Part shown: positions 1 through 52,130 of the stretch, in pieces
How the letters are laid out: the number at the start of each line of letters is the position of its first letter
Numbering within the stretch: position 1 is the first letter of the stretch
DNA from: a candidate division WWE3 bacterium GW2011_GWC2_41_23
Lineage (GTDB): Bacteria > Patescibacteriota > WWE3 > UBA101185 > UBA10185
NCBI GenBank assembly: GCA_000996895.1
Contig: LCBB01000006.1
Location: forward strand, 1-52,130
Length of the DNA stretch: 52,130 nt
Reading direction: 5' to 3'
Translations under genes and position numbers: made by a program
The notes under the pieces: generated by a model
Database searches by the model: none
Told to the model about the DNA's origin: nothing
The model's input: the letters and a program-made list of their open reading frames with translations, nothing else

Positions 1-73
1 TGGGCCCGCCTGGGATCGAACCAGGGACCTCTCGGATGTGAACCGAGCGCTCTAACCACTGAGCCACGGACCC
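1..73 (-). tRNA. tRNA-Val (anticodon CAC)
   Basis: The minus strand folds into a complete 73-nt cloverleaf: 7-bp acceptor stem (one G-U pair) with discriminator A, 4-bp D stem, 5-bp anticodon stem enclosing loop TTCACAT, 5-nt variable loop, and 5-bp T stem with loop TTCGATC. Anticodon CAC reads the valine codon GTG. The 3' end coincides with the window edge, so whether CCA is encoded cannot be seen. Confidence 0.95.
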
Positions 74-83
74 GTGCGCCCCT

Positions 84-89
84 ATTTTA
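84..89 (-). promoter_or_regulatory. -10 element of tRNA-Val
   Basis: TAAAAT lies on the minus strand with 10 nt between it and the tRNA 5' end, so the primary transcript would carry only a few leader bases. It sits back to back with the lepB promoter in a 72-bp divergent intergenic region. Confidence 0.45.
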
Positions 90-128
90 CAGCATTTTTT
101 CCTTACGTCCTAGTTATTTGGAGCCTGC

Positions 129-137
129 TGATATAAA
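129..137 (+). promoter_or_regulatory. Extended -10 of lepB (leaderless)
   Basis: TGATATAAA fits TGnTAnnnT and ends 8 nt before the lepB ATG. No Shine-Dalgarno sequence is present, so transcription should start at or next to the start codon. Confidence 0.55.
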
Positions 138-145
138 ATTCTAGT

Positions 146-712
146 ATGGCGAAGAAATTCAGAATCCGAAACGCGGCTGCGGATCTCATAGAGCTTTTAC
201 TTATAGGCACAACCGTTTTCCTGCTTGTATATATACTTGTAGGACAGTTTCTTGAAGTGTCCGGAAGTTCTATGCACCCTTACCTTCTGGATAAGGAACA
301 GATTATTGCCGAAAAACTATCCATTAAGTTTGACCCCTTAAAACGCGGAGAAGTAATAATATTTTGGCATCCGAAAACAAAATCCGACCTTTTGGTAAAA
401 CGTGTCGTGGGATTGCCGGGGGAGAGAATCAAAATTGAAAATGGATTTGTCTTTATCGATGGAAAAAAACTTGAAGAACCCTACCTTGCAAGCAACGTTG
501 TAACAAAAGGCACTGATTTTCTTGCCGAAGGTCAGGAACATAAAATCGCCGAAGGTTACTATATTGTGCTGGGCGACAACAGATCTGAAAGCACGGATTC
601 TAGATATTGGGGACCGGTTCAAAAAGATACCGTCATAGGACGGGCTTTAGCCGTTTTTTACCCAATCAACAATATAAGACTACTTAATGAGGGAAAAAGT
701 ATAGCGGAATAA
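146..712 (+). CDS. lepB: Signal peptidase I
   Basis: Membrane serine protease that removes signal peptides from exported preproteins. The 188-residue protein has one N-terminal membrane segment (about residues 14-34), then the catalytic box SGSSMHP with nucleophile Ser42, the general-base region VKRVVGLPGE with Lys85, and the conserved GDNRSESTDSR box near residue 143. This Ser/Lys dyad is the S26 family pattern, and the length suits a short Gram-positive-type enzyme with one anchor. It is convergent with rpmA, with only 5 nt between stop codons and no terminator. The ATG at 146 follows an extended -10 and lacks a ribosome binding site. Likely clients here include the exported transglutaminase and the CHAP protein. 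Confidence 0.95.
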   Translation: MAKKFRIRNAAADLIELLLIGTTVFLLVYILVGQFLEVSGSSMHPYLLDKEQIIAEKLSIKFDPLKRGEVIIFWHPKTKSDLLVKRVVGLPGERIKIENGFVFIDGKKLEEPYLASNVVTKGTDFLAEGQEHKIAEGYYIVLGDNRSESTDSRYWGPVQKDTVIGRALAVFYPINNIRLLNEGKSIAE

Positions 713-717
713 ACGTA

Positions 718-978
718 TTATTTAGACTCTACGACTTCGATCTTCTTTTTCTTTTTGGTAAGCCACGCGAACTTAACTACCCCGTCTATCTTGCTGAATA
801 TTGAAAAATCTTTTGCCATTCCGGTGTTTTTACCGGGTGCGAACGTTCTTCCGCGCTGTCTTACAATAATTCCTCCGGATTTTATCTGTGAACCGCCGAA
901 TACTTTGACACCGAGCCTCTTGCCCGATACATTTCCGCCCTGTCTAGCTTTTGATCCACCTGCTTTTTTATGTGCCAT
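718..978 (-). CDS. rpmA: 50S ribosomal protein L27
   Basis: Large-subunit protein near the peptidyl-transferase centre. The 86-residue sequence begins [15 protein letters not shown] and contains the [11 protein letters not shown] and VRQRG segments typical of bacterial L27. No N-terminal extension that would need cleavage (as in Firmicutes) is present. The gene lies 3 nt downstream of rplU, the usual L21-L27 pair. An AAAGGA-like ribosome binding site about 11 nt upstream of the ATG contrasts with the leaderless starts of first genes. The C-terminus carries a lysine-rich stretch. Confidence 0.96.
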
Positions 979-981
979 GTA

Positions 982-1446
982 TTATTTAGTTCCTTTCTTA
1001 ACCGGTTTTTTTATCTTTACAACCTTCTTTGCGGGTTCTTTTTTAGATACTTTCTTTTCTGCCTTGATTGGTTTTGCTTCCACGGCCTTTTTCGGAGCCT
1101 CGTCTATGCTCTTTTCTTCAGTGGCCTTTTTTCCTCCCAACTCGATTTTTTCGATTAAAAGTTCGGAAAGAGTGTCTCTGTAACCTCTTCCTTTTCTATA
1201 TCTGGATTTTGATTTAAATCTACCCACAACGATTTTTTCGCCTCTTACTGCTCCCGTGATTTTAATTTTCACGTGGGCGTCTTTTACTGTAGGGTCGCCT
1301 AAAATGGTGGTTTTCCCGTCAGAGAAAAGGAGCACTTCGGCGTCTACTTTACCGTTTTGATTGTCTACCGTGAGGGTGTCCCCTTCGTGTATTTTATATT
1401 GGGTTGAGCCAATTTTTATTATTGCGTATTTATCCATAGAAAACAT
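982..1446 (-). CDS. rplU: 50S ribosomal protein L21 with basic C-terminal tail
   Basis: Binds 23S rRNA in the large subunit. Residues 1-105 match L21 (YAIIKIGSTQYKIHEGD near the start; GRFKSKSRYRKGRGYRD in the C-terminal half). The remaining ~50 residues are a low-complexity tail of Lys, Ala and Glu that ordinary ~103-residue L21 proteins lack. It is first gene of the rplU-rpmA pair. A -10-like TAATAT (1451-1456) ends 4 nt before this ATG and 13 nt before a second in-frame ATG at 1437. The second gives the family-like start MDKYAIIK, so 1437 may be the true start. Confidence 0.94.
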   Translation of the reverse strand: MFSMDKYAIIKIGSTQYKIHEGDTLTVDNQNGKVDAEVLLFSDGKTTILGDPTVKDAHVKIKITGAVRGEKIVVGRFKSKSRYRKGRGYRDTLSELLIEKIELGGKKATEEKSIDEAPKKAVEAKPIKAEKKVSKKEPAKKVVKIKKPVKKGTK

Positions 1447-1507
1447 TGGAATATTACACTAATTTTGAAGTTTGGGCAAGAATTCCCTTCAAATAGCCCT
1501 ATTAGCT

Positions 1508-2842
1508 CTATAGCGCGGCTGTAGATCCCGCCACTATAAGAACGTCAAATCCCTCTGTATCAGCCAGCGTATCCTCTACGGCAACTTCAGGAAAGGCTTC
1601 CTTAGTATCACCCTGTACGAGGTCCTTGTAGGCCAGTTTGTCCTTTTTAAACCTAAAAAGCGTAGTATCGCGGGTTTCATCGGCTGTATCTATATCAATT
1701 ATCGTATAACCCTTTTCTTCTAAAAGTGTCTTTGTCCTTGCGGCTAAACCATTTATACCTGACCCGTTCAACACTTTTATCTTCAAATCCGATTTTTTCA
1801 GCTCAGGTGCGGGTTGCTCAACAACCTGGTTCTCGTTCTGAGAAGTTTGCTCGCTTAACACGTTGTTCTGATCTCCCGATGCAAGCTGGGAGCTATCTCC
1901 TTTTTTGTTAAAAAAGAGAAAAAATGATAAAACCCCGGCTATAACCAGAATCGAAGCTGCCCCCACATAGACCAGGCTTTTATTACTTTTTACCACCGCA
2001 GGAAGCGGCATTAAATTTAGCAAGTTCATCTGGCAAAATGATATATCGGGCTCAGTGTCCAGCATGTAGTTCACAAGCATATTGATTTTAAATTCATCGG
2101 CAAATTCACTGCTGATTGGGGGAATTCCTATTTCCGAAACTTCAAAACCTTTGACGTCAAAATCCTGATAATTTAGAGTGTAGACTCTTTTCACCGGTGT
2201 TTTTTTCTTGTAAAGAGAAAGTTCTGATACAAAACTTTCCAATTGTTCCGCGGTTATCTTTTTGTCGCTTACGCCACTGTAAAAAATTCCGTTAAGCTCC
2301 GATAGAGCCATTGCGTGGCTTCCATCTATACGGCAGATAAATACCGCAGGGTCGTTAGTTCCCACATATTTCGGCATTAACAAAATCCAGGGAACTACGT
2401 TTTTGAGAGAAATGCCGACACCTGCCACTACTTCCAACAAATCGTCCATATAAGGTTTTCTTACACCCACGAACTGGTATAAGAACGGGGCTATTTTTTG
2501 ATATGAAAAATAAAGGTCTTCAAGAGGGGCTTCCGTAATCTTGGCTTTCATGTCATTCAACAACTGTTCCTGCTTATCACCGTCGCGTTTGTTGACCGTT
2601 ATGAATCTTAGGATTGTATCTTCGGGCTCAGTAACAACAATAAGATTAAGTTTTGACGGTGATATTTTCGTAAGTTCCGCGAGGCCTTTTTTAATTTCTT
2701 CGGCGTAGCGTGAAATGTCGGATATTTTAGTATCGGAAACAATGTCCCCAGCTAATTGCGAAGAATATGTTTTTAAACCTTCTTTACCGATATACGTGAG
2801 CCTGAGAATATTGTTATTAAGTGACAGGTAAACATCTTGCAT
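1508..2842 (-). CDS. PilM-like domain / TM / LytR_C fusion protein
   Basis: I see three parts in 444 residues. Residues ~1-290 resemble the actin-like PilM/GspL fold (repeated short strands, a VYLSLNNN opening, a late domain with GSHAMALSELNG), but this assignment is tentative. One membrane helix follows at about residues 297-317. A Gln/Glu/Ser-rich linker then leads to a C-terminal LytR_C domain (KIKVLNGSGINGLAARTK, then FDVLIVAGSTA at the end), a module usually found on envelope proteins of the LytR-CpsA-Psr group. The start at 2842 follows extended -10 TGTTATAGT by 7 nt; an upstream in-frame start (2884) would include the promoter and overlap ileS. Function unknown; a cytoplasm-to-envelope scaffold is my inference. 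Confidence 0.7.
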   Translation of the reverse strand: MQDVYLSLNNNILRLTYIGKEGLKTYSSQLAGDIVSDTKISDISRYAEEIKKGLAELTKISPSKLNLIVVTEPEDTILRFITVNKRDGDKQEQLLNDMKAKITEAPLEDLYFSYQKIAPFLYQFVGVRKPYMDDLLEVVAGVGISLKNVVPWILLMPKYVGTNDPAVFICRIDGSHAMALSELNGIFYSGVSDKKITAEQLESFVSELSLYKKKTPVKRVYTLNYQDFDVKGFEVSEIGIPPISSEFADEFKINMLVNYMLDTEPDISFCQMNLLNLMPLPAVVKSNKSLVYVGAASILVIAGVLSFFLFFNKKGDSSQLASGDQNNVLSEQTSQNENQVVEQPAPELKKSDLKIKVLNGSGINGLAARTKTLLEEKGYTIIDIDTADETRDTTLFRFKKDKLAYKDLVQGDTKEAFPEVAVEDTLADTEGFDVLIVAGSTAAL

Positions 2843-2849
2843 ATATGTA

Positions 2850-2858
2850 ACTATAACA
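2850..2858 (-). promoter_or_regulatory. Extended -10 of the PilM-like/LytR_C gene
   Basis: TGTTATAGT on the minus strand matches TGnTAnnnT exactly and ends 7 nt before the ATG at 2842. It decides the start and implies a leaderless mRNA. Confidence 0.6.
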
Positions 2859-2861
2859 CAA

Positions 2862-5735
2862 TTAGTTAATTTTTCGGACCGCAAAATCAGGTCCTGTTAC
2901 AAGATTTGAAGCCTGAGTTTTCTTAGCTATTTCAGAACCGTAAAGTTCCACGACTTTTAACGTATCCGGATCCGAAGGATGGGTGACTTCGATAAGGTCA
3001 CCCACTTTTAACCCGGCTTCTTTTCGTAGTTCCTGTATTTTTCTGACAAAGTCGCGTAAAAGTCCTTCGTATTTTAATTCGTCCGTAATATTTGTGTCTA
3101 ATCCGACTGTCACACTATTAAAGGACGCCGAAGCGTACTCTGCAGGCACCTCAGTTACGTACTGAATTTCCTTAACGTTGAGTTCGTCCAGTACCAAAGC
3201 GGAAAGCTCGGACGGAAGTTCCTCAACTCCTGAAACTGCAAAAGATGACAGAGGTTGGCGGACCGATATTTTCTTATCGCTTCTTAGATACAATCCGTAC
3301 GACACCAAATCCCTGACCTTTTTCATATCCTCCAGCAAACCTTGATTTGACGCTATAATGTCGTCGTCGAATCCGGGAAATTGTTCGAGATGAACCGACT
3401 CTTGGGTGTCCCCCACTGAAAACGTTTTTAAAACACCGAACATACTTTCGGACATAAAAGGAATTACCGGAGCAACTGCTTTTGAAAAGTTAAGTAGTAC
3501 GGCATATAAAGTGCTTAAAGCTTTTTTGTCGCCTGTTGAAATTCTTTCACGTGACCTACGTACGTACCACCTGGAAAGATCATCAACAAATTCCTCAACA
3601 ACTCTTACTGTGGCCGGAACATGATATTGTTCCATGTTAGTTGCAATTTCTTTTATCACTTCGTTAAGACGCGCGGTAACCCATGTATCCAAAACATGGT
3701 CTGATTTTATGACTTCAGATTCTTTCCAGTTAAACACCGTTGCGTACATCTGAAAATATTTAACTGAATTCCAAAGCGGATTTAATACATTGCGCAATTT
3801 TGTTCTTAACTCGGATTCTTCAAAATTAGCGTTCTCCCCTACCATTAGTGGTGACCCCATCAGATACAGTCTTAGAGCGTCTCCTCCATAATCCTGGAGA
3901 ACCTGACGGGGGTCAGTGTAATTGTTAAACGTTTTGCTCATCTTTCTTCCGTCGGAACCTGCCATTACTCCCGTTGATATTGCATTCGTAAATGAGTTGG
4001 AATTAAACACCGCCGTTGAAAGTATGTGCATCACATTAAACCAGGCTCTAACCTGTGCGATATACTCAACAATATAATCTCCGGGAAAATTGGATTCGAA
4101 CTTTTCTTTATTATCAAAAGGATAGTGTATTTGCGCCCACGGCATAGAACCCGCGTCAACCCACGAATCCAGCACCTCTACCCGGCGTTTGTACTCTTTA
4201 CCATCTTTTTTGATCACAATTCTGTCTATGTAAGGACGGTGCAAGTTTTCGACTTTCTGACCGGATAATTCTTCAATTTCCTTTACGGAAGCCACCACAA
4301 TCCTGTCACCATCCGGCGATTCCCATACAGGCATCGGTGTTGCCCAATATCTATTTCTGGAAATACACCAATCGGGTTGTTGATTAACATTCTGTCCGAA
4401 TCTCCCCTGCTTCAGGTGCTCGGGTATCCAATTTATTTTTTCATTTAACTCGGCCATTTTTGATTTAAGAGAGTTAACATCAATAAACCAGCTTTGTTGA
4501 GCTCTCTGTATCAGTAAAGTGTCGCATCTATCGTGGTAAGGAAATCTGTGTATTACTTTTTCATTTTTAAAAAGAAGTCCCGCTTGAAGCAAATCGTTTA
4601 TTAAAGGTTCGTCTGCTGCTTTATAGAAAACACCTGCGTAGGGATTTTTCTTTTCTGTGCCGGGTACGAATTTTCCCTCGTCGTCTATCGTCAGCATGAG
4701 TGTGAGACCGAAGTGCTTTCCCATTTCTGAATCGATTTCACCGAATCCGGGAGCACTGTGAACTATACCTGCGCCTTCTTCCATACTTACCATCCCGTCG
4801 TAGTGATATATTTCAAACTCGCCCTCTTTCGACGAGTAAAATCTAAACGGGGGTTCGTATTTTAAACCTATTAATTCCGAGCCTTTTATTTTTTTAATTA
4901 CCTTAAACTCGGACCCTGAAAAAACGCTGTCGTTACGCGCTTCCGCAGTAATGTAACGGGTTCCTTCGCTTTCTACAACGTTGTAATCCGCACCTTTATC
5001 CACGACTAAAGCCCGGTTGGACGGAATGGTCCACGGGGTCGTAGTCCATGCTAAAGCAAAGGCGTCTTTATACTCACCGTCCGTAATTATTTTAAATTTA
5101 ACTGTAATGGCCGGATCCTCAACATCTTTATAGGAGTTATCCATTGCGATCTCGAAATTAGAAACGGGAGTTCCGCACCTCGTGCAGTATAAAGAAGTCC
5201 TTATACCTTCGTAAATTAGACCCTTATCGTAAAGCTGTTTAAAAGTCCACATTACCGATTCCATGTAGTTAGAGTCTGTCGTTCTATATGCATTTTTAAA
5301 ATCTACCCAGCGTCCGATTTTGTTCACGTACCATTCCCATTCCGCAGAAACATCCCGGGTGTAGTTGTAACATTCCTCCGCAAATTTTTCTAAGCCGAAA
5401 GCTTCGATATCGCGCCTATTTTTTATCCCCAGCTTTTTTTGTACTTTATTTTCTACCGTTAAACCGTGAGCATCCCATCCCCAAACCCTTTCAACTCTTT
5501 TGCCCTTCATTGTCCAGTATCTTGGAATAATATCTTTAGCTATAGAACCTAAAAGGTGCCCATAATGCGGGAGTCCTGAAATAAAGGGGGGTCCGTCGTA
5601 AAAAACATATAAATCTTCCTTAGGATTTTTTTCTACGGATTTTTCAAAAATCTTGTTTCGAAGCCAAAACTGCAGAACGGTGTCTTCCATTTCGGGAATT
5701 GATGTATTTTTTTGTGAATCTACTTTATTGTCCAT
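2862..5735 (-). CDS. ileS: Isoleucyl-tRNA synthetase, eukaryote-like type 2
   Basis: Class Ia synthetase that charges tRNA-Ile, 957 residues. The HIGH motif reads HYGH within GPPFISGLPHYGHLLGS and the KMSKS loop reads KMSKT in GRKMSKTFNNYTDP. These variants, the WGWDAHGLTVE segment and the YDGPPF opening match the IleRS2/eukaryotic branch, which is known for mupirocin tolerance. An editing (CP1) domain separates the motifs, and a helical anticodon-binding region fills the C-terminal third. The start MDNKVDSQKN at 5735 lies 11 nt after extended -10 TGATAAAAT; the longer TTG start at 5756 would fall inside that promoter. Confidence 0.95.
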   Translation of the reverse strand: MDNKVDSQKNTSIPEMEDTVLQFWLRNKIFEKSVEKNPKEDLYVFYDGPPFISGLPHYGHLLGSIAKDIIPRYWTMKGKRVERVWGWDAHGLTVENKVQKKLGIKNRRDIEAFGLEKFAEECYNYTRDVSAEWEWYVNKIGRWVDFKNAYRTTDSNYMESVMWTFKQLYDKGLIYEGIRTSLYCTRCGTPVSNFEIAMDNSYKDVEDPAITVKFKIITDGEYKDAFALAWTTTPWTIPSNRALVVDKGADYNVVESEGTRYITAEARNDSVFSGSEFKVIKKIKGSELIGLKYEPPFRFYSSKEGEFEIYHYDGMVSMEEGAGIVHSAPGFGEIDSEMGKHFGLTLMLTIDDEGKFVPGTEKKNPYAGVFYKAADEPLINDLLQAGLLFKNEKVIHRFPYHDRCDTLLIQRAQQSWFIDVNSLKSKMAELNEKINWIPEHLKQGRFGQNVNQQPDWCISRNRYWATPMPVWESPDGDRIVVASVKEIEELSGQKVENLHRPYIDRIVIKKDGKEYKRRVEVLDSWVDAGSMPWAQIHYPFDNKEKFESNFPGDYIVEYIAQVRAWFNVMHILSTAVFNSNSFTNAISTGVMAGSDGRKMSKTFNNYTDPRQVLQDYGGDALRLYLMGSPLMVGENANFEESELRTKLRNVLNPLWNSVKYFQMYATVFNWKESEVIKSDHVLDTWVTARLNEVIKEIATNMEQYHVPATVRVVEEFVDDLSRWYVRRSRERISTGDKKALSTLYAVLLNFSKAVAPVIPFMSESMFGVLKTFSVGDTQESVHLEQFPGFDDDIIASNQGLLEDMKKVRDLVSYGLYLRSDKKISVRQPLSSFAVSGVEELPSELSALVLDELNVKEIQYVTEVPAEYASASFNSVTVGLDTNITDELKYEGLLRDFVRKIQELRKEAGLKVGDLIEVTHPSDPDTLKVVELYGSEIAKKTQASNLVTGPDFAVRKIN

Positions 5736-5746
5736 AGAACAAGAGA

Positions 5747-5755
5747 ATTTTATCA
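5747..5755 (-). promoter_or_regulatory. Extended -10 of ileS
   Basis: TGATAAAAT on the minus strand ends 11 nt before the ileS ATG, predicting a leader of only about 4 nt and no ribosome binding site. Confidence 0.5.
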
Positions 5756-5775
5756 AATTTCAGCTACTTCTGTAC

Positions 5776-5916
5776 TCAGATGACTACCACTTCTAAAGCT
5801 TTCTCTTCCGAAAAGAACTTATCGTTCGTATATGCCCTGTAGACTAAAAGCCCGACCAGGGCGGTCATTATAAACACAAGCATTATGAGCAGAAATATAT
5901 AAGTCTTACTTATCAT
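5776..5916 (-). CDS. Small membrane protein (46 aa), coupled to pduO
   Basis: Not recognised as a known family. The ATG at 5916 overlaps the pduO stop in an ATGA arrangement and is preceded by a strong GGAGG Shine-Dalgarno sequence with 5-nt spacing, both signs of a translated, coupled gene. The 46 residues start MISKTYIFLLIMLVF, giving one hydrophobic helix (about residues 5-26), then a short basic/aromatic stretch VYRAYTNDKFF and an acidic tail. A single-pass protein with the C-terminus probably cytoplasmic is inferred. Its place downstream of nrdJ-pduO hints at a link to cobalamin or nucleotide metabolism but does not prove one. Confidence 0.7.
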   Translation of the reverse strand: MISKTYIFLLIMLVFIMTALVGLLVYRAYTNDKFFSEEKALEVVVI

Positions 5917-6452
5917 TTTAACCTCCAAATTTTATCTTCTATACCAAGTTTCATATTCACATACCGCGCTAAAACAAACAATAGGTCTGACAGGCGGTTT
6001 ACGTAAGGCAAGAGAAATTTGAATGACTGCCTGCCGCTGTAATCAACCAAGCTTCTTTCCAAAGACCTGACTTTTGCCCTCACCAAGTGTATTTGGGAAG
6101 CAGCTTCAGAACCTCCGGGGATAATAAAAGCTTTTAAAGGGGGCAATTTAGCGGAATACTCGTCTATTACATTTTCCAGGTTCCTGACTTTTAGCCCCCA
6201 ATCAGCTTTATCTTTGGGGGATATCTTAAACCCGGCAATATAAGCACCGATTAGGAATATATCATCTTGAATTGACGCCAAAACTTCTCTTTCACGGGAT
6301 TTTTTGAGAGTTACCAGAGCACACCCGAGGGTAGCGTTTACCTCGTCGGCGAGGCCCAGAATCTCAAATACCTGCCTTGATTTAGGCATGCGTTTTTTGG
6401 AACCGAAAAGCGCGGATGTGCCTGCGTCACCTTCTTTTGTGTAAAGCTTCAT
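5913..6452 (-). CDS. pduO: ATP:cob(I)alamin adenosyltransferase (PduO type)
   Basis: Transfers the adenosyl group of ATP to cob(I)alamin to make adenosylcobalamin. The 179 residues show the family opening KLYTKEGDAGTSALFG, the ADEVNATLG segment and the C-terminal RAKVRSLERSL...NRLSDLLFVLARYVN helix that carries the nucleotide/cobalamin contacts. It lies 15 nt downstream of nrdJ, whose enzyme consumes adenosylcobalamin, so the pair makes a cofactor-plus-user module. It also has its own extended -10 (TGGTATTAT) 6 nt before the ATG and could be made independently of nrdJ. Confidence 0.95.
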   Translation of the reverse strand: MKLYTKEGDAGTSALFGSKKRMPKSRQVFEILGLADEVNATLGCALVTLKKSREREVLASIQDDIFLIGAYIAGFKISPKDKADWGLKVRNLENVIDEYSAKLPPLKAFIIPGGSEAASQIHLVRAKVRSLERSLVDYSGRQSFKFLLPYVNRLSDLLFVLARYVNMKLGIEDKIWRLK

Positions 6453-6458
6453 AAGAAG

Positions 6459-6467
6459 ATAATACCA
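6459..6467 (-). promoter_or_regulatory. Extended -10 of pduO in the nrdJ-pduO gap
   Basis: TGGTATTAT on the minus strand begins directly after the nrdJ stop codon and ends 6 nt before the pduO ATG. It suggests an internal leaderless promoter in what looks like an operon. Confidence 0.5.
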
Positions 6468-8981
6468 CTAACATCTGCTGTAACCGCACTCGTAGCACTT
6501 CGCGCACCCCTCTTCCAGTACAAGAGTGTAATTCCCGCATTCGGGACACATGTCCGTATTGGTAAATGAGTGGGGGAGTGCCGGTTTTTCTTCCTCGCGG
6601 TTATCCGTTACTTCGGTTGATTCTACGGTCTCTTCGGAAGCTTTTGTTCCGTTTTCCTTTACGGTAAATCCGAATTCTTCGGCCAACACCTTGGCGACAG
6701 CGTCAGGTAAAGAACTTACCCTGTTTTTACCGAAACCTATGGACTTTGAACCGCCTATTCCCGCTAGCTGTACTATGATTTCCCGTACAACTTCCAAGCT
6801 GTACTGAGGCATCCTGAGCCAGCCGGATAGTAGCCTACCCAATCCCTCGGCCAGTGCTGCCACGTCGCTACCCGCCTTACCTACGTTTAGGAATACCTCC
6901 AGCGGCCTGCCCTCAGAATTCTTGTTTATGGTTATAAACGCTTTCCCCTGGGGAGTTATCATCTTGTACGTTGAGCCACTTAATTTGTATCCCCGCCTTA
7001 TAGTTACCTCATCAGATGATCTTTCCTTTTCCGTCAAAAGAATCTCTTTATTAACGGGCTCTGCCGCTTCCTTACCCTCTTTCTGGTCTTTCGTGGACTT
7101 AGTTTCCAATACTACTTCCTGCCTACTGCCCGTAACATAAACAGTAAGACCCTTGCAACCCGTCTCCCAGCCCATCATGTACACCTTGGCAACATCTTCT
7201 TTCGTCGCGCCTTCAGGAAAATTGCAGGTCTTAGAAATGGAGTTGTCTACAAATGCCTGAATTGCTGCCTGAGTCATTATGTGTTCTTCGGGTGTAACTT
7301 CTGCCGAAACAACGAACGTGTTCCGTACGCTTTCCGGCAATTCGAGTATGTTTTTGCACGTTCCTGACTCAATTACTTTGTCGATTATTGTCTTTCTTAC
7401 TTCCTCTGACAGATTTAAGTTGTCGAGAGCTTTCTGGAAAAACGGGCTTACATAAGCCAATGTCATTTTTCCTTCAGTACCCGCCGATTGATAAACATTT
7501 CTATAATAAGCAAGAGCAAAAACCGGCTCGCAGCCATACCCCTCCACACCGGCCACCGTAGAAATAGTACCTGTGGGAGCTATTGTTGCCTGAGCACCGT
7601 TTCTTATCCCGTATGCTTTGATGCCCTCTACAACAGACGACCAGTCAATCCAAGGTCTACCGAAATTTCTTGTAAATTCTTTAATGGGTTTCGGAGGAGT
7701 CCATTTCAGATTCGCAGGATCGTAAATACTTCCCTGAATTTTTCTGAAAGAACCTCTTTCTTTCGCCAACTCTATGGATGTTTTCATTGAATAGTATCTG
7801 ATAAACTCAAAAACCTGAGCTGCAAATTCCTGCCCCTCATCGCTCCCGTATCTTATCCCCAAGGAGTACATAGCATCAGCTAAAGCCATAAAACCCAGTC
7901 CTATTCTTCGCACATCCATTGCAGAATCTTTTATCTCGGGCACTGCGGGTATATATCTGTTTGCCTCCACAACATTGTCCAGGAAACGTGTTGATGATAC
8001 AACGGTTTTTTTCAACTCTTCCCAATCTAGTTTCCCGTAGGAAGTTAAGTGTTCAGCTAAATTTATTGAACCGAGACAACAGTTTTCGTATGGACCCAAC
8101 CACTGCTCTCCGCAGGGATTAGTTGCTTCCAACTCGTACAGATGGGGCACCGGGTTTTCCTTGTTTGCTGTGTCTATAAATAAAACTCCGGGTTCGCCGT
8201 TCTTATGTGCGTAATCTACTATCATATCGAATATTTCGCGCGCTCTGGGAGATTCCGTAATTTTCAGTGAGTGGGGATCAACAAGATCGTACGTTGTGTC
8301 GTTTTTAACAGCCTCCATAAATTTATCGGTAATCGCAACAGACAAGTTAAAATTCGCAACTTTGCCTTCTTCTGACTTACATTCAATAAATTCCCGTATA
8401 TCCGGATGGTCTATACGTAAAACACCCATATTTGCCCCACGTCGTACACCTCCTTGGGCTATCTCACCAAAAGCTGCGTCGTATACTTTTAAAAATCCTA
8501 CGGGCCCTGTGGCAATTCCATTGCTCGCCGCGACTCTAGAACCTTTAGGTCTTAAACGTGAGAAGGAAAATCCATTTCCTCCCCCGCTCTGCTGGATTAA
8601 AGAGGCAACACGGAGTGTAGAAAAAATCCCGTCCTTCTCTTTACCCAAGTCGTCGGAAATAGGTAAAACAAAACAGGCGGCCAACTGGCCCAGGGGGGTA
8701 CCCGCACCTGTAAATGTCGGGGAATTAGGAAAAAACTTTTTGGAAGAAAGTAAATTGTAAAATTCTACACGCGATCTCTCGACATCTGTGTATGGTCTGT
8801 CCGGTGCTGCCATTACATCCGCAATGCGCTCAAACATTCCTTCAGGTGATTCGGATACATTCCCGTTAGAGTCCCTTCGAAGATATCTCTTTTCTAAAAT
8901 TTTTTTAGCGTTCTCGGAAAAATCTATTGACGTGTTTTTCGAAAAAACAGACGCATCCTCACGGTAGAGAAAACTGCTCAT
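6468..8981 (-). CDS. nrdJ: Adenosylcobalamin-dependent (class II) ribonucleotide reductase
   Basis: Reduces ribonucleotides to deoxyribonucleotides without oxygen, using a B12-generated thiyl radical. The 837 residues contain the NSPTFTGAG and LAACFVLP substrate region with its Cys, [13 protein letters not shown], the NPCGE radical loop (Cys near residue 290), and APTGTIS. A TSCPD-type domain follows (about residues 645-745), then a cysteine-rich tail with CPECGNY and CYECGYSRC, the redox/zinc end that regenerates the active site. No N-terminal ATP cone is visible, so the activity-regulating domain seems absent. The 5' UTR holds a stable hairpin. pduO lies immediately downstream. Confidence 0.96.
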
Positions 8982-9004
8982 AAGTTTATTTTTGTCTCAC
9001 GAGC

Positions 9005-9040
9005 CGGCAATCTCTCACTGCCCATGACCAAAGATTGCCG
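9005..9040 (-). promoter_or_regulatory. Hairpin in the nrdJ 5' UTR
   Basis: A perfect 9-bp inverted repeat (CGGCAATCT / AGATTGCCG; arms 9005-9013 and 9032-9040) encloses an 18-nt loop. A weaker outer UCUC/GAGA pairing is possible. It lies between the nrdJ -10 and start codon and has no T-run on either strand, so it is not a simple terminator. A leader RNA element or protein site is more likely. I do not see a B12 box. Confidence 0.5.
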
Positions 9041-9050
9041 AAACACGAGA

Positions 9051-9056
9051 ATACTA
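9051..9056 (-). promoter_or_regulatory. -10 of nrdJ
   Basis: TAGTAT on the minus strand would start RNA near 9044, giving a leader of roughly 60 nt with a hairpin. This is one of the few long 5' UTRs in the window. No clear -35 was found. Confidence 0.35.
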
Positions 9057-9193
9057 TTCAAATAAATACTAGCTAGCTAAATCAAATCAAAAAATTATGC
9101 AAGACACAAGGAAACGCACGTTAGAGTATCTTGATATTTTGTTGATGTGGCGTGGGAACAGTTTTGTGATTTGTTGTAGCTGCAGGACTTCCA

Positions 9194-10381
9194 TTATTTC
9201 TGTCTTAAAAAAGTCGGGATATCGAATCCTGTGCCATAGTCTTCATCTTCCGCATCTTCCGGTTTCCACATCTCGGAGGGAAGTTTTGGTTGCTTTTTTT
9301 CTTCCGGAGGAGTTTCAGTCTGAGGTGCGCGGGGAATATTTTGTTGGAAAGGGATCTCAGGTTTCTCTTTTTTCGGAAGCTGGCCGTAATGTTTTTCTAC
9401 ATACCCTGCCATTGAATCATCCTCTTCCGGTACTTCAAACCCTGTTGCAATTACCGTAATCTTTAATTGTCCCGTCAATTCGTCGTCAATAGATGTTCCG
9501 AATATAATGTCCGCCTCTTCTCCGGCAATTCCCCTTATTATATTTGCTGCCCTGTCTACTTCTCTCATAGTTAGGTCGGGCCCGCCCGAAATGTTAAATA
9601 AAATTCCTTTTGCGCCTACAACTGACTGCTCTAGTAAGGGTGAAGAAATCGCTGCCTGTGCCGCTACCTCAGCTCTGTTTTCTCCGGTACCTATTCCGAT
9701 ACCCATCAACGCAGTTCCGGCGTCCTTCATAATTGCTTTAACATCAGCAAAATCAACATTTATGAGCCCCGGCATCACGATAAGATCCGAAATTCCTTGA
9801 ACACCCTGGTTTAAGACACTGTCCGATAGCCTAAATGCCTCGATGATAGACATATCTTCATCAGCTACCTCTAAAAGCTTCTGATTTGGAATCGTGATTA
9901 AAGCGTCGACTTCTTTTCTAAGCTCCATTATTCCCCTATCGGCTGCTCTCATTCTCTGTATGCCTTCAAAATTGAAGGGCTTAGTTACTACACCAATAGT
10001 AAGGGCGCCGGACTCTTTGGCAATGCGCGCCACGGTAGGGGAAGCCCCCGTTCCTGTTCCGCCACCAAGACCGGCTGTAATGAACACCATATTTGCCCCT
10101 TCCAGATTACTTTTTATTATATCCAAAGATTCTTCGGCGGCTTTTTTTCCTATTTCAGGATTTGACCCCGCCCCTAAACCCTGGGTTAGTTCCTGGCCAA
10201 TAGGTATTTTTATTACTGCTTTATTTATGGATAGATCCTGAGCATCGGTGTTTATGGCGATAAATTCAACACCTCTGATCTGATTTGAATCGATCATGGA
10301 GTTTATTACATTACCGCCGGCGCCTCCAACCCCGACAACTCGAATTTTTGCAAATCGTTCTATCTCTGGTTTAACTTGCAT
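9194..10381 (-). CDS. ftsZ: Cell division protein FtsZ
   Basis: Tubulin-like GTPase that forms the division ring. The 395 residues show VVGVGGAGGN near residue 16, the tubulin signature GGGTGTG at 106-112, and the T7 loop NVDFADVKAIM near residue 208. After a variable Pro/Glu-rich linker the extreme C-terminus reads GFDIPTFLRQK, a clean match to the conserved FtsA-binding peptide. It is the last dcw gene, 38 nt after ftsA, and has its own extended -10 overlapped by a palindrome, so it may be regulated separately. The ATG lies 6 nt after the -10. Confidence 0.97.
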   Translation of the reverse strand: MQVKPEIERFAKIRVVGVGGAGGNVINSMIDSNQIRGVEFIAINTDAQDLSINKAVIKIPIGQELTQGLGAGSNPEIGKKAAEESLDIIKSNLEGANMVFITAGLGGGTGTGASPTVARIAKESGALTIGVVTKPFNFEGIQRMRAADRGIMELRKEVDALITIPNQKLLEVADEDMSIIEAFRLSDSVLNQGVQGISDLIVMPGLINVDFADVKAIMKDAGTALMGIGIGTGENRAEVAAQAAISSPLLEQSVVGAKGILFNISGGPDLTMREVDRAANIIRGIAGEEADIIFGTSIDDELTGQLKITVIATGFEVPEEDDSMAGYVEKHYGQLPKKEKPEIPFQQNIPRAPQTETPPEEKKQPKLPSEMWKPEDAEDEDYGTGFDIPTFLRQK

Positions 10382-10387
10382 TGCAAC

Positions 10388-10396
10388 ACTATACCA
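10388..10396 (-). promoter_or_regulatory. Extended -10 of ftsZ
   Basis: TGGTATAGT on the minus strand fits TGnTAnnnT and ends 6 nt before the ftsZ ATG, predicting a leaderless ftsZ mRNA. Confidence 0.6.
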
Positions 10397-10411
10397 AATT
10401 TATTTTGGTAT
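10391..10411. promoter_or_regulatory. Palindrome over the ftsZ promoter
   Basis: Perfect 8-bp inverted repeat ATACCAAA / TTTGGTAT with a 5-bp spacer (arms 10391-10398 and 10404-10411). One arm lies inside the extended -10. No T-run follows, so an operator for a dimeric regulator is a better reading than a terminator. Confidence 0.5.
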
Positions 10412-10419
10412 CTAAATTT

Positions 10420-11676
10420 TTAGGGCAGGAAAGATTTTAATTTGTCAACAAACTTCGAAAAGCTTTTATTCATATTACCCCGTCTATCATCAAATGACAA
10501 CAGCTGGCTGCCTCTAAAGAGCTTAACACCATATAAAACAGCGCCGACTCCAGATGCAGACGAAGGACCTTGAATTTCATCAATCAGTCCGGTAACCCCA
10601 CGGGGAATTCCTAAACGTACGGGCATTTTCAAATTAACTTTTGCGCTTCTCTCAACGTTTGCAGTGAGGGCGCCACCGCCCGTGACAACAACTCCTGCTG
10701 GAAGCTTGCCGTTTAAATTAACTTTCGTGACTTCCAGTGCAATGAGACGGAATATTTCTTCAAGACGGGCGTCTAATATTTTATAGAGCATCTGTCTCGG
10801 AAGGCGGTCAATCTCAAGACCGAACTCTGAAACATCAAAATCCTCATCCTTTCTCACACTATCGACATTTTTCGAAAGAACAGCTTCGTTACTCAATCTT
10901 ATTTTAATCCTCTCGGCGTCTTCTAAACGTGATCTCAAACCAATCGCGAGGTCACTAGTTATAAGTTTTCCACCTATGGGCAACACCGCGGAATGAACCG
11001 GACTTCCGTCAAGAAACGCAATCATTGAGGTAGTACCGCCGCCTATGTCAACTAACAAAGTTCCGAGTTCCTTTTCGGTATCGGTAAGAACCGCTTCGGC
11101 TGACGCCAGTCCCGCATAAACCATCTCGTCAACGTTAACCCCAACCTGATTCACACACCTGGCAATATTTCTTAAAGCGATGGAAGCGCCGTGTATTATG
11201 TTTGTTTCGACCTCCAAACGCACTCCGGACATACCGACGGGGTCTTTGATACCTTCCTGAGAATCAATTGAAAAATCGCGGGGTATTACGTGAATGACTT
11301 GACGGGTAGACGGTAGAGACACCGCCTGTGCAGCCTCTATGACACGGGAAACATCTTCTTTGCTGATTTCATCAGTTTGATTGGGGGAAACGGCAACAAC
11401 ACCGTGGGAATTCAGGGTTTCGATATGGCTTCCGTTTATGGTTACAAACGCGCTGGATACCGAAACACCGGCCATACGCTCAGCTTTTTCGATACTGGCG
11501 GCAATTGCTTCGACCGCGCTATCAATATCTACCACATTTCCCTTATTTACGCCTTTAGAAGGTACTTCTCCTGAGACTCCTATTACCGAAACTCTTGATT
11601 CGGACACTGAAGCTATAGTCGTACCTACTTTGGTAGAACCTACGTCTATTCCTGTTATTATCTTTTCTTTGGGCAT
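10420..11676 (-). CDS. ftsA: Cell division protein FtsA
   Basis: Actin-like ATPase that tethers FtsZ to the membrane. The 418 residues show the phosphate-1 motif GIDVGSTKVGT at the start, the SHS2-type 1C insertion, the phosphate-2 motif LLVDIGGGTTSM and the adenosine motif VVVTGGGALT. The C-terminal SFSKFVDKLKSFLP is an amphipathic helix, as expected for membrane attachment. It is encoded 14 nt after ftsQ and just before ftsZ, the standard order. Neither a clear ribosome binding site nor a -10 precedes the ATG. Confidence 0.96.
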   Translation of the reverse strand: MPKEKIITGIDVGSTKVGTTIASVSESRVSVIGVSGEVPSKGVNKGNVVDIDSAVEAIAASIEKAERMAGVSVSSAFVTINGSHIETLNSHGVVAVSPNQTDEISKEDVSRVIEAAQAVSLPSTRQVIHVIPRDFSIDSQEGIKDPVGMSGVRLEVETNIIHGASIALRNIARCVNQVGVNVDEMVYAGLASAEAVLTDTEKELGTLLVDIGGGTTSMIAFLDGSPVHSAVLPIGGKLITSDLAIGLRSRLEDAERIKIRLSNEAVLSKNVDSVRKDEDFDVSEFGLEIDRLPRQMLYKILDARLEEIFRLIALEVTKVNLNGKLPAGVVVTGGGALTANVERSAKVNLKMPVRLGIPRGVTGLIDEIQGPSSASGVGAVLYGVKLFRGSQLLSFDDRRGNMNKSFSKFVDKLKSFLP

Positions 11677-11690
11677 AATGTGGTTAAAAG

Positions 11691-12542
11691 CTACTCATAT
11701 AATACTATTACTTTATCATAACGTAAATCAATTTTTATTACCGATTTGCCCTCAAGAAGCAAGGTTTTATAAAGTTTTTCAAGCTTCCAAACCGACTCCT
11801 TTATATCCTTCATATTGCTCAAATATACGTCCGTGGATCCTAAACGCAGCCTGGAGTATCTTTCTCTGAAGCTTATACTACTGATGTTCAAGCCGGCTTT
11901 CCCTACCTCCGAAAGGATTTCTATGCTAACAGGAACAACCTGCGCTTCTAAAAAGGCACCTACCCGTATTTCTCCTTCGTAAATAATCTCCGGAAGATTC
12001 ATAAATTCGTCGGAAACCTCGCCCAAAACATACCCCTCACTGTCTATTAAATAATGCACGGCGTCCTTTTTACCGGAAGTTACGACCGCTACAGGCACTC
12101 TTTCCTCTACTTTTATAACCAGAGCATCGGGGTAGTCCAACGATACTTCTACTCTTCTCGCCCCTAAAAAATTGTCTTTGAGTGTCTTTTTTAATTCCCG
12201 GGAATTTGTAGAAAAAATGCTCTGTCCTAAAACTTTTTGCTCGGAAATATTTTTAAAATCCTCCAGGTTAACAAACTTCCCGCCGCCGACAACAGAAACT
12301 TTTTTAACGGAAAATCTTGGACTTAGATAAATATACTTATAGGATAAATAACCAACGGCTCCCAAAACCAAAAAAATAACAAATATATTTATAAAAACTC
12401 TATATTTTCTGGCAAGGATGCGTGGGTTTTTTATTCCCCTACGACGGTTTTTTATTTTATTTAATAGAAGTTGATTACCGCTGGTTTGAACCGGACGCGG
12501 GTGCCTACTTGTTATTTCTTTGCGTGAGTTTATATGTTTCAT
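11691..12542 (-). CDS. ftsQ: Cell division protein FtsQ/DivIB
   Basis: Bitopic divisome protein. From the ATG at 12542 (283 residues) it has a basic cytoplasmic N-terminus, one membrane helix (about 49-68), a POTRA domain (about 75-145; FSVKKVSVVGGGKFVN) and an FtsQ-type beta domain ending in IKIDLRYDKVIVLYE. The start lies inside the murG 3' end (38-nt overlap), with no better downstream start; a TTG two codons earlier is also possible. Context between murG and ftsA supports the name more strongly than the divergent sequence does. Confidence 0.9.
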   Translation of the reverse strand: MKHINSRKEITSRHPRPVQTSGNQLLLNKIKNRRRGIKNPRILARKYRVFINIFVIFLVLGAVGYLSYKYIYLSPRFSVKKVSVVGGGKFVNLEDFKNISEQKVLGQSIFSTNSRELKKTLKDNFLGARRVEVSLDYPDALVIKVEERVPVAVVTSGKKDAVHYLIDSEGYVLGEVSDEFMNLPEIIYEGEIRVGAFLEAQVVPVSIEILSEVGKAGLNISSISFRERYSRLRLGSTDVYLSNMKDIKESVWKLEKLYKTLLLEGKSVIKIDLRYDKVIVLYE

Positions 12543-13620
12543 CTGCAATTATTTCTGCGGCGTTTAGATTTACTATTTCCGATGCTTCGCTGTTGTTAAG
12601 TTTATATTCTTGAAGGTGCCCCAATACTTTTGTGATTGTACCAAAAAATGTTTCTTCGGTAAGGTCATTTTCTTCTAAAATTTCGGCTAGACCGTACTTT
12701 TTTAAAATCAAAGCATTTTCTTTTTGTTCGTTATGGCTAACCCAAGGTATCGGGATCAAAACACAGGGCTTTTCCAAAGCCAGAAGCTCTGTAACTGTGT
12801 GGGCACCTGATCTGGATATAACCACCGACGATCTGTTAAACGCCTCGCCGATTTCATCATCCATAACAAATTTTCTCAGATAGAACTTACCATCTGCCAA
12901 CTCATCGGCTTCCCTGTAGATTGCCTCCAGCTGGTCGTAATCATTAAATTTTGAGTGATCTCCGCTTTGATGAATAACATTACATTTAGATAAAAGTTCC
13001 GGAAGTGCCTCTTTCACAACCTCATTTATAGTGTGCGATCCTGTCTTACCTGCAGTTATATAAATTGTCGGAAGATTATTATCTGAATTAAATGAATCAG
13101 ATCCGATTTCAAACACTGCCTTTCTGATTGGGACCCCGGAGTAAACTATTTTATTCGCAGGAAAAAACTTTTCAGACTCCTTCCAGCCAATGCATATTTT
13201 TTTCACAAATTTGGAAAGTAGTTTGTTAGCGTAACCTACAACAACCGTTTGCTCATGTGTAATTGACGGTATTCCCAGTAACCAACCGGAAATAACCGTG
13301 GGAACTGCAAGATAACCCCCGAACGAAAGAATAACATTCGGCTTAATTTTCAATAGCCACTTATACGCCTGAAAAAACCCGAACGGAACTCTAAGTAAAC
13401 TTATAATATTAAATGTTTTATATACTTTTCCCGCCCTGAGATCGTAAAAAGGTAAGTTGAGGGCGGTTATTTCCTTATATTCAAGCGAATCGTTTTTATC
13501 ACTTGCTGCGGCACGTCTGTGGCCGAACCAATAGATTTCGGTATCAGGGTATTTGGATCTGAAACGGTCGATAACCGGTAGTGCGGAGCTATGATGTCCT
13601 CCTGTAATTACTATTTTCAT
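12505..13620 (-). CDS. murG: MurG-like glycosyltransferase with altered glycine loop
   Basis: GT28 GT-B enzyme. MurG adds GlcNAc to lipid I to make lipid II at the inner membrane face. Family marks are SFGGYLAVPTVISG, HEQTVVVGYANKLL, the C-terminal RSGAHTVTELLALEKP loop with its conserved Glu, and NEQKENA. The N-terminal loop, however, reads GGHHSSALP (residues 7-15) where MurG normally has GGTGGHxxP, so the conserved loop His and two glycines are replaced. It overlaps ftsW by 4 nt (ATGA) and sits in the normal dcw position. Activity on a non-standard acceptor or donor is a possible reading. Confidence 0.88.
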   Translation of the reverse strand: MKIVITGGHHSSALPVIDRFRSKYPDTEIYWFGHRRAAASDKNDSLEYKEITALNLPFYDLRAGKVYKTFNIISLLRVPFGFFQAYKWLLKIKPNVILSFGGYLAVPTVISGWLLGIPSITHEQTVVVGYANKLLSKFVKKICIGWKESEKFFPANKIVYSGVPIRKAVFEIGSDSFNSDNNLPTIYITAGKTGSHTINEVVKEALPELLSKCNVIHQSGDHSKFNDYDQLEAIYREADELADGKFYLRKFVMDDEIGEAFNRSSVVISRSGAHTVTELLALEKPCVLIPIPWVSHNEQKENALILKKYGLAEILEENDLTEETFFGTITKVLGHLQEYKLNNSEASEIVNLNAAEIIADETYKLTQRNNK

Positions 13621-14783
13621 TTTGAGTTATCCTTCCCAATATTAGCTAAAATACCCAGTCCCATCAAACTGAAAACCATGCTTGAACCTCCGTACGAAAT
13701 TAAAGGAATGGGGACGCCGGTCAGGGGTAGCAGCTGCGTCATCGCGCCAATATTCACAAAAAATTGAAGTCCTATCCAAGAGGTAATCCCCGCCGCCAGT
13801 AGCCTGCCTCTTTGGGTTTTTGCATTTTTAGCTATTTCAAAACCCCTGTATATCAAATAAGAAAAGGCAACGATCACAAGAGCCGTGCCTAAGAATCCAA
13901 ACTCCTCTCCTATAATTGCAAATATCGAATCTGAAGCAACTTCAGGAAGATAATAATATTTTTGCCGTGATTGTCCGAACCCCACTCCAAAAAAACCGCC
14001 GGAACCGAGTGCGATTTGAACCTGCTTAATATGATACCCTTCTTTTCTGTCTGTATTGTCAAAACCCTTTAATTGAGTAAGCCATCTTTCTCGTCTGTAA
14101 GGAGAACTAAGTACTAACAAAATACCAAGCAGTAAGGCTGCCGGCGCAACCATCAATAAAGGTTTAATAGAAGCTCCTGAAGAGAAGTACACGATTGTTC
14201 CTATAGCTGCAATCATGACAGCAGTAGACATGTTCGGCTGGGCAATCACAAGTAAAAATATCAGCCCTGTCGCTACGGCGTACAAACTAAAAACGTTTTT
14301 GTTTTCCTGAGTTTTTTTCGGAATCATTATACCCAGGTACATTATTAATGTAAGTTTTGCCAGCTCGCCCGGTTGAAAACCTACAACTCCCAATATAGGC
14401 AGTTTTGGCAGGGGCGGGGCATTAAGATAAAACCATCTGTTAGCTCCGTTTATGCACGGGGCAAAAAAAATGTCAGAGGAACATGGCAACAAAGATACGA
14501 AAGCAAGTAATATCAAAAAAATAATAGTTACTCCGAACATAAAACCCGTAATCTTATCTATTTTCTTATAATCCTGGTTATAGAAAAAAAAGAACCATGC
14601 CAAACCGAGGAGAACCCAGCCAATTTGCAAAAATACAAACCTGTATGGGTCATTATAAAGACTATCGGAGTGAATTATCGTAGAATCGGCAATAATAATT
14701 ATTCCGAAAAGAAGAAATCCCAGTATCAGAAATACGAAAGATCTATCTTTTTTACTCATTGTGGGAACAGTTTTTGATTTCAT
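13617..14783 (-). CDS. ftsW: Peptidoglycan glycosyltransferase FtsW (SEDS family)
   Basis: Polytopic SEDS polymerase that links lipid II into septal glycan with its partner PBP. The 388 residues form about ten membrane helices and include GFQPGELAKLTLIMYL (Glu in the conserved QPxE region), an extracytoplasmic loop with YHIKQVQIALGSGG, EEFGFLG, and TGVPIPLISYGGSS near the C-terminus. A second in-frame Met at residue 9 is an alternative start. It follows mraY by 4 nt and overlaps murG. ftsI, its likely partner, is in the other half of dcw at 41.3-43.1 kb. RodA cannot be wholly excluded by sequence. Confidence 0.93.
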   Translation of the reverse strand: MKSKTVPTMSKKDRSFVFLILGFLLFGIIIIADSTIIHSDSLYNDPYRFVFLQIGWVLLGLAWFFFFYNQDYKKIDKITGFMFGVTIIFLILLAFVSLLPCSSDIFFAPCINGANRWFYLNAPPLPKLPILGVVGFQPGELAKLTLIMYLGIMIPKKTQENKNVFSLYAVATGLIFLLVIAQPNMSTAVMIAAIGTIVYFSSGASIKPLLMVAPAALLLGILLVLSSPYRRERWLTQLKGFDNTDRKEGYHIKQVQIALGSGGFFGVGFGQSRQKYYYLPEVASDSIFAIIGEEFGFLGTALVIVAFSYLIYRGFEIAKNAKTQRGRLLAAGITSWIGLQFFVNIGAMTQLLPLTGVPIPLISYGGSSMVFSLMGLGILANIGKDNSK

Positions 14784-14787
14784 AACA

Positions 14788-15873
14788 TCACATCAAAGCA
14801 ATGAAAATACCGGCAAAGGCGAAAAAAGCACCGAATAACCAGAATCTTAGCGTCACCTTTGTCTCCGGCCAGCCCAATAATTCAAAGTGATGGTGCACTG
14901 GTGCGAAACGGAACATTCTCTTCTTGGTAAGCTTAACGGAAAGCTGCTGGAGAGGGCTACTGATACCGTCAAATAAGAAAACCGCGCCAATTATGAGAAA
15001 GGCTACTTCCCTGTGTAGAAAAACTGCTAACAAAGCCAGAGTTCCTCCCAAAACGTGGGACCCCACGTTCCCCATAAAAATTCTTGCGGGATAAACATTG
15101 AAATATAAAAATGGCAAAAGCGCCCCCGCAAAAGTAGCGCAAAATATTGCAATTGAGTTGTACCCAAGCACCCGCGAAACTACCCAAAAAGAAATAAACG
15201 CGAACAGTGAAAGACCGCCCGCCAAACCATCCAGGCCGTCAGTAAAGGCTACTGCATTCAAAATAACTATGAATAGCAGAAAAACGATGACGGGATACAA
15301 AAAACCAATATGAACGTCCCCTATTAAAGGAAACCATAGATAATCCCACCCGAGCTTAAAATAAACCCAATAGGCGACAAAACCTCCGATTAAGCCCTGA
15401 ACAATAAACTTTTTGTAAGTCTGCATTCCACTTGCGTCCGTACTTCCTACGACACGCCAAAATTCTTTGAAAAGCTGCCAGGGTTTTAGGATTATCCGCG
15501 ACAGTCCCTTAGGTGCGGCGTTTTTCTTTTTAAAAAGACCGTGGAAATGATACTCAAAAAAACCCGGGAGTCCGGACTTTCTATAAACCTTTGTAAAATC
15601 TTCAAAAAGACCAAGTAGTCCCGCAATTAAAGCTACGAATATCGGTAATAGTGTTTGTGTACGGGAACGGTTAAATAGTAAGGTCAAAACTGCAACGACT
15701 GACACAAGAACTAAGCCTCCCATTGTGGGCGTACCCATTTTAAACAGATGGGTTTTGGGAGCATCTTCGCGCACTTCTTCCCCCATTTGAAATTTGTAGA
15801 CAAAATTTATCCAAACGGGATACAAAACGAAAGACAGTAATCCCGCAGCAAATAAAAATAATAAATCTAACAT
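14788..15873 (-). CDS. mraY: MraY-like phospho-sugar-pentapeptide translocase, altered acidic residues
   Basis: Transfers phospho-MurNAc-pentapeptide to undecaprenyl phosphate to make lipid I. The 361-residue membrane protein aligns along its length: GTPTMGG (48-53), NAVAFTDGLDGLAGG (about 206-220), APVHHHFELLGWPE (324-337). The usual DDxxK reads EDFTK (Glu91, Asp92, Lys95) and the usual MGDVGS reads MGNVGS (Asn269), changing two of the three acidic residues linked to Mg2+/catalysis. An insertion of about 40 residues follows the EDFTK loop. The ATG at 15873 overlaps the murA stop (TAATG) with AGGA upstream; a longer start at 15891 is less likely. Confidence 0.9.
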   Translation of the reverse strand: MLDLLFLFAAGLLSFVLYPVWINFVYKFQMGEEVREDAPKTHLFKMGTPTMGGLVLVSVVAVLTLLFNRSRTQTLLPIFVALIAGLLGLFEDFTKVYRKSGLPGFFEYHFHGLFKKKNAAPKGLSRIILKPWQLFKEFWRVVGSTDASGMQTYKKFIVQGLIGGFVAYWVYFKLGWDYLWFPLIGDVHIGFLYPVIVFLLFIVILNAVAFTDGLDGLAGGLSLFAFISFWVVSRVLGYNSIAIFCATFAGALLPFLYFNVYPARIFMGNVGSHVLGGTLALLAVFLHREVAFLIIGAVFLFDGISSPLQQLSVKLTKKRMFRFAPVHHHFELLGWPETKVTLRFWLFGAFFAFAGIFIALM

Positions 15874-17204
15874 TATTCCTGCTGACCCCATATTTTTGCT
15901 CCTAAATTTTTAAGCTTCGACGTAAAATTTTCCATATAACAATCTAGTACGTCTATGCCTTCTATCTCACTCCTGCCTTCAGCGATTAGAGCAGCTAAGA
16001 CATGCACGGCCCCGTACCTGAAGTCTGTGATGTTTAACTTCTCTCCTTTTAATTTTACAGGACCTGTAGTTTTTGCAACTGTATAAGGTTCTCCTAACCT
16101 CTCAACATCGTATGTATCGTCACCCACCACCGAAATCATTCCTGCCTCGGATGGTTTCAGAAGTTCAATTTTGGCACCCATCCTGTTCAAATCTTTTATA
16201 TACCCGAATCTGTCTGTGTAAACGGTGTCGTGTACGTATGCGATTCCGCTACATTGTGTCAAAAGCAAAGTTGCAGCCGATTGCCAATCAGGCACAAAGC
16301 CTGGGGTTGGAGCTATAGTAAGATTTGTAGCCTGAAATTCCTCGTCGTGTCTCCATATCTTTATAGAATTCTGCTCAAATTCATATCTTGCCCCGATTTT
16401 AGTAAAGAAATTTACTAAGGGAACCATCACGTTTCTATTTATATTCTTGATTACAACATTTCCTTTAGTTATTAACGCAGCGACTGCATAAATAACAGCT
16501 TCGGTTTTGTCCGGCTGCACTTCCAGAGAAGCACCTTTGAATACATTGACCCCGTTCACCTTGATAACACGGGGTTCTGAACGTACCACGTCCCCGCCCA
16601 TAGCATTAATCAAATCTATTAAGTCATCAATCTCACATTCCTCTGAAGCATTATTAATTTCTGTTTCGCCCGGTAAAAAAGCAGCAGTCATTATAAGAGT
16701 GTCGGTAGACATGTGACTGGGTATTTTAAAGTTAACGTGTCCGGAAACCGCGGTTGCCGAAGAAATGAAATAATAATCTTCATCTTCCTCAACCACAACA
16801 CCCAAACTCCTCCAAACATCCAATATTCTGTTCACCGGTCTTGGAACAGTAAGACGGGTTTTATATTTAGGGATAGAAGCTTTTCCGAACCTAAAAAGTA
16901 AAGGCGGCGCCATAAGTAAAGACGTCCTATACTTAGATCCCATTTCCAAAGGCACCTCATAAGAAGTAATTCCGGAACCGTTGAGAATAAGCCTCCCAGC
17001 TCCCGCCCAGTCCGCTTTTCCCCCGAGCACCCGAATCATTTTAATATCGTCCTCTATGGCATCCATTTTGGGAACATTTTGCAAAATAACGTCGTCGTTG
17101 GAAAACATCGCGGCGGCCATAAGTTTCAACGCTGAATTTCTTGTGCCTGAAACCTGAACAGTACCAAGTAAAGGAGAGCCACCCTCAATAATAACGGTAC
17201 TCAT
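15873..17204 (-). CDS. murA: MurA-like enolpyruvyl transferase lacking the catalytic Cys
   Basis: EPSP-synthase/MurA superfamily, 443 residues. MurA commits UDP-GlcNAc to peptidoglycan by adding enolpyruvate from PEP. Visible marks: VSGTRNSALK (Arg22-Asn23 where MurA has Lys22-Asn23), the PDKTEA and PDWQS segments (the latter holding the Asp305 equivalent), LNRMGAKIEL and DFRYGAVHVLAALIAEG (Arg397 equivalent). The active-site loop that normally reads PGGCxIGARPV is PKYKTRLTVPRPV (112-124), with neither Cys115 nor its known Asp substitute. It lies between secG and mraY in dcw. An inactive or altered-substrate MurA paralogue is possible. Confidence 0.85.
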   Translation of the reverse strand: MSTVIIEGGSPLLGTVQVSGTRNSALKLMAAAMFSNDDVILQNVPKMDAIEDDIKMIRVLGGKADWAGAGRLILNGSGITSYEVPLEMGSKYRTSLLMAPPLLFRFGKASIPKYKTRLTVPRPVNRILDVWRSLGVVVEEDEDYYFISSATAVSGHVNFKIPSHMSTDTLIMTAAFLPGETEINNASEECEIDDLIDLINAMGGDVVRSEPRVIKVNGVNVFKGASLEVQPDKTEAVIYAVAALITKGNVVIKNINRNVMVPLVNFFTKIGARYEFEQNSIKIWRHDEEFQATNLTIAPTPGFVPDWQSAATLLLTQCSGIAYVHDTVYTDRFGYIKDLNRMGAKIELLKPSEAGMISVVGDDTYDVERLGEPYTVAKTTGPVKLKGEKLNITDFRYGAVHVLAALIAEGRSEIEGIDVLDCYMENFTSKLKNLGAKIWGQQE

Positions 17205-17205
17205 A

Positions 17206-17424
17206 TCAGGATAACTTGATTAATAAAAACGAATTTGCTACAAGAAGCACTCCCAACACCGCTGTTAAAACAAAAACTGCCTTTTCTGCGCCTCTCAAGG
17301 ATCTGTAGGCAGTAAATGAGTTTTTTAACCCGGATGAGAGTCCCGCATTTTTGGTTTGGATAAGAATCAGTAACACAAGGACTACGGAAATTATTATCTG
17401 TGTTGTTTTAAGTATGGGTACCAT
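17206..17424 (-). CDS. secG: Preprotein translocase subunit SecG
   Basis: Small accessory subunit of the SecYEG channel. The 72 residues form two membrane helices (about 8-23 and 48-68) joined by the typical glycine/serine-rich cytoplasmic loop, IQTKNAGLSSGLKNSF. The length matches the family. It starts 1 nt after the preceding stop codon (TAATATG) and ends just before murA, so it is co-transcribed with the cell-wall genes. Confidence 0.9.
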   Translation of the reverse strand: MVPILKTTQIIISVVLVLLILIQTKNAGLSSGLKNSFTAYRSLRGAEKAVFVLTAVLGVLLVANSFLLIKLS

Positions 17425-17425
17425 A

Positions 17426-17836
17426 TTATTTTTTAGAGACGCTTAGCCACTCGAAGAAAGTATATACCATTGAAATGATAAAGGCAGAAAATAGGGCAGA
17501 CCAAAAGGCTGTAAGGCTTTTTGATGGTAGCATAACGCCCAAAATAATCAAATCCGACAAAGTCGTTTCCATTATCGTAAAGGCCGGCAAAAAAATAGTA
17601 AGGACATAGAGTGTTAACGTGGTTAAAATCGTCGCAATAAACAAAAATCCTACTCCCCGTGTAGGCAGACCAAAAGTAGCCAGGAGCGGCTTACCAAGAT
17701 AAAAAAGAGCGGTTAAAGCAAGAGATATTGTTAAAAAGGTTTTAGGGTCACTGCCGTAAAACAAAGCAGAAAGAACATAATTGGCGGAAAAAAGGGATAT
17801 CAGCACAAATGTAAAATTCTTGATAACGCCCTTCAT
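17426..17836 (-). CDS. Four-helix membrane protein, YvlD/phage-holin-4-like
   Basis: The 136-residue protein has four predicted membrane helices. The motif around GKPLLATFGLPTRGVGFLFIAT, followed by a hydrophobic stretch ending in FLPAFTI, resembles the YvlD/holin superfamily IV pattern (vkPilklltlPltilTlGlf...lvpgf). Members are poorly characterised, and some are implicated in envelope stress. It is the first gene of the long secG-murA-mraY-ftsW-murG-ftsQ-ftsA run. Its ATG follows a perfect TATAAT by 7 nt, so it would be the leaderless first cistron of that operon. Confidence 0.75.
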   Translation of the reverse strand: MKGVIKNFTFVLISLFSANYVLSALFYGSDPKTFLTISLALTALFYLGKPLLATFGLPTRGVGFLFIATILTTLTLYVLTIFLPAFTIMETTLSDLIILGVMLPSKSLTAFWSALFSAFIISMVYTFFEWLSVSKK

Positions 17837-17843
17837 GCTTTAA

Positions 17844-17849
17844 ATTATA
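17844..17849 (-). promoter_or_regulatory. -10 of the distal dcw operon
   Basis: Consensus TATAAT on the minus strand ends 7 nt before the ATG at 17836. A weak TTGGTC lies 16 nt further upstream. This is the best single promoter for the nine-gene run down to ftsZ. Confidence 0.6.
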
Positions 17850-17854
17850 ACGTT

Positions 17855-19210
17855 TTATTGAGAAGGACCAAAGATTTTCTTGCTTCTAAGCATGTGGTGG
17901 TATTTCTGAGCAAACCGGTGGCTCTCATCTCTCAAATTTATAAGTAAACGCATACCGGGGCTGTCTACTCCGGGGTTAATCCCGTAAAAACCGTTATCGT
18001 AATAGACAACCGTTTCCTCTTTTTTAGCCAAACCTATCATTGGTATATCCAGATTTAATTTTGTCATAGCCTCCATCGCGGAAGATAGCTGTCCTTTTCC
18101 TCCGTCTAATACAACCAGGGACGGAAGCCCCCAACTATTTTTTTTCTCATTCGTTTCATGAGAAAGTCTTCTGTATATAACTTCCCGGATCATGAAGAAA
18201 TCGTCGGCGGTGTTTTTTGTCCGTATCTTAAATCTTTTATATTCCCTTTTATCTATTCTTCCGTTTATTGCCGTAACCATCGATCCCACCGCTTCTTTTC
18301 CCGATATATTAGAAATGTCGTAACATTCAATCCTTGTGGGTAATTGCTTAATTACCGGTACAATTTTAACCAAGTCTTCCAAAGCTGATTTCGCCAAATC
18401 ATCCAGTAAATACGGATTTTCTATGTACTCGGCGGGAAGACGGAAACTTTGCCGGACATAATTAAATTTATTCAAAGTATTTCTAATTTCTGCCGCCTTT
18501 TCAAAGTTCTCAGAAGTAGCAAAACTTCTCATCTGTTTTTCGAGGGCATTTATAAGCTTAGATGTTTTTCCCGACAAAATACTTTTTATTGCCTTTATGT
18601 TGTTTTTATAAACCGGCATTATAGCTGAACCATTAACGCAGGGAGCCGGACATAGATTTATGTGTCCGTATAAGCAGGGGGTTCCTAATTTCTTATACTT
18701 ATTATATTTTGCAACACTGCAATCTCTAAAGGGTAGTATTTTACGCAGGGTTCGCACCAGCTGTTTTACAGAGCCTCCGTCAGGAAAAGGCCCGTAAAAA
18801 TACTGATACTTAGTGGTGTCCGGTTTTCTGAATGTCTCTATTTTTTGAATATTTGTAGCCTTACCATCCAAATCAACTTTTTCTGATTTTATTCCGACGT
18901 ACAGGTACGATTTATCATCTTTCAAGCTAATATTGAACTGCGGTAAGTGCTTTTTTATAAGCTCCGCTTCCAGGATTAGGGCTTCCAGCTCACTGTCTAC
19001 CTCAATAAAACGCATATCGTTTGTCTTCTCTACAAGCGCAAAGGTCTTTGAGGATTTATCCAGGTTTAAACGAAAATAGGAAGATACACGTGACCTGAGG
19101 TTTTTAGCTTTACCTACGTAAATAATTTCACCTCCGGCGTCCTCATAAATATAGACACCCGGCGTTGTGGGTAAATCCTTCAGTTTTTCTTTTAGATTTG
19201 AGGAAACCAC
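17855..19210 (-). CDS. uvrC: Excinuclease ABC subunit C, lacking the C-terminal HhH domain
   Basis: Makes the two incisions in nucleotide excision repair. N-terminal GIY-YIG nuclease (GVYIYEDAGGEIIYVGKAKN) is followed by a four-Cys cluster (RDC, TPC, NLCPAPC) like the Fe-S site reported in UvrC, a UVR helix pair (EKAAEIRNTL), and the RNase H-like nuclease with VVLDGGKGQ and RDESHRFA. The protein stops at HHMLRSKKIFGPSQ, where UvrC normally continues into a tandem helix-hairpin-helix; at 451 residues it is well short of the usual ~600. The GTG at 19210 is chosen because extended -10 TGCTACAAT lies 6 nt upstream; the ATGs at 19234 and 19330 would include that promoter. Confidence 0.93.
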   Translation of the reverse strand: MVSSNLKEKLKDLPTTPGVYIYEDAGGEIIYVGKAKNLRSRVSSYFRLNLDKSSKTFALVEKTNDMRFIEVDSELEALILEAELIKKHLPQFNISLKDDKSYLYVGIKSEKVDLDGKATNIQKIETFRKPDTTKYQYFYGPFPDGGSVKQLVRTLRKILPFRDCSVAKYNKYKKLGTPCLYGHINLCPAPCVNGSAIMPVYKNNIKAIKSILSGKTSKLINALEKQMRSFATSENFEKAAEIRNTLNKFNYVRQSFRLPAEYIENPYLLDDLAKSALEDLVKIVPVIKQLPTRIECYDISNISGKEAVGSMVTAINGRIDKREYKRFKIRTKNTADDFFMIREVIYRRLSHETNEKKNSWGLPSLVVLDGGKGQLSSAMEAMTKLNLDIPMIGLAKKEETVVYYDNGFYGINPGVDSPGMRLLINLRDESHRFAQKYHHMLRSKKIFGPSQ

Positions 19211-19216
19211 GAAGTT

Positions 19217-19225
19217 ATTGTAGCA
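19217..19225 (-). promoter_or_regulatory. Extended -10 of uvrC
   Basis: TGCTACAAT on the minus strand fits TGnTAnnnT and ends 6 nt before the GTG start. It overlaps the plus-strand -10 of the transglutaminase gene. Confidence 0.55.
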
Positions 19226-19226
19226 T
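19221..19226 (+). promoter_or_regulatory. -10 of the transglutaminase gene
   Basis: TAGCAT on the plus strand ends 6 nt before the ATG at 19233 and shares 5 bp with the uvrC extended -10. An inverted repeat AGCATTT / AAATGCT (19222-19228 and 19241-19247) spans it and the start codon. Confidence 0.45.
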
Positions 19227-19232
19227 TTACCC

Positions 19233-20954
19233 ATGCTCGGAAATGCTTTCTCAAAATTTTTAGCGTTTACTGCAATAGCTGTGGTACTGTCCCCTATTGC
19301 CAAAGCGCAAACCGAACAAAATTTCATCATTAACTACGATATTAGATACGACGTGCAGGATTCCGGAGAAACTCTTGTATCACAAACTACAACCATAACC
19401 AGTTTGAAAAACGATGTTGTACCCACCACTTATTCTTTTAAGACAAGATATCTCGATGTTTACGATATTGTTGCGCAAACCAACGGAAAGAAAACTGAAG
19501 TTCGAAACGAAATGCCCGGAAAGAATGAGACAGTCATTACAGTTCCTTTTTCTACATACTCTATCGGCGAGGGAAAACAAAACATAGTGACGATGACGTA
19601 CAAAACGAAAGGCATTGCCTCCAGAATAGGAGATGTGTGGAATATTTACATACAGGGCATAGACACCCCCGAAACTACAACCGTATACAACATTGTTCTT
19701 TCCGTTCCGCCTTCTATGGGACCTAAAATATTTGTTTCCCCGGCACCGGCGACTGAAAAATTCGAGAACGGTAAAAACAATTATTATTTCACAAAAGAAA
19801 GTTTCTCTTCCAAAGGAGTAACTGCGGCGTTCGGAAAATATCAATCTCTTAACTACCAGATTAAATATCAGCTTAAAAATAATAGAATTTTAGGTTCAGT
19901 TTATGAGGTCGCCCTGCCTCCTGATATTCAAAACATACAGCAGGTAAGATACGAATCAATTGACCCCAAACCGAGAAAAATAAGGCTAGATAAAGACGGC
20001 AACGCGCTGGCACTTTTCTGGGTGGGTCCTAAAAGTAATCTGGAAGTGAAGCTTACGGGATCCGCAAAAATTATGGGAAGACAGATAAACCCGGACTTCG
20101 GAGGAAGAATTACGGATTTGCCTAAAGATCTTGTACGGGAGTATACAAAAAATCAGAGGTACTGGGAATCAAATCACGATGAAATTAAAAACTTTGCCGC
20201 TTCCCTTCTTGATCCTAATTTGAACGTCTCACAAAACACAAAACGGGTTTACGAATATATTTCATCCAACCTTACTTACGACCAAACCGCAGCAAGTCAA
20301 AATCTTGTAACAAGAAAAGGTGCAGTAGCAGCTTTAACGCAGCGGGGTGCTTTTACATGCATGGAATTTACCGATCTTTTTGTGGCAACTTCAAGAGCAA
20401 TGGGAATACCGGCGAGAGAAATTAACGGATACGCTTTTACAAACGATAACGTGGGAAAACCGATTTCAATTAGTTTAAAAGGAGGGGACACTTTGCACTC
20501 GTGGGCAGAATATTACGATCCGTTTTACGGGTGGGTCCAAATCGACCCTACATGGGGAACTACTTCCGGAACAGATTACTTTACAAAATTAGACACCAAC
20601 CATTTTGCATTTGTAATCAAGGGTAAAAGCTCTGAATATCCGTATCCTGCGGGGGCATACAGTTTTTCTGACGACGAAAAACTTGTAGATATTGATTTTT
20701 CAGGAACATCGAACTCGGATGAAGAATTTAATCCCGTACTTACCGTCACCAAATCTATTAACATAAACCCGCTAAAATTAGCCCAAGGATACAACAGATA
20801 TATTATTGATAACACGAGCGGATATTTTATTTACGACTTGCAGGGCAAAACTCTTGCGCCGGGTCAAAAGACCGGTATATATCTGAAGAACGGGCAAACA
20901 AACGTTAGTATTAAAGATTTCCGTAATAAGAGCTATTCGGTAAAGATCTTATGA
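19233..20954 (+). CDS. Exported transglutaminase-like protein
   Basis: Signal peptide residues 1-25 (hydrophobic core AFTAIAVVLS, likely cleavage after AKA). Residues ~30-290 form beta-rich sandwich-like regions without a family I can name. A transglutaminase-like papain-fold core follows: Cys376 (AFTCMEF), GIPAREINGYA, His422 (LHSWAEYYDPFYGW) and Asp438 (IDPTWG), a complete Cys-His-Asp triad. About 90 residues of beta-rich C-terminus follow. Such exported cores act as proteases or amide cross-linkers; the substrate is unknown and a surface role is inferred. The stop codon overlaps that of convergent uvrA by 6 nt. Confidence 0.85.
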   Translation: MLGNAFSKFLAFTAIAVVLSPIAKAQTEQNFIINYDIRYDVQDSGETLVSQTTTITSLKNDVVPTTYSFKTRYLDVYDIVAQTNGKKTEVRNEMPGKNETVITVPFSTYSIGEGKQNIVTMTYKTKGIASRIGDVWNIYIQGIDTPETTTVYNIVLSVPPSMGPKIFVSPAPATEKFENGKNNYYFTKESFSSKGVTAAFGKYQSLNYQIKYQLKNNRILGSVYEVALPPDIQNIQQVRYESIDPKPRKIRLDKDGNALALFWVGPKSNLEVKLTGSAKIMGRQINPDFGGRITDLPKDLVREYTKNQRYWESNHDEIKNFAASLLDPNLNVSQNTKRVYEYISSNLTYDQTAASQNLVTRKGAVAALTQRGAFTCMEFTDLFVATSRAMGIPAREINGYAFTNDNVGKPISISLKGGDTLHSWAEYYDPFYGWVQIDPTWGTTSGTDYFTKLDTNHFAFVIKGKSSEYPYPAGAYSFSDDEKLVDIDFSGTSNSDEEFNPVLTVTKSININPLKLAQGYNRYIIDNTSGYFIYDLQGKTLAPGQKTGIYLKNGQTNVSIKDFRNKSYSVKIL

Positions 20955-23900
20955 GTCTCTGCCTAAACTTCTGACGCGGTACAGCATCCTTAACGCTTCC
21001 GCAGTGTACGAAGTTTTGTGTGTTTTAATCTCTTTCAAAGGTCCTGAAAATATTACTTTCCCGCCCATGTCTCCGCCCTCAGGACCCAGGTCAACAACAT
21101 AATCACAGTTATCTATAATATCCAAATTGTGTTCGATAACAACCACGGTATTTCCTTTTGAGGTAAGGCGTTTAAATATAGTTATAAGATTTTCGAGGTC
21201 TGCAAAGTGTAAGCCGGTCGTCGGCTCGTCGAGAATGTAAAAGGTACTTCCGGTTGCGCGCTTCGAGAGCTCTAGCGACAATTTAACTCTTTGTGCTTCG
21301 CCTCCGGACAAGGTAGGCGCCGGCTGACCTAATTTAATATAACCCAACCCGACATCATACAAAGTTTCTATTCTTCTTCTAATTTGGGGAATATTTTCAA
21401 AGAATACTAAACCTTCCTCAACGGTCATGTCTAAAACATCGGCGATGTTTTTACCTTTGTAATTAATTTCCAAAGCTTCCCTGTTGTATCTTTTACCCTG
21501 ACAAACTTCGCAGTTAACGTAAACGTCGGGCATAAATTGCATTTCAATCTTAATCTGTCCCTCACCTCCGCATGCTTCGCATCTTCCGCCTTTAACGTTG
21601 AAGCTAAAACGCCCGGGGCCGTACCCTCTTACTCTCGCCTCCTGTGTCTGCGAAAATAAATCTCTAATGTGATCGAAAACTTTTGTGTAGGTGGCCGGAT
21701 TGGATTTAGGTGTCCTTCCTATAGGGCTTTGGTCGATGGCAATTATGTTTGTTAAATTCTCTACCCCTTCGAGAGATTTAAAAGGCTCGGGTTTTTGATC
21801 CAGCTTCATTCCAAAGCTCTGGCGCAATCCCTGATATAAAGTGTCCATAATAAGTGTGGATTTTCCTGAACCGGAAACACCCGTAATACATACAAACTTT
21901 CCTAATGGAATAGACAGTTCGGCATTTTTTAAATTTCTGCCGGTCGCCCCTTTTAATACTATTTTCTTTCCTTCGATGGGTCTCACTACTTTCGGTGCGG
22001 GGTCTAAATCCATAAACATCTCGCCTTTCATCTGCTTTTTACGGTCATTTTTTCCCACGATTAGTTTTCCGGACAAATATTTTCCCGTCAAAGAATTGGA
22101 ATTTTTTATTATCTCCGGGGGTGTGCCCTCCGCAACAACTTTTCCGCCTTCCGAACCCGCCCCGGGACCAAAATCAAAAATATAATCACTTTCCATCATA
22201 GTTTCGGCGTCGTGCTCGACAACTAAAACTGTGTTACCCAAATCTCTTAACTGGTGAAGCGTGCGGATAAGCTTTCCCTGATCTTTTTGATGAAGGCCGA
22301 CCGAGGGCTCGTCCAAAACGTATAATACTCCGGACAATCCTGAGCCTATTTGCGAAGCCAAACGGATTCTCTGTGCCTCTCCCCCTGAAAGTTGAGATGA
22401 AGACCGGGCGAGAGTTAAATAATCCAAACCGACATCGCGTAAAAAGTTCAGTCTGTAAGAAATTTCTTTAATTATTGCGTCTGCAATTTTATGTTCTCTT
22501 TCAGTCAATACTTTATCCAGCCGTTTTACCCACTCAATGCTATCTTTTATGGAAAGCCCCGTGATTTCTGTAATATTTTTTGAATCAACAACAATTGATA
22601 AAGATTCCTTTTTTAACCTGACCCCGTTACAAACCGGACACTCCTCATCTATCATGAACTTTTCTATTTCGTTACGTATATAATCCGAGTCTGTTTCTTT
22701 GTGGCGTCTTATTAAATTTGGTATTACTCCTTCAAATCCCGCTTCATAAGTGTGTTCGTGTCCTGTCTGGCCGCGGTAAGTAACCCTGAATCTTTTATCG
22801 CCGACTCCGTACATAATTATTTTCATCGCGTCTTTAGACAAATCTTTAATAGGCATGTCGAGCGAAAATTTATAAACTTCGGCGACCTTTTTAACAACAT
22901 TTTGGGTCCAGGTCTGGTGTTCGAAAAGTCTCTGCCATGGCAAAATACCGCCCTCGGAAATAGATAGTCTGGGGTTAACAACCGAGCCTTCGTTTACTCT
23001 CAACTGCATACCGAGTCCGTCGCACGCCGGGCACGCTCCGTGGGGGGAGTTGAAGGAAAAAGTCCTGGGCTCAATTTCGGGGAGGGAAATGTTACAAACC
23101 GGACATGCAAAATTTTCGGAGAGTAAATGATCTTCGGTGTTTTTCGGATTCTCCGGAAAATCAAAAGAAGGGTCTTTTATTATCGTGAGAATTACCGTTC
23201 CGTTACTTAGGCGCAAAGCCGTTTCTACCGAGGCAAAAATGTCGGAAAAAGTATTTTTAGCTTCTGCCGAGTCCCCGACCTTTTTATGATTGACCGAATG
23301 TCTGGAAATTAATCCATCGATTGTGTGCTTATTTGTTTTTATTAAATCGAAACGTTCTTTCAAACTCATGATGTCTCCGTCGACTCTTGCCCTGACTATC
23401 CCCTGTTTTTTCAGATTATCGAATAGCGCCGAATATTCTCCTTTTCTGTCTTTCACAATCGGAGAGAAAAGAAAAAATCTTACACCTTTTTCTGATTTAA
23501 AATCCTTAAGCTCGGAAATAATTTTAATAATTGTCTGGGCTATTTCGGTAGAACTTTGTCTCTGAATTTCTCTTCCGCAATTCGGACAATGGGGGTGCCC
23601 GACTCTTGCGAACAATAATCTCATATAATCATAAATTTCCGTGATGGTTCCGACGGTCGATCTTGGGTTTTTTGAAGTTGTTTTCTGGTCGATGGCAATT
23701 GCCGGTGAAAGTCCGTCGATTTTATCGACGTCAGGTTTATCCATAACACCCAAAAACTGACGGGCGTAAGATGAGAGACTTTCAACATATCTCCGCTGGC
23801 CTTCCGCGTAAATGGTATCCATAGCCAAAGATGACTTTCCGGAGCCTGAAACACCTGTAAGGACAACCATCTTATTCTTCGGAATATCGAGATCTATGTT

Positions 23901-23960
23901 TTTTAGATTGTGCTGGCGCGCGCCTCTAATTAGAATGTGCGAAAGTGAGGTGTTTTCCAT
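20949..23960 (-). CDS. uvrA: Excinuclease ABC subunit A
   Basis: DNA-damage sensor ATPase of nucleotide excision repair, 1003 residues. Two ABC modules are visible: Walker [10 protein letters not shown] and GVSGSGKST, and signatures [11 protein letters not shown] and [11 protein letters not shown]. Zinc-binding Cys pairs appear as CPNC, CPVC...CPAC, CPVC and CEAC...CEVC. The ATG at 23960 has TAAAAT 9 nt upstream; the TTG two codons earlier is less likely. No ribosome binding site. The 3' end overlaps the stop of the convergent transglutaminase gene with no terminator between. Confidence 0.97.
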
Positions 23961-23969
23961 AACCAAATG

Positions 23970-23975
23970 ATTTTA
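23970..23975 (-). promoter_or_regulatory. -10 of uvrA
   Basis: TAAAAT on the minus strand ends 9 nt before the uvrA ATG. A CGAAC half-site lies just upstream, but no full Gram-positive-type SOS box is present. Confidence 0.4.
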
Positions 23976-24048
23976 CGGTAAAAGTTCGGGTTTGTGAAGA
24001 TGCTTTTAGAAAAAACTCCAGCAACAAGTGCCCCTAAGTTAGCACAAG

Positions 24049-24085
24049 AAAAAGCTCCTTGAAAAGATTGCAAATCAAGGAGCTT
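24049..24085 (-). terminator. Intrinsic terminator of the CHAP/propeller gene
   Basis: Perfect 10-bp inverted repeat (arms 24052-24061 and 24076-24085; minus-strand arm AAGCTCCTTG) with a 14-nt loop. On the minus strand it is followed by TTTTTCTTG. It lies 46 nt after the CHAP gene and before the uvrA promoter. Confidence 0.8.
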
Positions 24086-24131
24086 CGGCACATTTTGTAC
24101 TAACTCAAATCGAAAGGCTTAACTAGCAAAG

Positions 24132-25877
24132 TTACTTTACACGTCCTTGTTGTATCAGTGTGTAGGTAGAGTTGTAACGTTGCCCACCAACAGCCCATAT
24201 AGGGTCGTCTGTCGAGCTTCCGGTTACAGCTACACCATTGAACATCTCGTCCAGAACGGTCGGGACTGATATTTCTACCCAATTCGTTCCGTTATAACGA
24301 AAAACAAGAGGTCTTGCATATGTTCCACCTCCTCCGTTGTTACCGACGGCTGCTGTCAGACCCACTGCGTACACGGTGCTTGAACTAGCTGCGTGTACTC
24401 CGGTAAGGTAACCGCCTAACAAAGGGAGGGGTTGCTCACTTGTGTCCCAACTCGAGCCGTCCCAATGCATAGCAAAAGGAAGCGTGACCAAAGTCTGTCC
24501 GTTCATGTAGCTGTAGTAGCCTACCGCCCAGACATCGTCAGAGGCAATTACCTTCACGCCATATAGCTTAGAATCGTAAGTGGTTATTCCTGGGGGTAAA
24601 GTCGGGGTTGGGGTTGTGACATATCCCCAGTTTCCCCCAGTGTAGTGAACCGTAATAGGCCTAGCACTATTACTAGAGACATAATAACCGACCGCCCAGG
24701 CGTCTGATGATGAAAGTACCGAAACGGCGGTTAAACGCGTGTCTGTAGAACCTGAAACGAATGGAAACGGATCTTGTACCTTAGTAAAGGCACTCGTACC
24801 GTTATAGTGTTCAAATAGAGGCCTGTAACCCGACTGTAGAGTGTACCCCACAGCCCAGGTATCGCCTCCAGAACCGGTAGACACGCCATTCAACCAGCTA
24901 GAAGCCCCCGGCCTATCAATAGTAAGAGCAGACCAAGTTGAGCCATTGTACTTTAATGCGACAGCATAATTTGCACCCCCACTGTAAACTTTCCCAACAC
25001 TTACAACGTTTGAGGAGGACACGGCCGACACACCTGCCAAAGTGTATGAAAGGTAGTTGGCCGGAATAGTATTACTGCCCCAAGTTGTCCCATCGGTTGT
25101 ATGTGTCGCCAAGCCAGGACCAACGGCCCATGCTTCGCTAGAAGAAAGCGCAGTAACGGCAGTCAAGTTATTATTGCTGCTAGGATTTGGACTAGTCTGA
25201 ACACCCCAAACTGGCGTCAGCCAACCGGTTATTGTGTCAGCCTCCGATGCATCCGGGTCGTCACTATCGCCCCTAATAATCCAGGCATCAAATTGCTGTG
25301 TAGTTGTCCCGCTGGCCGATCCGTTCTGCTCCAACAAGGTTAAAACGGCGTCTCCGTTAACATAATCCTTGTCTGTTACTGCCGTAATTAGTGCTGTGTG
25401 GTTAGTGCTATAACTAATCACATCGCCGGCTGATGGAAACTTTTGGGCAGCACCGTCATTTGCAACTTCATCAAAAGTATCTGGGTGGTCGGTGGCATAA
25501 ACTGAGACAACTGCATCGCCGTTTGCTGCCAATGCTGTTTTACTAAAAGCCATCAGCAAATACCTCTTTACCAGTTCTGGGCATTGCCACTCGTGTTGAG
25601 CACTGCCGCTGGGAGAAAACTGTACCTCGAGATTAGGCCCCGAATCTCCATCGGGTCTTGGGCCACAAGCTTGCACTCCGTTCCACTCAGACAGCACCGT
25701 AGCGTGAACCCCTGTTTCGGCGAAATAATTTGTGTCATCACAAGAGACACCGTCCCACCAAGGCGGGGTAGGGTATGTAACCGCGGTTACGGTTTTTCCG
25801 GGCAAGAAAACCAGCGAGGAAATCACAAGGCTGAATATGACCAATAAACGCAGAAGCTTACTGATTGTTGTGTACAT
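24132..25877 (-). CDS. Secreted CHAP amidase-like protein with seven-repeat propeller
   Basis: Signal peptide at the N-terminus (hydrophobic segment about 8-25). Residues ~85-190 resemble a CHAP cysteine amidase: Cys99 in HEWQCPELVKRYL, GDVISYSTNH with His160, and EQN at 183-185. From ~238 to the end, seven repeats of 45-58 residues carry a core like LTAVSVLSSSDAWAVGYY plus a Y-N/T-G-x-x-W strand, which suits a seven-bladed beta-propeller. I infer a secreted wall hydrolase or adhesin with a binding propeller. Local GC is 50-55% in samples against about 40% nearby, suggesting transfer. The start at 25877 has AAAGGA 9 nt upstream; the ATG at 25886 abuts that site. Terminator follows. Confidence 0.8.
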   Translation of the reverse strand: MYTTISKLLRLLVIFSLVISSLVFLPGKTVTAVTYPTPPWWDGVSCDDTNYFAETGVHATVLSEWNGVQACGPRPDGDSGPNLEVQFSPSGSAQHEWQCPELVKRYLLMAFSKTALAANGDAVVSVYATDHPDTFDEVANDGAAQKFPSAGDVISYSTNHTALITAVTDKDYVNGDAVLTLLEQNGSASGTTTQQFDAWIIRGDSDDPDASEADTITGWLTPVWGVQTSPNPSSNNNLTAVTALSSSEAWAVGPGLATHTTDGTTWGSNTIPANYLSYTLAGVSAVSSSNVVSVGKVYSGGANYAVALKYNGSTWSALTIDRPGASSWLNGVSTGSGGDTWAVGYTLQSGYRPLFEHYNGTSAFTKVQDPFPFVSGSTDTRLTAVSVLSSSDAWAVGYYVSSNSARPITVHYTGGNWGYVTTPTPTLPPGITTYDSKLYGVKVIASDDVWAVGYYSYMNGQTLVTLPFAMHWDGSSWDTSEQPLPLLGGYLTGVHAASSSTVYAVGLTAAVGNNGGGGTYARPLVFRYNGTNWVEISVPTVLDEMFNGVAVTGSSTDDPIWAVGGQRYNSTYTLIQQGRVK

Positions 25878-26013
25878 CTTGGGCATTCCTTTCGTTGTAC
25901 TTAAGGTGGTTAGTGTGGGTACTTCGGTTTGAGTTTATCAATGTGCGCCGTGATTGTAACAACAGCAATTAAGGAGGTCAAATTCAACTCTTGTGTTTAT
26001 CAGAGTTTTTTAA

Positions 26014-26019
26014 TAGACT
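26014..26019 (+). promoter_or_regulatory. -10 of the 26.0-kb gene
   Basis: TAGACT ends 6 nt before a GTG at 26026, the same geometry as other leaderless starts here, and supports that GTG over the ATG at 26053. Confidence 0.4.
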
Positions 26020-26025
26020 TACGTT

Positions 26026-26766
26026 GTGAAGCTCGGTGTTCTAAGTGTAAAGATGAGAACAATCGTTATAATGGTTTTGGTGATTTTTGTTCTTCTAGGC
26101 GCTTTTTATCTAGGCATGTATTACAGTAGTGTCAAATATTCACGTGAAATAGCACTCCTCGTAACGCAACTAGACACGAAGGCCGCGAATTTAGTCCGCT
26201 GCGCGCCATCACCAAAGGATCAAACATCTACAAGAAAGGTTGAGGAAACGCTCCAAACTTATACATCCAAAAAATTGGGGTTGAGCTTCAGCTATCTCCA
26301 ACCTAAAGAATCTCAAGGTCAGTGGGTTACAGAAGAAGCAAACGACACTATATCCATTTACTATCAACACCAGTCAGGCATCAAAACTTCGTCGAAATTC
26401 GTGCAGGTCTTTTACAAGGATGCGCAGCAAAGCCTAGAAGCTGCTATTAAAGAGCAACTGATGCAAAATTTTAGTGCCGAGGATTGCACCATAACAACAC
26501 CTAGCATGAGTTACAATCACGCTATATATAGCCCAAATAACGAATATTTGGTGATTAGGGTTGTGAACCAAAATGAAAATCACGAAGAATTCGTAAAACA
26601 GCTTGAAAAGTGCCCTAACACCTATACTTTCTCTTGGAAAGATAACGGATACTTTGTAACAGACAAGATGCACCAGGACAGGTTCGCGTATGTGAGTTTG
26701 GGACAAGATAGTATTTTCGCATACCCGGATGTTTCCTGGGATATGACTATCCGCTTCCTAGACTAA
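26026..26766 (+). CDS. Membrane-anchored extracytoplasmic protein of unknown function
   Basis: Not recognised. The 246 residues begin with a short basic stretch and one membrane helix (about 12-31, TIVIMVLVIFVLLGAFYLG). A soluble domain with mixed alpha/beta character and three Cys residues (RCAPS, DCTI, KCPN) follows. The start is a GTG 6 nt after TAGACT; an ATG nine codons later would still keep the whole helix. It stands alone between the divergent CHAP gene and the convergent PBP gene (4-nt overlap at the stops). With the CHAP gene it may be part of one inserted segment. Confidence 0.65.
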   Translation: MKLGVLSVKMRTIVIMVLVIFVLLGAFYLGMYYSSVKYSREIALLVTQLDTKAANLVRCAPSPKDQTSTRKVEETLQTYTSKKLGLSFSYLQPKESQGQWVTEEANDTISIYYQHQSGIKTSSKFVQVFYKDAQQSLEAAIKEQLMQNFSAEDCTITTPSMSYNHAIYSPNNEYLVIRVVNQNENHEEFVKQLEKCPNTYTFSWKDNGYFVTDKMHQDRFAYVSLGQDSIFAYPDVSWDMTIRFLD

Positions 26767-28961
26767 TCCGCTTCCTCAATCTTTTCAGCTCTTACTGTCG
26801 CAGGACACAAACTCTTAGGTACAACCGACCCCTTAATAAACACATCTGTTCTGCTGCATCCTTCATCCTTCTTAACAAACACTCCCGAAGGCATGTCAAA
26901 AATCTCATCGGCTTTTTCCGCCAAAACCTCGGACATAATTCTGTTCCAAATTGGTGCCGCTCCTGTTAATCCCGAGGCCATGTACTTATTCATCGGCTTG
27001 TTGTCGTTATTTCCCACCCACACCCCGACCGTGTACGAAGGAGTGAAACCGAAAGTCCAGTTGTCTTTTATTTGGTCCGTCGTCCCTGTTTTTACTGCTA
27101 TATGTTTGTCAGGGACGGTAAGAAAGTTTCTAGTACCGAAAGCCGGAAGTCTCGCCTGATTATCCGATAAAATGTGCCACATCAGATAGGACACCTCTTC
27201 CGATATTACCTGCCGGGGATAAACCTGCTTTTTCGAAAAAATCTCGTACCCTCTTCCGTCTCTTATGGAAATAATAGAACAAGGCTCGGCGTAGGCTCCC
27301 TTTCTCGCCAGTGTTGTGTAAACGTTAGCGAGATCCAGCAACCTTACTTCTTTTCCTCCAAGTGTGACTGACAAACCGTACGAACCGTCAACTTTCCAGT
27401 TGGTAAGCCCCATATCATGTCCTAAAGCCACTATATTATCGGGGCCTAATGCTTTGGCCACTTTTACCGCCGGTACATTATAAGAATTAGCCAAAGCACT
27501 TCTTAACGTAACATCTCCGTGGTATCTGCCGTCGTAATTAACGGGTTTATAAGATTCCGAACCGGGAGATTTATAAGTAATAGGCGAATCCTTCAAAATG
27601 GTCGCGGGAGTAAATTTATCAGCCAGCGCCAGCGAGTACGTGACCGGTTTTATAGACGAACCCGGCTGTCTGTAAGAAATTACAACATCGTAAGCTCCCC
27701 AGCCCGGAGCAAAATAATCCAATGAACCCACATAAGATAATATCTCAACATTTTTTACGTCGAGAACTACAGAAGCTCCGTTGGTAAAACCGTACTTTGT
27801 TCCTTTTTGAACTTCGTCAAAAATTATTGCTTCGGCTTTTTGCTGCAGCTTATAATCTAAAGTGGTTGTAACCTTCAGACCACCGCGGTTAACAAAGTTG
27901 CTGCCGTACATATTTTCCAGCGTTTGCCTGACATAATTTACAAAGTGGGGTGCCCCTATAAAATCTTTCTGAGGTGAGATATTCAATTCTTGGGAAAACG
28001 CCGCCGTTGCTTCCTCACTATTTATGTAGCCCAGTGAAAACATCCGGTCCAATACATATTTTTGTCTTTCCTTTGCTATACCGAGATCGTTTAATGGAGA
28101 GTAAAGGGACGGGGACGAAGGCAGACCTGCCAACATTGCGGATTCAGCTAAATTCAGTTCCCACGCATTTTTCCCGAAATATTTCTGAGATGCCGACTGA
28201 ATACCCCAGGCATTTCCGCCGTACGCAATGTTGTTGAGATACATTTCCAAGATTTGCTCTTTAGAATATTTGGCTTCTACCATCACGGATAAAACTGCCT
28301 CCTTAACTTTTCTAGAGAAAGTTCTTTCGGGGGTTAATAAAACATTCTTAACCAGCTGCTGTGTGATTGTCGAGCCTCCCTGCTTATCTCCGTCCATAAA
28401 TGTCTTTCTAAAAGCTCTGAGTATGCTGTCGGGCCTGAGTCCTCCGTGAATGTAGAAAAGTGAATCCTCGACCGCAATCGTCGCATCTATAGCGTTTTCC
28501 GGAATACGGTCAAGTTTAACCGGATCATATTTTTTATCTGCGTAGATTTCATAAAGTAGGACACCGTTGCGGTCGAGTATTTGTGTGGGTCCGTATTTCT
28601 GCTCAATTGTCAGCATTTCCGGGCTCGGTAATTCTTTAAACCAGGAGTGCACAACATAGGGAACAAACACAAACAAAAGCGTTATCAAAGCACCGAGCAG
28701 AAAGAGTCGGATTTTCTTAAAAATGCTGTTTAACAACGCCAACATAAACACCGGAATTTCTAAAATTCTTTTTACACTTTTTGGTATTTGCAAACGGGGT
28801 ACTTTTATTTTTGGAAATACAAAAAATAAGTGCTTCTTCTTACGTTTGATAACTTTTTTTATAGATTTATTTACACGGTCATGAAGATGGAGAAAAAAGT
28901 AGCCGAAGGTTTTAGGAAGTTTTAATAAGAATGCACCAATTTTAATTGGAGTGTTTAGCAT
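26763..28961 (-). CDS. Class A penicillin-binding protein (PBP1A-like)
   Basis: Bifunctional wall synthase, 732 residues. A long basic cytoplasmic tail (about 80 residues, rich in Lys/Arg) precedes one membrane helix (85-104). The GT51 transglycosylase shows AVEDSLFYIHGG (catalytic Glu165) and GGSTITQQLVKN. The transpeptidase shows GSSIKP (SxxK), SYNVP (SxN) and KTGTTD. A ~60-residue extension after KTG ends in a Lys/Glu-rich tail. A -10 TAAAAT lies 12 nt before the ATG. It complements ftsI and ftsW and shows that the organism polymerises and cross-links peptidoglycan. Symbol withheld because PBP1A-like paralogues are common. Confidence 0.94.
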   Translation of the reverse strand: MLNTPIKIGAFLLKLPKTFGYFFLHLHDRVNKSIKKVIKRKKKHLFFVFPKIKVPRLQIPKSVKRILEIPVFMLALLNSIFKKIRLFLLGALITLLFVFVPYVVHSWFKELPSPEMLTIEQKYGPTQILDRNGVLLYEIYADKKYDPVKLDRIPENAIDATIAVEDSLFYIHGGLRPDSILRAFRKTFMDGDKQGGSTITQQLVKNVLLTPERTFSRKVKEAVLSVMVEAKYSKEQILEMYLNNIAYGGNAWGIQSASQKYFGKNAWELNLAESAMLAGLPSSPSLYSPLNDLGIAKERQKYVLDRMFSLGYINSEEATAAFSQELNISPQKDFIGAPHFVNYVRQTLENMYGSNFVNRGGLKVTTTLDYKLQQKAEAIIFDEVQKGTKYGFTNGASVVLDVKNVEILSYVGSLDYFAPGWGAYDVVISYRQPGSSIKPVTYSLALADKFTPATILKDSPITYKSPGSESYKPVNYDGRYHGDVTLRSALANSYNVPAVKVAKALGPDNIVALGHDMGLTNWKVDGSYGLSVTLGGKEVRLLDLANVYTTLARKGAYAEPCSIISIRDGRGYEIFSKKQVYPRQVISEEVSYLMWHILSDNQARLPAFGTRNFLTVPDKHIAVKTGTTDQIKDNWTFGFTPSYTVGVWVGNNDNKPMNKYMASGLTGAAPIWNRIMSEVLAEKADEIFDMPSGVFVKKDEGCSRTDVFIKGSVVPKSLCPATVRAEKIEEAD

Positions 28962-28973
28962 CTATCTGAGCAG

Positions 28974-28979
28974 ATTTTA
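28974..28979 (-). promoter_or_regulatory. -10 of the class A PBP gene
   Basis: TAAAAT on the minus strand ends 12 nt before the ATG, predicting a leader of about 5 nt. Confidence 0.35.
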
Positions 28980-29082
28980 GTTTAGGATTTTTAGAGAGTC
29001 AACAGATATTTTGTGGTCTTTTTATGCCTTAGTTACGCTATTTTCAGAACGTCTTTTTAATACTAAGATGCCGGTTAGTATA

Positions 29083-31080
29083 TTAATCTAGAAGTTTTTT
29101 TAACTCGCGTACCCTATCGCGTAACACCGCCGCTTTTTCAAAATTCAAAACCTCAGCTTCGTAAACCATTTCCTTTTCAAGATTTTTAATCTCTTTTTTC
29201 AATTCTTTAGGGGGCAATTGTCGATAATCTATATCCTCGCGTCCGTGTCTTTTCCCGCGTTGTTCGTCCAACACTTCTTCCAGTTCTTCATCTATAAGTT
29301 TTTCGCGGCGCGGTTTCGATATATTTTGAGGTTCTAAACCGTGTTCGGTGTTGTATTTAACTTGGATGGCGCGCCTTCTGTCTACTTCCGCAATCGCTCT
29401 TTTCATGCTTCCCGTCATATTGTCCGCGTACATTACTACCTCTCCGGAAATATGCCTCGCTGCCCTTCCCATAGTCTGAATTAGAGAAGTTTCGGACCTT
29501 AAAAACCCTTCTTTGTCAGCATCCAAAATTGCTACTAAAGAAACTTCGGGCAAGTCCAAACCTTCACGAAGTAAATTAATTCCGACCAATACGTCATATT
29601 TTCCGCTTCGTAGATTATCCAAAATATCGGTTCTTTCCAAAGTATCGATATCCGAGTGTAAGTAGGTTACTTTAATTCCCTTTTCCGTCATGTATTCGGC
29701 CATTTCCTCGGCCATTCTTTTAGTTAACGTTGTGATGAGCACTCTTTCTTTTCTCGCGATTCTTTCTTTAACTTTTCCCAGCAAATCTTCTATCTGTCCT
29801 TTAGAGGGAAGCATTGTTACTTTGGGGTCAATGATCCCGGTAGGTCTGATTAATATTTCAGCGACGTTGTTTTCCGATTTTTCTAATTCCCACTCGTCGG
29901 GTGTAGCACTTACATAAATAACCTGGTTAACTCTTTGCTCAAATTCATCAAAATTCAAAGGTCTGTTGTCCATAGCCGAAGGAAGTCTAAAACCGTAATC
30001 GACAAGAACCTGTTTTCTTGAGCGGTCCCCGTTATGCATTCCCCGTACCTGAGGAACCGTAATATGAGATTCGTCTATTACCAACAAATAATCTTTAGGA
30101 AAATATTCCATTAATGAGTGCGGAGCGTCTCCGGGATTTCTTCCGTCAAAATACCTGGAATAATTTTCAATTCCTTTGCAGTACCCGATCTCCTGTATCA
30201 TTTCCAAATCGTAATTTGTTCTCTGCTCGAGACGGTAAGCTTCCAGCTGTTTGCCGCCTTTTCTCAAAAAATCCAACCTTAAAGCCAGGTCTTCTTTTAT
30301 TTGAGCCAGGGCGGCTACGCGGGTTTCTTCCGGGGCAACGTAATGCTTCGCCGGGTAAATTACCACCATTTCCTGAAATTGTTGTTGCACATATTGCCCT
30401 GTCAGAGGGTCCATGTAGTTTATACTAATTAGAGTATCGTCGGAGAGCTCGAGTCTGACCGCGTGATCCTGGTAAGCCAGGTAAACATCTATAACGTCCC
30501 CTGTTACGCGGTACGTACCGCGGTAAAAATCGTACTCAGACCGGTCGTAATAAATCTGGGAAAGTCTTTTTAATAAATCTATCTTCCTTATTTTCATTCC
30601 GGTCCTTAATTCCAAAGCTACCTTCGAATATTCTGCCGGACTTCCCAAGTTATAAATGCACGAAACCGACGAAACAACTATGACGTCTTTTCTGGTCATT
30701 AATGAAGTGGTCGCTGAAAGTCTTAACTTATCTATCTTTTCGTTTATATCGGAATCTTTTTCTATGTAAGTGTCGGTTGAAGGTATGTAACTTTCGGGCT
30801 GGTAGTAGTCGTAGTAACTTACAAAATATTCGACGGCGTTTTCAGGAAAGAACTCACGGAACTCCTGATAAAGCTGGGCGGCCAATGTTTTATTATGTGA
30901 AATTATAAGGGTCGGTTTTTGTACATTTTTGATAACGTTCGCAATTGCAAATGTTTTTCCGCTTCCTGTAACACCTAACAACACCTGATCTCTGACACCG
31001 GACTCAAGTTTTTTTGTGAGTTGCTCTATTGCGGCAGGCTGGTCACCGGTGGGTTGAAAAGGAGAAACTAATTTAAACAT
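29083..31080 (-). CDS. uvrB: Excinuclease ABC subunit B
   Basis: Damage-verifying helicase-like subunit of nucleotide excision repair, 665 residues. It has Walker A GVTGSGKTFA, the YYDYYQPESYIPSTDTYIE beta-hairpin region that inserts into DNA, the LVIDESH Walker B, helicase motif VI QTMGRAARH and a C-terminal UVR domain (FEKAAVLRDRVRELKKLL) that binds UvrC. The start MFKLVSPFQPTGDQP at 31080 matches the family and lies 8 nt after extended -10 TGATAAAAT; the GTG at 31098 lies on that promoter. Confidence 0.97.
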   Translation of the reverse strand: MFKLVSPFQPTGDQPAAIEQLTKKLESGVRDQVLLGVTGSGKTFAIANVIKNVQKPTLIISHNKTLAAQLYQEFREFFPENAVEYFVSYYDYYQPESYIPSTDTYIEKDSDINEKIDKLRLSATTSLMTRKDVIVVSSVSCIYNLGSPAEYSKVALELRTGMKIRKIDLLKRLSQIYYDRSEYDFYRGTYRVTGDVIDVYLAYQDHAVRLELSDDTLISINYMDPLTGQYVQQQFQEMVVIYPAKHYVAPEETRVAALAQIKEDLALRLDFLRKGGKQLEAYRLEQRTNYDLEMIQEIGYCKGIENYSRYFDGRNPGDAPHSLMEYFPKDYLLVIDESHITVPQVRGMHNGDRSRKQVLVDYGFRLPSAMDNRPLNFDEFEQRVNQVIYVSATPDEWELEKSENNVAEILIRPTGIIDPKVTMLPSKGQIEDLLGKVKERIARKERVLITTLTKRMAEEMAEYMTEKGIKVTYLHSDIDTLERTDILDNLRSGKYDVLVGINLLREGLDLPEVSLVAILDADKEGFLRSETSLIQTMGRAARHISGEVVMYADNMTGSMKRAIAEVDRRRAIQVKYNTEHGLEPQNISKPRREKLIDEELEEVLDEQRGKRHGREDIDYRQLPPKELKKEIKNLEKEMVYEAEVLNFEKAAVLRDRVRELKKLLD

Positions 31081-31088
31081 CAAAAAAG

Positions 31089-31097
31089 ATTTTATCA
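31089..31097 (-). promoter_or_regulatory. Extended -10 of uvrB
   Basis: TGATAAAAT on the minus strand ends 8 nt before the uvrB ATG, and no ribosome binding site is present. Confidence 0.55.
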
Positions 31098-31147
31098 CAC
31101 TTTTGGGTTTTATTTGGTAATTATTTGCTTTAAGAGCCGAAAAATAA

Positions 31148-31153
31148 TATACT
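31148..31153 (+). promoter_or_regulatory. -10 of the 52-aa gene
   Basis: TATACT lies 32 nt before the ATG at 31186, allowing a leader of about 25 nt with a full Shine-Dalgarno sequence. TTTGCT lies 18 nt upstream as a poor -35. Confidence 0.45.
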
Positions 31154-31185
31154 GAGAGTTGGCCTAAATATCAAAGGAGGAGAAA

Positions 31186-31344
31186 ATGAACGAATCTAAG
31201 TGGGCCCGCTACGAAGCGGAAGCACACAGGGCGGCGGCAATGGTTTTCTGGGCAGATTTCTTTAAGATTCTAGGAATCCTATTAACTTCCTGGCAAACTT
31301 ACGTCTTTGCTTTTGTAGTTTGGGGGCTGATTAAAATATTTTGA
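31186..31344 (+). CDS. Small membrane protein (52 aa)
   Basis: Unrecognised, but well supported as a gene: strong AAAGGAGGAG ribosome binding site immediately upstream, a -10 element, and an intrinsic terminator downstream, so it is a complete single-gene transcription unit between uvrB and lexA. The 52 residues begin MNESKWARYEAEAHRAAA, an amphipathic charged/alanine helix, followed by a hydrophobic, aromatic-rich stretch (VFWADFFKILGILLTSW, then TYVFAFVVWGLIKIF) with one or two membrane helices. Toxin-like, SOS-linked small membrane proteins exist in other bacteria, but nothing in the sequence proves such a role. Confidence 0.7.
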   Translation: MNESKWARYEAEAHRAAAMVFWADFFKILGILLTSWQTYVFAFVVWGLIKIF

Positions 31345-31412
31345 TAACCAACATCTGCCGGGCTTTTTCGGGATCCCTACCCATCCACACATACCTACGC
31401 CCGGTACCACAT

Positions 31413-31449
31413 ATGCCGTGAAACCCTTTAAAAGCTTCACGGCATTTTT
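31413..31449 (+). terminator. Intrinsic terminator after the 52-aa gene
   Basis: Perfect 10-bp stem ATGCCGTGAA / TTCACGGCAT (arms 31413-31422 and 31436-31445), 13-nt loop, then TTTTTCTTCTT. It lies between the small gene and the lexA -35. Confidence 0.85.
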
Positions 31450-31453
31450 CTTC

Positions 31454-31483
31454 TTGACATCTTCGTATAATATTCGGTAGTAT
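31454..31483 (+). promoter_or_regulatory. lexA promoter with dyad operator candidate
   Basis: TTGACA (31454-31459) and TAGTAT (31478-31483) are spaced by 18 bp. The spacer holds the dyad CGTATAATATTCG (31464-31476; CGnATAnTATnCG), well placed for LexA autorepression. It differs from both the E. coli CTGT-N8-ACAG and the Gram-positive GAAC-N4-GTTC boxes. Confidence 0.5.
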
Positions 31484-31529
31484 AAAAGCACCAAAGAAAA
31501 GCCGTAACAATTTCTTGAGGAGGAAAATA

Positions 31530-32162
31530 ATGAGTCCCGTAACACTTTATAAAAGACAAAAACAAATTTTAGACTATATTTCCCAATATATTCAGGTTAA
31601 CGGCCATTCCCCAACCCTGCAGGAAATCGCAAATTCCATGGATTTATCATCTTTAGCTACGGTACACGAGCATATTCAGGCTTTAGAGAAAAAAGGCGTC
31701 ATCAAGAAATACGAAGGTTCGGTTAGAGGTATTGAAATTTTGGACAGAACTTTTAATACATCCTTGTCGGCCGTAGAACTACCTCTAGTGGGCTACATCG
31801 CTGCCGGTGAACCGATTGAGGCAATAGAGAATCCTTTGGCCACCGTTACCGTAAGCTCGGACATTGTCTCCAAAACAAAAAGGTGTTTCGTACTGCAGGT
31901 CAAAGGAGATTCAATGATAGACATGGGTATTTTCGACGGGGACCACGTGGTAATTCAACAGCAGAACACAGCCGGGGATGGACAAATAATCGTGGCACTC
32001 ATAGATAACGAATTTGCCACTTTAAAAACGCTTTATCACGAAAAAAACGGACAGATAAGACTTCAGCCGGCGAATGCCAAGATGGATCCGATTTTTGTAG
32101 AACCAAAAAGCCTAAGCATACAGGGAGTCGTAACAGGGGTAATAAGAAGATTTAAAAACTAG
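31530..32162 (+). CDS. lexA: SOS repressor LexA
   Basis: Self-cleaving repressor of the DNA-damage response, 210 residues. Winged helix-turn-helix at residues 1-70 ([16 protein letters not shown] recognition region), cleavage site Ala92-Gly93 in YIAAGEP, and catalytic Ser128 (KGDSMID) and Lys166 (FATLKTL). The start is the ATG at 31530, 6 nt after GAGGAGG; the in-frame TTG at 31515 lies on that ribosome binding site. It is one of few first genes here with a full leader and Shine-Dalgarno sequence. All three uvr genes lie within 14 kb, but I do not see its candidate operator repeated at their promoters. Confidence 0.97.
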
Positions 32163-32794
32163 GCTCTTCTTTTTTATTGCCCGAGCGTGATTTGCTTTTT
32201 ATAAACTCAGCAACCATCGGCATCACCGACAGGAAAATGATAACAAAAACAACTAGAGAAAAGTTTTCTTTTACCTTAGGTATGTTGCCGAAAAAGTATC
32301 CCGCGAAAAGAAAGCAGGCAACCCACACCAGCCCCCCTAAAATGTTATACGCAATGAAATGTCTATAACTCATCTTTCCTATTCCCGCTACAAACGGAGC
32401 AAAAGTCCTTACAATAGGTATAAAACGCGCTAAAAATATAGTTTTACCCCTGAGTTTTATCGATATGTTCCTTCTTTATGGGAAGTTTGGGATTGCTGAT
32501 GATTTTTTCTCCAAAAAAATGTCCGATCCAATAGTTTACTGTATCTCCCAAAAAGGCTGCTAACCAAAGTAAAAAGAAAAGTAAGACTATGTTAAATGAT
32601 CCGAGAGCCGCAAAGGCGCCTGCAGCAAAAAGAAGAGAGTCTCCCGGAAGAAACGGCGTAAAAACCAATCCTGTTTCTATAAAAATGATTACAAATAAAA
32701 TTAAATAGGATAACGTTCCGTACTGAGCGATTATTTCCCCCAAATGAACATCTATATGCAAGACGAACGAAATAATTCCTGAAATTATGTCCAT
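32152..32794 (-). pseudogene. DedA-family membrane protein, frameshifted
   Basis: DedA proteins are polytopic membrane proteins (SNARE-associated/VTT fold), some linked to undecaprenyl-phosphate or lipid recycling. The N-terminal part (32794-32444) contains FTPFLPGDSLLFAAG and ends at HIDKTQG-stop. The C-terminal part continues in the +1 frame ([24 protein letters not shown], then [10 protein letters not shown]) to 32152. Relatives usually have about seven residues (like AFFEKHG) between KTQ and GKT, so a deletion of about 20 nt fits. A programmed +1 shift at GGG-TAA or an assembly error are alternatives. The start follows extended -10 TGTTATCAT by 6 nt. Its 3' end overlaps the lexA 3' end by 11 nt. 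Confidence 0.8.
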
Positions 32795-32800
32795 TTCAAG

Positions 32801-32809
32801 ATGATAACA
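32801..32809 (-). promoter_or_regulatory. Extended -10 of dedA
   Basis: TGTTATCAT on the minus strand ends 6 nt before the dedA ATG, in a 35-bp intergenic region shared with the divergent phosphoglycerate mutase promoter. Confidence 0.55.
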
Positions 32810-32814
32810 TTTTG

Positions 32815-32823
32815 TGCTACGAT
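32815..32823 (+). promoter_or_regulatory. Extended -10 of the phosphoglycerate mutase gene
   Basis: TGCTACGAT fits TGnTAnnnT and ends 6 nt before the ATG at 32830. Together with the dedA element it makes a face-off promoter pair. Confidence 0.55.
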
Positions 32824-32829
32824 TTAAAA

Positions 32830-33528
32830 ATGATAGATACTGCCCTTCTGAATGATTATTATAAGAAGTACGGCAAAAAGAAAGTCGACGAAGCGCTCAG
32901 CTTATTAAACTACAAAAGTGCGGACGTCATGCCTAAAAATGAGGCTCGCGACAAACCTGTGATGTACATTTTCAGGCACGGGCAGACTGAAGACAACGCA
33001 AATTTTGTGTTCAGCGGTTGGCGTGATTCTGCGCTAACGGATAAAGGCAAGGAACAGGCACTGGAACTGGCGGAAAAAATAAAAGACAAGAAAATTCATA
33101 TGTTAATCTCCTCCCCCCAAATAAGAGCTGTAGATACAATGAAAATTGCATTTTCACATAATAAGAAAGCCGCACTTTTGGAAATAAACACCGACGAACG
33201 TATAAAAGAACGTTCTTACGGCGTACTACAAGGCAAAAGTAAGCTGGAAATTCAGCTGGAAGATCCGAAGTTATCATTAAAAATAAGACGTTCGTTCGAT
33301 TACCAACCCGATGAAGGCGAAAGCATAAAAATGGTTTGTGAAAGAGTAAAAGCTTTTTGCGATGAAATGGTACCTCTAATGAAACAGCACAAAATAAACA
33401 TAGCAGTTTCTTGTCACGGAAATTCAATCAGAGGTTTTAGGAAATATTTTGAAAACTTGTCGGATGAAGAAACTGCGACAGTGGAAACTCCTCTGGCTAA
33501 AGACTACGCCGCATACACCATAGAATAA
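32830..33528 (+). CDS. Phosphoglycerate mutase, histidine phosphatase superfamily
   Basis: Likely interconverts 3- and 2-phosphoglycerate. After a ~45-residue N-terminal extension, the core shows the FRHGQTEDN catalytic His loop, FSGWRDSALTDKGKEQA, ERSYGVLQG, RRSFDYQPDEGES and SCHGNSIRG (second His). The GW-D and RRS-DEGES segments resemble cofactor-dependent GpmA more than general phosphatases. Convergent enolase starts its stop codon at the next base, and ppsA follows, so three steps between 3-phosphoglycerate and pyruvate are together. The ATG at 32830 lies 6 nt after an extended -10; the in-frame TTG at 32812 would fall within it. Confidence 0.85.
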   Translation: MIDTALLNDYYKKYGKKKVDEALSLLNYKSADVMPKNEARDKPVMYIFRHGQTEDNANFVFSGWRDSALTDKGKEQALELAEKIKDKKIHMLISSPQIRAVDTMKIAFSHNKKAALLEINTDERIKERSYGVLQGKSKLEIQLEDPKLSLKIRRSFDYQPDEGESIKMVCERVKAFCDEMVPLMKQHKINIAVSCHGNSIRGFRKYFENLSDEETATVETPLAKDYAAYTIE

Positions 33529-34761
33529 TTATTTGTTGTGAGCGTTGAAAATCTGCAAAAGTCTGTTGTATTTCACTACCCTTTCGCCTCTCACAGGTGC
33601 ACCGGACTTAATAAAATCCGCGCCGACCGCCAGCGAAAGATCGGCAATAAAAGTATCTTCTCCTGTTTCTCCGCTTCTGTGTGAAACTATAATTTTCATT
33701 CCAGCTTTTTGAGCATTACGTACAAACTCAAACGTTTCCGATAATGTTCCGACCTGATTGGGCTTCACAATAACCGCGTTAGCGAGTTTTCTGTCTACCG
33801 CGTTTTTTAGAAACTTCGGGTTTGTAACAACGAGATCATCTCCCACAACCATCAAACGACTGCCGACGGCCTTCGTAAATTTTGCCCATGCTTCGGCGTC
33901 CCCTTCATAAAATGGATCTTCAAGATAAATCAAAGGGTATGTTGTTAGTAAATCTATATACATTTGTGACATTTTGTTGCTGTCAAGTGTCTTTTTTTCT
34001 TCTTTTATTAAGTAGGAATTATGCATATAGAAAGAACCGGCCGCTACGTCCATTCCCATAAAAAGCTGCTCACCCAATTTGTAACTTTGAGAAGCGGCTT
34101 TGGAGATATATTGAAGTGCTTTGGAAACGGTTAAGTTATTCGGAGCAAAACCGCCCTCATCACCAACGTCTACATCGAGCCCGTCTTTTATAAGAATTTC
34201 CTTAAGATTGTGGTAAACCACAACTCCCATTTCCAAAGCTTTATCAAAAGGAAGCGTGGGTGAGGGTATTGCCATAAATTCCTGAAACGAAAGGCTGTTG
34301 TGGGAATGCAAGCCGCCGTTAATTATATTAAAGACAGGCACGGGAAATTTTAGCTTGGCGCTAGGATCTTTTTTCGGTGTGTACAAATGGGCTAAGTATT
34401 CATAAAGCTCCATTTTTTTAGATTTCGCAGACGCCTTCGCAACAGCTAAAGAAACGGAAAGGATGCTATTCCCCCCAAGGTGTTTCTTATTTGTCGTACC
34501 GTCCATATCAAGAAGAATCTGATCTATCACGAACTGCTCCGTAGGATCTTCCCCCTCTAAAGCATCGTTTATAGCCGTGCTTACAATATCAACGGCTCTT
34601 TCAACCGGAATATAAACAGCCTCATTCTCCCCTTTAGAAGCACCGTCGGGAATTGCCTGACTGCCTTCAGATCCGTCATCTAAGGTGACTTTGGTCTCGA
34701 TAGTCCAGTCGCCCCTGGAGTTTAAAATCTTTTGGCAGGTTATGCTTTTTATCTTTGGCAT
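33529..34761 (-). CDS. eno: Enolase
   Basis: Interconverts 2-phosphoglycerate and phosphoenolpyruvate, 410 residues. Catalytic and metal residues are visible: INGGLHSHNS, FQEFMAIP (Glu), GDEGGFAPN (Glu), MDVAAGSFY (Asp), LEDPFYEGD (Glu), GDDL (Asp), VKPNQVGTLSE (Lys), SHRSGETGED (His) and KSGAPVRGERV (Lys). The N-terminal loops are unusual: SRGDWT for the normal SRGNPT, and IPDGASKG for VPSGASTG, although the metal-binding Ser is kept. TACAAA lies 6 nt before the ATG. It lies 33 nt downstream of ppsA and may be read from either promoter. Confidence 0.96.
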   Translation of the reverse strand: MPKIKSITCQKILNSRGDWTIETKVTLDDGSEGSQAIPDGASKGENEAVYIPVERAVDIVSTAINDALEGEDPTEQFVIDQILLDMDGTTNKKHLGGNSILSVSLAVAKASAKSKKMELYEYLAHLYTPKKDPSAKLKFPVPVFNIINGGLHSHNSLSFQEFMAIPSPTLPFDKALEMGVVVYHNLKEILIKDGLDVDVGDEGGFAPNNLTVSKALQYISKAASQSYKLGEQLFMGMDVAAGSFYMHNSYLIKEEKKTLDSNKMSQMYIDLLTTYPLIYLEDPFYEGDAEAWAKFTKAVGSRLMVVGDDLVVTNPKFLKNAVDRKLANAVIVKPNQVGTLSETFEFVRNAQKAGMKIIVSHRSGETGEDTFIADLSLAVGADFIKSGAPVRGERVVKYNRLLQIFNAHNK

Positions 34762-34767
34762 TATTAT

Positions 34768-34773
34768 TTTGTA
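34768..34773 (-). promoter_or_regulatory. -10-like element of eno
   Basis: TACAAA on the minus strand ends 6 nt before the eno ATG; weak match but in the recurrent position. Confidence 0.3.
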
Positions 34774-34794
34774 GTAGACCGGTTAGCCCGTTCT

Positions 34795-37059
34795 TTATTT
34801 TTTCTTTTTTTCGCCCAATACTTTTTTCTCTGAGTTGTAGACGATCTCTCTGGTTTTTTCTATTACGTCGGGACTTACCGAAACTGAGGTCACTCCCCAG
34901 TCTACCAGCATCTCTACAAGTTCAGGGAAAACTGAGGGTGCCTGTCCGCATACGGAACATGTTACTTTTCTTTTTCGGCAGGTTGTTACGATTTTCTCGA
35001 GAGATTTTAGTACCGCGGGGTTCATCTCGCTATAGGAATCTGCTACTTTCTCATTATCGCGGTCAACGCCCAAGGTAAGCATTGTAAGGTCGTTTGTACC
35101 GATTGAAACGCCGTCAATGCCTTCGTCCAAAAACTCGTCCAGCAATATGACGTTGGAAGGAATTTCGACCATCATCCAGAACTTAAAAAGCCCGCTTCTT
35201 CTCAAACCCGCGGCGCTTAACAATTTTTTTACTTCTCTGAATTGCTCCACAGTACGTACAAAAGGCATCATTACCCAAAGATTTTTCAGGTTTTTTTTGT
35301 TGCGGACTCTTTTTATTGCTTCTACTTCCATCTCGAAAACTTCAGGTTCCGCGAGATATCTCGAAACACCTCTGTATCCAATCATCGGATTAGGCTCTTC
35401 AGTTTCAAACTCTTTTCCGCCTGTGAGATTTGCATATTCGTTTGATTTGAAATCGTTGAATCTGTAAACAACCGGTCTCGGATAAAAAGCTTCGGCAAAT
35501 TTTTCTAAACCATCTGCCAACTGTGCGATAAACTCCTTTTGCTTTTTCTCCTTGATAAATTTCATCGGGTGCTTACCAATCTGCGCCATAATAAACTCAG
35601 CCCTCAGTAATCCGACTCCGTCCACGTTTCTCTGGGACATTTCCACCGCAAGCTCGGGTTCTGCCAAGTTCATGTAAATTTTTGTCGCTGTTTTAATTTT
35701 AGTCAGGTCAAGTTTGGATTTCTTAACATCCTTAACTTCGGAGATATCTCCCTCATAAACTTTTCCTTCTGCCCCGTCGACGGTTATCAATTCACCGACT
35801 CTTAGCATTTTAGTAGCGTGGCTTGTACCTACAACCGCCGGGATACCAAGTTCGCGGCTTACAATGGCTGCGTGGCTGGTTCTTCCTCCTAAATCCGTAA
35901 CAATAGCGCTTGCTCTTTTCATCGCCGGCACATAATCAGGATTGGTCATTTCGGCGACAAGAATGTCTCCCTCCTTAACAATGTTTATTTCGCTGGGTTT
36001 TTTAACGATTTTAACTTTACCGACTCCGACGCCCGGAGAAGCGGCCAAACCTTCTAAAATAGCTTTGGCCTTATTACCTGCCTCGATGGCAATCTCAGTC
36101 TCTTTTTGTACTAAAGTTGTTACCGGCCTGGACTGGACGATAAATAGTTTTCCATCCTCAATCCCATATTCGATATCCTGAGGTCTTTTGTAATGCTCTT
36201 CGATTTTCATTCCGAGGTGCGCAAGTTCAACAATATGTTTGTTGGTCAATTTCTGAACCTGTTGATATTTTTTCGAAATTGGCGTATTACCTCCCAAAGT
36301 TAATTGCCATGTCTGTTTTGCCAAGTAGCGCGAGGTAATTTTTCCGGACTTCTTGTTTACAATATATTGGTCAGGTGTAACTTCCCCTGAAACTACGGGC
36401 TGACCCAATCCGAAAGCAGCTTCTATAGAAACTTCTTCCTTACTATTCGTTAGAGGATTTACCGTGAACATAATTCCCGAGTAATCAGATTGAACCATCA
36501 ACTGGATGGGAACGGCAATTCCTACCTTTAGGTGAGAATACTTGTTCGTTTCCCTGTAAAAAATGGCTCTTGCCTCAAAAAGGGACGCCCAGCATTCCTG
36601 AACTTTCTTAACAACATCTGACCAGCCCTTAATGTTTAAATAAGTTTCCTGTTGGCCCGCGAAGGAAGCATCGGGCAAATCTTCAGCTGTCGCGGAACTT
36701 CTTACTGCAACATATCTATCGTTCTCTCCGCAAAGTTTGTGGTAGTAATCTTTAATTTTTATAGCGAGGTCGCCCGGCATATCCGCGGCCATTATTGCCG
36801 TCTTAATTTTCCTGGAAGCTTCCTGAAGTTTTTTAGAGTTGTCGACGTTTAGTCCTGACAATTCGTGCATTATTTTATCTTTTAAAGACGTGGAATTTAT
36901 GAAATCAAAATATGCACCTGCAGTAACGACAAAACCATTAGGAACGGGAATTCCGGCATTTACCATCTCACCAAGATTTGCGCCCTTTCCTCCTACAAGA
37001 CCGATATCCTTCTTACCAACTTCTTTGAACCACAGTATTTGGGCAGTATTTTTATTCAT
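34795..37059 (-). CDS. ppsA: Phosphoenolpyruvate synthase
   Basis: Converts pyruvate, ATP and water to PEP, AMP and phosphate, or runs in reverse for ATP yield. The 754 residues form the PPDK/PpsA layout: N-terminal ATP-grasp (GLVGGKGANLGEM, VAVRSSATAEDLPDASFAGQQ), swiveling phosphohistidine domain (GGRTSHAAIVSRELGIPAVVG, His near 395) and a C-terminal TIM barrel with IGTNDLTML and the catalytic Cys in CSVCGQAP. It ends in a lysine-rich tail. Start at 37059 with TATCAT 7 nt and TGATATATC 9 nt upstream and no ribosome binding site. It fits the gpm-eno neighbourhood. Confidence 0.95.
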   Translation of the reverse strand: MNKNTAQILWFKEVGKKDIGLVGGKGANLGEMVNAGIPVPNGFVVTAGAYFDFINSTSLKDKIMHELSGLNVDNSKKLQEASRKIKTAIMAADMPGDLAIKIKDYYHKLCGENDRYVAVRSSATAEDLPDASFAGQQETYLNIKGWSDVVKKVQECWASLFEARAIFYRETNKYSHLKVGIAVPIQLMVQSDYSGIMFTVNPLTNSKEEVSIEAAFGLGQPVVSGEVTPDQYIVNKKSGKITSRYLAKQTWQLTLGGNTPISKKYQQVQKLTNKHIVELAHLGMKIEEHYKRPQDIEYGIEDGKLFIVQSRPVTTLVQKETEIAIEAGNKAKAILEGLAASPGVGVGKVKIVKKPSEINIVKEGDILVAEMTNPDYVPAMKRASAIVTDLGGRTSHAAIVSRELGIPAVVGTSHATKMLRVGELITVDGAEGKVYEGDISEVKDVKKSKLDLTKIKTATKIYMNLAEPELAVEMSQRNVDGVGLLRAEFIMAQIGKHPMKFIKEKKQKEFIAQLADGLEKFAEAFYPRPVVYRFNDFKSNEYANLTGGKEFETEEPNPMIGYRGVSRYLAEPEVFEMEVEAIKRVRNKKNLKNLWVMMPFVRTVEQFREVKKLLSAAGLRRSGLFKFWMMVEIPSNVILLDEFLDEGIDGVSIGTNDLTMLTLGVDRDNEKVADSYSEMNPAVLKSLEKIVTTCRKRKVTCSVCGQAPSVFPELVEMLVDWGVTSVSVSPDVIEKTREIVYNSEKKVLGEKKKK

Positions 37060-37066
37060 ATAAGAA

Positions 37067-37077
37067 ATGATATATCA
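37067..37077 (-). promoter_or_regulatory. -10 region of ppsA
   Basis: Overlapping candidates TATCAT (7 nt from the ATG) and TGATATATC (9 nt) lie on the minus strand, giving a leaderless or nearly leaderless mRNA. Confidence 0.45.
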
Positions 37078-37107
37078 AATTTTGAGCATTTGGAACTGCT
37101 ATAAGTA

Positions 37108-38481
37108 CTAGATATGTAGATTGTGGGGCTTTAGAAGCTCGTTGGCCCCGACTTTTACCGAATTCAACTCTTCTTCGCTCTGCGCTTCCAATCTTATACC
37201 TAAAAACGGAGATGTGTTTTTGGCGCGTATTAGGAACCAAGCCGTATCGGTAATATTTGCGCGCACCCCGTCTACAAAATTCTTTCTGGTGTAAGCATCG
37301 GAGGCTTTCACAACTTCGATGATTTTTTGTACAACTCTAAATTTGAGGTCATCGGGACAGTGGACTTTAATTTCAGGTGTGCTCACTCTTTCGGGAAATT
37401 CCGCCATTAAATCCTGTATGCCCGAATTGTTTTGGTCCATTAATTCCAGCACTCTGCAGATTGCGTAAATTCCGTCGTCATAACCGAAGTATTTGTCTCC
37501 AAAGTAGGTGTGCCCCGAAAATTCCACACCGAAAATAGCCTCTTTTGACGTAATCTTCTGAATAAAGTATGACCTGCCTGTCCGCATAATCTCAGGTTCG
37601 CCTCCATATTTCCTTATAATATCGTCAGCCAAAGAGGTGCATTTAACATCGTAGGCAATTTTAGAACCGGGATTGCTTTGCAAAATATGCTTGCTGAAAA
37701 GCAATAGGGCGCGGTCGGTGGCGTAAGCTTTTCCGGTTCCGTCTACCATCAAAAACCTATCTCCGTCTCCGTCCAACCCAAAACCGGCGTCTGACTTGCT
37801 TAACATTACTGCAGAGGACGTTTGTTCCACAAAATGAGGCTCTTCGGGATCCGGAGTGCCGTTAGGGAAAGTACCGTCAAGCTCAAGGTTCACCGGAACA
37901 ATCTCAACACCCAACGCTTCGAGTACTTCTTTCGCAACACCGCCTGTAACACCATTACCGGTATTCAGCACTACCTTGAATTTCTTTTTAAAAGTGAAAT
38001 TACTCTTGATAAACAAAACGTACTGACTAATTAGATTTTTTTCCGTGAATGAGCCTTTTCCAATCATATACGACTCTGTTTCGATAATATCAGCTATCTC
38101 CTGTATTCCTTCCCCAAAAATCGGCGCGGCATCCGCAAATTCAACCTTAACTCCGTTATATTCTCCTGTGTTGTGGCTTGCAGTAATGTAAACGCCACCA
38201 TCAAAACCCTTCGTGGTTGTAAAAAAGTGGATTAAAGGATAAGGAACTGTTCCTACAAAGGTAACGTTGCAACCAGTGCTCAGCAGTCCCTCGCAAAGTT
38301 TTTTTGTAAGAGAGTCAGAACTTATCCTGTTGTCCATTCCGAGCACGATGTTAGAAAGATTTTTGCGTCTATAAATCGTTCCTATAGCCTTACCTATGTG
38401 AAAAAAAAGATTTTCATCAATATCGGTACCGTACACACCGCGTATATCGTATTCTCTAAAAATATTTCTGTTTAATTGCAT
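37108..38481 (-). CDS. Phosphohexomutase (phosphomannomutase/phosphoglucomutase, AlgC/ManB type)
   Basis: Interconverts hexose 1- and 6-phosphates, supplying sugar nucleotides for surface glycans. The 457 residues contain the start FREYDIRGVYGTDI, the phosphoserine loop TASHNTGEYNG (usually TASHNPxxxNG), the metal loop GLDGDGDRF, the sugar-binding VEFSGHTYF and the phosphate-binding RAKNTSPFLGIRLEA. It starts 1 nt after the histidine-kinase stop codon (TGAGATG), so it is co-transcribed with the two-component pair. Substrate preference between mannose and glucose cannot be read from sequence. Confidence 0.92.
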   Translation of the reverse strand: MQLNRNIFREYDIRGVYGTDIDENLFFHIGKAIGTIYRRKNLSNIVLGMDNRISSDSLTKKLCEGLLSTGCNVTFVGTVPYPLIHFFTTTKGFDGGVYITASHNTGEYNGVKVEFADAAPIFGEGIQEIADIIETESYMIGKGSFTEKNLISQYVLFIKSNFTFKKKFKVVLNTGNGVTGGVAKEVLEALGVEIVPVNLELDGTFPNGTPDPEEPHFVEQTSSAVMLSKSDAGFGLDGDGDRFLMVDGTGKAYATDRALLLFSKHILQSNPGSKIAYDVKCTSLADDIIRKYGGEPEIMRTGRSYFIQKITSKEAIFGVEFSGHTYFGDKYFGYDDGIYAICRVLELMDQNNSGIQDLMAEFPERVSTPEIKVHCPDDLKFRVVQKIIEVVKASDAYTRKNFVDGVRANITDTAWFLIRAKNTSPFLGIRLEAQSEEELNSVKVGANELLKPHNLHI

Positions 38482-38482
38482 C

Positions 38483-39316
38483 TCAAAGGGGCAGAGTGAA
38501 AACGAATTTTGCTCCGGTTGGTTTGTTATCCTCTACTCTTATATCACCTTTGTGCGCCTCCACAATGGCCTTAACAATAACTAAACCCAGACCGGTGCCC
38601 TTTTCTCTTATCTTAGAATGGTTTGATGTCTGGCTAAAAGGTTTAAATAAAAGGTCTTTTTCCCCTTCGGGTATCCCAAGCCCGGTGTCTGCCACCGTAA
38701 CTTCCGCGTGGTGATCAAACCTGTTGGCAGATACCGTTACTTTACCGCCTTCGGGTGTAAATTTAATGGCGTTGGACAATAGATTTCCCATCACCTGCTT
38801 TATACGCTCGGGGTCAAAGCTAAAATTCCCGAAATTCTCGTTAAGTTCGATCTCAAGCGTGACTCCTTTTACCTGTGCAAGGGGATTAAAATAACTCCAC
38901 TCCTCTTTTAGAGTATCGTTTAGGTTTGCATATACTTTGTTTATTTCGAATCTTCCGGCACCTATTTTAGAAACGTCCAGGATATCCGCGACGATTTTAA
39001 GCATTGCGTTCGAATTCTCTTTTACCTGAGACAATAAGTTATGAATTTGTTCGGCGTCTAATTCCGCTGCTTGCTTAAGCAGAAGGTCTGAGGCACCTTT
39101 AATAACCGAAAGGGGAGCTCTAAGCTCGTGCACCAGCATGGGTATATAGTCTTTATTACCGCCGAAAAAACCGCTCTGAGTAATTCCGTCAGATTTAAGT
39201 TTACTAATCTGCTCCAGCAGCTTATTTAATTCGCTTGATTTTCTGAAAAGGATAACGGAAATGATTAACAACAAGATAGATTCAGCTATTATGAGCCATA
39301 TATTATAAGTTTCCAT
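38483..39316 (-). CDS. Membrane-anchored sensor histidine kinase without sensor domain
   Basis: The 277 residues have one N-terminal membrane helix (about 6-24), a short coiled linker, a DHp domain with His63 in LVHELRAPLSVIKG, and an HATPase with N box QVMGNLLSNAIKFTP, G1 DTGLGIP, F box LLFKPFSQ and G2 KGTGLGLVIVK. There is no extracytoplasmic loop or PAS/HAMP domain, so input may come through the membrane or a partner. It follows the receiver gene by 7 nt and precedes the phosphohexomutase. Confidence 0.93.
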   Translation of the reverse strand: METYNIWLIIAESILLLIISVILFRKSSELNKLLEQISKLKSDGITQSGFFGGNKDYIPMLVHELRAPLSVIKGASDLLLKQAAELDAEQIHNLLSQVKENSNAMLKIVADILDVSKIGAGRFEINKVYANLNDTLKEEWSYFNPLAQVKGVTLEIELNENFGNFSFDPERIKQVMGNLLSNAIKFTPEGGKVTVSANRFDHHAEVTVADTGLGIPEGEKDLLFKPFSQTSNHSKIREKGTGLGLVIVKAIVEAHKGDIRVEDNKPTGAKFVFTLPL

Positions 39317-39323
39317 ATAGCGT

Positions 39324-39725
39324 CTATCCCGTTACTACAATACCTGTGTCCGGAGTTTCCCCCAAAAGGACAGCAATTTTCCCGGGCAGTTCCGAAGGTA
39401 CGACGTTGTATTTCATGTAATAATCTTCAGCTCCGTATTCAACCGCTTTTTTAATGTTCTCGTCGTTGCCGAAATTAGTGAGCATGACCACCTTTATATC
39501 CTTGGTGTCTATGTTCTCCTTCATTTCTTTTAGGACATCAAGCCCGCTCATTCCGGGTAAAATGATATCCATTAACACCAAATCGGGCTTTTCCTGGATA
39601 ATCGCGTCCATTGCCCTGGAGCCTTCAGCCACGTGAGCAACGCTGTAGCCTTTCATTTTCAGGGGTACAGAGAATATATTAAAAAAACCTTCGTCGTCTT
39701 CTACAAATAACACTTTCTTTGGCAT
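39324..39725 (-). CDS. Receiver-only response regulator
   Basis: CheY-like single-domain regulator, 133 residues. Asp10/Asp11 acid pocket (FVEDDEG), phosphoacceptor Asp53 (LVLMDIILPGMSG), Thr83 and Lys105 (YYMKYN) are all present. No DNA-binding or enzymatic output domain follows, only about 15 residues, so it must signal by protein contact or phosphotransfer. It is the first gene of the regulator-kinase-phosphohexomutase set. TACTAT ends 6 nt before the ATG. The LCP gene is divergent across a 120-bp gap. Confidence 0.93.
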   Translation of the reverse strand: MPKKVLFVEDDEGFFNIFSVPLKMKGYSVAHVAEGSRAMDAIIQEKPDLVLMDIILPGMSGLDVLKEMKENIDTKDIKVVMLTNFGNDENIKKAVEYGAEDYYMKYNVVPSELPGKIAVLLGETPDTGIVVTG

Positions 39726-39731
39726 ACGTTA

Positions 39732-39737
39732 ATAGTA
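39732..39737 (-). promoter_or_regulatory. -10 of the two-component operon
   Basis: TACTAT on the minus strand ends 6 nt before the response-regulator ATG, preceded directly by TG. Confidence 0.45.
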
Positions 39738-39822
39738 CAAGATTATTAACCGTTTGTTCAATACTTTTCTCAGTTGCCCGATTTAGAGTTAAAAGTACAC
39801 CATAGAGGTTCTTTCATTTAAC

Positions 39823-39831
39823 TGTTATATT
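39823..39831 (+). promoter_or_regulatory. Extended -10 of the LCP gene
   Basis: TGTTATATT fits TGnTAnnnT and ends 14 nt before the ATG at 39846, which predicts a leader of about 7 nt with no ribosome binding site. Confidence 0.4.
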
Positions 39832-39845
39832 TGTGTAATTGCCGT

Positions 39846-40898
39846 ATGTTCAAAAAAACCTTGATAATTCTATTTTCCATAGTCATCTGTCTCGGTTCCG
39901 GAGCCTACTATATTTATAACAAGACGGGCAGCGGTAACACAAAAGAGCTGCATTTGATACCTAACCCTTCCGAAAGCGTGTTCGACGCAGACAAAAAGTT
40001 GGAAAATCCCTCTATTGCCAGTGTTTTTCAAAAAAACCCGCAGATAAACATATTATTAATAGGAACCGACACAAGTCTGGAAAGGCGTAATAACGGCCAG
40101 TACGGTTATAATACGGATGCTACGGTACTTGTAAGCATGGACACGATTACAAAAAACATGCTTTTAACTTCCGTTCCCCGGGACTTATGGGTAAACGGTA
40201 ACAAGATAAACGCTCTCTTCGTTACGTACGGTTGGCCGGGTCTTAAAAAAGCATACGAAGAAATCACAGGTCTGCAAATCAAGGGCTACATAGTTGCGGA
40301 TTTTGACGGCTTCCGCTGGTTCGTTTCCCAAATGGGAGGGGTAGATGTAGATATAAAAACATCGTTCACGGATATTTCTTTTCCGAACCAACAGGACAGC
40401 GATGTTCTGCAGGTATCTTTTGAACAAGGCACCGAAGTCATGACGGGTGACAGAGCGCTCACTTACGCCCGGTCAAGAAAAGGCGACAACGGAGAAGGAA
40501 GCGACCTGATGAGAGCAAAAAGACAGCATCTAATCCTGCAGGGAATCGCTAAGTCTTTCGAAAATCCAAGAAATCTTTTCTGGCCGATGGATATTTCCGG
40601 TTTTTACGAAACGGTCACAAAACATATGGAAACAAATCTGACGTTAGGCGACGCAATATACCTATGGGATTTCTACTCTTTTAAAGATGATTACGATGTT
40701 CAATCGTTTGTGCTCGATGATATTTATTTGTATCACCCGGGAATGTACCCGGACAGTCCTTATACAGCGTGGGTTTTTATACCGCGAGATCCTGATTACT
40801 CAGATATCCATGACGCAATAAAAAATAAATTAGCCGGGACCGAAATACCCGTTGCAGTTGAAACAATTGTTCAAGCTGAGCCGCCGGCTACGGAATAG
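39846..40898 (+). CDS. LytR-CpsA-Psr (LCP) family glycopolymer transferase
   Basis: LCP enzymes attach undecaprenyl-linked glycopolymers to peptidoglycan outside the membrane. The 350 residues have an N-terminal anchor helix (about 5-23) and an LCP core: INILLIGTDTS, YNTDATVLVSMD (the Asp of the metal/lipid site), LTSVPRDLWV (conserved Arg), and YARSRKGDNGEGSDLMRAKRQ near the C-terminal part. Start is the ATG at 39846; the upstream TTG at 39831 falls in the promoter. The 3' end overlaps convergent yraN by 11 nt. It pairs logically with the glycosyltransferase group at 49-52 kb. Confidence 0.93.
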   Translation: MFKKTLIILFSIVICLGSGAYYIYNKTGSGNTKELHLIPNPSESVFDADKKLENPSIASVFQKNPQINILLIGTDTSLERRNNGQYGYNTDATVLVSMDTITKNMLLTSVPRDLWVNGNKINALFVTYGWPGLKKAYEEITGLQIKGYIVADFDGFRWFVSQMGGVDVDIKTSFTDISFPNQQDSDVLQVSFEQGTEVMTGDRALTYARSRKGDNGEGSDLMRAKRQHLILQGIAKSFENPRNLFWPMDISGFYETVTKHMETNLTLGDAIYLWDFYSFKDDYDVQSFVLDDIYLYHPGMYPDSPYTAWVFIPRDPDYSDIHDAIKNKLAGTEIPVAVETIVQAEPPATE

Positions 40899-41250
40899 AA
40901 ATATTTTTGTAATGTCTGAGCAAAAACTTTTCTCCGTTTTTTATAATTCCTACGAAATCGTACCGCCAATCCGCGCCCAATAAATGATGCCGTAACAGAA
41001 AATAATTGGACGTGTGGTACCACTTTAATTTTTTTCTGCGGGTTAACATCGCAGAAGGATCATCTCCGGTACTTCTCGATAAAGTTTTGACCTCAACAAA
41101 AATTAGTTTATTTTTGAAAGCTACAAAATCTAATTCCCCCGCATAGCAAAACCAATTTCTTTTTAAGATTTTGTATCCGCGGGATAGAAGATATTTTTCC
41201 GCAATCTTCTCTCCCTCCACCCCTATTTTCTTTTTTACCGGGCAAGACAC
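40888..41250 (-). CDS. yraN: YraN-family (UPF0102) putative endonuclease
   Basis: Restriction-endonuclease-like fold protein, 120 residues, function not settled. It has GVEGEKIAEKYLLSRGYKIL, RNWFCYAGELDFVAF (conserved Glu-x-Asp) and LIFVEVKTLSR, the family's (D/E)-x-K nuclease-like signature. The GTG at 41250 is 8 nt after TATATT. It lies 45 nt downstream of ftsI. An imperfect inverted repeat TTTTTTACC(C)GG brackets its start. Confidence 0.88.
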   Translation of the reverse strand: MSCPVKKKIGVEGEKIAEKYLLSRGYKILKRNWFCYAGELDFVAFKNKLIFVEVKTLSRSTGDDPSAMLTRRKKLKWYHTSNYFLLRHHLLGADWRYDFVGIIKNGEKFLLRHYKNISIP

Positions 41251-41258
41251 CCGTCCAC

Positions 41259-41264
41259 AATATA
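41259..41264 (-). promoter_or_regulatory. -10 of yraN
   Basis: TATATT on the minus strand ends 8 nt before the GTG start. Confidence 0.35.
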
Positions 41265-41295
41265 TTGACCGGGTAAAAAATAAATGCCGGATGTT

Positions 41296-43131
41296 CTAAT
41301 TTAATTGGGAAACCTGTGGATCGGGAATTCTGTCCGGCGCTATACCGTAAAACTTCACCAACTCAGACATTATATCCATCCACAAAGGAACGGATGTGAG
41401 AGATGCATAAACTGATGTTTTGGGCTCTTCAAGCTTAACAATCATAGAGATTTTGCGGTCTCCGGAAAGAAAACCCACAAAGGTTGCGTTTGTTTTATCC
41501 GCAGAGTACCCACCTTTCTCAGGTATCTGAGCTGTTCCTGTTTTTCCGGCTATTTTGTAATCTTTGAGAACATAAAACTTAGCTTCGCCGCTTACCGCTG
41601 CATTTTCCAGCATAGAAACCATTTCCGTAGCTGTTTCCTGTTTTATAACCTGTCTCAACCTCTTTGGGCGCACTTCAAGAATTTTCTTGCCGTCGTCAAT
41701 TTTTTCGATAATTAGAGGTTGATATAAAGTTCCTCCGTTTGCAATTACATTAAAGGCATTTAACACCTGAAGCGGGGTGGCGGAAATTCCTTGTCCGAAA
41801 GAAATGTTAGCTAACGTAATATCCGACCAATCAGAAATTGCAGGAATAACACCGGTGTCTTCCCCCTGCAGTTCTATCCCGGTTCTTTTTCCGTATCCGA
41901 AATTTACCAGGTAGGATCTTAGGTTCTCTGCACCTACTTTGTGCCCAACCCACGCGGCGCCAATGTTGTTAGAAAGCTCCAGAAGGCGTTGCACTGTAAG
42001 CACGCCGTGGTGTTTTAAATCCCAGTTGTCCACTTTATATCCTGAATAGTAAACGGGCCCTGCGTCTTCGTAAGTTGTTGTGGAGGATACCAAACCTAAA
42101 TCTACGGCCGTCGAAACCGTCATCGGTTTCATAACCGAGCCCGGTTCGTATGTCTGTTGTATTGAAAGATTCCTTCTTTCAACTTTTTTTCTAGTCTGCT
42201 CACCATCCGCGATTGTTTCCGAGTCACCCACTGAAAAATCGGAGGGATCGTATGTAGGATAGTTTGCCATGGCTATAACTTTTCCAGTGTAAGGATCCAT
42301 CACTATCACATTTCCTGAAACCGCGTCATATTTCTCTACACCATCTTTAATCATCCTCTCTACCATATACTGAACAGAACGATCTATTGTTAAAACGATA
42401 TTTCTTCCCGGAAGTGGGTTAGCTTTTCTATAACCTCCTGCCAAAATCGGGTTACCCGTAGCATCCCTCTCTTCAAGTATTCTTCCCATCTTGCCCTGTA
42501 AATCCTCATTTAAAGCTCCCTCAATACCGTAATACCCAGTCTTTTCACCTTTCTCGTCGCTGGCAACAAAACCTAAGACGTGACTTGCTAACGTTCCTTC
42601 GGGGTAATAACGTTTTGGCTCTTTTTCAAACCCGATTCCTTCAATTCCGAATTTTTGGATAGCTAGCATTTGCTCGTGAGATAGATTTTTCTTAAGGGAA
42701 ACCCAATACAGGTCTAAGTTCAGATTATCGAAGATGGATTTGTAGTAGTACTCAAAACCGGGCTTTAGCACAACCTCCTTAACTTCCTCGTCCTGAATAA
42801 CTTCAGGTTCAATTGAGGCTAAATATTCCGCTAAAATGTGAGCCGTCTGCGTTTTATTCTCAACAACCTTTGGCTCTCCGTACATAAGATAGTTATCTAC
42901 CGTTCCCGCTAACAAAAAACCGTCCGATGAAGAAATACTTCCCCGGCCGGCAGATATTTCCTGAACCGTCCAATATTGATCCTGTCCCATTTTTTCAAAT
43001 TTCTCATGTCCCAAAACCTGGATTTGAAATAGACGGAATATAACAGCTATAAAACCGACCAAAAATAAAACAATTAGGGAATTAAGCCGCAATTCAAGAA
43101 ATGCTCTTTTCTTTGTCCTCGTATTTTTCAT
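41296..43131 (-). CDS. ftsI: Division transpeptidase FtsI (class B PBP3)
   Basis: Cross-links septal peptidoglycan with FtsW. The 611 residues have a short cytoplasmic tail, one membrane helix (about 17-37), a PBP dimerisation region, and a transpeptidase with PGSVMKP (SxxK), LSNNIG (SxN) and GKTGTAQ. No C-terminal PASTA domain is present. It follows ftsL by 11 nt and is the last gene of the proximal dcw set. TAAAAT overlapping the ftsL stop lies 8 nt before the ATG, so an internal leaderless promoter is possible. Confidence 0.95.
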   Translation of the reverse strand: MKNTRTKKRAFLELRLNSLIVLFLVGFIAVIFRLFQIQVLGHEKFEKMGQDQYWTVQEISAGRGSISSSDGFLLAGTVDNYLMYGEPKVVENKTQTAHILAEYLASIEPEVIQDEEVKEVVLKPGFEYYYKSIFDNLNLDLYWVSLKKNLSHEQMLAIQKFGIEGIGFEKEPKRYYPEGTLASHVLGFVASDEKGEKTGYYGIEGALNEDLQGKMGRILEERDATGNPILAGGYRKANPLPGRNIVLTIDRSVQYMVERMIKDGVEKYDAVSGNVIVMDPYTGKVIAMANYPTYDPSDFSVGDSETIADGEQTRKKVERRNLSIQQTYEPGSVMKPMTVSTAVDLGLVSSTTTYEDAGPVYYSGYKVDNWDLKHHGVLTVQRLLELSNNIGAAWVGHKVGAENLRSYLVNFGYGKRTGIELQGEDTGVIPAISDWSDITLANISFGQGISATPLQVLNAFNVIANGGTLYQPLIIEKIDDGKKILEVRPKRLRQVIKQETATEMVSMLENAAVSGEAKFYVLKDYKIAGKTGTAQIPEKGGYSADKTNATFVGFLSGDRKISMIVKLEEPKTSVYASLTSVPLWMDIMSELVKFYGIAPDRIPDPQVSQLN

Positions 43132-43139
43132 CTATGAAT

Positions 43140-43145
43140 ATTTTA
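43140..43145 (-). promoter_or_regulatory. -10-like element of ftsI
   Basis: TAAAAT on the minus strand includes the ftsL stop codon and ends 8 nt before the ftsI ATG. Confidence 0.3.
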
Positions 43146-43469
43146 CCTTGCCAGTGAAGCTACTTGGCCGGCCGAAGACAGGTCGAGTGTCATTAAACGT
43201 TCTTCCATGGGCACAAACCCCAGCTTTAAAGCCTCGGACTCAACATATTTCATGGAAGAAAGACCGGAATCTTCGTACTTAAGAATGGTAATCTCCTCCT
43301 CCAAAGCTAACTGGGAGTCGAAAGAGCCCTTAAGATCGCGGTTTTTAATGGCTAAATCGTTATAAAAATACATTCTCGCTACGGTACTTGACAAAAAAAG
43401 CGCGCAACAAGTAAAAAATACAAGGTTGCACGTTTTTTGAGTTTTTTCTATTTTATCTATTCTGCACAT
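43143..43469 (-). CDS. ftsL: FtsL-like bitopic division protein
   Basis: A 108-residue protein with a short cytoplasmic N-terminus, one membrane helix (about 15-33) and an extracytoplasmic coiled-coil-like stretch (NRDLKGSFDSQLALEEEITILKYED) followed by a C-terminal region with LGFVPMEERLMTLDL. Sequence alone is weak, as usual for FtsL, but position between rsmH and ftsI and the layout match. It overlaps the rsmH 3' end by 13 nt. In the FtsQLB complex it would pair with the FtsQ encoded at 11.7-12.5 kb; no ftsB is seen here. Confidence 0.8.
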   Translation of the reverse strand: MCRIDKIEKTQKTCNLVFFTCCALFLSSTVARMYFYNDLAIKNRDLKGSFDSQLALEEEITILKYEDSGLSSMKYVESEALKLGFVPMEERLMTLDLSSAGQVASLAR

Positions 43470-44338
43470 TTTTCGAATACGCGCATTTTTGCGCTTCTTG
43501 CCCTGGGATTTTCGTTTATTTCCTCCTCCGTGGGCATCAGAGGTTTTTTTACAACTTTGCTCAACTTGGGCTGCGCGCCCAGACCGAATTGTTTTGCGAT
43601 ACCGTCTTCCAAAGAATGGAACGATATCACTACGATTCGGCCTCCGGGCAGTAGAAGGCGCGCAGCCCGGGGCAGTGAGTTTTCAAGATTTTCAAGCTCG
43701 TTGTTAACTGCGATTCTCAGAGCCTGAAAAGTTCGGGTGGCAGGATTAATTCTCCCGCGCTCATAGTCTGAAGGAGCGGCAGACTTTATTATTTCCGCCA
43801 ATTGGCGGGTAGTCTGAATCTTCTTCAACTTACGAGCTTCTACAACAGCTTTTGCAAATCTCCTCGACATACGTTCGTCAGAGTAATTGAACATGATGTC
43901 CGCCAAACGTTCTTCGGGCAGTGCATTGACTAAATCTCCGGCTGTAACTCCTAAAGTAGAGTCCAGTCTCATGTCCAGCGGCTGATCTTCTAAAAAGGAC
44001 AGGCCGATGTTTCCCTCTTCCAGCTCGAAAGTACTGTAACCAAGGTCGAAGAGTATTCCCGACACGGCTTCAAACCCATTGGCTTTGGCAAGTTCCTCAA
44101 TGTCTTTAAAATTTCCGGTGGCTCCGGTAAATTTTTCACTTAATCCAAGATCTTTTATACGGTCCGCGGCTCTCTGCAATGCTTCCGGATTTACATCCAG
44201 ACCAAGAACCGTCCCGCCCATTTTTAAGATCTCTACCGCGTGTCCTCCGTCTCCGAGAGTTGCATCGATATATTTGGCGTCTTTATTAACTTTTAAATGT
44301 TCTAAAACTTCTTTTAACAAGACCGGTTTGTGGTACAT
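43457..44338 (-). CDS. rsmH: 16S rRNA (cytosine(1402)-N4)-methyltransferase
   Basis: Methylates C1402 in the ribosomal P site. The 293 residues open with YHKPVLLKEVLEHL and contain the SAM loop YIDATLGDGGHA, GLDVNPEAL, ILFDLGYST (normally FDLGVSS), the DMRLD segment, RTFQALRIAVNNEL and PGGRIVVISFHSLED. The length is close to family norm. It lies 11 nt after mraZ in the standard dcw order. Confidence 0.96.
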   Translation of the reverse strand: MYHKPVLLKEVLEHLKVNKDAKYIDATLGDGGHAVEILKMGGTVLGLDVNPEALQRAADRIKDLGLSEKFTGATGNFKDIEELAKANGFEAVSGILFDLGYSTFELEEGNIGLSFLEDQPLDMRLDSTLGVTAGDLVNALPEERLADIMFNYSDERMSRRFAKAVVEARKLKKIQTTRQLAEIIKSAAPSDYERGRINPATRTFQALRIAVNNELENLENSLPRAARLLLPGGRIVVISFHSLEDGIAKQFGLGAQPKLSKVVKKPLMPTEEEINENPRARSAKMRVFEKCAE

Positions 44339-44349
44339 TTTTCAATAGT

Positions 44350-44760
44350 TTAGGCAGTAACTTCTCCGCTAATTTTCTCCAACCTTGCTGTCCAGGCGTT
44401 CAGATCCCATATCTCTACGTGATCCCCGGCCCCGACTACCGCTAAATTCTTACCTAAGCCGGCGTATTCCTTAAGATTCCCGGGTATAACAATTCTTCCC
44501 TGGGGATCTATCGTTACTTCGGCTGCTCCCGAGTACATGTATCTTTTAATGTCCCTCGTTCTTGCGTCAGTTATAGGATTTTCAATTTGCTTCGTAGCTT
44601 CCGTTGCCCAATCTTCCTTGTCGTAAACAAATACGCACTTTTCAAATCCTCTGGAAAGAATTACTTCTTCCCCTCTGATTTGGTCCCGAAGTTTCTTGGG
44701 CAGGGCAATTCTTGATCCTTCGGTGATATTAGGTTTATATTCCCCAAGAAACATTCTCAT
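44350..44760 (-). CDS. mraZ: Transcriptional regulator MraZ
   Basis: AbrB-like regulator that represses its own dcw operon in other bacteria. The 136 residues contain two MraZ/AbrB repeats: MFLGEYKPNITEGSRIALPKKLR at the N-terminus and AAEVTIDPQGRIVIPGNLKEYAGL in the second half. The first repeat has EGSR where DAKGR is common. The family usually begins at MFLGEY, so the ATG at 44754 may be the true start instead of 44760. Upstream lie four 10-bp-phased TGG boxes around the -10, its probable operator. Confidence 0.95.
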   Translation of the reverse strand: MRMFLGEYKPNITEGSRIALPKKLRDQIRGEEVILSRGFEKCVFVYDKEDWATEATKQIENPITDARTRDIKRYMYSGAAEVTIDPQGRIVIPGNLKEYAGLGKNLAVVGAGDHVEIWDLNAWTARLEKISGEVTA

Positions 44761-44768
44761 AAGTCATT

Positions 44769-44803
44769 CACCATCCATCACCAATTTATACCAATATGCT
44801 CCA
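44769..44803 (-). promoter_or_regulatory. MraZ operator: four phased TGG boxes
   Basis: On the minus strand, TGGAG (44799-44803), TGGTA (44789-44793), TGGTG (44779-44783) and TGGTG (44769-44773) are separated by exactly 5 bp each. E. coli MraZ boxes are TGGGN repeats with 5-bp spacers, so the architecture matches but the fourth base differs. Confidence 0.75.
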
Positions 44804-44821
44804 CTGGGTATCCATTGTCAA
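44793..44821 (-). promoter_or_regulatory. mraZ promoter
   Basis: Consensus -35 TTGACA (44816-44821) is 17 bp from -10 CATATT (44793-44798), which falls between the first and second TGG boxes. An alternative extended -10 TGGTATAAA overlaps the second box. Either way, bound MraZ would block polymerase. Confidence 0.6.
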
Positions 44822-44920
44822 TACAAATGAAACCCGAAAGTGCGTAGTTACAAGATTATTTTGTGGCCGTGGTTAGGCCGTTTAAAAAGAAATGTTTTCC
44901 TGTGGATTAGCTGAAGAAAA

Positions 44921-46306
44921 TTACTGTCCTGCAAGATAAAATTTAAGGTCGTTGGCGGCTATGCGTACTTGCTCCATAGTATCGCGGTCCCTGACGGTAA
45001 CCGTATCATCCTCTAGCGTCTGGTAATCGATAGTAACACAAAAAGGTGTGCCGATTTCGTCCTGAGAATAATATCTCTTCCCAATGTTTCCTCTGTCATC
45101 CCAAGTGACCGAAACCCCGTCGGACATCAATGTATCGTAGATCTCACGGGCTTTACCCACCACTTCCTCTTTATTTCTTACCAGGGGAAAAACAGCAGCA
45201 TTGTAAGGTGCTAATTTACGGGGCAGTTTTAGGACTGTTCTGCCGTCTTCTTCAGCGTATGAATCCGCCAAAATGGCCAGGAAAACACGATTTATACCGA
45301 ATGTGGGCTCTATAACATGGGGTAATATTTTTTCACCTGTCTCGGGATCTGTATATCTAAGTTCTTCGCCGGATTTTTCCATGTGATTTTTCAGGTCGAA
45401 ATCGGTTCTGTACGCCAAACCGAACATTTCTTTAACACCAAAAGGAAATTCGAAATCAAGGTCTTCGGTTTTTGCCGAATAGTGTGCTCTTTCCGCATCG
45501 GTATGTGTTCTCCACGACAATTTTTCCTCAGGCAACCCCAGGGTTATTGCCCATTTCTTCATTTCTTCCTTCCAGTAATCGAACAACGCCTGCCAGCTGT
45601 CTTTTGCCGGATCGAAAAAGTATTCAAATTCAGCCAAATTAAACTCCAGGGTTCTAAAAATAAAGTTTCCCAAAGTTATTTCGTTTCTGAACGCCTTTCC
45701 CGACTGGGCTATCCCAAACGGAAGTTTTGGTCTCATTGTGTCGAGTACATTTCTGAAATTCACGAACATCCCCTGAGCAATTTCCCCTCTTAAATAAACC
45801 GTTGATTGAGAATCTGTAACAATTCCTACGTTAGTTTCAAAAAGTAAATTGAACTTTCTTGTTTTTGTCCATTCAAGGGCACCACATTTCGGACAGGGTA
45901 TTTTATTGTCTTCTATTATTTTTGATAATTCTTCCGGAGACAGTCCTTCTACACTTCTTTTTTCACCTTTAGCCTCGAAGTAAGTTTCAATCAAATGATC
46001 AGCCCTGGTTCGTGTTTTGCATTTTTTACAATCTATTAAAACGTCGGTGAAACTTGCCGTATGTCCGGAAGCCTCCCAAACCTTTGAACTCATAAGTATG
46101 CTGGTGTCCAGTCCGTGAATATTTGCGCGGCGGGTTACAAAGAAATCCCACCATGAATTCTGAATATTTCTGAGAAGTAGAACTCCCAAAGGTCCGAAAT
46201 CGTAAGTGTTGGAAAGTCCCCCGTAAATCTCGGAACCCGGAAAAACGTAGCCTCTTCTTTTACCGAGTGAAACAATCTTCTGTTGTAGATCTGCAATTTC
46301 AGACAT
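44921..46306 (-). CDS. glyS: Glycyl-tRNA synthetase (dimeric alpha2 type)
   Basis: Class II synthetase charging tRNA-Gly, 461 residues, the single-chain type and not the alpha2beta2 form. It shows RRGYVFPGSEIYGGLSNTYDFGPLG near the start, zinc-ligand pairs CKKC and CPKC, the class II motif 2 FRNEIT, HVIEPTFGINRVFLA (motif 3 region) and a C-terminal anticodon-binding domain starting at LAPYNAAVFPLV. TATACT ends 6 nt before the ATG (also readable as extended TGCTATATA at 8 nt), so it is probably leaderless. No T-box is possible with such a short leader. Confidence 0.96.
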   Translation of the reverse strand: MSEIADLQQKIVSLGKRRGYVFPGSEIYGGLSNTYDFGPLGVLLLRNIQNSWWDFFVTRRANIHGLDTSILMSSKVWEASGHTASFTDVLIDCKKCKTRTRADHLIETYFEAKGEKRSVEGLSPEELSKIIEDNKIPCPKCGALEWTKTRKFNLLFETNVGIVTDSQSTVYLRGEIAQGMFVNFRNVLDTMRPKLPFGIAQSGKAFRNEITLGNFIFRTLEFNLAEFEYFFDPAKDSWQALFDYWKEEMKKWAITLGLPEEKLSWRTHTDAERAHYSAKTEDLDFEFPFGVKEMFGLAYRTDFDLKNHMEKSGEELRYTDPETGEKILPHVIEPTFGINRVFLAILADSYAEEDGRTVLKLPRKLAPYNAAVFPLVRNKEEVVGKAREIYDTLMSDGVSVTWDDRGNIGKRYYSQDEIGTPFCVTIDYQTLEDDTVTVRDRDTMEQVRIAANDLKFYLAGQ

Positions 46307-46312
46307 AAAGCC

Positions 46313-46323
46313 AGTATATAGCA
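46313..46323 (-). promoter_or_regulatory. Extended -10 of glyS
   Basis: TGCTATATACT on the minus strand contains TGnTATATA (8 nt from the ATG) and TATACT (6 nt). Confidence 0.55.
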
Positions 46324-46378
46324 GACACGGTGAATTTCAAATATTGAGGGCGTCCGTGAATCAAAGCAGTTCCCGCCC

Positions 46379-46398
46379 TTTGATTTTATGAAATCAAA
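46379..46398. repeat. Palindrome upstream of glyS, at the recO stop
   Basis: TTTGATTT / AAATCAAA with a 4-bp spacer, plus a third CTTTGATT half-site near 46361-46368 (minus strand). No T-run follows, so termination is unlikely. Confidence 0.4.
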
Positions 46399-47113
46399 GC
46401 AATTCTCTGCTTTTTATCCTAATACCAAAGTGCTCATCAATAAGCGCCGAAGTGATAATACTGAGGTCTTTGAGAGTTTTTTCACCAGTTTTGGACAACT
46501 TATTCCCGGTTAGTTCCCGTAGTTTGGCTACTGTCTGCGTGGAAAAAGAAAGGCCGTGGTGGGAACAGTCACCACAAATAAATCCTCCGTGTTCCGTATC
46601 CAGATACAATAAAGGTCCTTTTTCAACCAAATCTTTTTTACACTTTAAACAGGTTTCTGTGTTCAGCCCGTACCCCATCAGACCGAGATAATGAATTTCA
46701 AAAAATCTTACTGCCAGGTCAATATTTTCAGGAAACTTGGACGCTATTTTTAAAAATTTAACCAGCAATTCAAATGCCGGTTCCGCATTTCCTCCTTCTT
46801 CCGTGGTTTTATGTAAAAGTTCTACAACGTAAGAACACTGAATAGTCAACACATAGTCGCTTTTTAATCTCCTAAAACTGTTTAAACCGGAAACCTCATC
46901 GATCTGACGCATCCCGCTTAACGATTCGGATAAACCGACCTTTACAAGATTTAACGTATCGAGATTACCGGCGCGTCTCGAGGAAATCTTACGTACGCCA
47001 CGAGCGACAGCGGGTATTTTACCCAAATCCTTAGACAATAATGTATATATTTTATCGGAATCTCTGTAATTGATGCTTTTGAGTACTACCGCAACAGTAT
47101 TAACTTTTTTCAT
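46394..47113 (-). CDS. recO: DNA repair protein RecO
   Basis: Helps load RecA during recombinational repair. The 239 residues begin MKKVNTVAVVLKSINYRDSDKIYTLLSKDLGKI, the OB-fold start typical of RecO, followed by AVARGVRKISSRRAG. A helical C-terminal half holds a CxxC...CxxC zinc site (CLKCKK and CGDCSHH). The start at 47113 lies 7 nt after TAGAAT; the longer frame to 47167 would contain the promoter. A palindrome covers the stop codon. Confidence 0.92.
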   Translation of the reverse strand: MKKVNTVAVVLKSINYRDSDKIYTLLSKDLGKIPAVARGVRKISSRRAGNLDTLNLVKVGLSESLSGMRQIDEVSGLNSFRRLKSDYVLTIQCSYVVELLHKTTEEGGNAEPAFELLVKFLKIASKFPENIDLAVRFFEIHYLGLMGYGLNTETCLKCKKDLVEKGPLLYLDTEHGGFICGDCSHHGLSFSTQTVAKLRELTGNKLSKTGEKTLKDLSIITSALIDEHFGIRIKSRELL

Positions 47114-47120
47114 CAGGCTA

Positions 47121-47126
47121 ATTCTA
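47121..47126 (-). promoter_or_regulatory. -10 of recO
   Basis: TAGAAT on the minus strand ends 7 nt before the ATG at 47113, and no ribosome binding site is visible. Confidence 0.5.
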
Positions 47127-47184
47127 TCCCGTGGGGCAACACGCGTAAAATAGGTGAGGGCGCGCACTGTGATTGCTTTTGTGT

Positions 47185-49143
47185 TTAATTCCTAATCGTA
47201 ACTTCTTTAAAGTTAACGAGATCCACATCAACCGTCTTTGTTCCGTAACTCACCTTATATTTTTCGCCATTCACGCCTGCCTGTTTTTGAAGATAAAGAT
47301 TGTATTCTTTATCTCCGACCAGGTTGTTAGGAAGATAATATTTAAATGTGACTTCCTTAGTTTCTCCGGGCTGCGCGGTGATGAAGGCGCTGTACCAAAC
47401 TCTGTTGCTTTCCTGATCGGTCATTGTTCCGTCTTCGCTACCGTCGACAGAAACAAACTCTGAACCGATGGGAGCGTAAACTCTTACCCAGTCTTTAAAT
47501 TGCTTAACGAACGGCGCGTACTCGCCGTCAGGGTTTTCGTATGTGTAAACTATGTTCACTGTCCTAAGCCACTTATCTCCGGACTTTTCGAGTTTGTGAT
47601 TAACTGCTTTTTTAACAAACCAGTTTGTTTTATCTCCGCCCAGGTTTGTGGAAACTACCATTGAATAGTCACCTTTTGTTTCCTGTTTTATTCTTCCTCC
47701 CATTTCATATTTGTCTATCAATGCCTGAGCTTCGGGGTCAAACACGTAAACCTGAACGTGTCTTCTGGCTGCCAGGCTGACTGCTTTGTCTATCATCTTA
47801 GGCCACAGATTTTTGTCTGACTCAAATACGTTGGTCAACATGGCTTTCATAAGGTAACCCAACACTCTTTTTCTTCCTGCCTGCTCTTTAAGAGCGAGTG
47901 AAGCGATTCTTTCCAGTTCCAACACAACATTATCTTTAGTATAGGTAACACCATTGACTGTAACGGGACCTGTAACCTCAAGTAATTCGCTTATGACCTG
48001 TGTGTCGATGGCAAAAATACCGTCGACGGGTTTGACCTCTACAGGGTCAATACGTCCGGCCATGTTATAGAAACGCAAAAATTGATCCATGGAAGTTACA
48101 AAATCGGGTGAATAATTCATGTCCCTTGCGTACCACCTCTCGACCAGCAGATACTTGCCATACGCTGCCGGAGGATCCGGGAAATCGTAAGTGGCATCAA
48201 TCAAATCCAAAGTCAGGTCAACGCTGTACATATCTTTGGAGGTAAAGTCAGAATCAAGAAGACCGTTGGCTATCTTAAATGTAGCGTAATTGGTCATAAA
48301 GCCTCCTGTAGGCCTTAATTCTTTATCGTTCTGCATAATTATCATGTATCTTTTTACCGGAGTTCCTACAGCCAAAACCCGGGGAATTATAGTGAACGCC
48401 TGCTTCAAATCGGGAGCGTAGTCGTCGGCCTTAGAGAGCGTGTCCTTAATAAATACTATATTCTCTCTTATCGGAGTTCCTCTAAAGCTTTCGGGGTATT
48501 TTTCCGTGTCGATGGTTTCAAGTTCTTCACCAATCTTAGAAACCTTTTCTATAACACCGTCCATCTGTCCTGCAACTTCTGGCATTATTGAAATCCAGCC
48601 CTGAAATGCTTCCATCAAGCCTTCCTGCTCGGGAACTTCCTGGTCTGCCGAAACCTTCAAGCCCGCAGCGTCAGCAAACGGCAAAACCACTTTTTCAGCT
48701 TCGCGCATGGCGTCAATAGCGTAAAAACCTGAGTTTATAAATTTTTCTGAATCGGCGTAATACTCGTTAATTCTGAATATTGTCTTATCTTTAGCCCACC
48801 CAAAGCTGTCTTCTCTTTGCTGTCTCAAAGATTTGAGGTTGTTTTCTGTTTTATTGAGGGTAGCATCCAAAGCCACTAAATCCCTGTTCTGCAAAGCTTC
48901 CCCTATTTTAGCCGTATCTGATTTTAAAATGTTCGCGGCGGAGTAAAGGGCAAGCGCAGGTTTAACAAGGTAAATATAAGCAAAAACTCCCACAATCCCT
49001 ATAATGACAAGGAAAATAGCCGTTCCGATTCCCAGCTTTTTGGCAACACCACTGCCTCCTTTTTTCTTACCTGCTTTATAACCTGCCGCTCCGGGCTGAA
49101 AAGATGAACTACTCTCCGAACCCCAAAATTGCGAATTATTCAT
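47185..49143 (-). CDS. DUF4012 envelope protein
   Basis: Single-pass membrane protein of 652 residues. A Gly/Ser/Lys-rich cytoplasmic start is followed by one helix (about 38-60) and a long helical extracytoplasmic part. The DUF4012 core follows, with KRYMIIMQNDKELRPTGGFM, a motif I recognise from this domain, and FAIDTQVISELLEVTGPV. DUF4012 proteins often lie with exopolysaccharide genes; the molecular role is unknown. It starts 1 nt after the sugar-transferase stop, with AAAGGAG about 9 nt upstream, so it is a translated downstream cistron. Confidence 0.85.
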   Translation of the reverse strand: MNNSQFWGSESSSSFQPGAAGYKAGKKKGGSGVAKKLGIGTAIFLVIIGIVGVFAYIYLVKPALALYSAANILKSDTAKIGEALQNRDLVALDATLNKTENNLKSLRQQREDSFGWAKDKTIFRINEYYADSEKFINSGFYAIDAMREAEKVVLPFADAAGLKVSADQEVPEQEGLMEAFQGWISIMPEVAGQMDGVIEKVSKIGEELETIDTEKYPESFRGTPIRENIVFIKDTLSKADDYAPDLKQAFTIIPRVLAVGTPVKRYMIIMQNDKELRPTGGFMTNYATFKIANGLLDSDFTSKDMYSVDLTLDLIDATYDFPDPPAAYGKYLLVERWYARDMNYSPDFVTSMDQFLRFYNMAGRIDPVEVKPVDGIFAIDTQVISELLEVTGPVTVNGVTYTKDNVVLELERIASLALKEQAGRKRVLGYLMKAMLTNVFESDKNLWPKMIDKAVSLAARRHVQVYVFDPEAQALIDKYEMGGRIKQETKGDYSMVVSTNLGGDKTNWFVKKAVNHKLEKSGDKWLRTVNIVYTYENPDGEYAPFVKQFKDWVRVYAPIGSEFVSVDGSEDGTMTDQESNRVWYSAFITAQPGETKEVTFKYYLPNNLVGDKEYNLYLQKQAGVNGEKYKVSYGTKTVDVDLVNFKEVTIRN

Positions 49144-49144
49144 A

Positions 49145-49780
49145 CTAAACGGCTCCTTTTTTCGTTAAAACTACATACGGCGTCTTCAAGACAATTAATA
49201 TATCATACAATATTGACTTATTCTCTGCATACTTAGCGTCGAGTTTTACCCTCTCCACAAAGCCTATTGTGGACCTTCCGGTTACCTGCCAAGGCCCTGT
49301 TATCCCCGGTTTGACCGACACTGCCTTTTCCACGAGTTCTGCCGTTCCCGGAAATTTTTGAGCCTGATCCTCAATCTCAAAAAAATAGTAAGCCCTCGGA
49401 CCGACAATGCTCATTTCGCCTTTTAAAACATTAATAAATTGGGGCAGTTCATCTAAGCTGTATTTCCTCAAAAAAATTCCGCCTTTGATGATACGCGGGT
49501 CTTCCTCGGCGTTTATTTTGTAATTATTTTCCACGTACTTTTTGTAAAGCTCTTCGTTTTTTACAAGATACTCATGGGCATTGGGAAACATAGAACGGAA
49601 TTTCATAAATTTAAATGGTTTTTTATCTTTACCGACACGGTCAGGAATATCTGCAAACACAGGTCCGCTTGGAGACACCGCTTTAATCCAAATAGAAACT
49701 ACGATAAATACCGGGAGAAATAGTACAAGACCTACGAGAGCGCCTACTATATCCATTATTCTTTTCAGGATTTTATACAT
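49145..49780 (-). CDS. Bacterial sugar transferase (phosphoglycosyl transferase)
   Basis: Monotopic enzyme that moves a sugar-1-phosphate onto undecaprenyl phosphate to start glycan assembly. The 211 residues show an N-terminal re-entrant hydrophobic segment, KPFKFMKFRSM, the catalytic-region LRKYSLDELPQFINVLKGEMSIVGPRA (Asp-Glu dyad), and KPGITGPWQVTGR. The ~60 residues after FRSM are longer than the minimal form. It overlaps the upstream glycosyltransferase by 16 nt and precedes the DUF4012 gene by 1 nt. Confidence 0.95.
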   Translation of the reverse strand: MYKILKRIMDIVGALVGLVLFLPVFIVVSIWIKAVSPSGPVFADIPDRVGKDKKPFKFMKFRSMFPNAHEYLVKNEELYKKYVENNYKINAEEDPRIIKGGIFLRKYSLDELPQFINVLKGEMSIVGPRAYYFFEIEDQAQKFPGTAELVEKAVSVKPGITGPWQVTGRSTIGFVERVKLDAKYAENKSILYDILIVLKTPYVVLTKKGAV

Positions 49781-50895
49781 ATCAGGTCGTTTACCTTTTC
49801 AAGTATACTACATTTAAAGTTCTCAAAAGAAAACGTTCGGGCCCGGCCTATACAATCTGCCGGGTTGAATTTCATAATTTCAAATTTTTCTATGCATTTG
49901 GATAAAGACTCCGCCGTTTGTTCTTCGAAAAAAATTCCTGTCTTTCCGTCTAGGATAGTTTCCAACGCCCCGCCTGCTTTGTAAGCTATAACGGGTTTTC
50001 CGGATGCCATAGCCTCCAGAGGGACTATGCCGAAATCTTCTTTTTGCGTGTTAATCAAAGCCCTGCAGCCTGCTAAAACCTCCCACTTCACCGGATCGGA
50101 CACCCTTCCTAAAAACTCTACGTTTTTTCCGGCAAGTTTTTGCAGCCTTACTAAATCAGGGCCTTCGCCGATTATCTTTAAATTTCTTCCTAATTTCTCG
50201 CAGGCTCTCATGGCAGTTTCTACGTGTTTCCAGGAAACTAATCTGGTAATTACCAAGTAATAATCGCTCTTTGTAGGATTTGCCGTTTGAGGAGGTACTT
50301 CGCAAAAGGGATTAACTACCGAACTTTCTACTCCGTGATATTTTTTCACCCTTTGTTGGGTAATCTTAGAGTTCGCTATAACCATGTCCGCTCTTTTCAT
50401 CGCAGGAACGTCCGCCAGCCTCATTAAGAAAATAAAGTGCCTGACAAAAAACATCCCAACCGCTTTTAAAAATTTAGGGACACCTGAAAATTCTTTCTCA
50501 AAATAATCGAATGGTTCCCAAAACATGCGCCCGGGTGTATTCAAATAGCAAATATGTTTGGTGGAAGGATTAGTAATTGCAAAATGCGCGTATCTGGAGG
50601 AAATAGAAAACACCAAATCGTAATCGGAAAAATCAAAACTCTCTATGGCAAGAACGTGGTAATAACAAACTGAATAGAAACGGTTTAGTTTTGCTACAAA
50701 CGGAAATTTCTGTAAAAAAGAGGTTACGATTTTTCTATCTTTTGAATGAAAATAGTTACGCCACTTTTTAGTTGCAACTGTAGTGTAAATGGGAGCATCC
50801 GAAAAAATATCCGACACGGCATCAACGATTTTTTCGGCACCGCCGTGTTGTATAAGATCGTCACATACTATTGCTACTTTCATCGTAACTTCCAT
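49765..50895 (-). CDS. Glycosyltransferase family 4
   Basis: GT-B fold glycosyltransferase, 376 residues from this start. The N-terminal domain opens KVAIVCDDLIQHGGAEKIV (acceptor side, Gly-Gly-Ala-Glu loop). The C-terminal domain has YYLVITRLVSWKHVE and the nucleotide-sugar motif EDFGIVPLEAMASGKPVIAYKAGG (E-x7-E). The donor is not readable; mannosyl or related transfer is common for such sequences. A second ATG at 50883 gives the family-like start MKVAIVCDD with GGAAG just upstream. TATAGT lies 5 nt from the ATG at 50895, so both starts are possible. Confidence 0.92.
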   Translation of the reverse strand: MEVTMKVAIVCDDLIQHGGAEKIVDAVSDIFSDAPIYTTVATKKWRNYFHSKDRKIVTSFLQKFPFVAKLNRFYSVCYYHVLAIESFDFSDYDLVFSISSRYAHFAITNPSTKHICYLNTPGRMFWEPFDYFEKEFSGVPKFLKAVGMFFVRHFIFLMRLADVPAMKRADMVIANSKITQQRVKKYHGVESSVVNPFCEVPPQTANPTKSDYYLVITRLVSWKHVETAMRACEKLGRNLKIIGEGPDLVRLQKLAGKNVEFLGRVSDPVKWEVLAGCRALINTQKEDFGIVPLEAMASGKPVIAYKAGGALETILDGKTGIFFEEQTAESLSKCIEKFEIMKFNPADCIGRARTFSFENFKCSILEKVNDLICIKS

Positions 50896-50900
50896 TTTAT

Positions 50901-50906
50901 ACTATA
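50901..50906 (-). promoter_or_regulatory. -10 of the minus-strand glycosyltransferase
   Basis: TATAGT on the minus strand ends 5 nt before the ATG at 50895, with TATAAA overlapping it downstream. It faces away from the plus-strand TATAAT at 50927. Confidence 0.45.
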
Positions 50907-50926
50907 GCGCTAACTTCCGTTTGTAA

Positions 50927-50932
50927 TATAAT
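50927..50932 (+). promoter_or_regulatory. -10 of the plus-strand glycosyltransferase
   Basis: Consensus TATAAT ends 10 nt before the ATG at 50943, predicting a leader of 3-4 nt. Confidence 0.5.
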
Positions 50933-50942
50933 CGATATAACT

Positions 50943-52085
50943 ATGAAAATCGGAATAAACGGGCAAAGACTACTTGTCCAGAACCCTGCCGGACCCGAAA
51001 GATACACTTACAACTTAATTAACGCTCTGGCTAAACTGGACCGCGACAACGAGTACAGAATTTATTTCTGCGGCAAACCGGATAAAGACTACTTTTCTAA
51101 ACTTACTTATTCAAATAACTCGTTTAAGCCGATTGTGGTAAAAAGCCGGGTTTCATGGACTCAGTCGGGATTAGCAAAAGAACTAAAAAGGAATCCTGTG
51201 GATGTATTTTTTACACCGGTTCACACAATGCCGATTTACAGAAATAAAAAACTAAAAGTCGTGGGAATGATTCACGGCCTTGAATATAAATTCGTTAGCA
51301 AAAGCGTGAATTTTATTAAAAAATTAACGCTTGGAAAACCTGAAGAGTATTTGGTAAAAAAATCCCACGCTTTGATAGTTCCGACACTTGCCACAAAAAA
51401 TGAAATCATTAAAAGAAGCTGGGCTGAAAAAGATGACCCGAAAATTTCAGTGGTTCACGAAGGCGTAGGAGAAAACTTTTATAAACGCGACACGGAAGAA
51501 ATTAAAGCGGTAAGGAAAAAATACAACCTGGGCGAAAAAAGATATATTTTATTCGTTTCCACAATTCAACCGAGAAAAAATATTCCTCTTATGGTTCAGG
51601 GGTACACGGAAGCACTGAAGAAAAATCCGGATTTGACTGATACTCTCTTGCTTATTGTAGGTAAAAAAGGATGGAGCTCTGAAGAATCTTATAACGCACC
51701 GAAAAAGTTCGGGGTTGAAAGTAATGTTTTATTCCCCGGATTTTTGTCCGACCAAGATCTTGCTTCCCTGTTTTCGGGTGCAGAGGCATTTATAAGCGTG
51801 TCGCTCGAGGAAGGATTTGGTCTCCCTTTATTGGAAGCTATGGCCTGCGAGACTCCCGCGTTGGTATCCGATATACCTGCGTTTAAAGAAGTGGGTGGCG
51901 AATTTCCTTTATACGTGAAGCCCAACGATTACGAGGAAATAGGAAACTCTATAGCTCTAATTTTTCACGGGGGATACAAACCGGAAAGAATTTACGGAGC
52001 AAAGTTAAGATCGCAAGAATTTACTTGGGACAGAACAGCTCAAAAAACTTTAGAGATTATTCAAAAGGTCGCGGAAAACATTTAG
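50943..52085 (+). CDS. Glycosyltransferase family 4 (mannosyltransferase-like)
   Basis: GT-B glycosyltransferase of 380 residues. It begins KIGINGQRLLVQNPAGPERYTYNLI, has VVGMIHGLEYKF and SHALIVPTLATKNEI in the N-terminal domain, FVSTIQPRKNIPLMVQGY at the domain junction and SLEEGFGLPLLEAMACETPALVSD as the donor-binding E-x7-E motif. It matches the WbaZ-type/mannosyltransferase branch by eye. It is divergent from the other GT4 gene across a 47-bp promoter region. Likely builds the same surface glycan. The 45 bases after its stop contain no gene that I can support. Confidence 0.93.
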   Translation: MKIGINGQRLLVQNPAGPERYTYNLINALAKLDRDNEYRIYFCGKPDKDYFSKLTYSNNSFKPIVVKSRVSWTQSGLAKELKRNPVDVFFTPVHTMPIYRNKKLKVVGMIHGLEYKFVSKSVNFIKKLTLGKPEEYLVKKSHALIVPTLATKNEIIKRSWAEKDDPKISVVHEGVGENFYKRDTEEIKAVRKKYNLGEKRYILFVSTIQPRKNIPLMVQGYTEALKKNPDLTDTLLLIVGKKGWSSEESYNAPKKFGVESNVLFPGFLSDQDLASLFSGAEAFISVSLEEGFGLPLLEAMACETPALVSDIPAFKEVGGEFPLYVKPNDYEEIGNSIALIFHGGYKPERIYGAKLRSQEFTWDRTAQKTLEIIQKVAENI

Positions 52086-52130
52086 GGTTATTTCGACCGT
52101 ATTTTTCCAGTTATATTTTTTAACATTTTC

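Follow-up and report, generated by a model that had tools for sequence, protein, structure and literature searches.

A conserved, apparently catalytically dead MurA homolog within a lipid-stage peptidoglycan gene set of candidate division WWE3

We analyzed a 52,130-nucleotide stretch of DNA (the window, whose positions are used throughout) from a candidate division WWE3/Katanobacteria genome of 837 kb in 18 contigs, 97% complete. The window holds division and cell wall (dcw) genes in the order MurA-MraY-FtsW-MurG-FtsQ-FtsA-FtsZ, as a first-pass annotation had correctly described, and two penicillin-binding proteins (PBPs) elsewhere. The first gene, here called murA1, overlaps mraY by 19 bases. 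The features are listed below; residue changes were read from alignments with the E. coli K-12 proteins.

15873 to 17204, minus strand: MurA1, MurA-like pseudoenzyme of 443 amino acids (PF00275, 1.5e-49; PRK09369; TM 0.95)
17130 to 17147, minus strand: MurA1 GTRNSA, K22 replaced by Arg and N23 retained (alignment with E. coli MurA)
16830 to 16868, minus strand: MurA1 former Cys115 loop, KYKTRLTVPRPVN (KYKTRLTVPRP) (alignment with E. coli MurA)
15933 to 15950, minus strand: MurA1 VLDCYM, R397 replaced by Cys (alignment with E. coli MurA)
14788 to 15891, minus strand: MraY variant of 367 amino acids (TIGR00445, 222 bits, above cut-off)
15589 to 15603, minus strand: MraY EDFTK in place of DDxxK (alignment with E. 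coli MraY)
15058 to 15075, minus strand: MraY MGNVGS in place of MGDVGS (alignment with E. coli MraY)
13617 to 14783, minus strand: FtsW (PF01098, 2e-84; TIGR02614, 289 bits)
12505 to 13620, minus strand: MurG of 371 amino acids (PF04101, PF03033; TIGR01133, 176 bits, below cut-off)
13576 to 13605, minus strand: MurG TGGHHSSALP, with TGGH retained (alignment with E. coli MurG)
11691 to 12548, minus strand: FtsQ (POTRA_1, 5.6e-8)
10420 to 11676, minus strand: FtsA (position and direct reading of the sequence)
9194 to 10381, minus strand: FtsZ (position and direct reading of the sequence)
26763 to 28961, minus strand: class A PBP of the PBP1A family, SSIK, SYN and KTGT intact (TIGR02074, 519 bits; PF00912, PF00905)
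41296 to 43131, minus strand: FtsI-type class B PBP, GSVMK, SNN and KTGT intact (PF00905, 8e-66; PF03717)

MurA, the target of the drug fosfomycin, catalyzes the step that commits precursors to peptidoglycan synthesis. Alignment with the E. coli enzyme upholds the initial reading that MurA1 has Arg22 and no equivalent of Cys115: the corresponding loop contains neither Cys nor Asp and exceeds that of E. coli by two residues. The replacement of R397 by Cys is an additional change that had been overlooked, and the positions of the K22/R120/R397 triad thus read R22, R120 and C422. In MurA these three positive residues hold the phosphonate of fosfomycin (PMC4790336). The protein has the EPSP synthase fold: its AlphaFold model (pLDDT 92, below 50 at residues 119-121 in the former loop, and elsewhere weak mainly at the C-terminus) matches MurA structures in a Foldseek search. 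The sequence scores above the PRK09369 subfamily cut-off and below the TIGR01072 equivalog cut-off (327.6 versus 392.7 bits).

We compared these proteins across 27 genomes of the WWE3 family (f1) and 45 of the class, including one complete chromosome (CP006914.1; G001) and one contig titled complete curated (G012); 20 family genomes with completeness of 90% or more and contamination of 5% or less formed a high-quality subset. Columns that are invariant in canonical MurA and lost in the family MurA1 include K22, P112, G113, G114, C115, G118, R120, R397, G398 and Y399, and the lost residues cluster on the phosphoenolpyruvate (PEP) side. N23, E188 and D231 are invariant in the family too, R91, D305 and R331 are mostly retained (with exceptions at D305 and R331), and K160 and H125 are unconserved. 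R120 is retained in the source genus; R397 is lost from every WWE3 MurA1 read there except that of G015 and a split copy in G006, its substitutes being C, N, D, E, K or Y. The residue at former position 115 varies among family members, and loop 113-121 ranks at the 98th percentile of conservation in canonical MurA but at the 1st in the family MurA1, which as a whole protein is more conserved than the canonical set. With its PEP-binding triad broken and its catalytic loop gone, MurA1 should not transfer enolpyruvate, and judged by its residues it is a conserved pseudoenzyme, apparently catalytically dead.

The dN/dS of MurA1 is 0.023 and 0.031 in the two genome pairs with measurable dS (dS is saturated in most pairs, and the ratio rests on these two together with low dN); MraY, MurG and FtsW are also under strong purifying selection in the genus. 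At all 25 family loci where both genes are readable MurA1 adjoins MraY, mostly with overlap (frame spacing of -39 to +23 bases); the murA1 frame of G006 is split. This retention beside mraY, with the dN/dS of 0.02-0.03, rules out a decaying pseudogene, and sequencing error is ruled out by three congeneric genomes, including the complete chromosome, that have the same losses of the MurA Cys and R397 and the same MraY and MurG motifs. The suggestion that canonical copies lie elsewhere in the genome fails, since a whole-genome search gives a single EPSP-family protein (the dcw MurA1), a single MurG and a single MraY. A WecA-like protein of 501 amino acids is encoded besides that MraY.

G015, the first branch of the family (87% complete), has canonical MurA residues (it reads PGGCKIGPRP, with R397 present), and the remaining family MurA1 form one group without it (SH-aLRT 97 in a tree built by a quick method, in which long branches bring together the highly divergent EPSP proteins of G009, G027, G029, G031 and G033, whose placement was disregarded). 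G030 and G037 lost MurA catalytic residues separately, and both have a second MurA and MurB. A second, Cys-bearing MurA2 occurs in six family genomes, three of them with MurB, and the decay of MurA1 may have occurred behind MurA2. No MurB, Alr or Ddl was found in G015 with its canonical MurA, so the decay of MurA and the loss of MurB-F were not one event.

The absence of murB-F and ddl, first seen for the window, extends to the whole source genome as searched. Profile searches there found no MurB_C, MurC-F, Ddl, glutamate racemase or alanine racemase (Alr), the components of a complete peptidoglycan pathway that would have to accompany the retained lipid-stage set of MraY, MurG, MurJ, FtsW, MurT/GatD and motif-intact PBPs. 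The complete chromosome has the same absences, with no Mur ligase except MurT, and in G012 we did not find MurB, MurC-F, Alr or glutamate racemase; weak Ddl-like ATP-grasp matches number two in G012 and one in G003. Across the high-quality subset MraY and MurG are present in 20/20 genomes and MurJ in 19/20, MurB in 2/20, Alr in 3/20 and glutamate racemase in 1/20, and a recognizable MurC, MurD or MurE in 0/20. A MurF-like ligase, found in a few of these genomes, is the only ligase of the MurC-F type recognized besides MurT. The absence of glutamate racemase is weak evidence, because the well-equipped relatives G027, G029 and G036 also lack it. A single-contig genome from another part of the phylum, G048, has MraY, MurG and MurJ and neither an EPSP protein nor MurB.

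The only Mur-ligase-domain protein of the source genome, considered as a substitute for MurC-F, was identified as MurT by its MurT_C domain and the adjoining GatD. Signature motifs are intact in both subunits (Cys/His in GatD; NDN-DGRD-SWIYD in MurT). The pair resembles the lipid II amidotransferase MurT/GatD (PMC6113224, PMC6085368) in its adjacent subunits and conserved motifs, and differs in the length of MurT (381 versus 437 amino acids) and in standing in a genome with no other Mur ligase. Because MurT is missing from seven of the 27 family genomes and MurT/GatD is found in some archaea too (PMC11915815), the pair does not prove a stem peptide with D-Glu. Taking these gene contents together with the state of MurA1, we consider it somewhat probable that the source organism carries a peptidoglycan module confined to the lipid stage, with a non-catalytic MurA1 embedded in it and a precursor that comes from elsewhere or from unrelated enzymes.

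Alternatively, the genome might encode a complete soluble pathway for ordinary peptidoglycan whose enzymes, unrelated to the standard ones or highly diverged from them, escape the profiles, with MurA1 as a bystander or regulator. MurF-like ligases, MurA2-MurB or Ddl-like ATP-grasp proteins in other WWE3 genomes point that way, as do uncharacterized Mur_ligase_M proteins in G003, G016 and G023 and the peptide-bearing substrate implied by MurT/GatD and intact PBPs. We nevertheless think this unlikely: the same profiles readily detect MurB and four ligases in sister families, and the complete genome G001 has MurT only. The lipid-stage module with a non-catalytic MurA1 is the reading we prefer.

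For MraY, the earlier reading of EDFTK for DDxxK and MGNVGS for MGDVGS was accurate; in addition, NAVNxTDG reads NAVAFTDG, and HHH is retained. The protein has the marks of its family (a profile score above cut-off, the HHH motif and TDGLDGL), and its catalytic aspartates D115, D116 and D267 read E, D and N. In B. subtilis MraY, the mutant D231N keeps a small residual activity (PMC4902027). The ED/MGN combination is common to families f1, f2, f3 and f9 (with AGN instead of MGN in f9), and ED is paired with MGD in two genomes, G040 and the atypical family member G009. MraY of the ED/MGN type presumably acts on the normal precursor, because three members of f2, f3 and f9 with the same MraY (G027, G028 and G035) have MurB and Ddl together with four Mur ligases. 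For MurG, the sequence GGHHSSALP is real but its reading as a substituted motif was mostly a register slip, the best alignment being --TGGHHSSALP against GGTGGHVFP; TGGH is retained, with two residues missing from the glycine loop relative to E. coli. A genuine additional change is HEQT for HEQN. The first glycine loop keeps its TGGH, and GGY, HEQ and the Glu of the UDP-GlcNAc site are present as well; TIGR01133 is the top-scoring family for this protein, although the score of 176.4 bits falls below the equivalog cut-off of 250.25 bits. The class members that we examined share the short MurG loop, even where MurA is standard.

Joint evolution of the three enzymes, as first proposed, is rejected because the distributions of their changes differ: the MurG loop is class-wide, the MraY ED/MGN type spans f1, f2, f3 and f9, and the MurA losses lie inside WWE3. 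What survives of that proposal is a non-standard pathway whose changes are fixed among family relatives; the co-evolution of the three enzymes does not. MurA1 could still be an active transferase with new chemistry, with MraY, MurG and the PBPs using a nucleotide sugar or lipid-linked precursor of modified structure, in keeping with the departures from E. coli at the catalytic residues of MraY and on the acceptor side of MurG (HEQT), the strong purifying selection on MurA1 and the absence of the MurB-F route. New chemistry at the MurA1 site is disfavored, however, because few stretches of the protein are less conserved than the former Cys loop, which has no new conserved residues; R397 is replaced variously, and relatives that have MurB and four ligases, and presumably a normal precursor, carry the MraY and MurG variants as well. 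We regard such a reworked pathway as quite improbable. That peptidoglycan is no longer made and the operon serves cell division or another glycan (a capsule or S-layer anchor) would fit a genome that has lost its Mur ligases and its enzymes for D-amino acids, but is very improbable given the strong purifying selection on MraY, MurG, FtsW and MurA1 in the genus, the retained MurJ and MurT/GatD, and the intact transpeptidase motifs of both window PBPs (SxxK, SxN and KTG are all present, as first annotated), which another glycan would not need.

In the preferred reading, a lipid-stage module with embedded MurA1, this protein would keep the MurA fold and part of the substrate pocket, and would be held beside mraY for a non-catalytic role, most likely UDP-sugar binding, scaffolding, or regulation of MraY or MurG. 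The soluble precursor (normally UDP-MurNAc-pentapeptide) would come from a partner cell or via unrelated enzymes, and from no standard enzyme of the cell itself. UDP-MurNAc-peptide, bound with the help of MurA1, would be loaded on lipid by MraY; MurG would then add GlcNAc, MurT/GatD would amidate the product and MurJ would flip it, after which FtsW and PBP1A would polymerize, and FtsI and PBP1A cross-link, the lipid II-like unit. We infer these lipid-stage steps from family membership and from intact motifs where checked. The full scheme, in which a cross-linked wall is built by the lipid-stage enzymes from partner-derived UDP-MurNAc-peptide (or an equivalent) and the pseudo-MurA receives or regulates that precursor at MraY, is tentative, and we would call it rather unlikely as a whole.

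What has been published on genomes of the candidate phyla radiation (CPR) is general: they carry genes for peptidoglycan, and in some the set is complete (PMC13293708, PMC7143001). The literature searched gave no account in WWE3 of a Mur pathway reduced to its lipid stage with an embedded pseudo-MurA, although an earlier mention may exist. If the proposed reading is correct, a dead but selected MurA beside mraY in cells without MurB-F would amount to a second, non-catalytic role for MurA. The general statement about CPR peptidoglycan genes would also be sharpened, to the question of where a cell with MraY, MurG, MurJ, FtsW and PBPs obtains its precursor; and surveys that rely on annotation alone may score such genomes as makers of UDP-MurNAc, given their annotated murA, mraY and murG.

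Canonical MurA and MurA1 are alike in fold (TM 0.95 to 1uae) and length, with N23, E188 and D231 in common and R91, D305 and R331 mostly so; MurA1 differs in its broken K22/R120/R397 triad, its lack of a catalytic Cys or Asp, and its variable loop. A pseudoenzyme that regulates the Mur pathway is known from mycobacteria, namely CwlM, which derives from an amidase. Like MurA1, CwlM is a dead enzyme of wall metabolism under selection; unlike it, MurA1 derives from MurA itself. Cys115 is naturally replaced also in the MurA of Chlamydia, Mycobacterium and Borrelia, where Asp takes its place in an active enzyme (PMC4790336), whereas in MurA1 the entire loop and R397 are lost. For the pathway as a whole, the nearest likeness is the mosaic peptidoglycan pathway of the mealybug and its symbionts Tremblaya and Moranella, in which precursor steps are split among the partners (Bublitz 2019, in PMC7154730). 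There the partner genes are known and the sacculus has been seen (PMC7154730), whereas WWE3 is a CPR bacterium read from its genes alone; what that system shares with the partner-fed version of our reading is a cell that builds, or would build, its wall while depending on partners for part of the precursor pathway (PMC7154730).

The pattern in which only the lipid stage is kept (MraY, MurG and MurJ present; MurB and the standard soluble-precursor enzymes not found) may extend beyond WWE3, because the single-contig genome G048, rated 100% complete and from a different family of the same phylum, has MraY, MurG and MurJ, with neither an EPSP protein nor MurB found in it and a single, weak Mur-ligase match.

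Within WWE3, the sole recognisable MurC-F ligase remaining in some genomes is MurF-like (fused in G024, L137, to an alpha/beta hydrolase-like domain), and uncharacterised proteins of 430-450 aa, conserved across three genomes, match only the Mur ligase middle domain (L numbers denote stretches of the window's own and the compared genomes):

L131:1491-2705, L132:1122-2594, L133:1787-3112, L135:1014-2210, L137:1167-3377, MurF-like ligase
L130:757-2058, L134:129-1424, L136:1169-2512, uncharacterised proteins matching the Mur ligase middle domain

In L079 (G027) and G035:C25, open reading frames 1341-1346 aa long contain three such middle domains apiece and are apparently fused Mur ligases.

A second MurA type (loop GGCVLGKRS) retains both Cys115 and R397, has Gly at the R331 position and mostly G-I-Q at D369-R371, and is adjoined by MurB in G016, G018 and G036; R397 is also still present in the second half of the split MurA1 (the putative pseudoenzyme beside mraY) of G006.

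L050, L046, L056, L058, L067, L069, with relatives in families f2, f4 and f5, second MurA type
L044:6393-7675, G006 MurA1 gene, two overlapping frames

The window's own genome also encodes the following two proteins, the first with WGFGAM at the expected MGDxGS site and the second scoring slightly below the Pfam cut-off:

L074:5586-7091, other PNPT, 501 aa, WecA-like
L072:3834-5051, Wzy_C/O-antigen-ligase-like membrane protein adjoining gatD-murT
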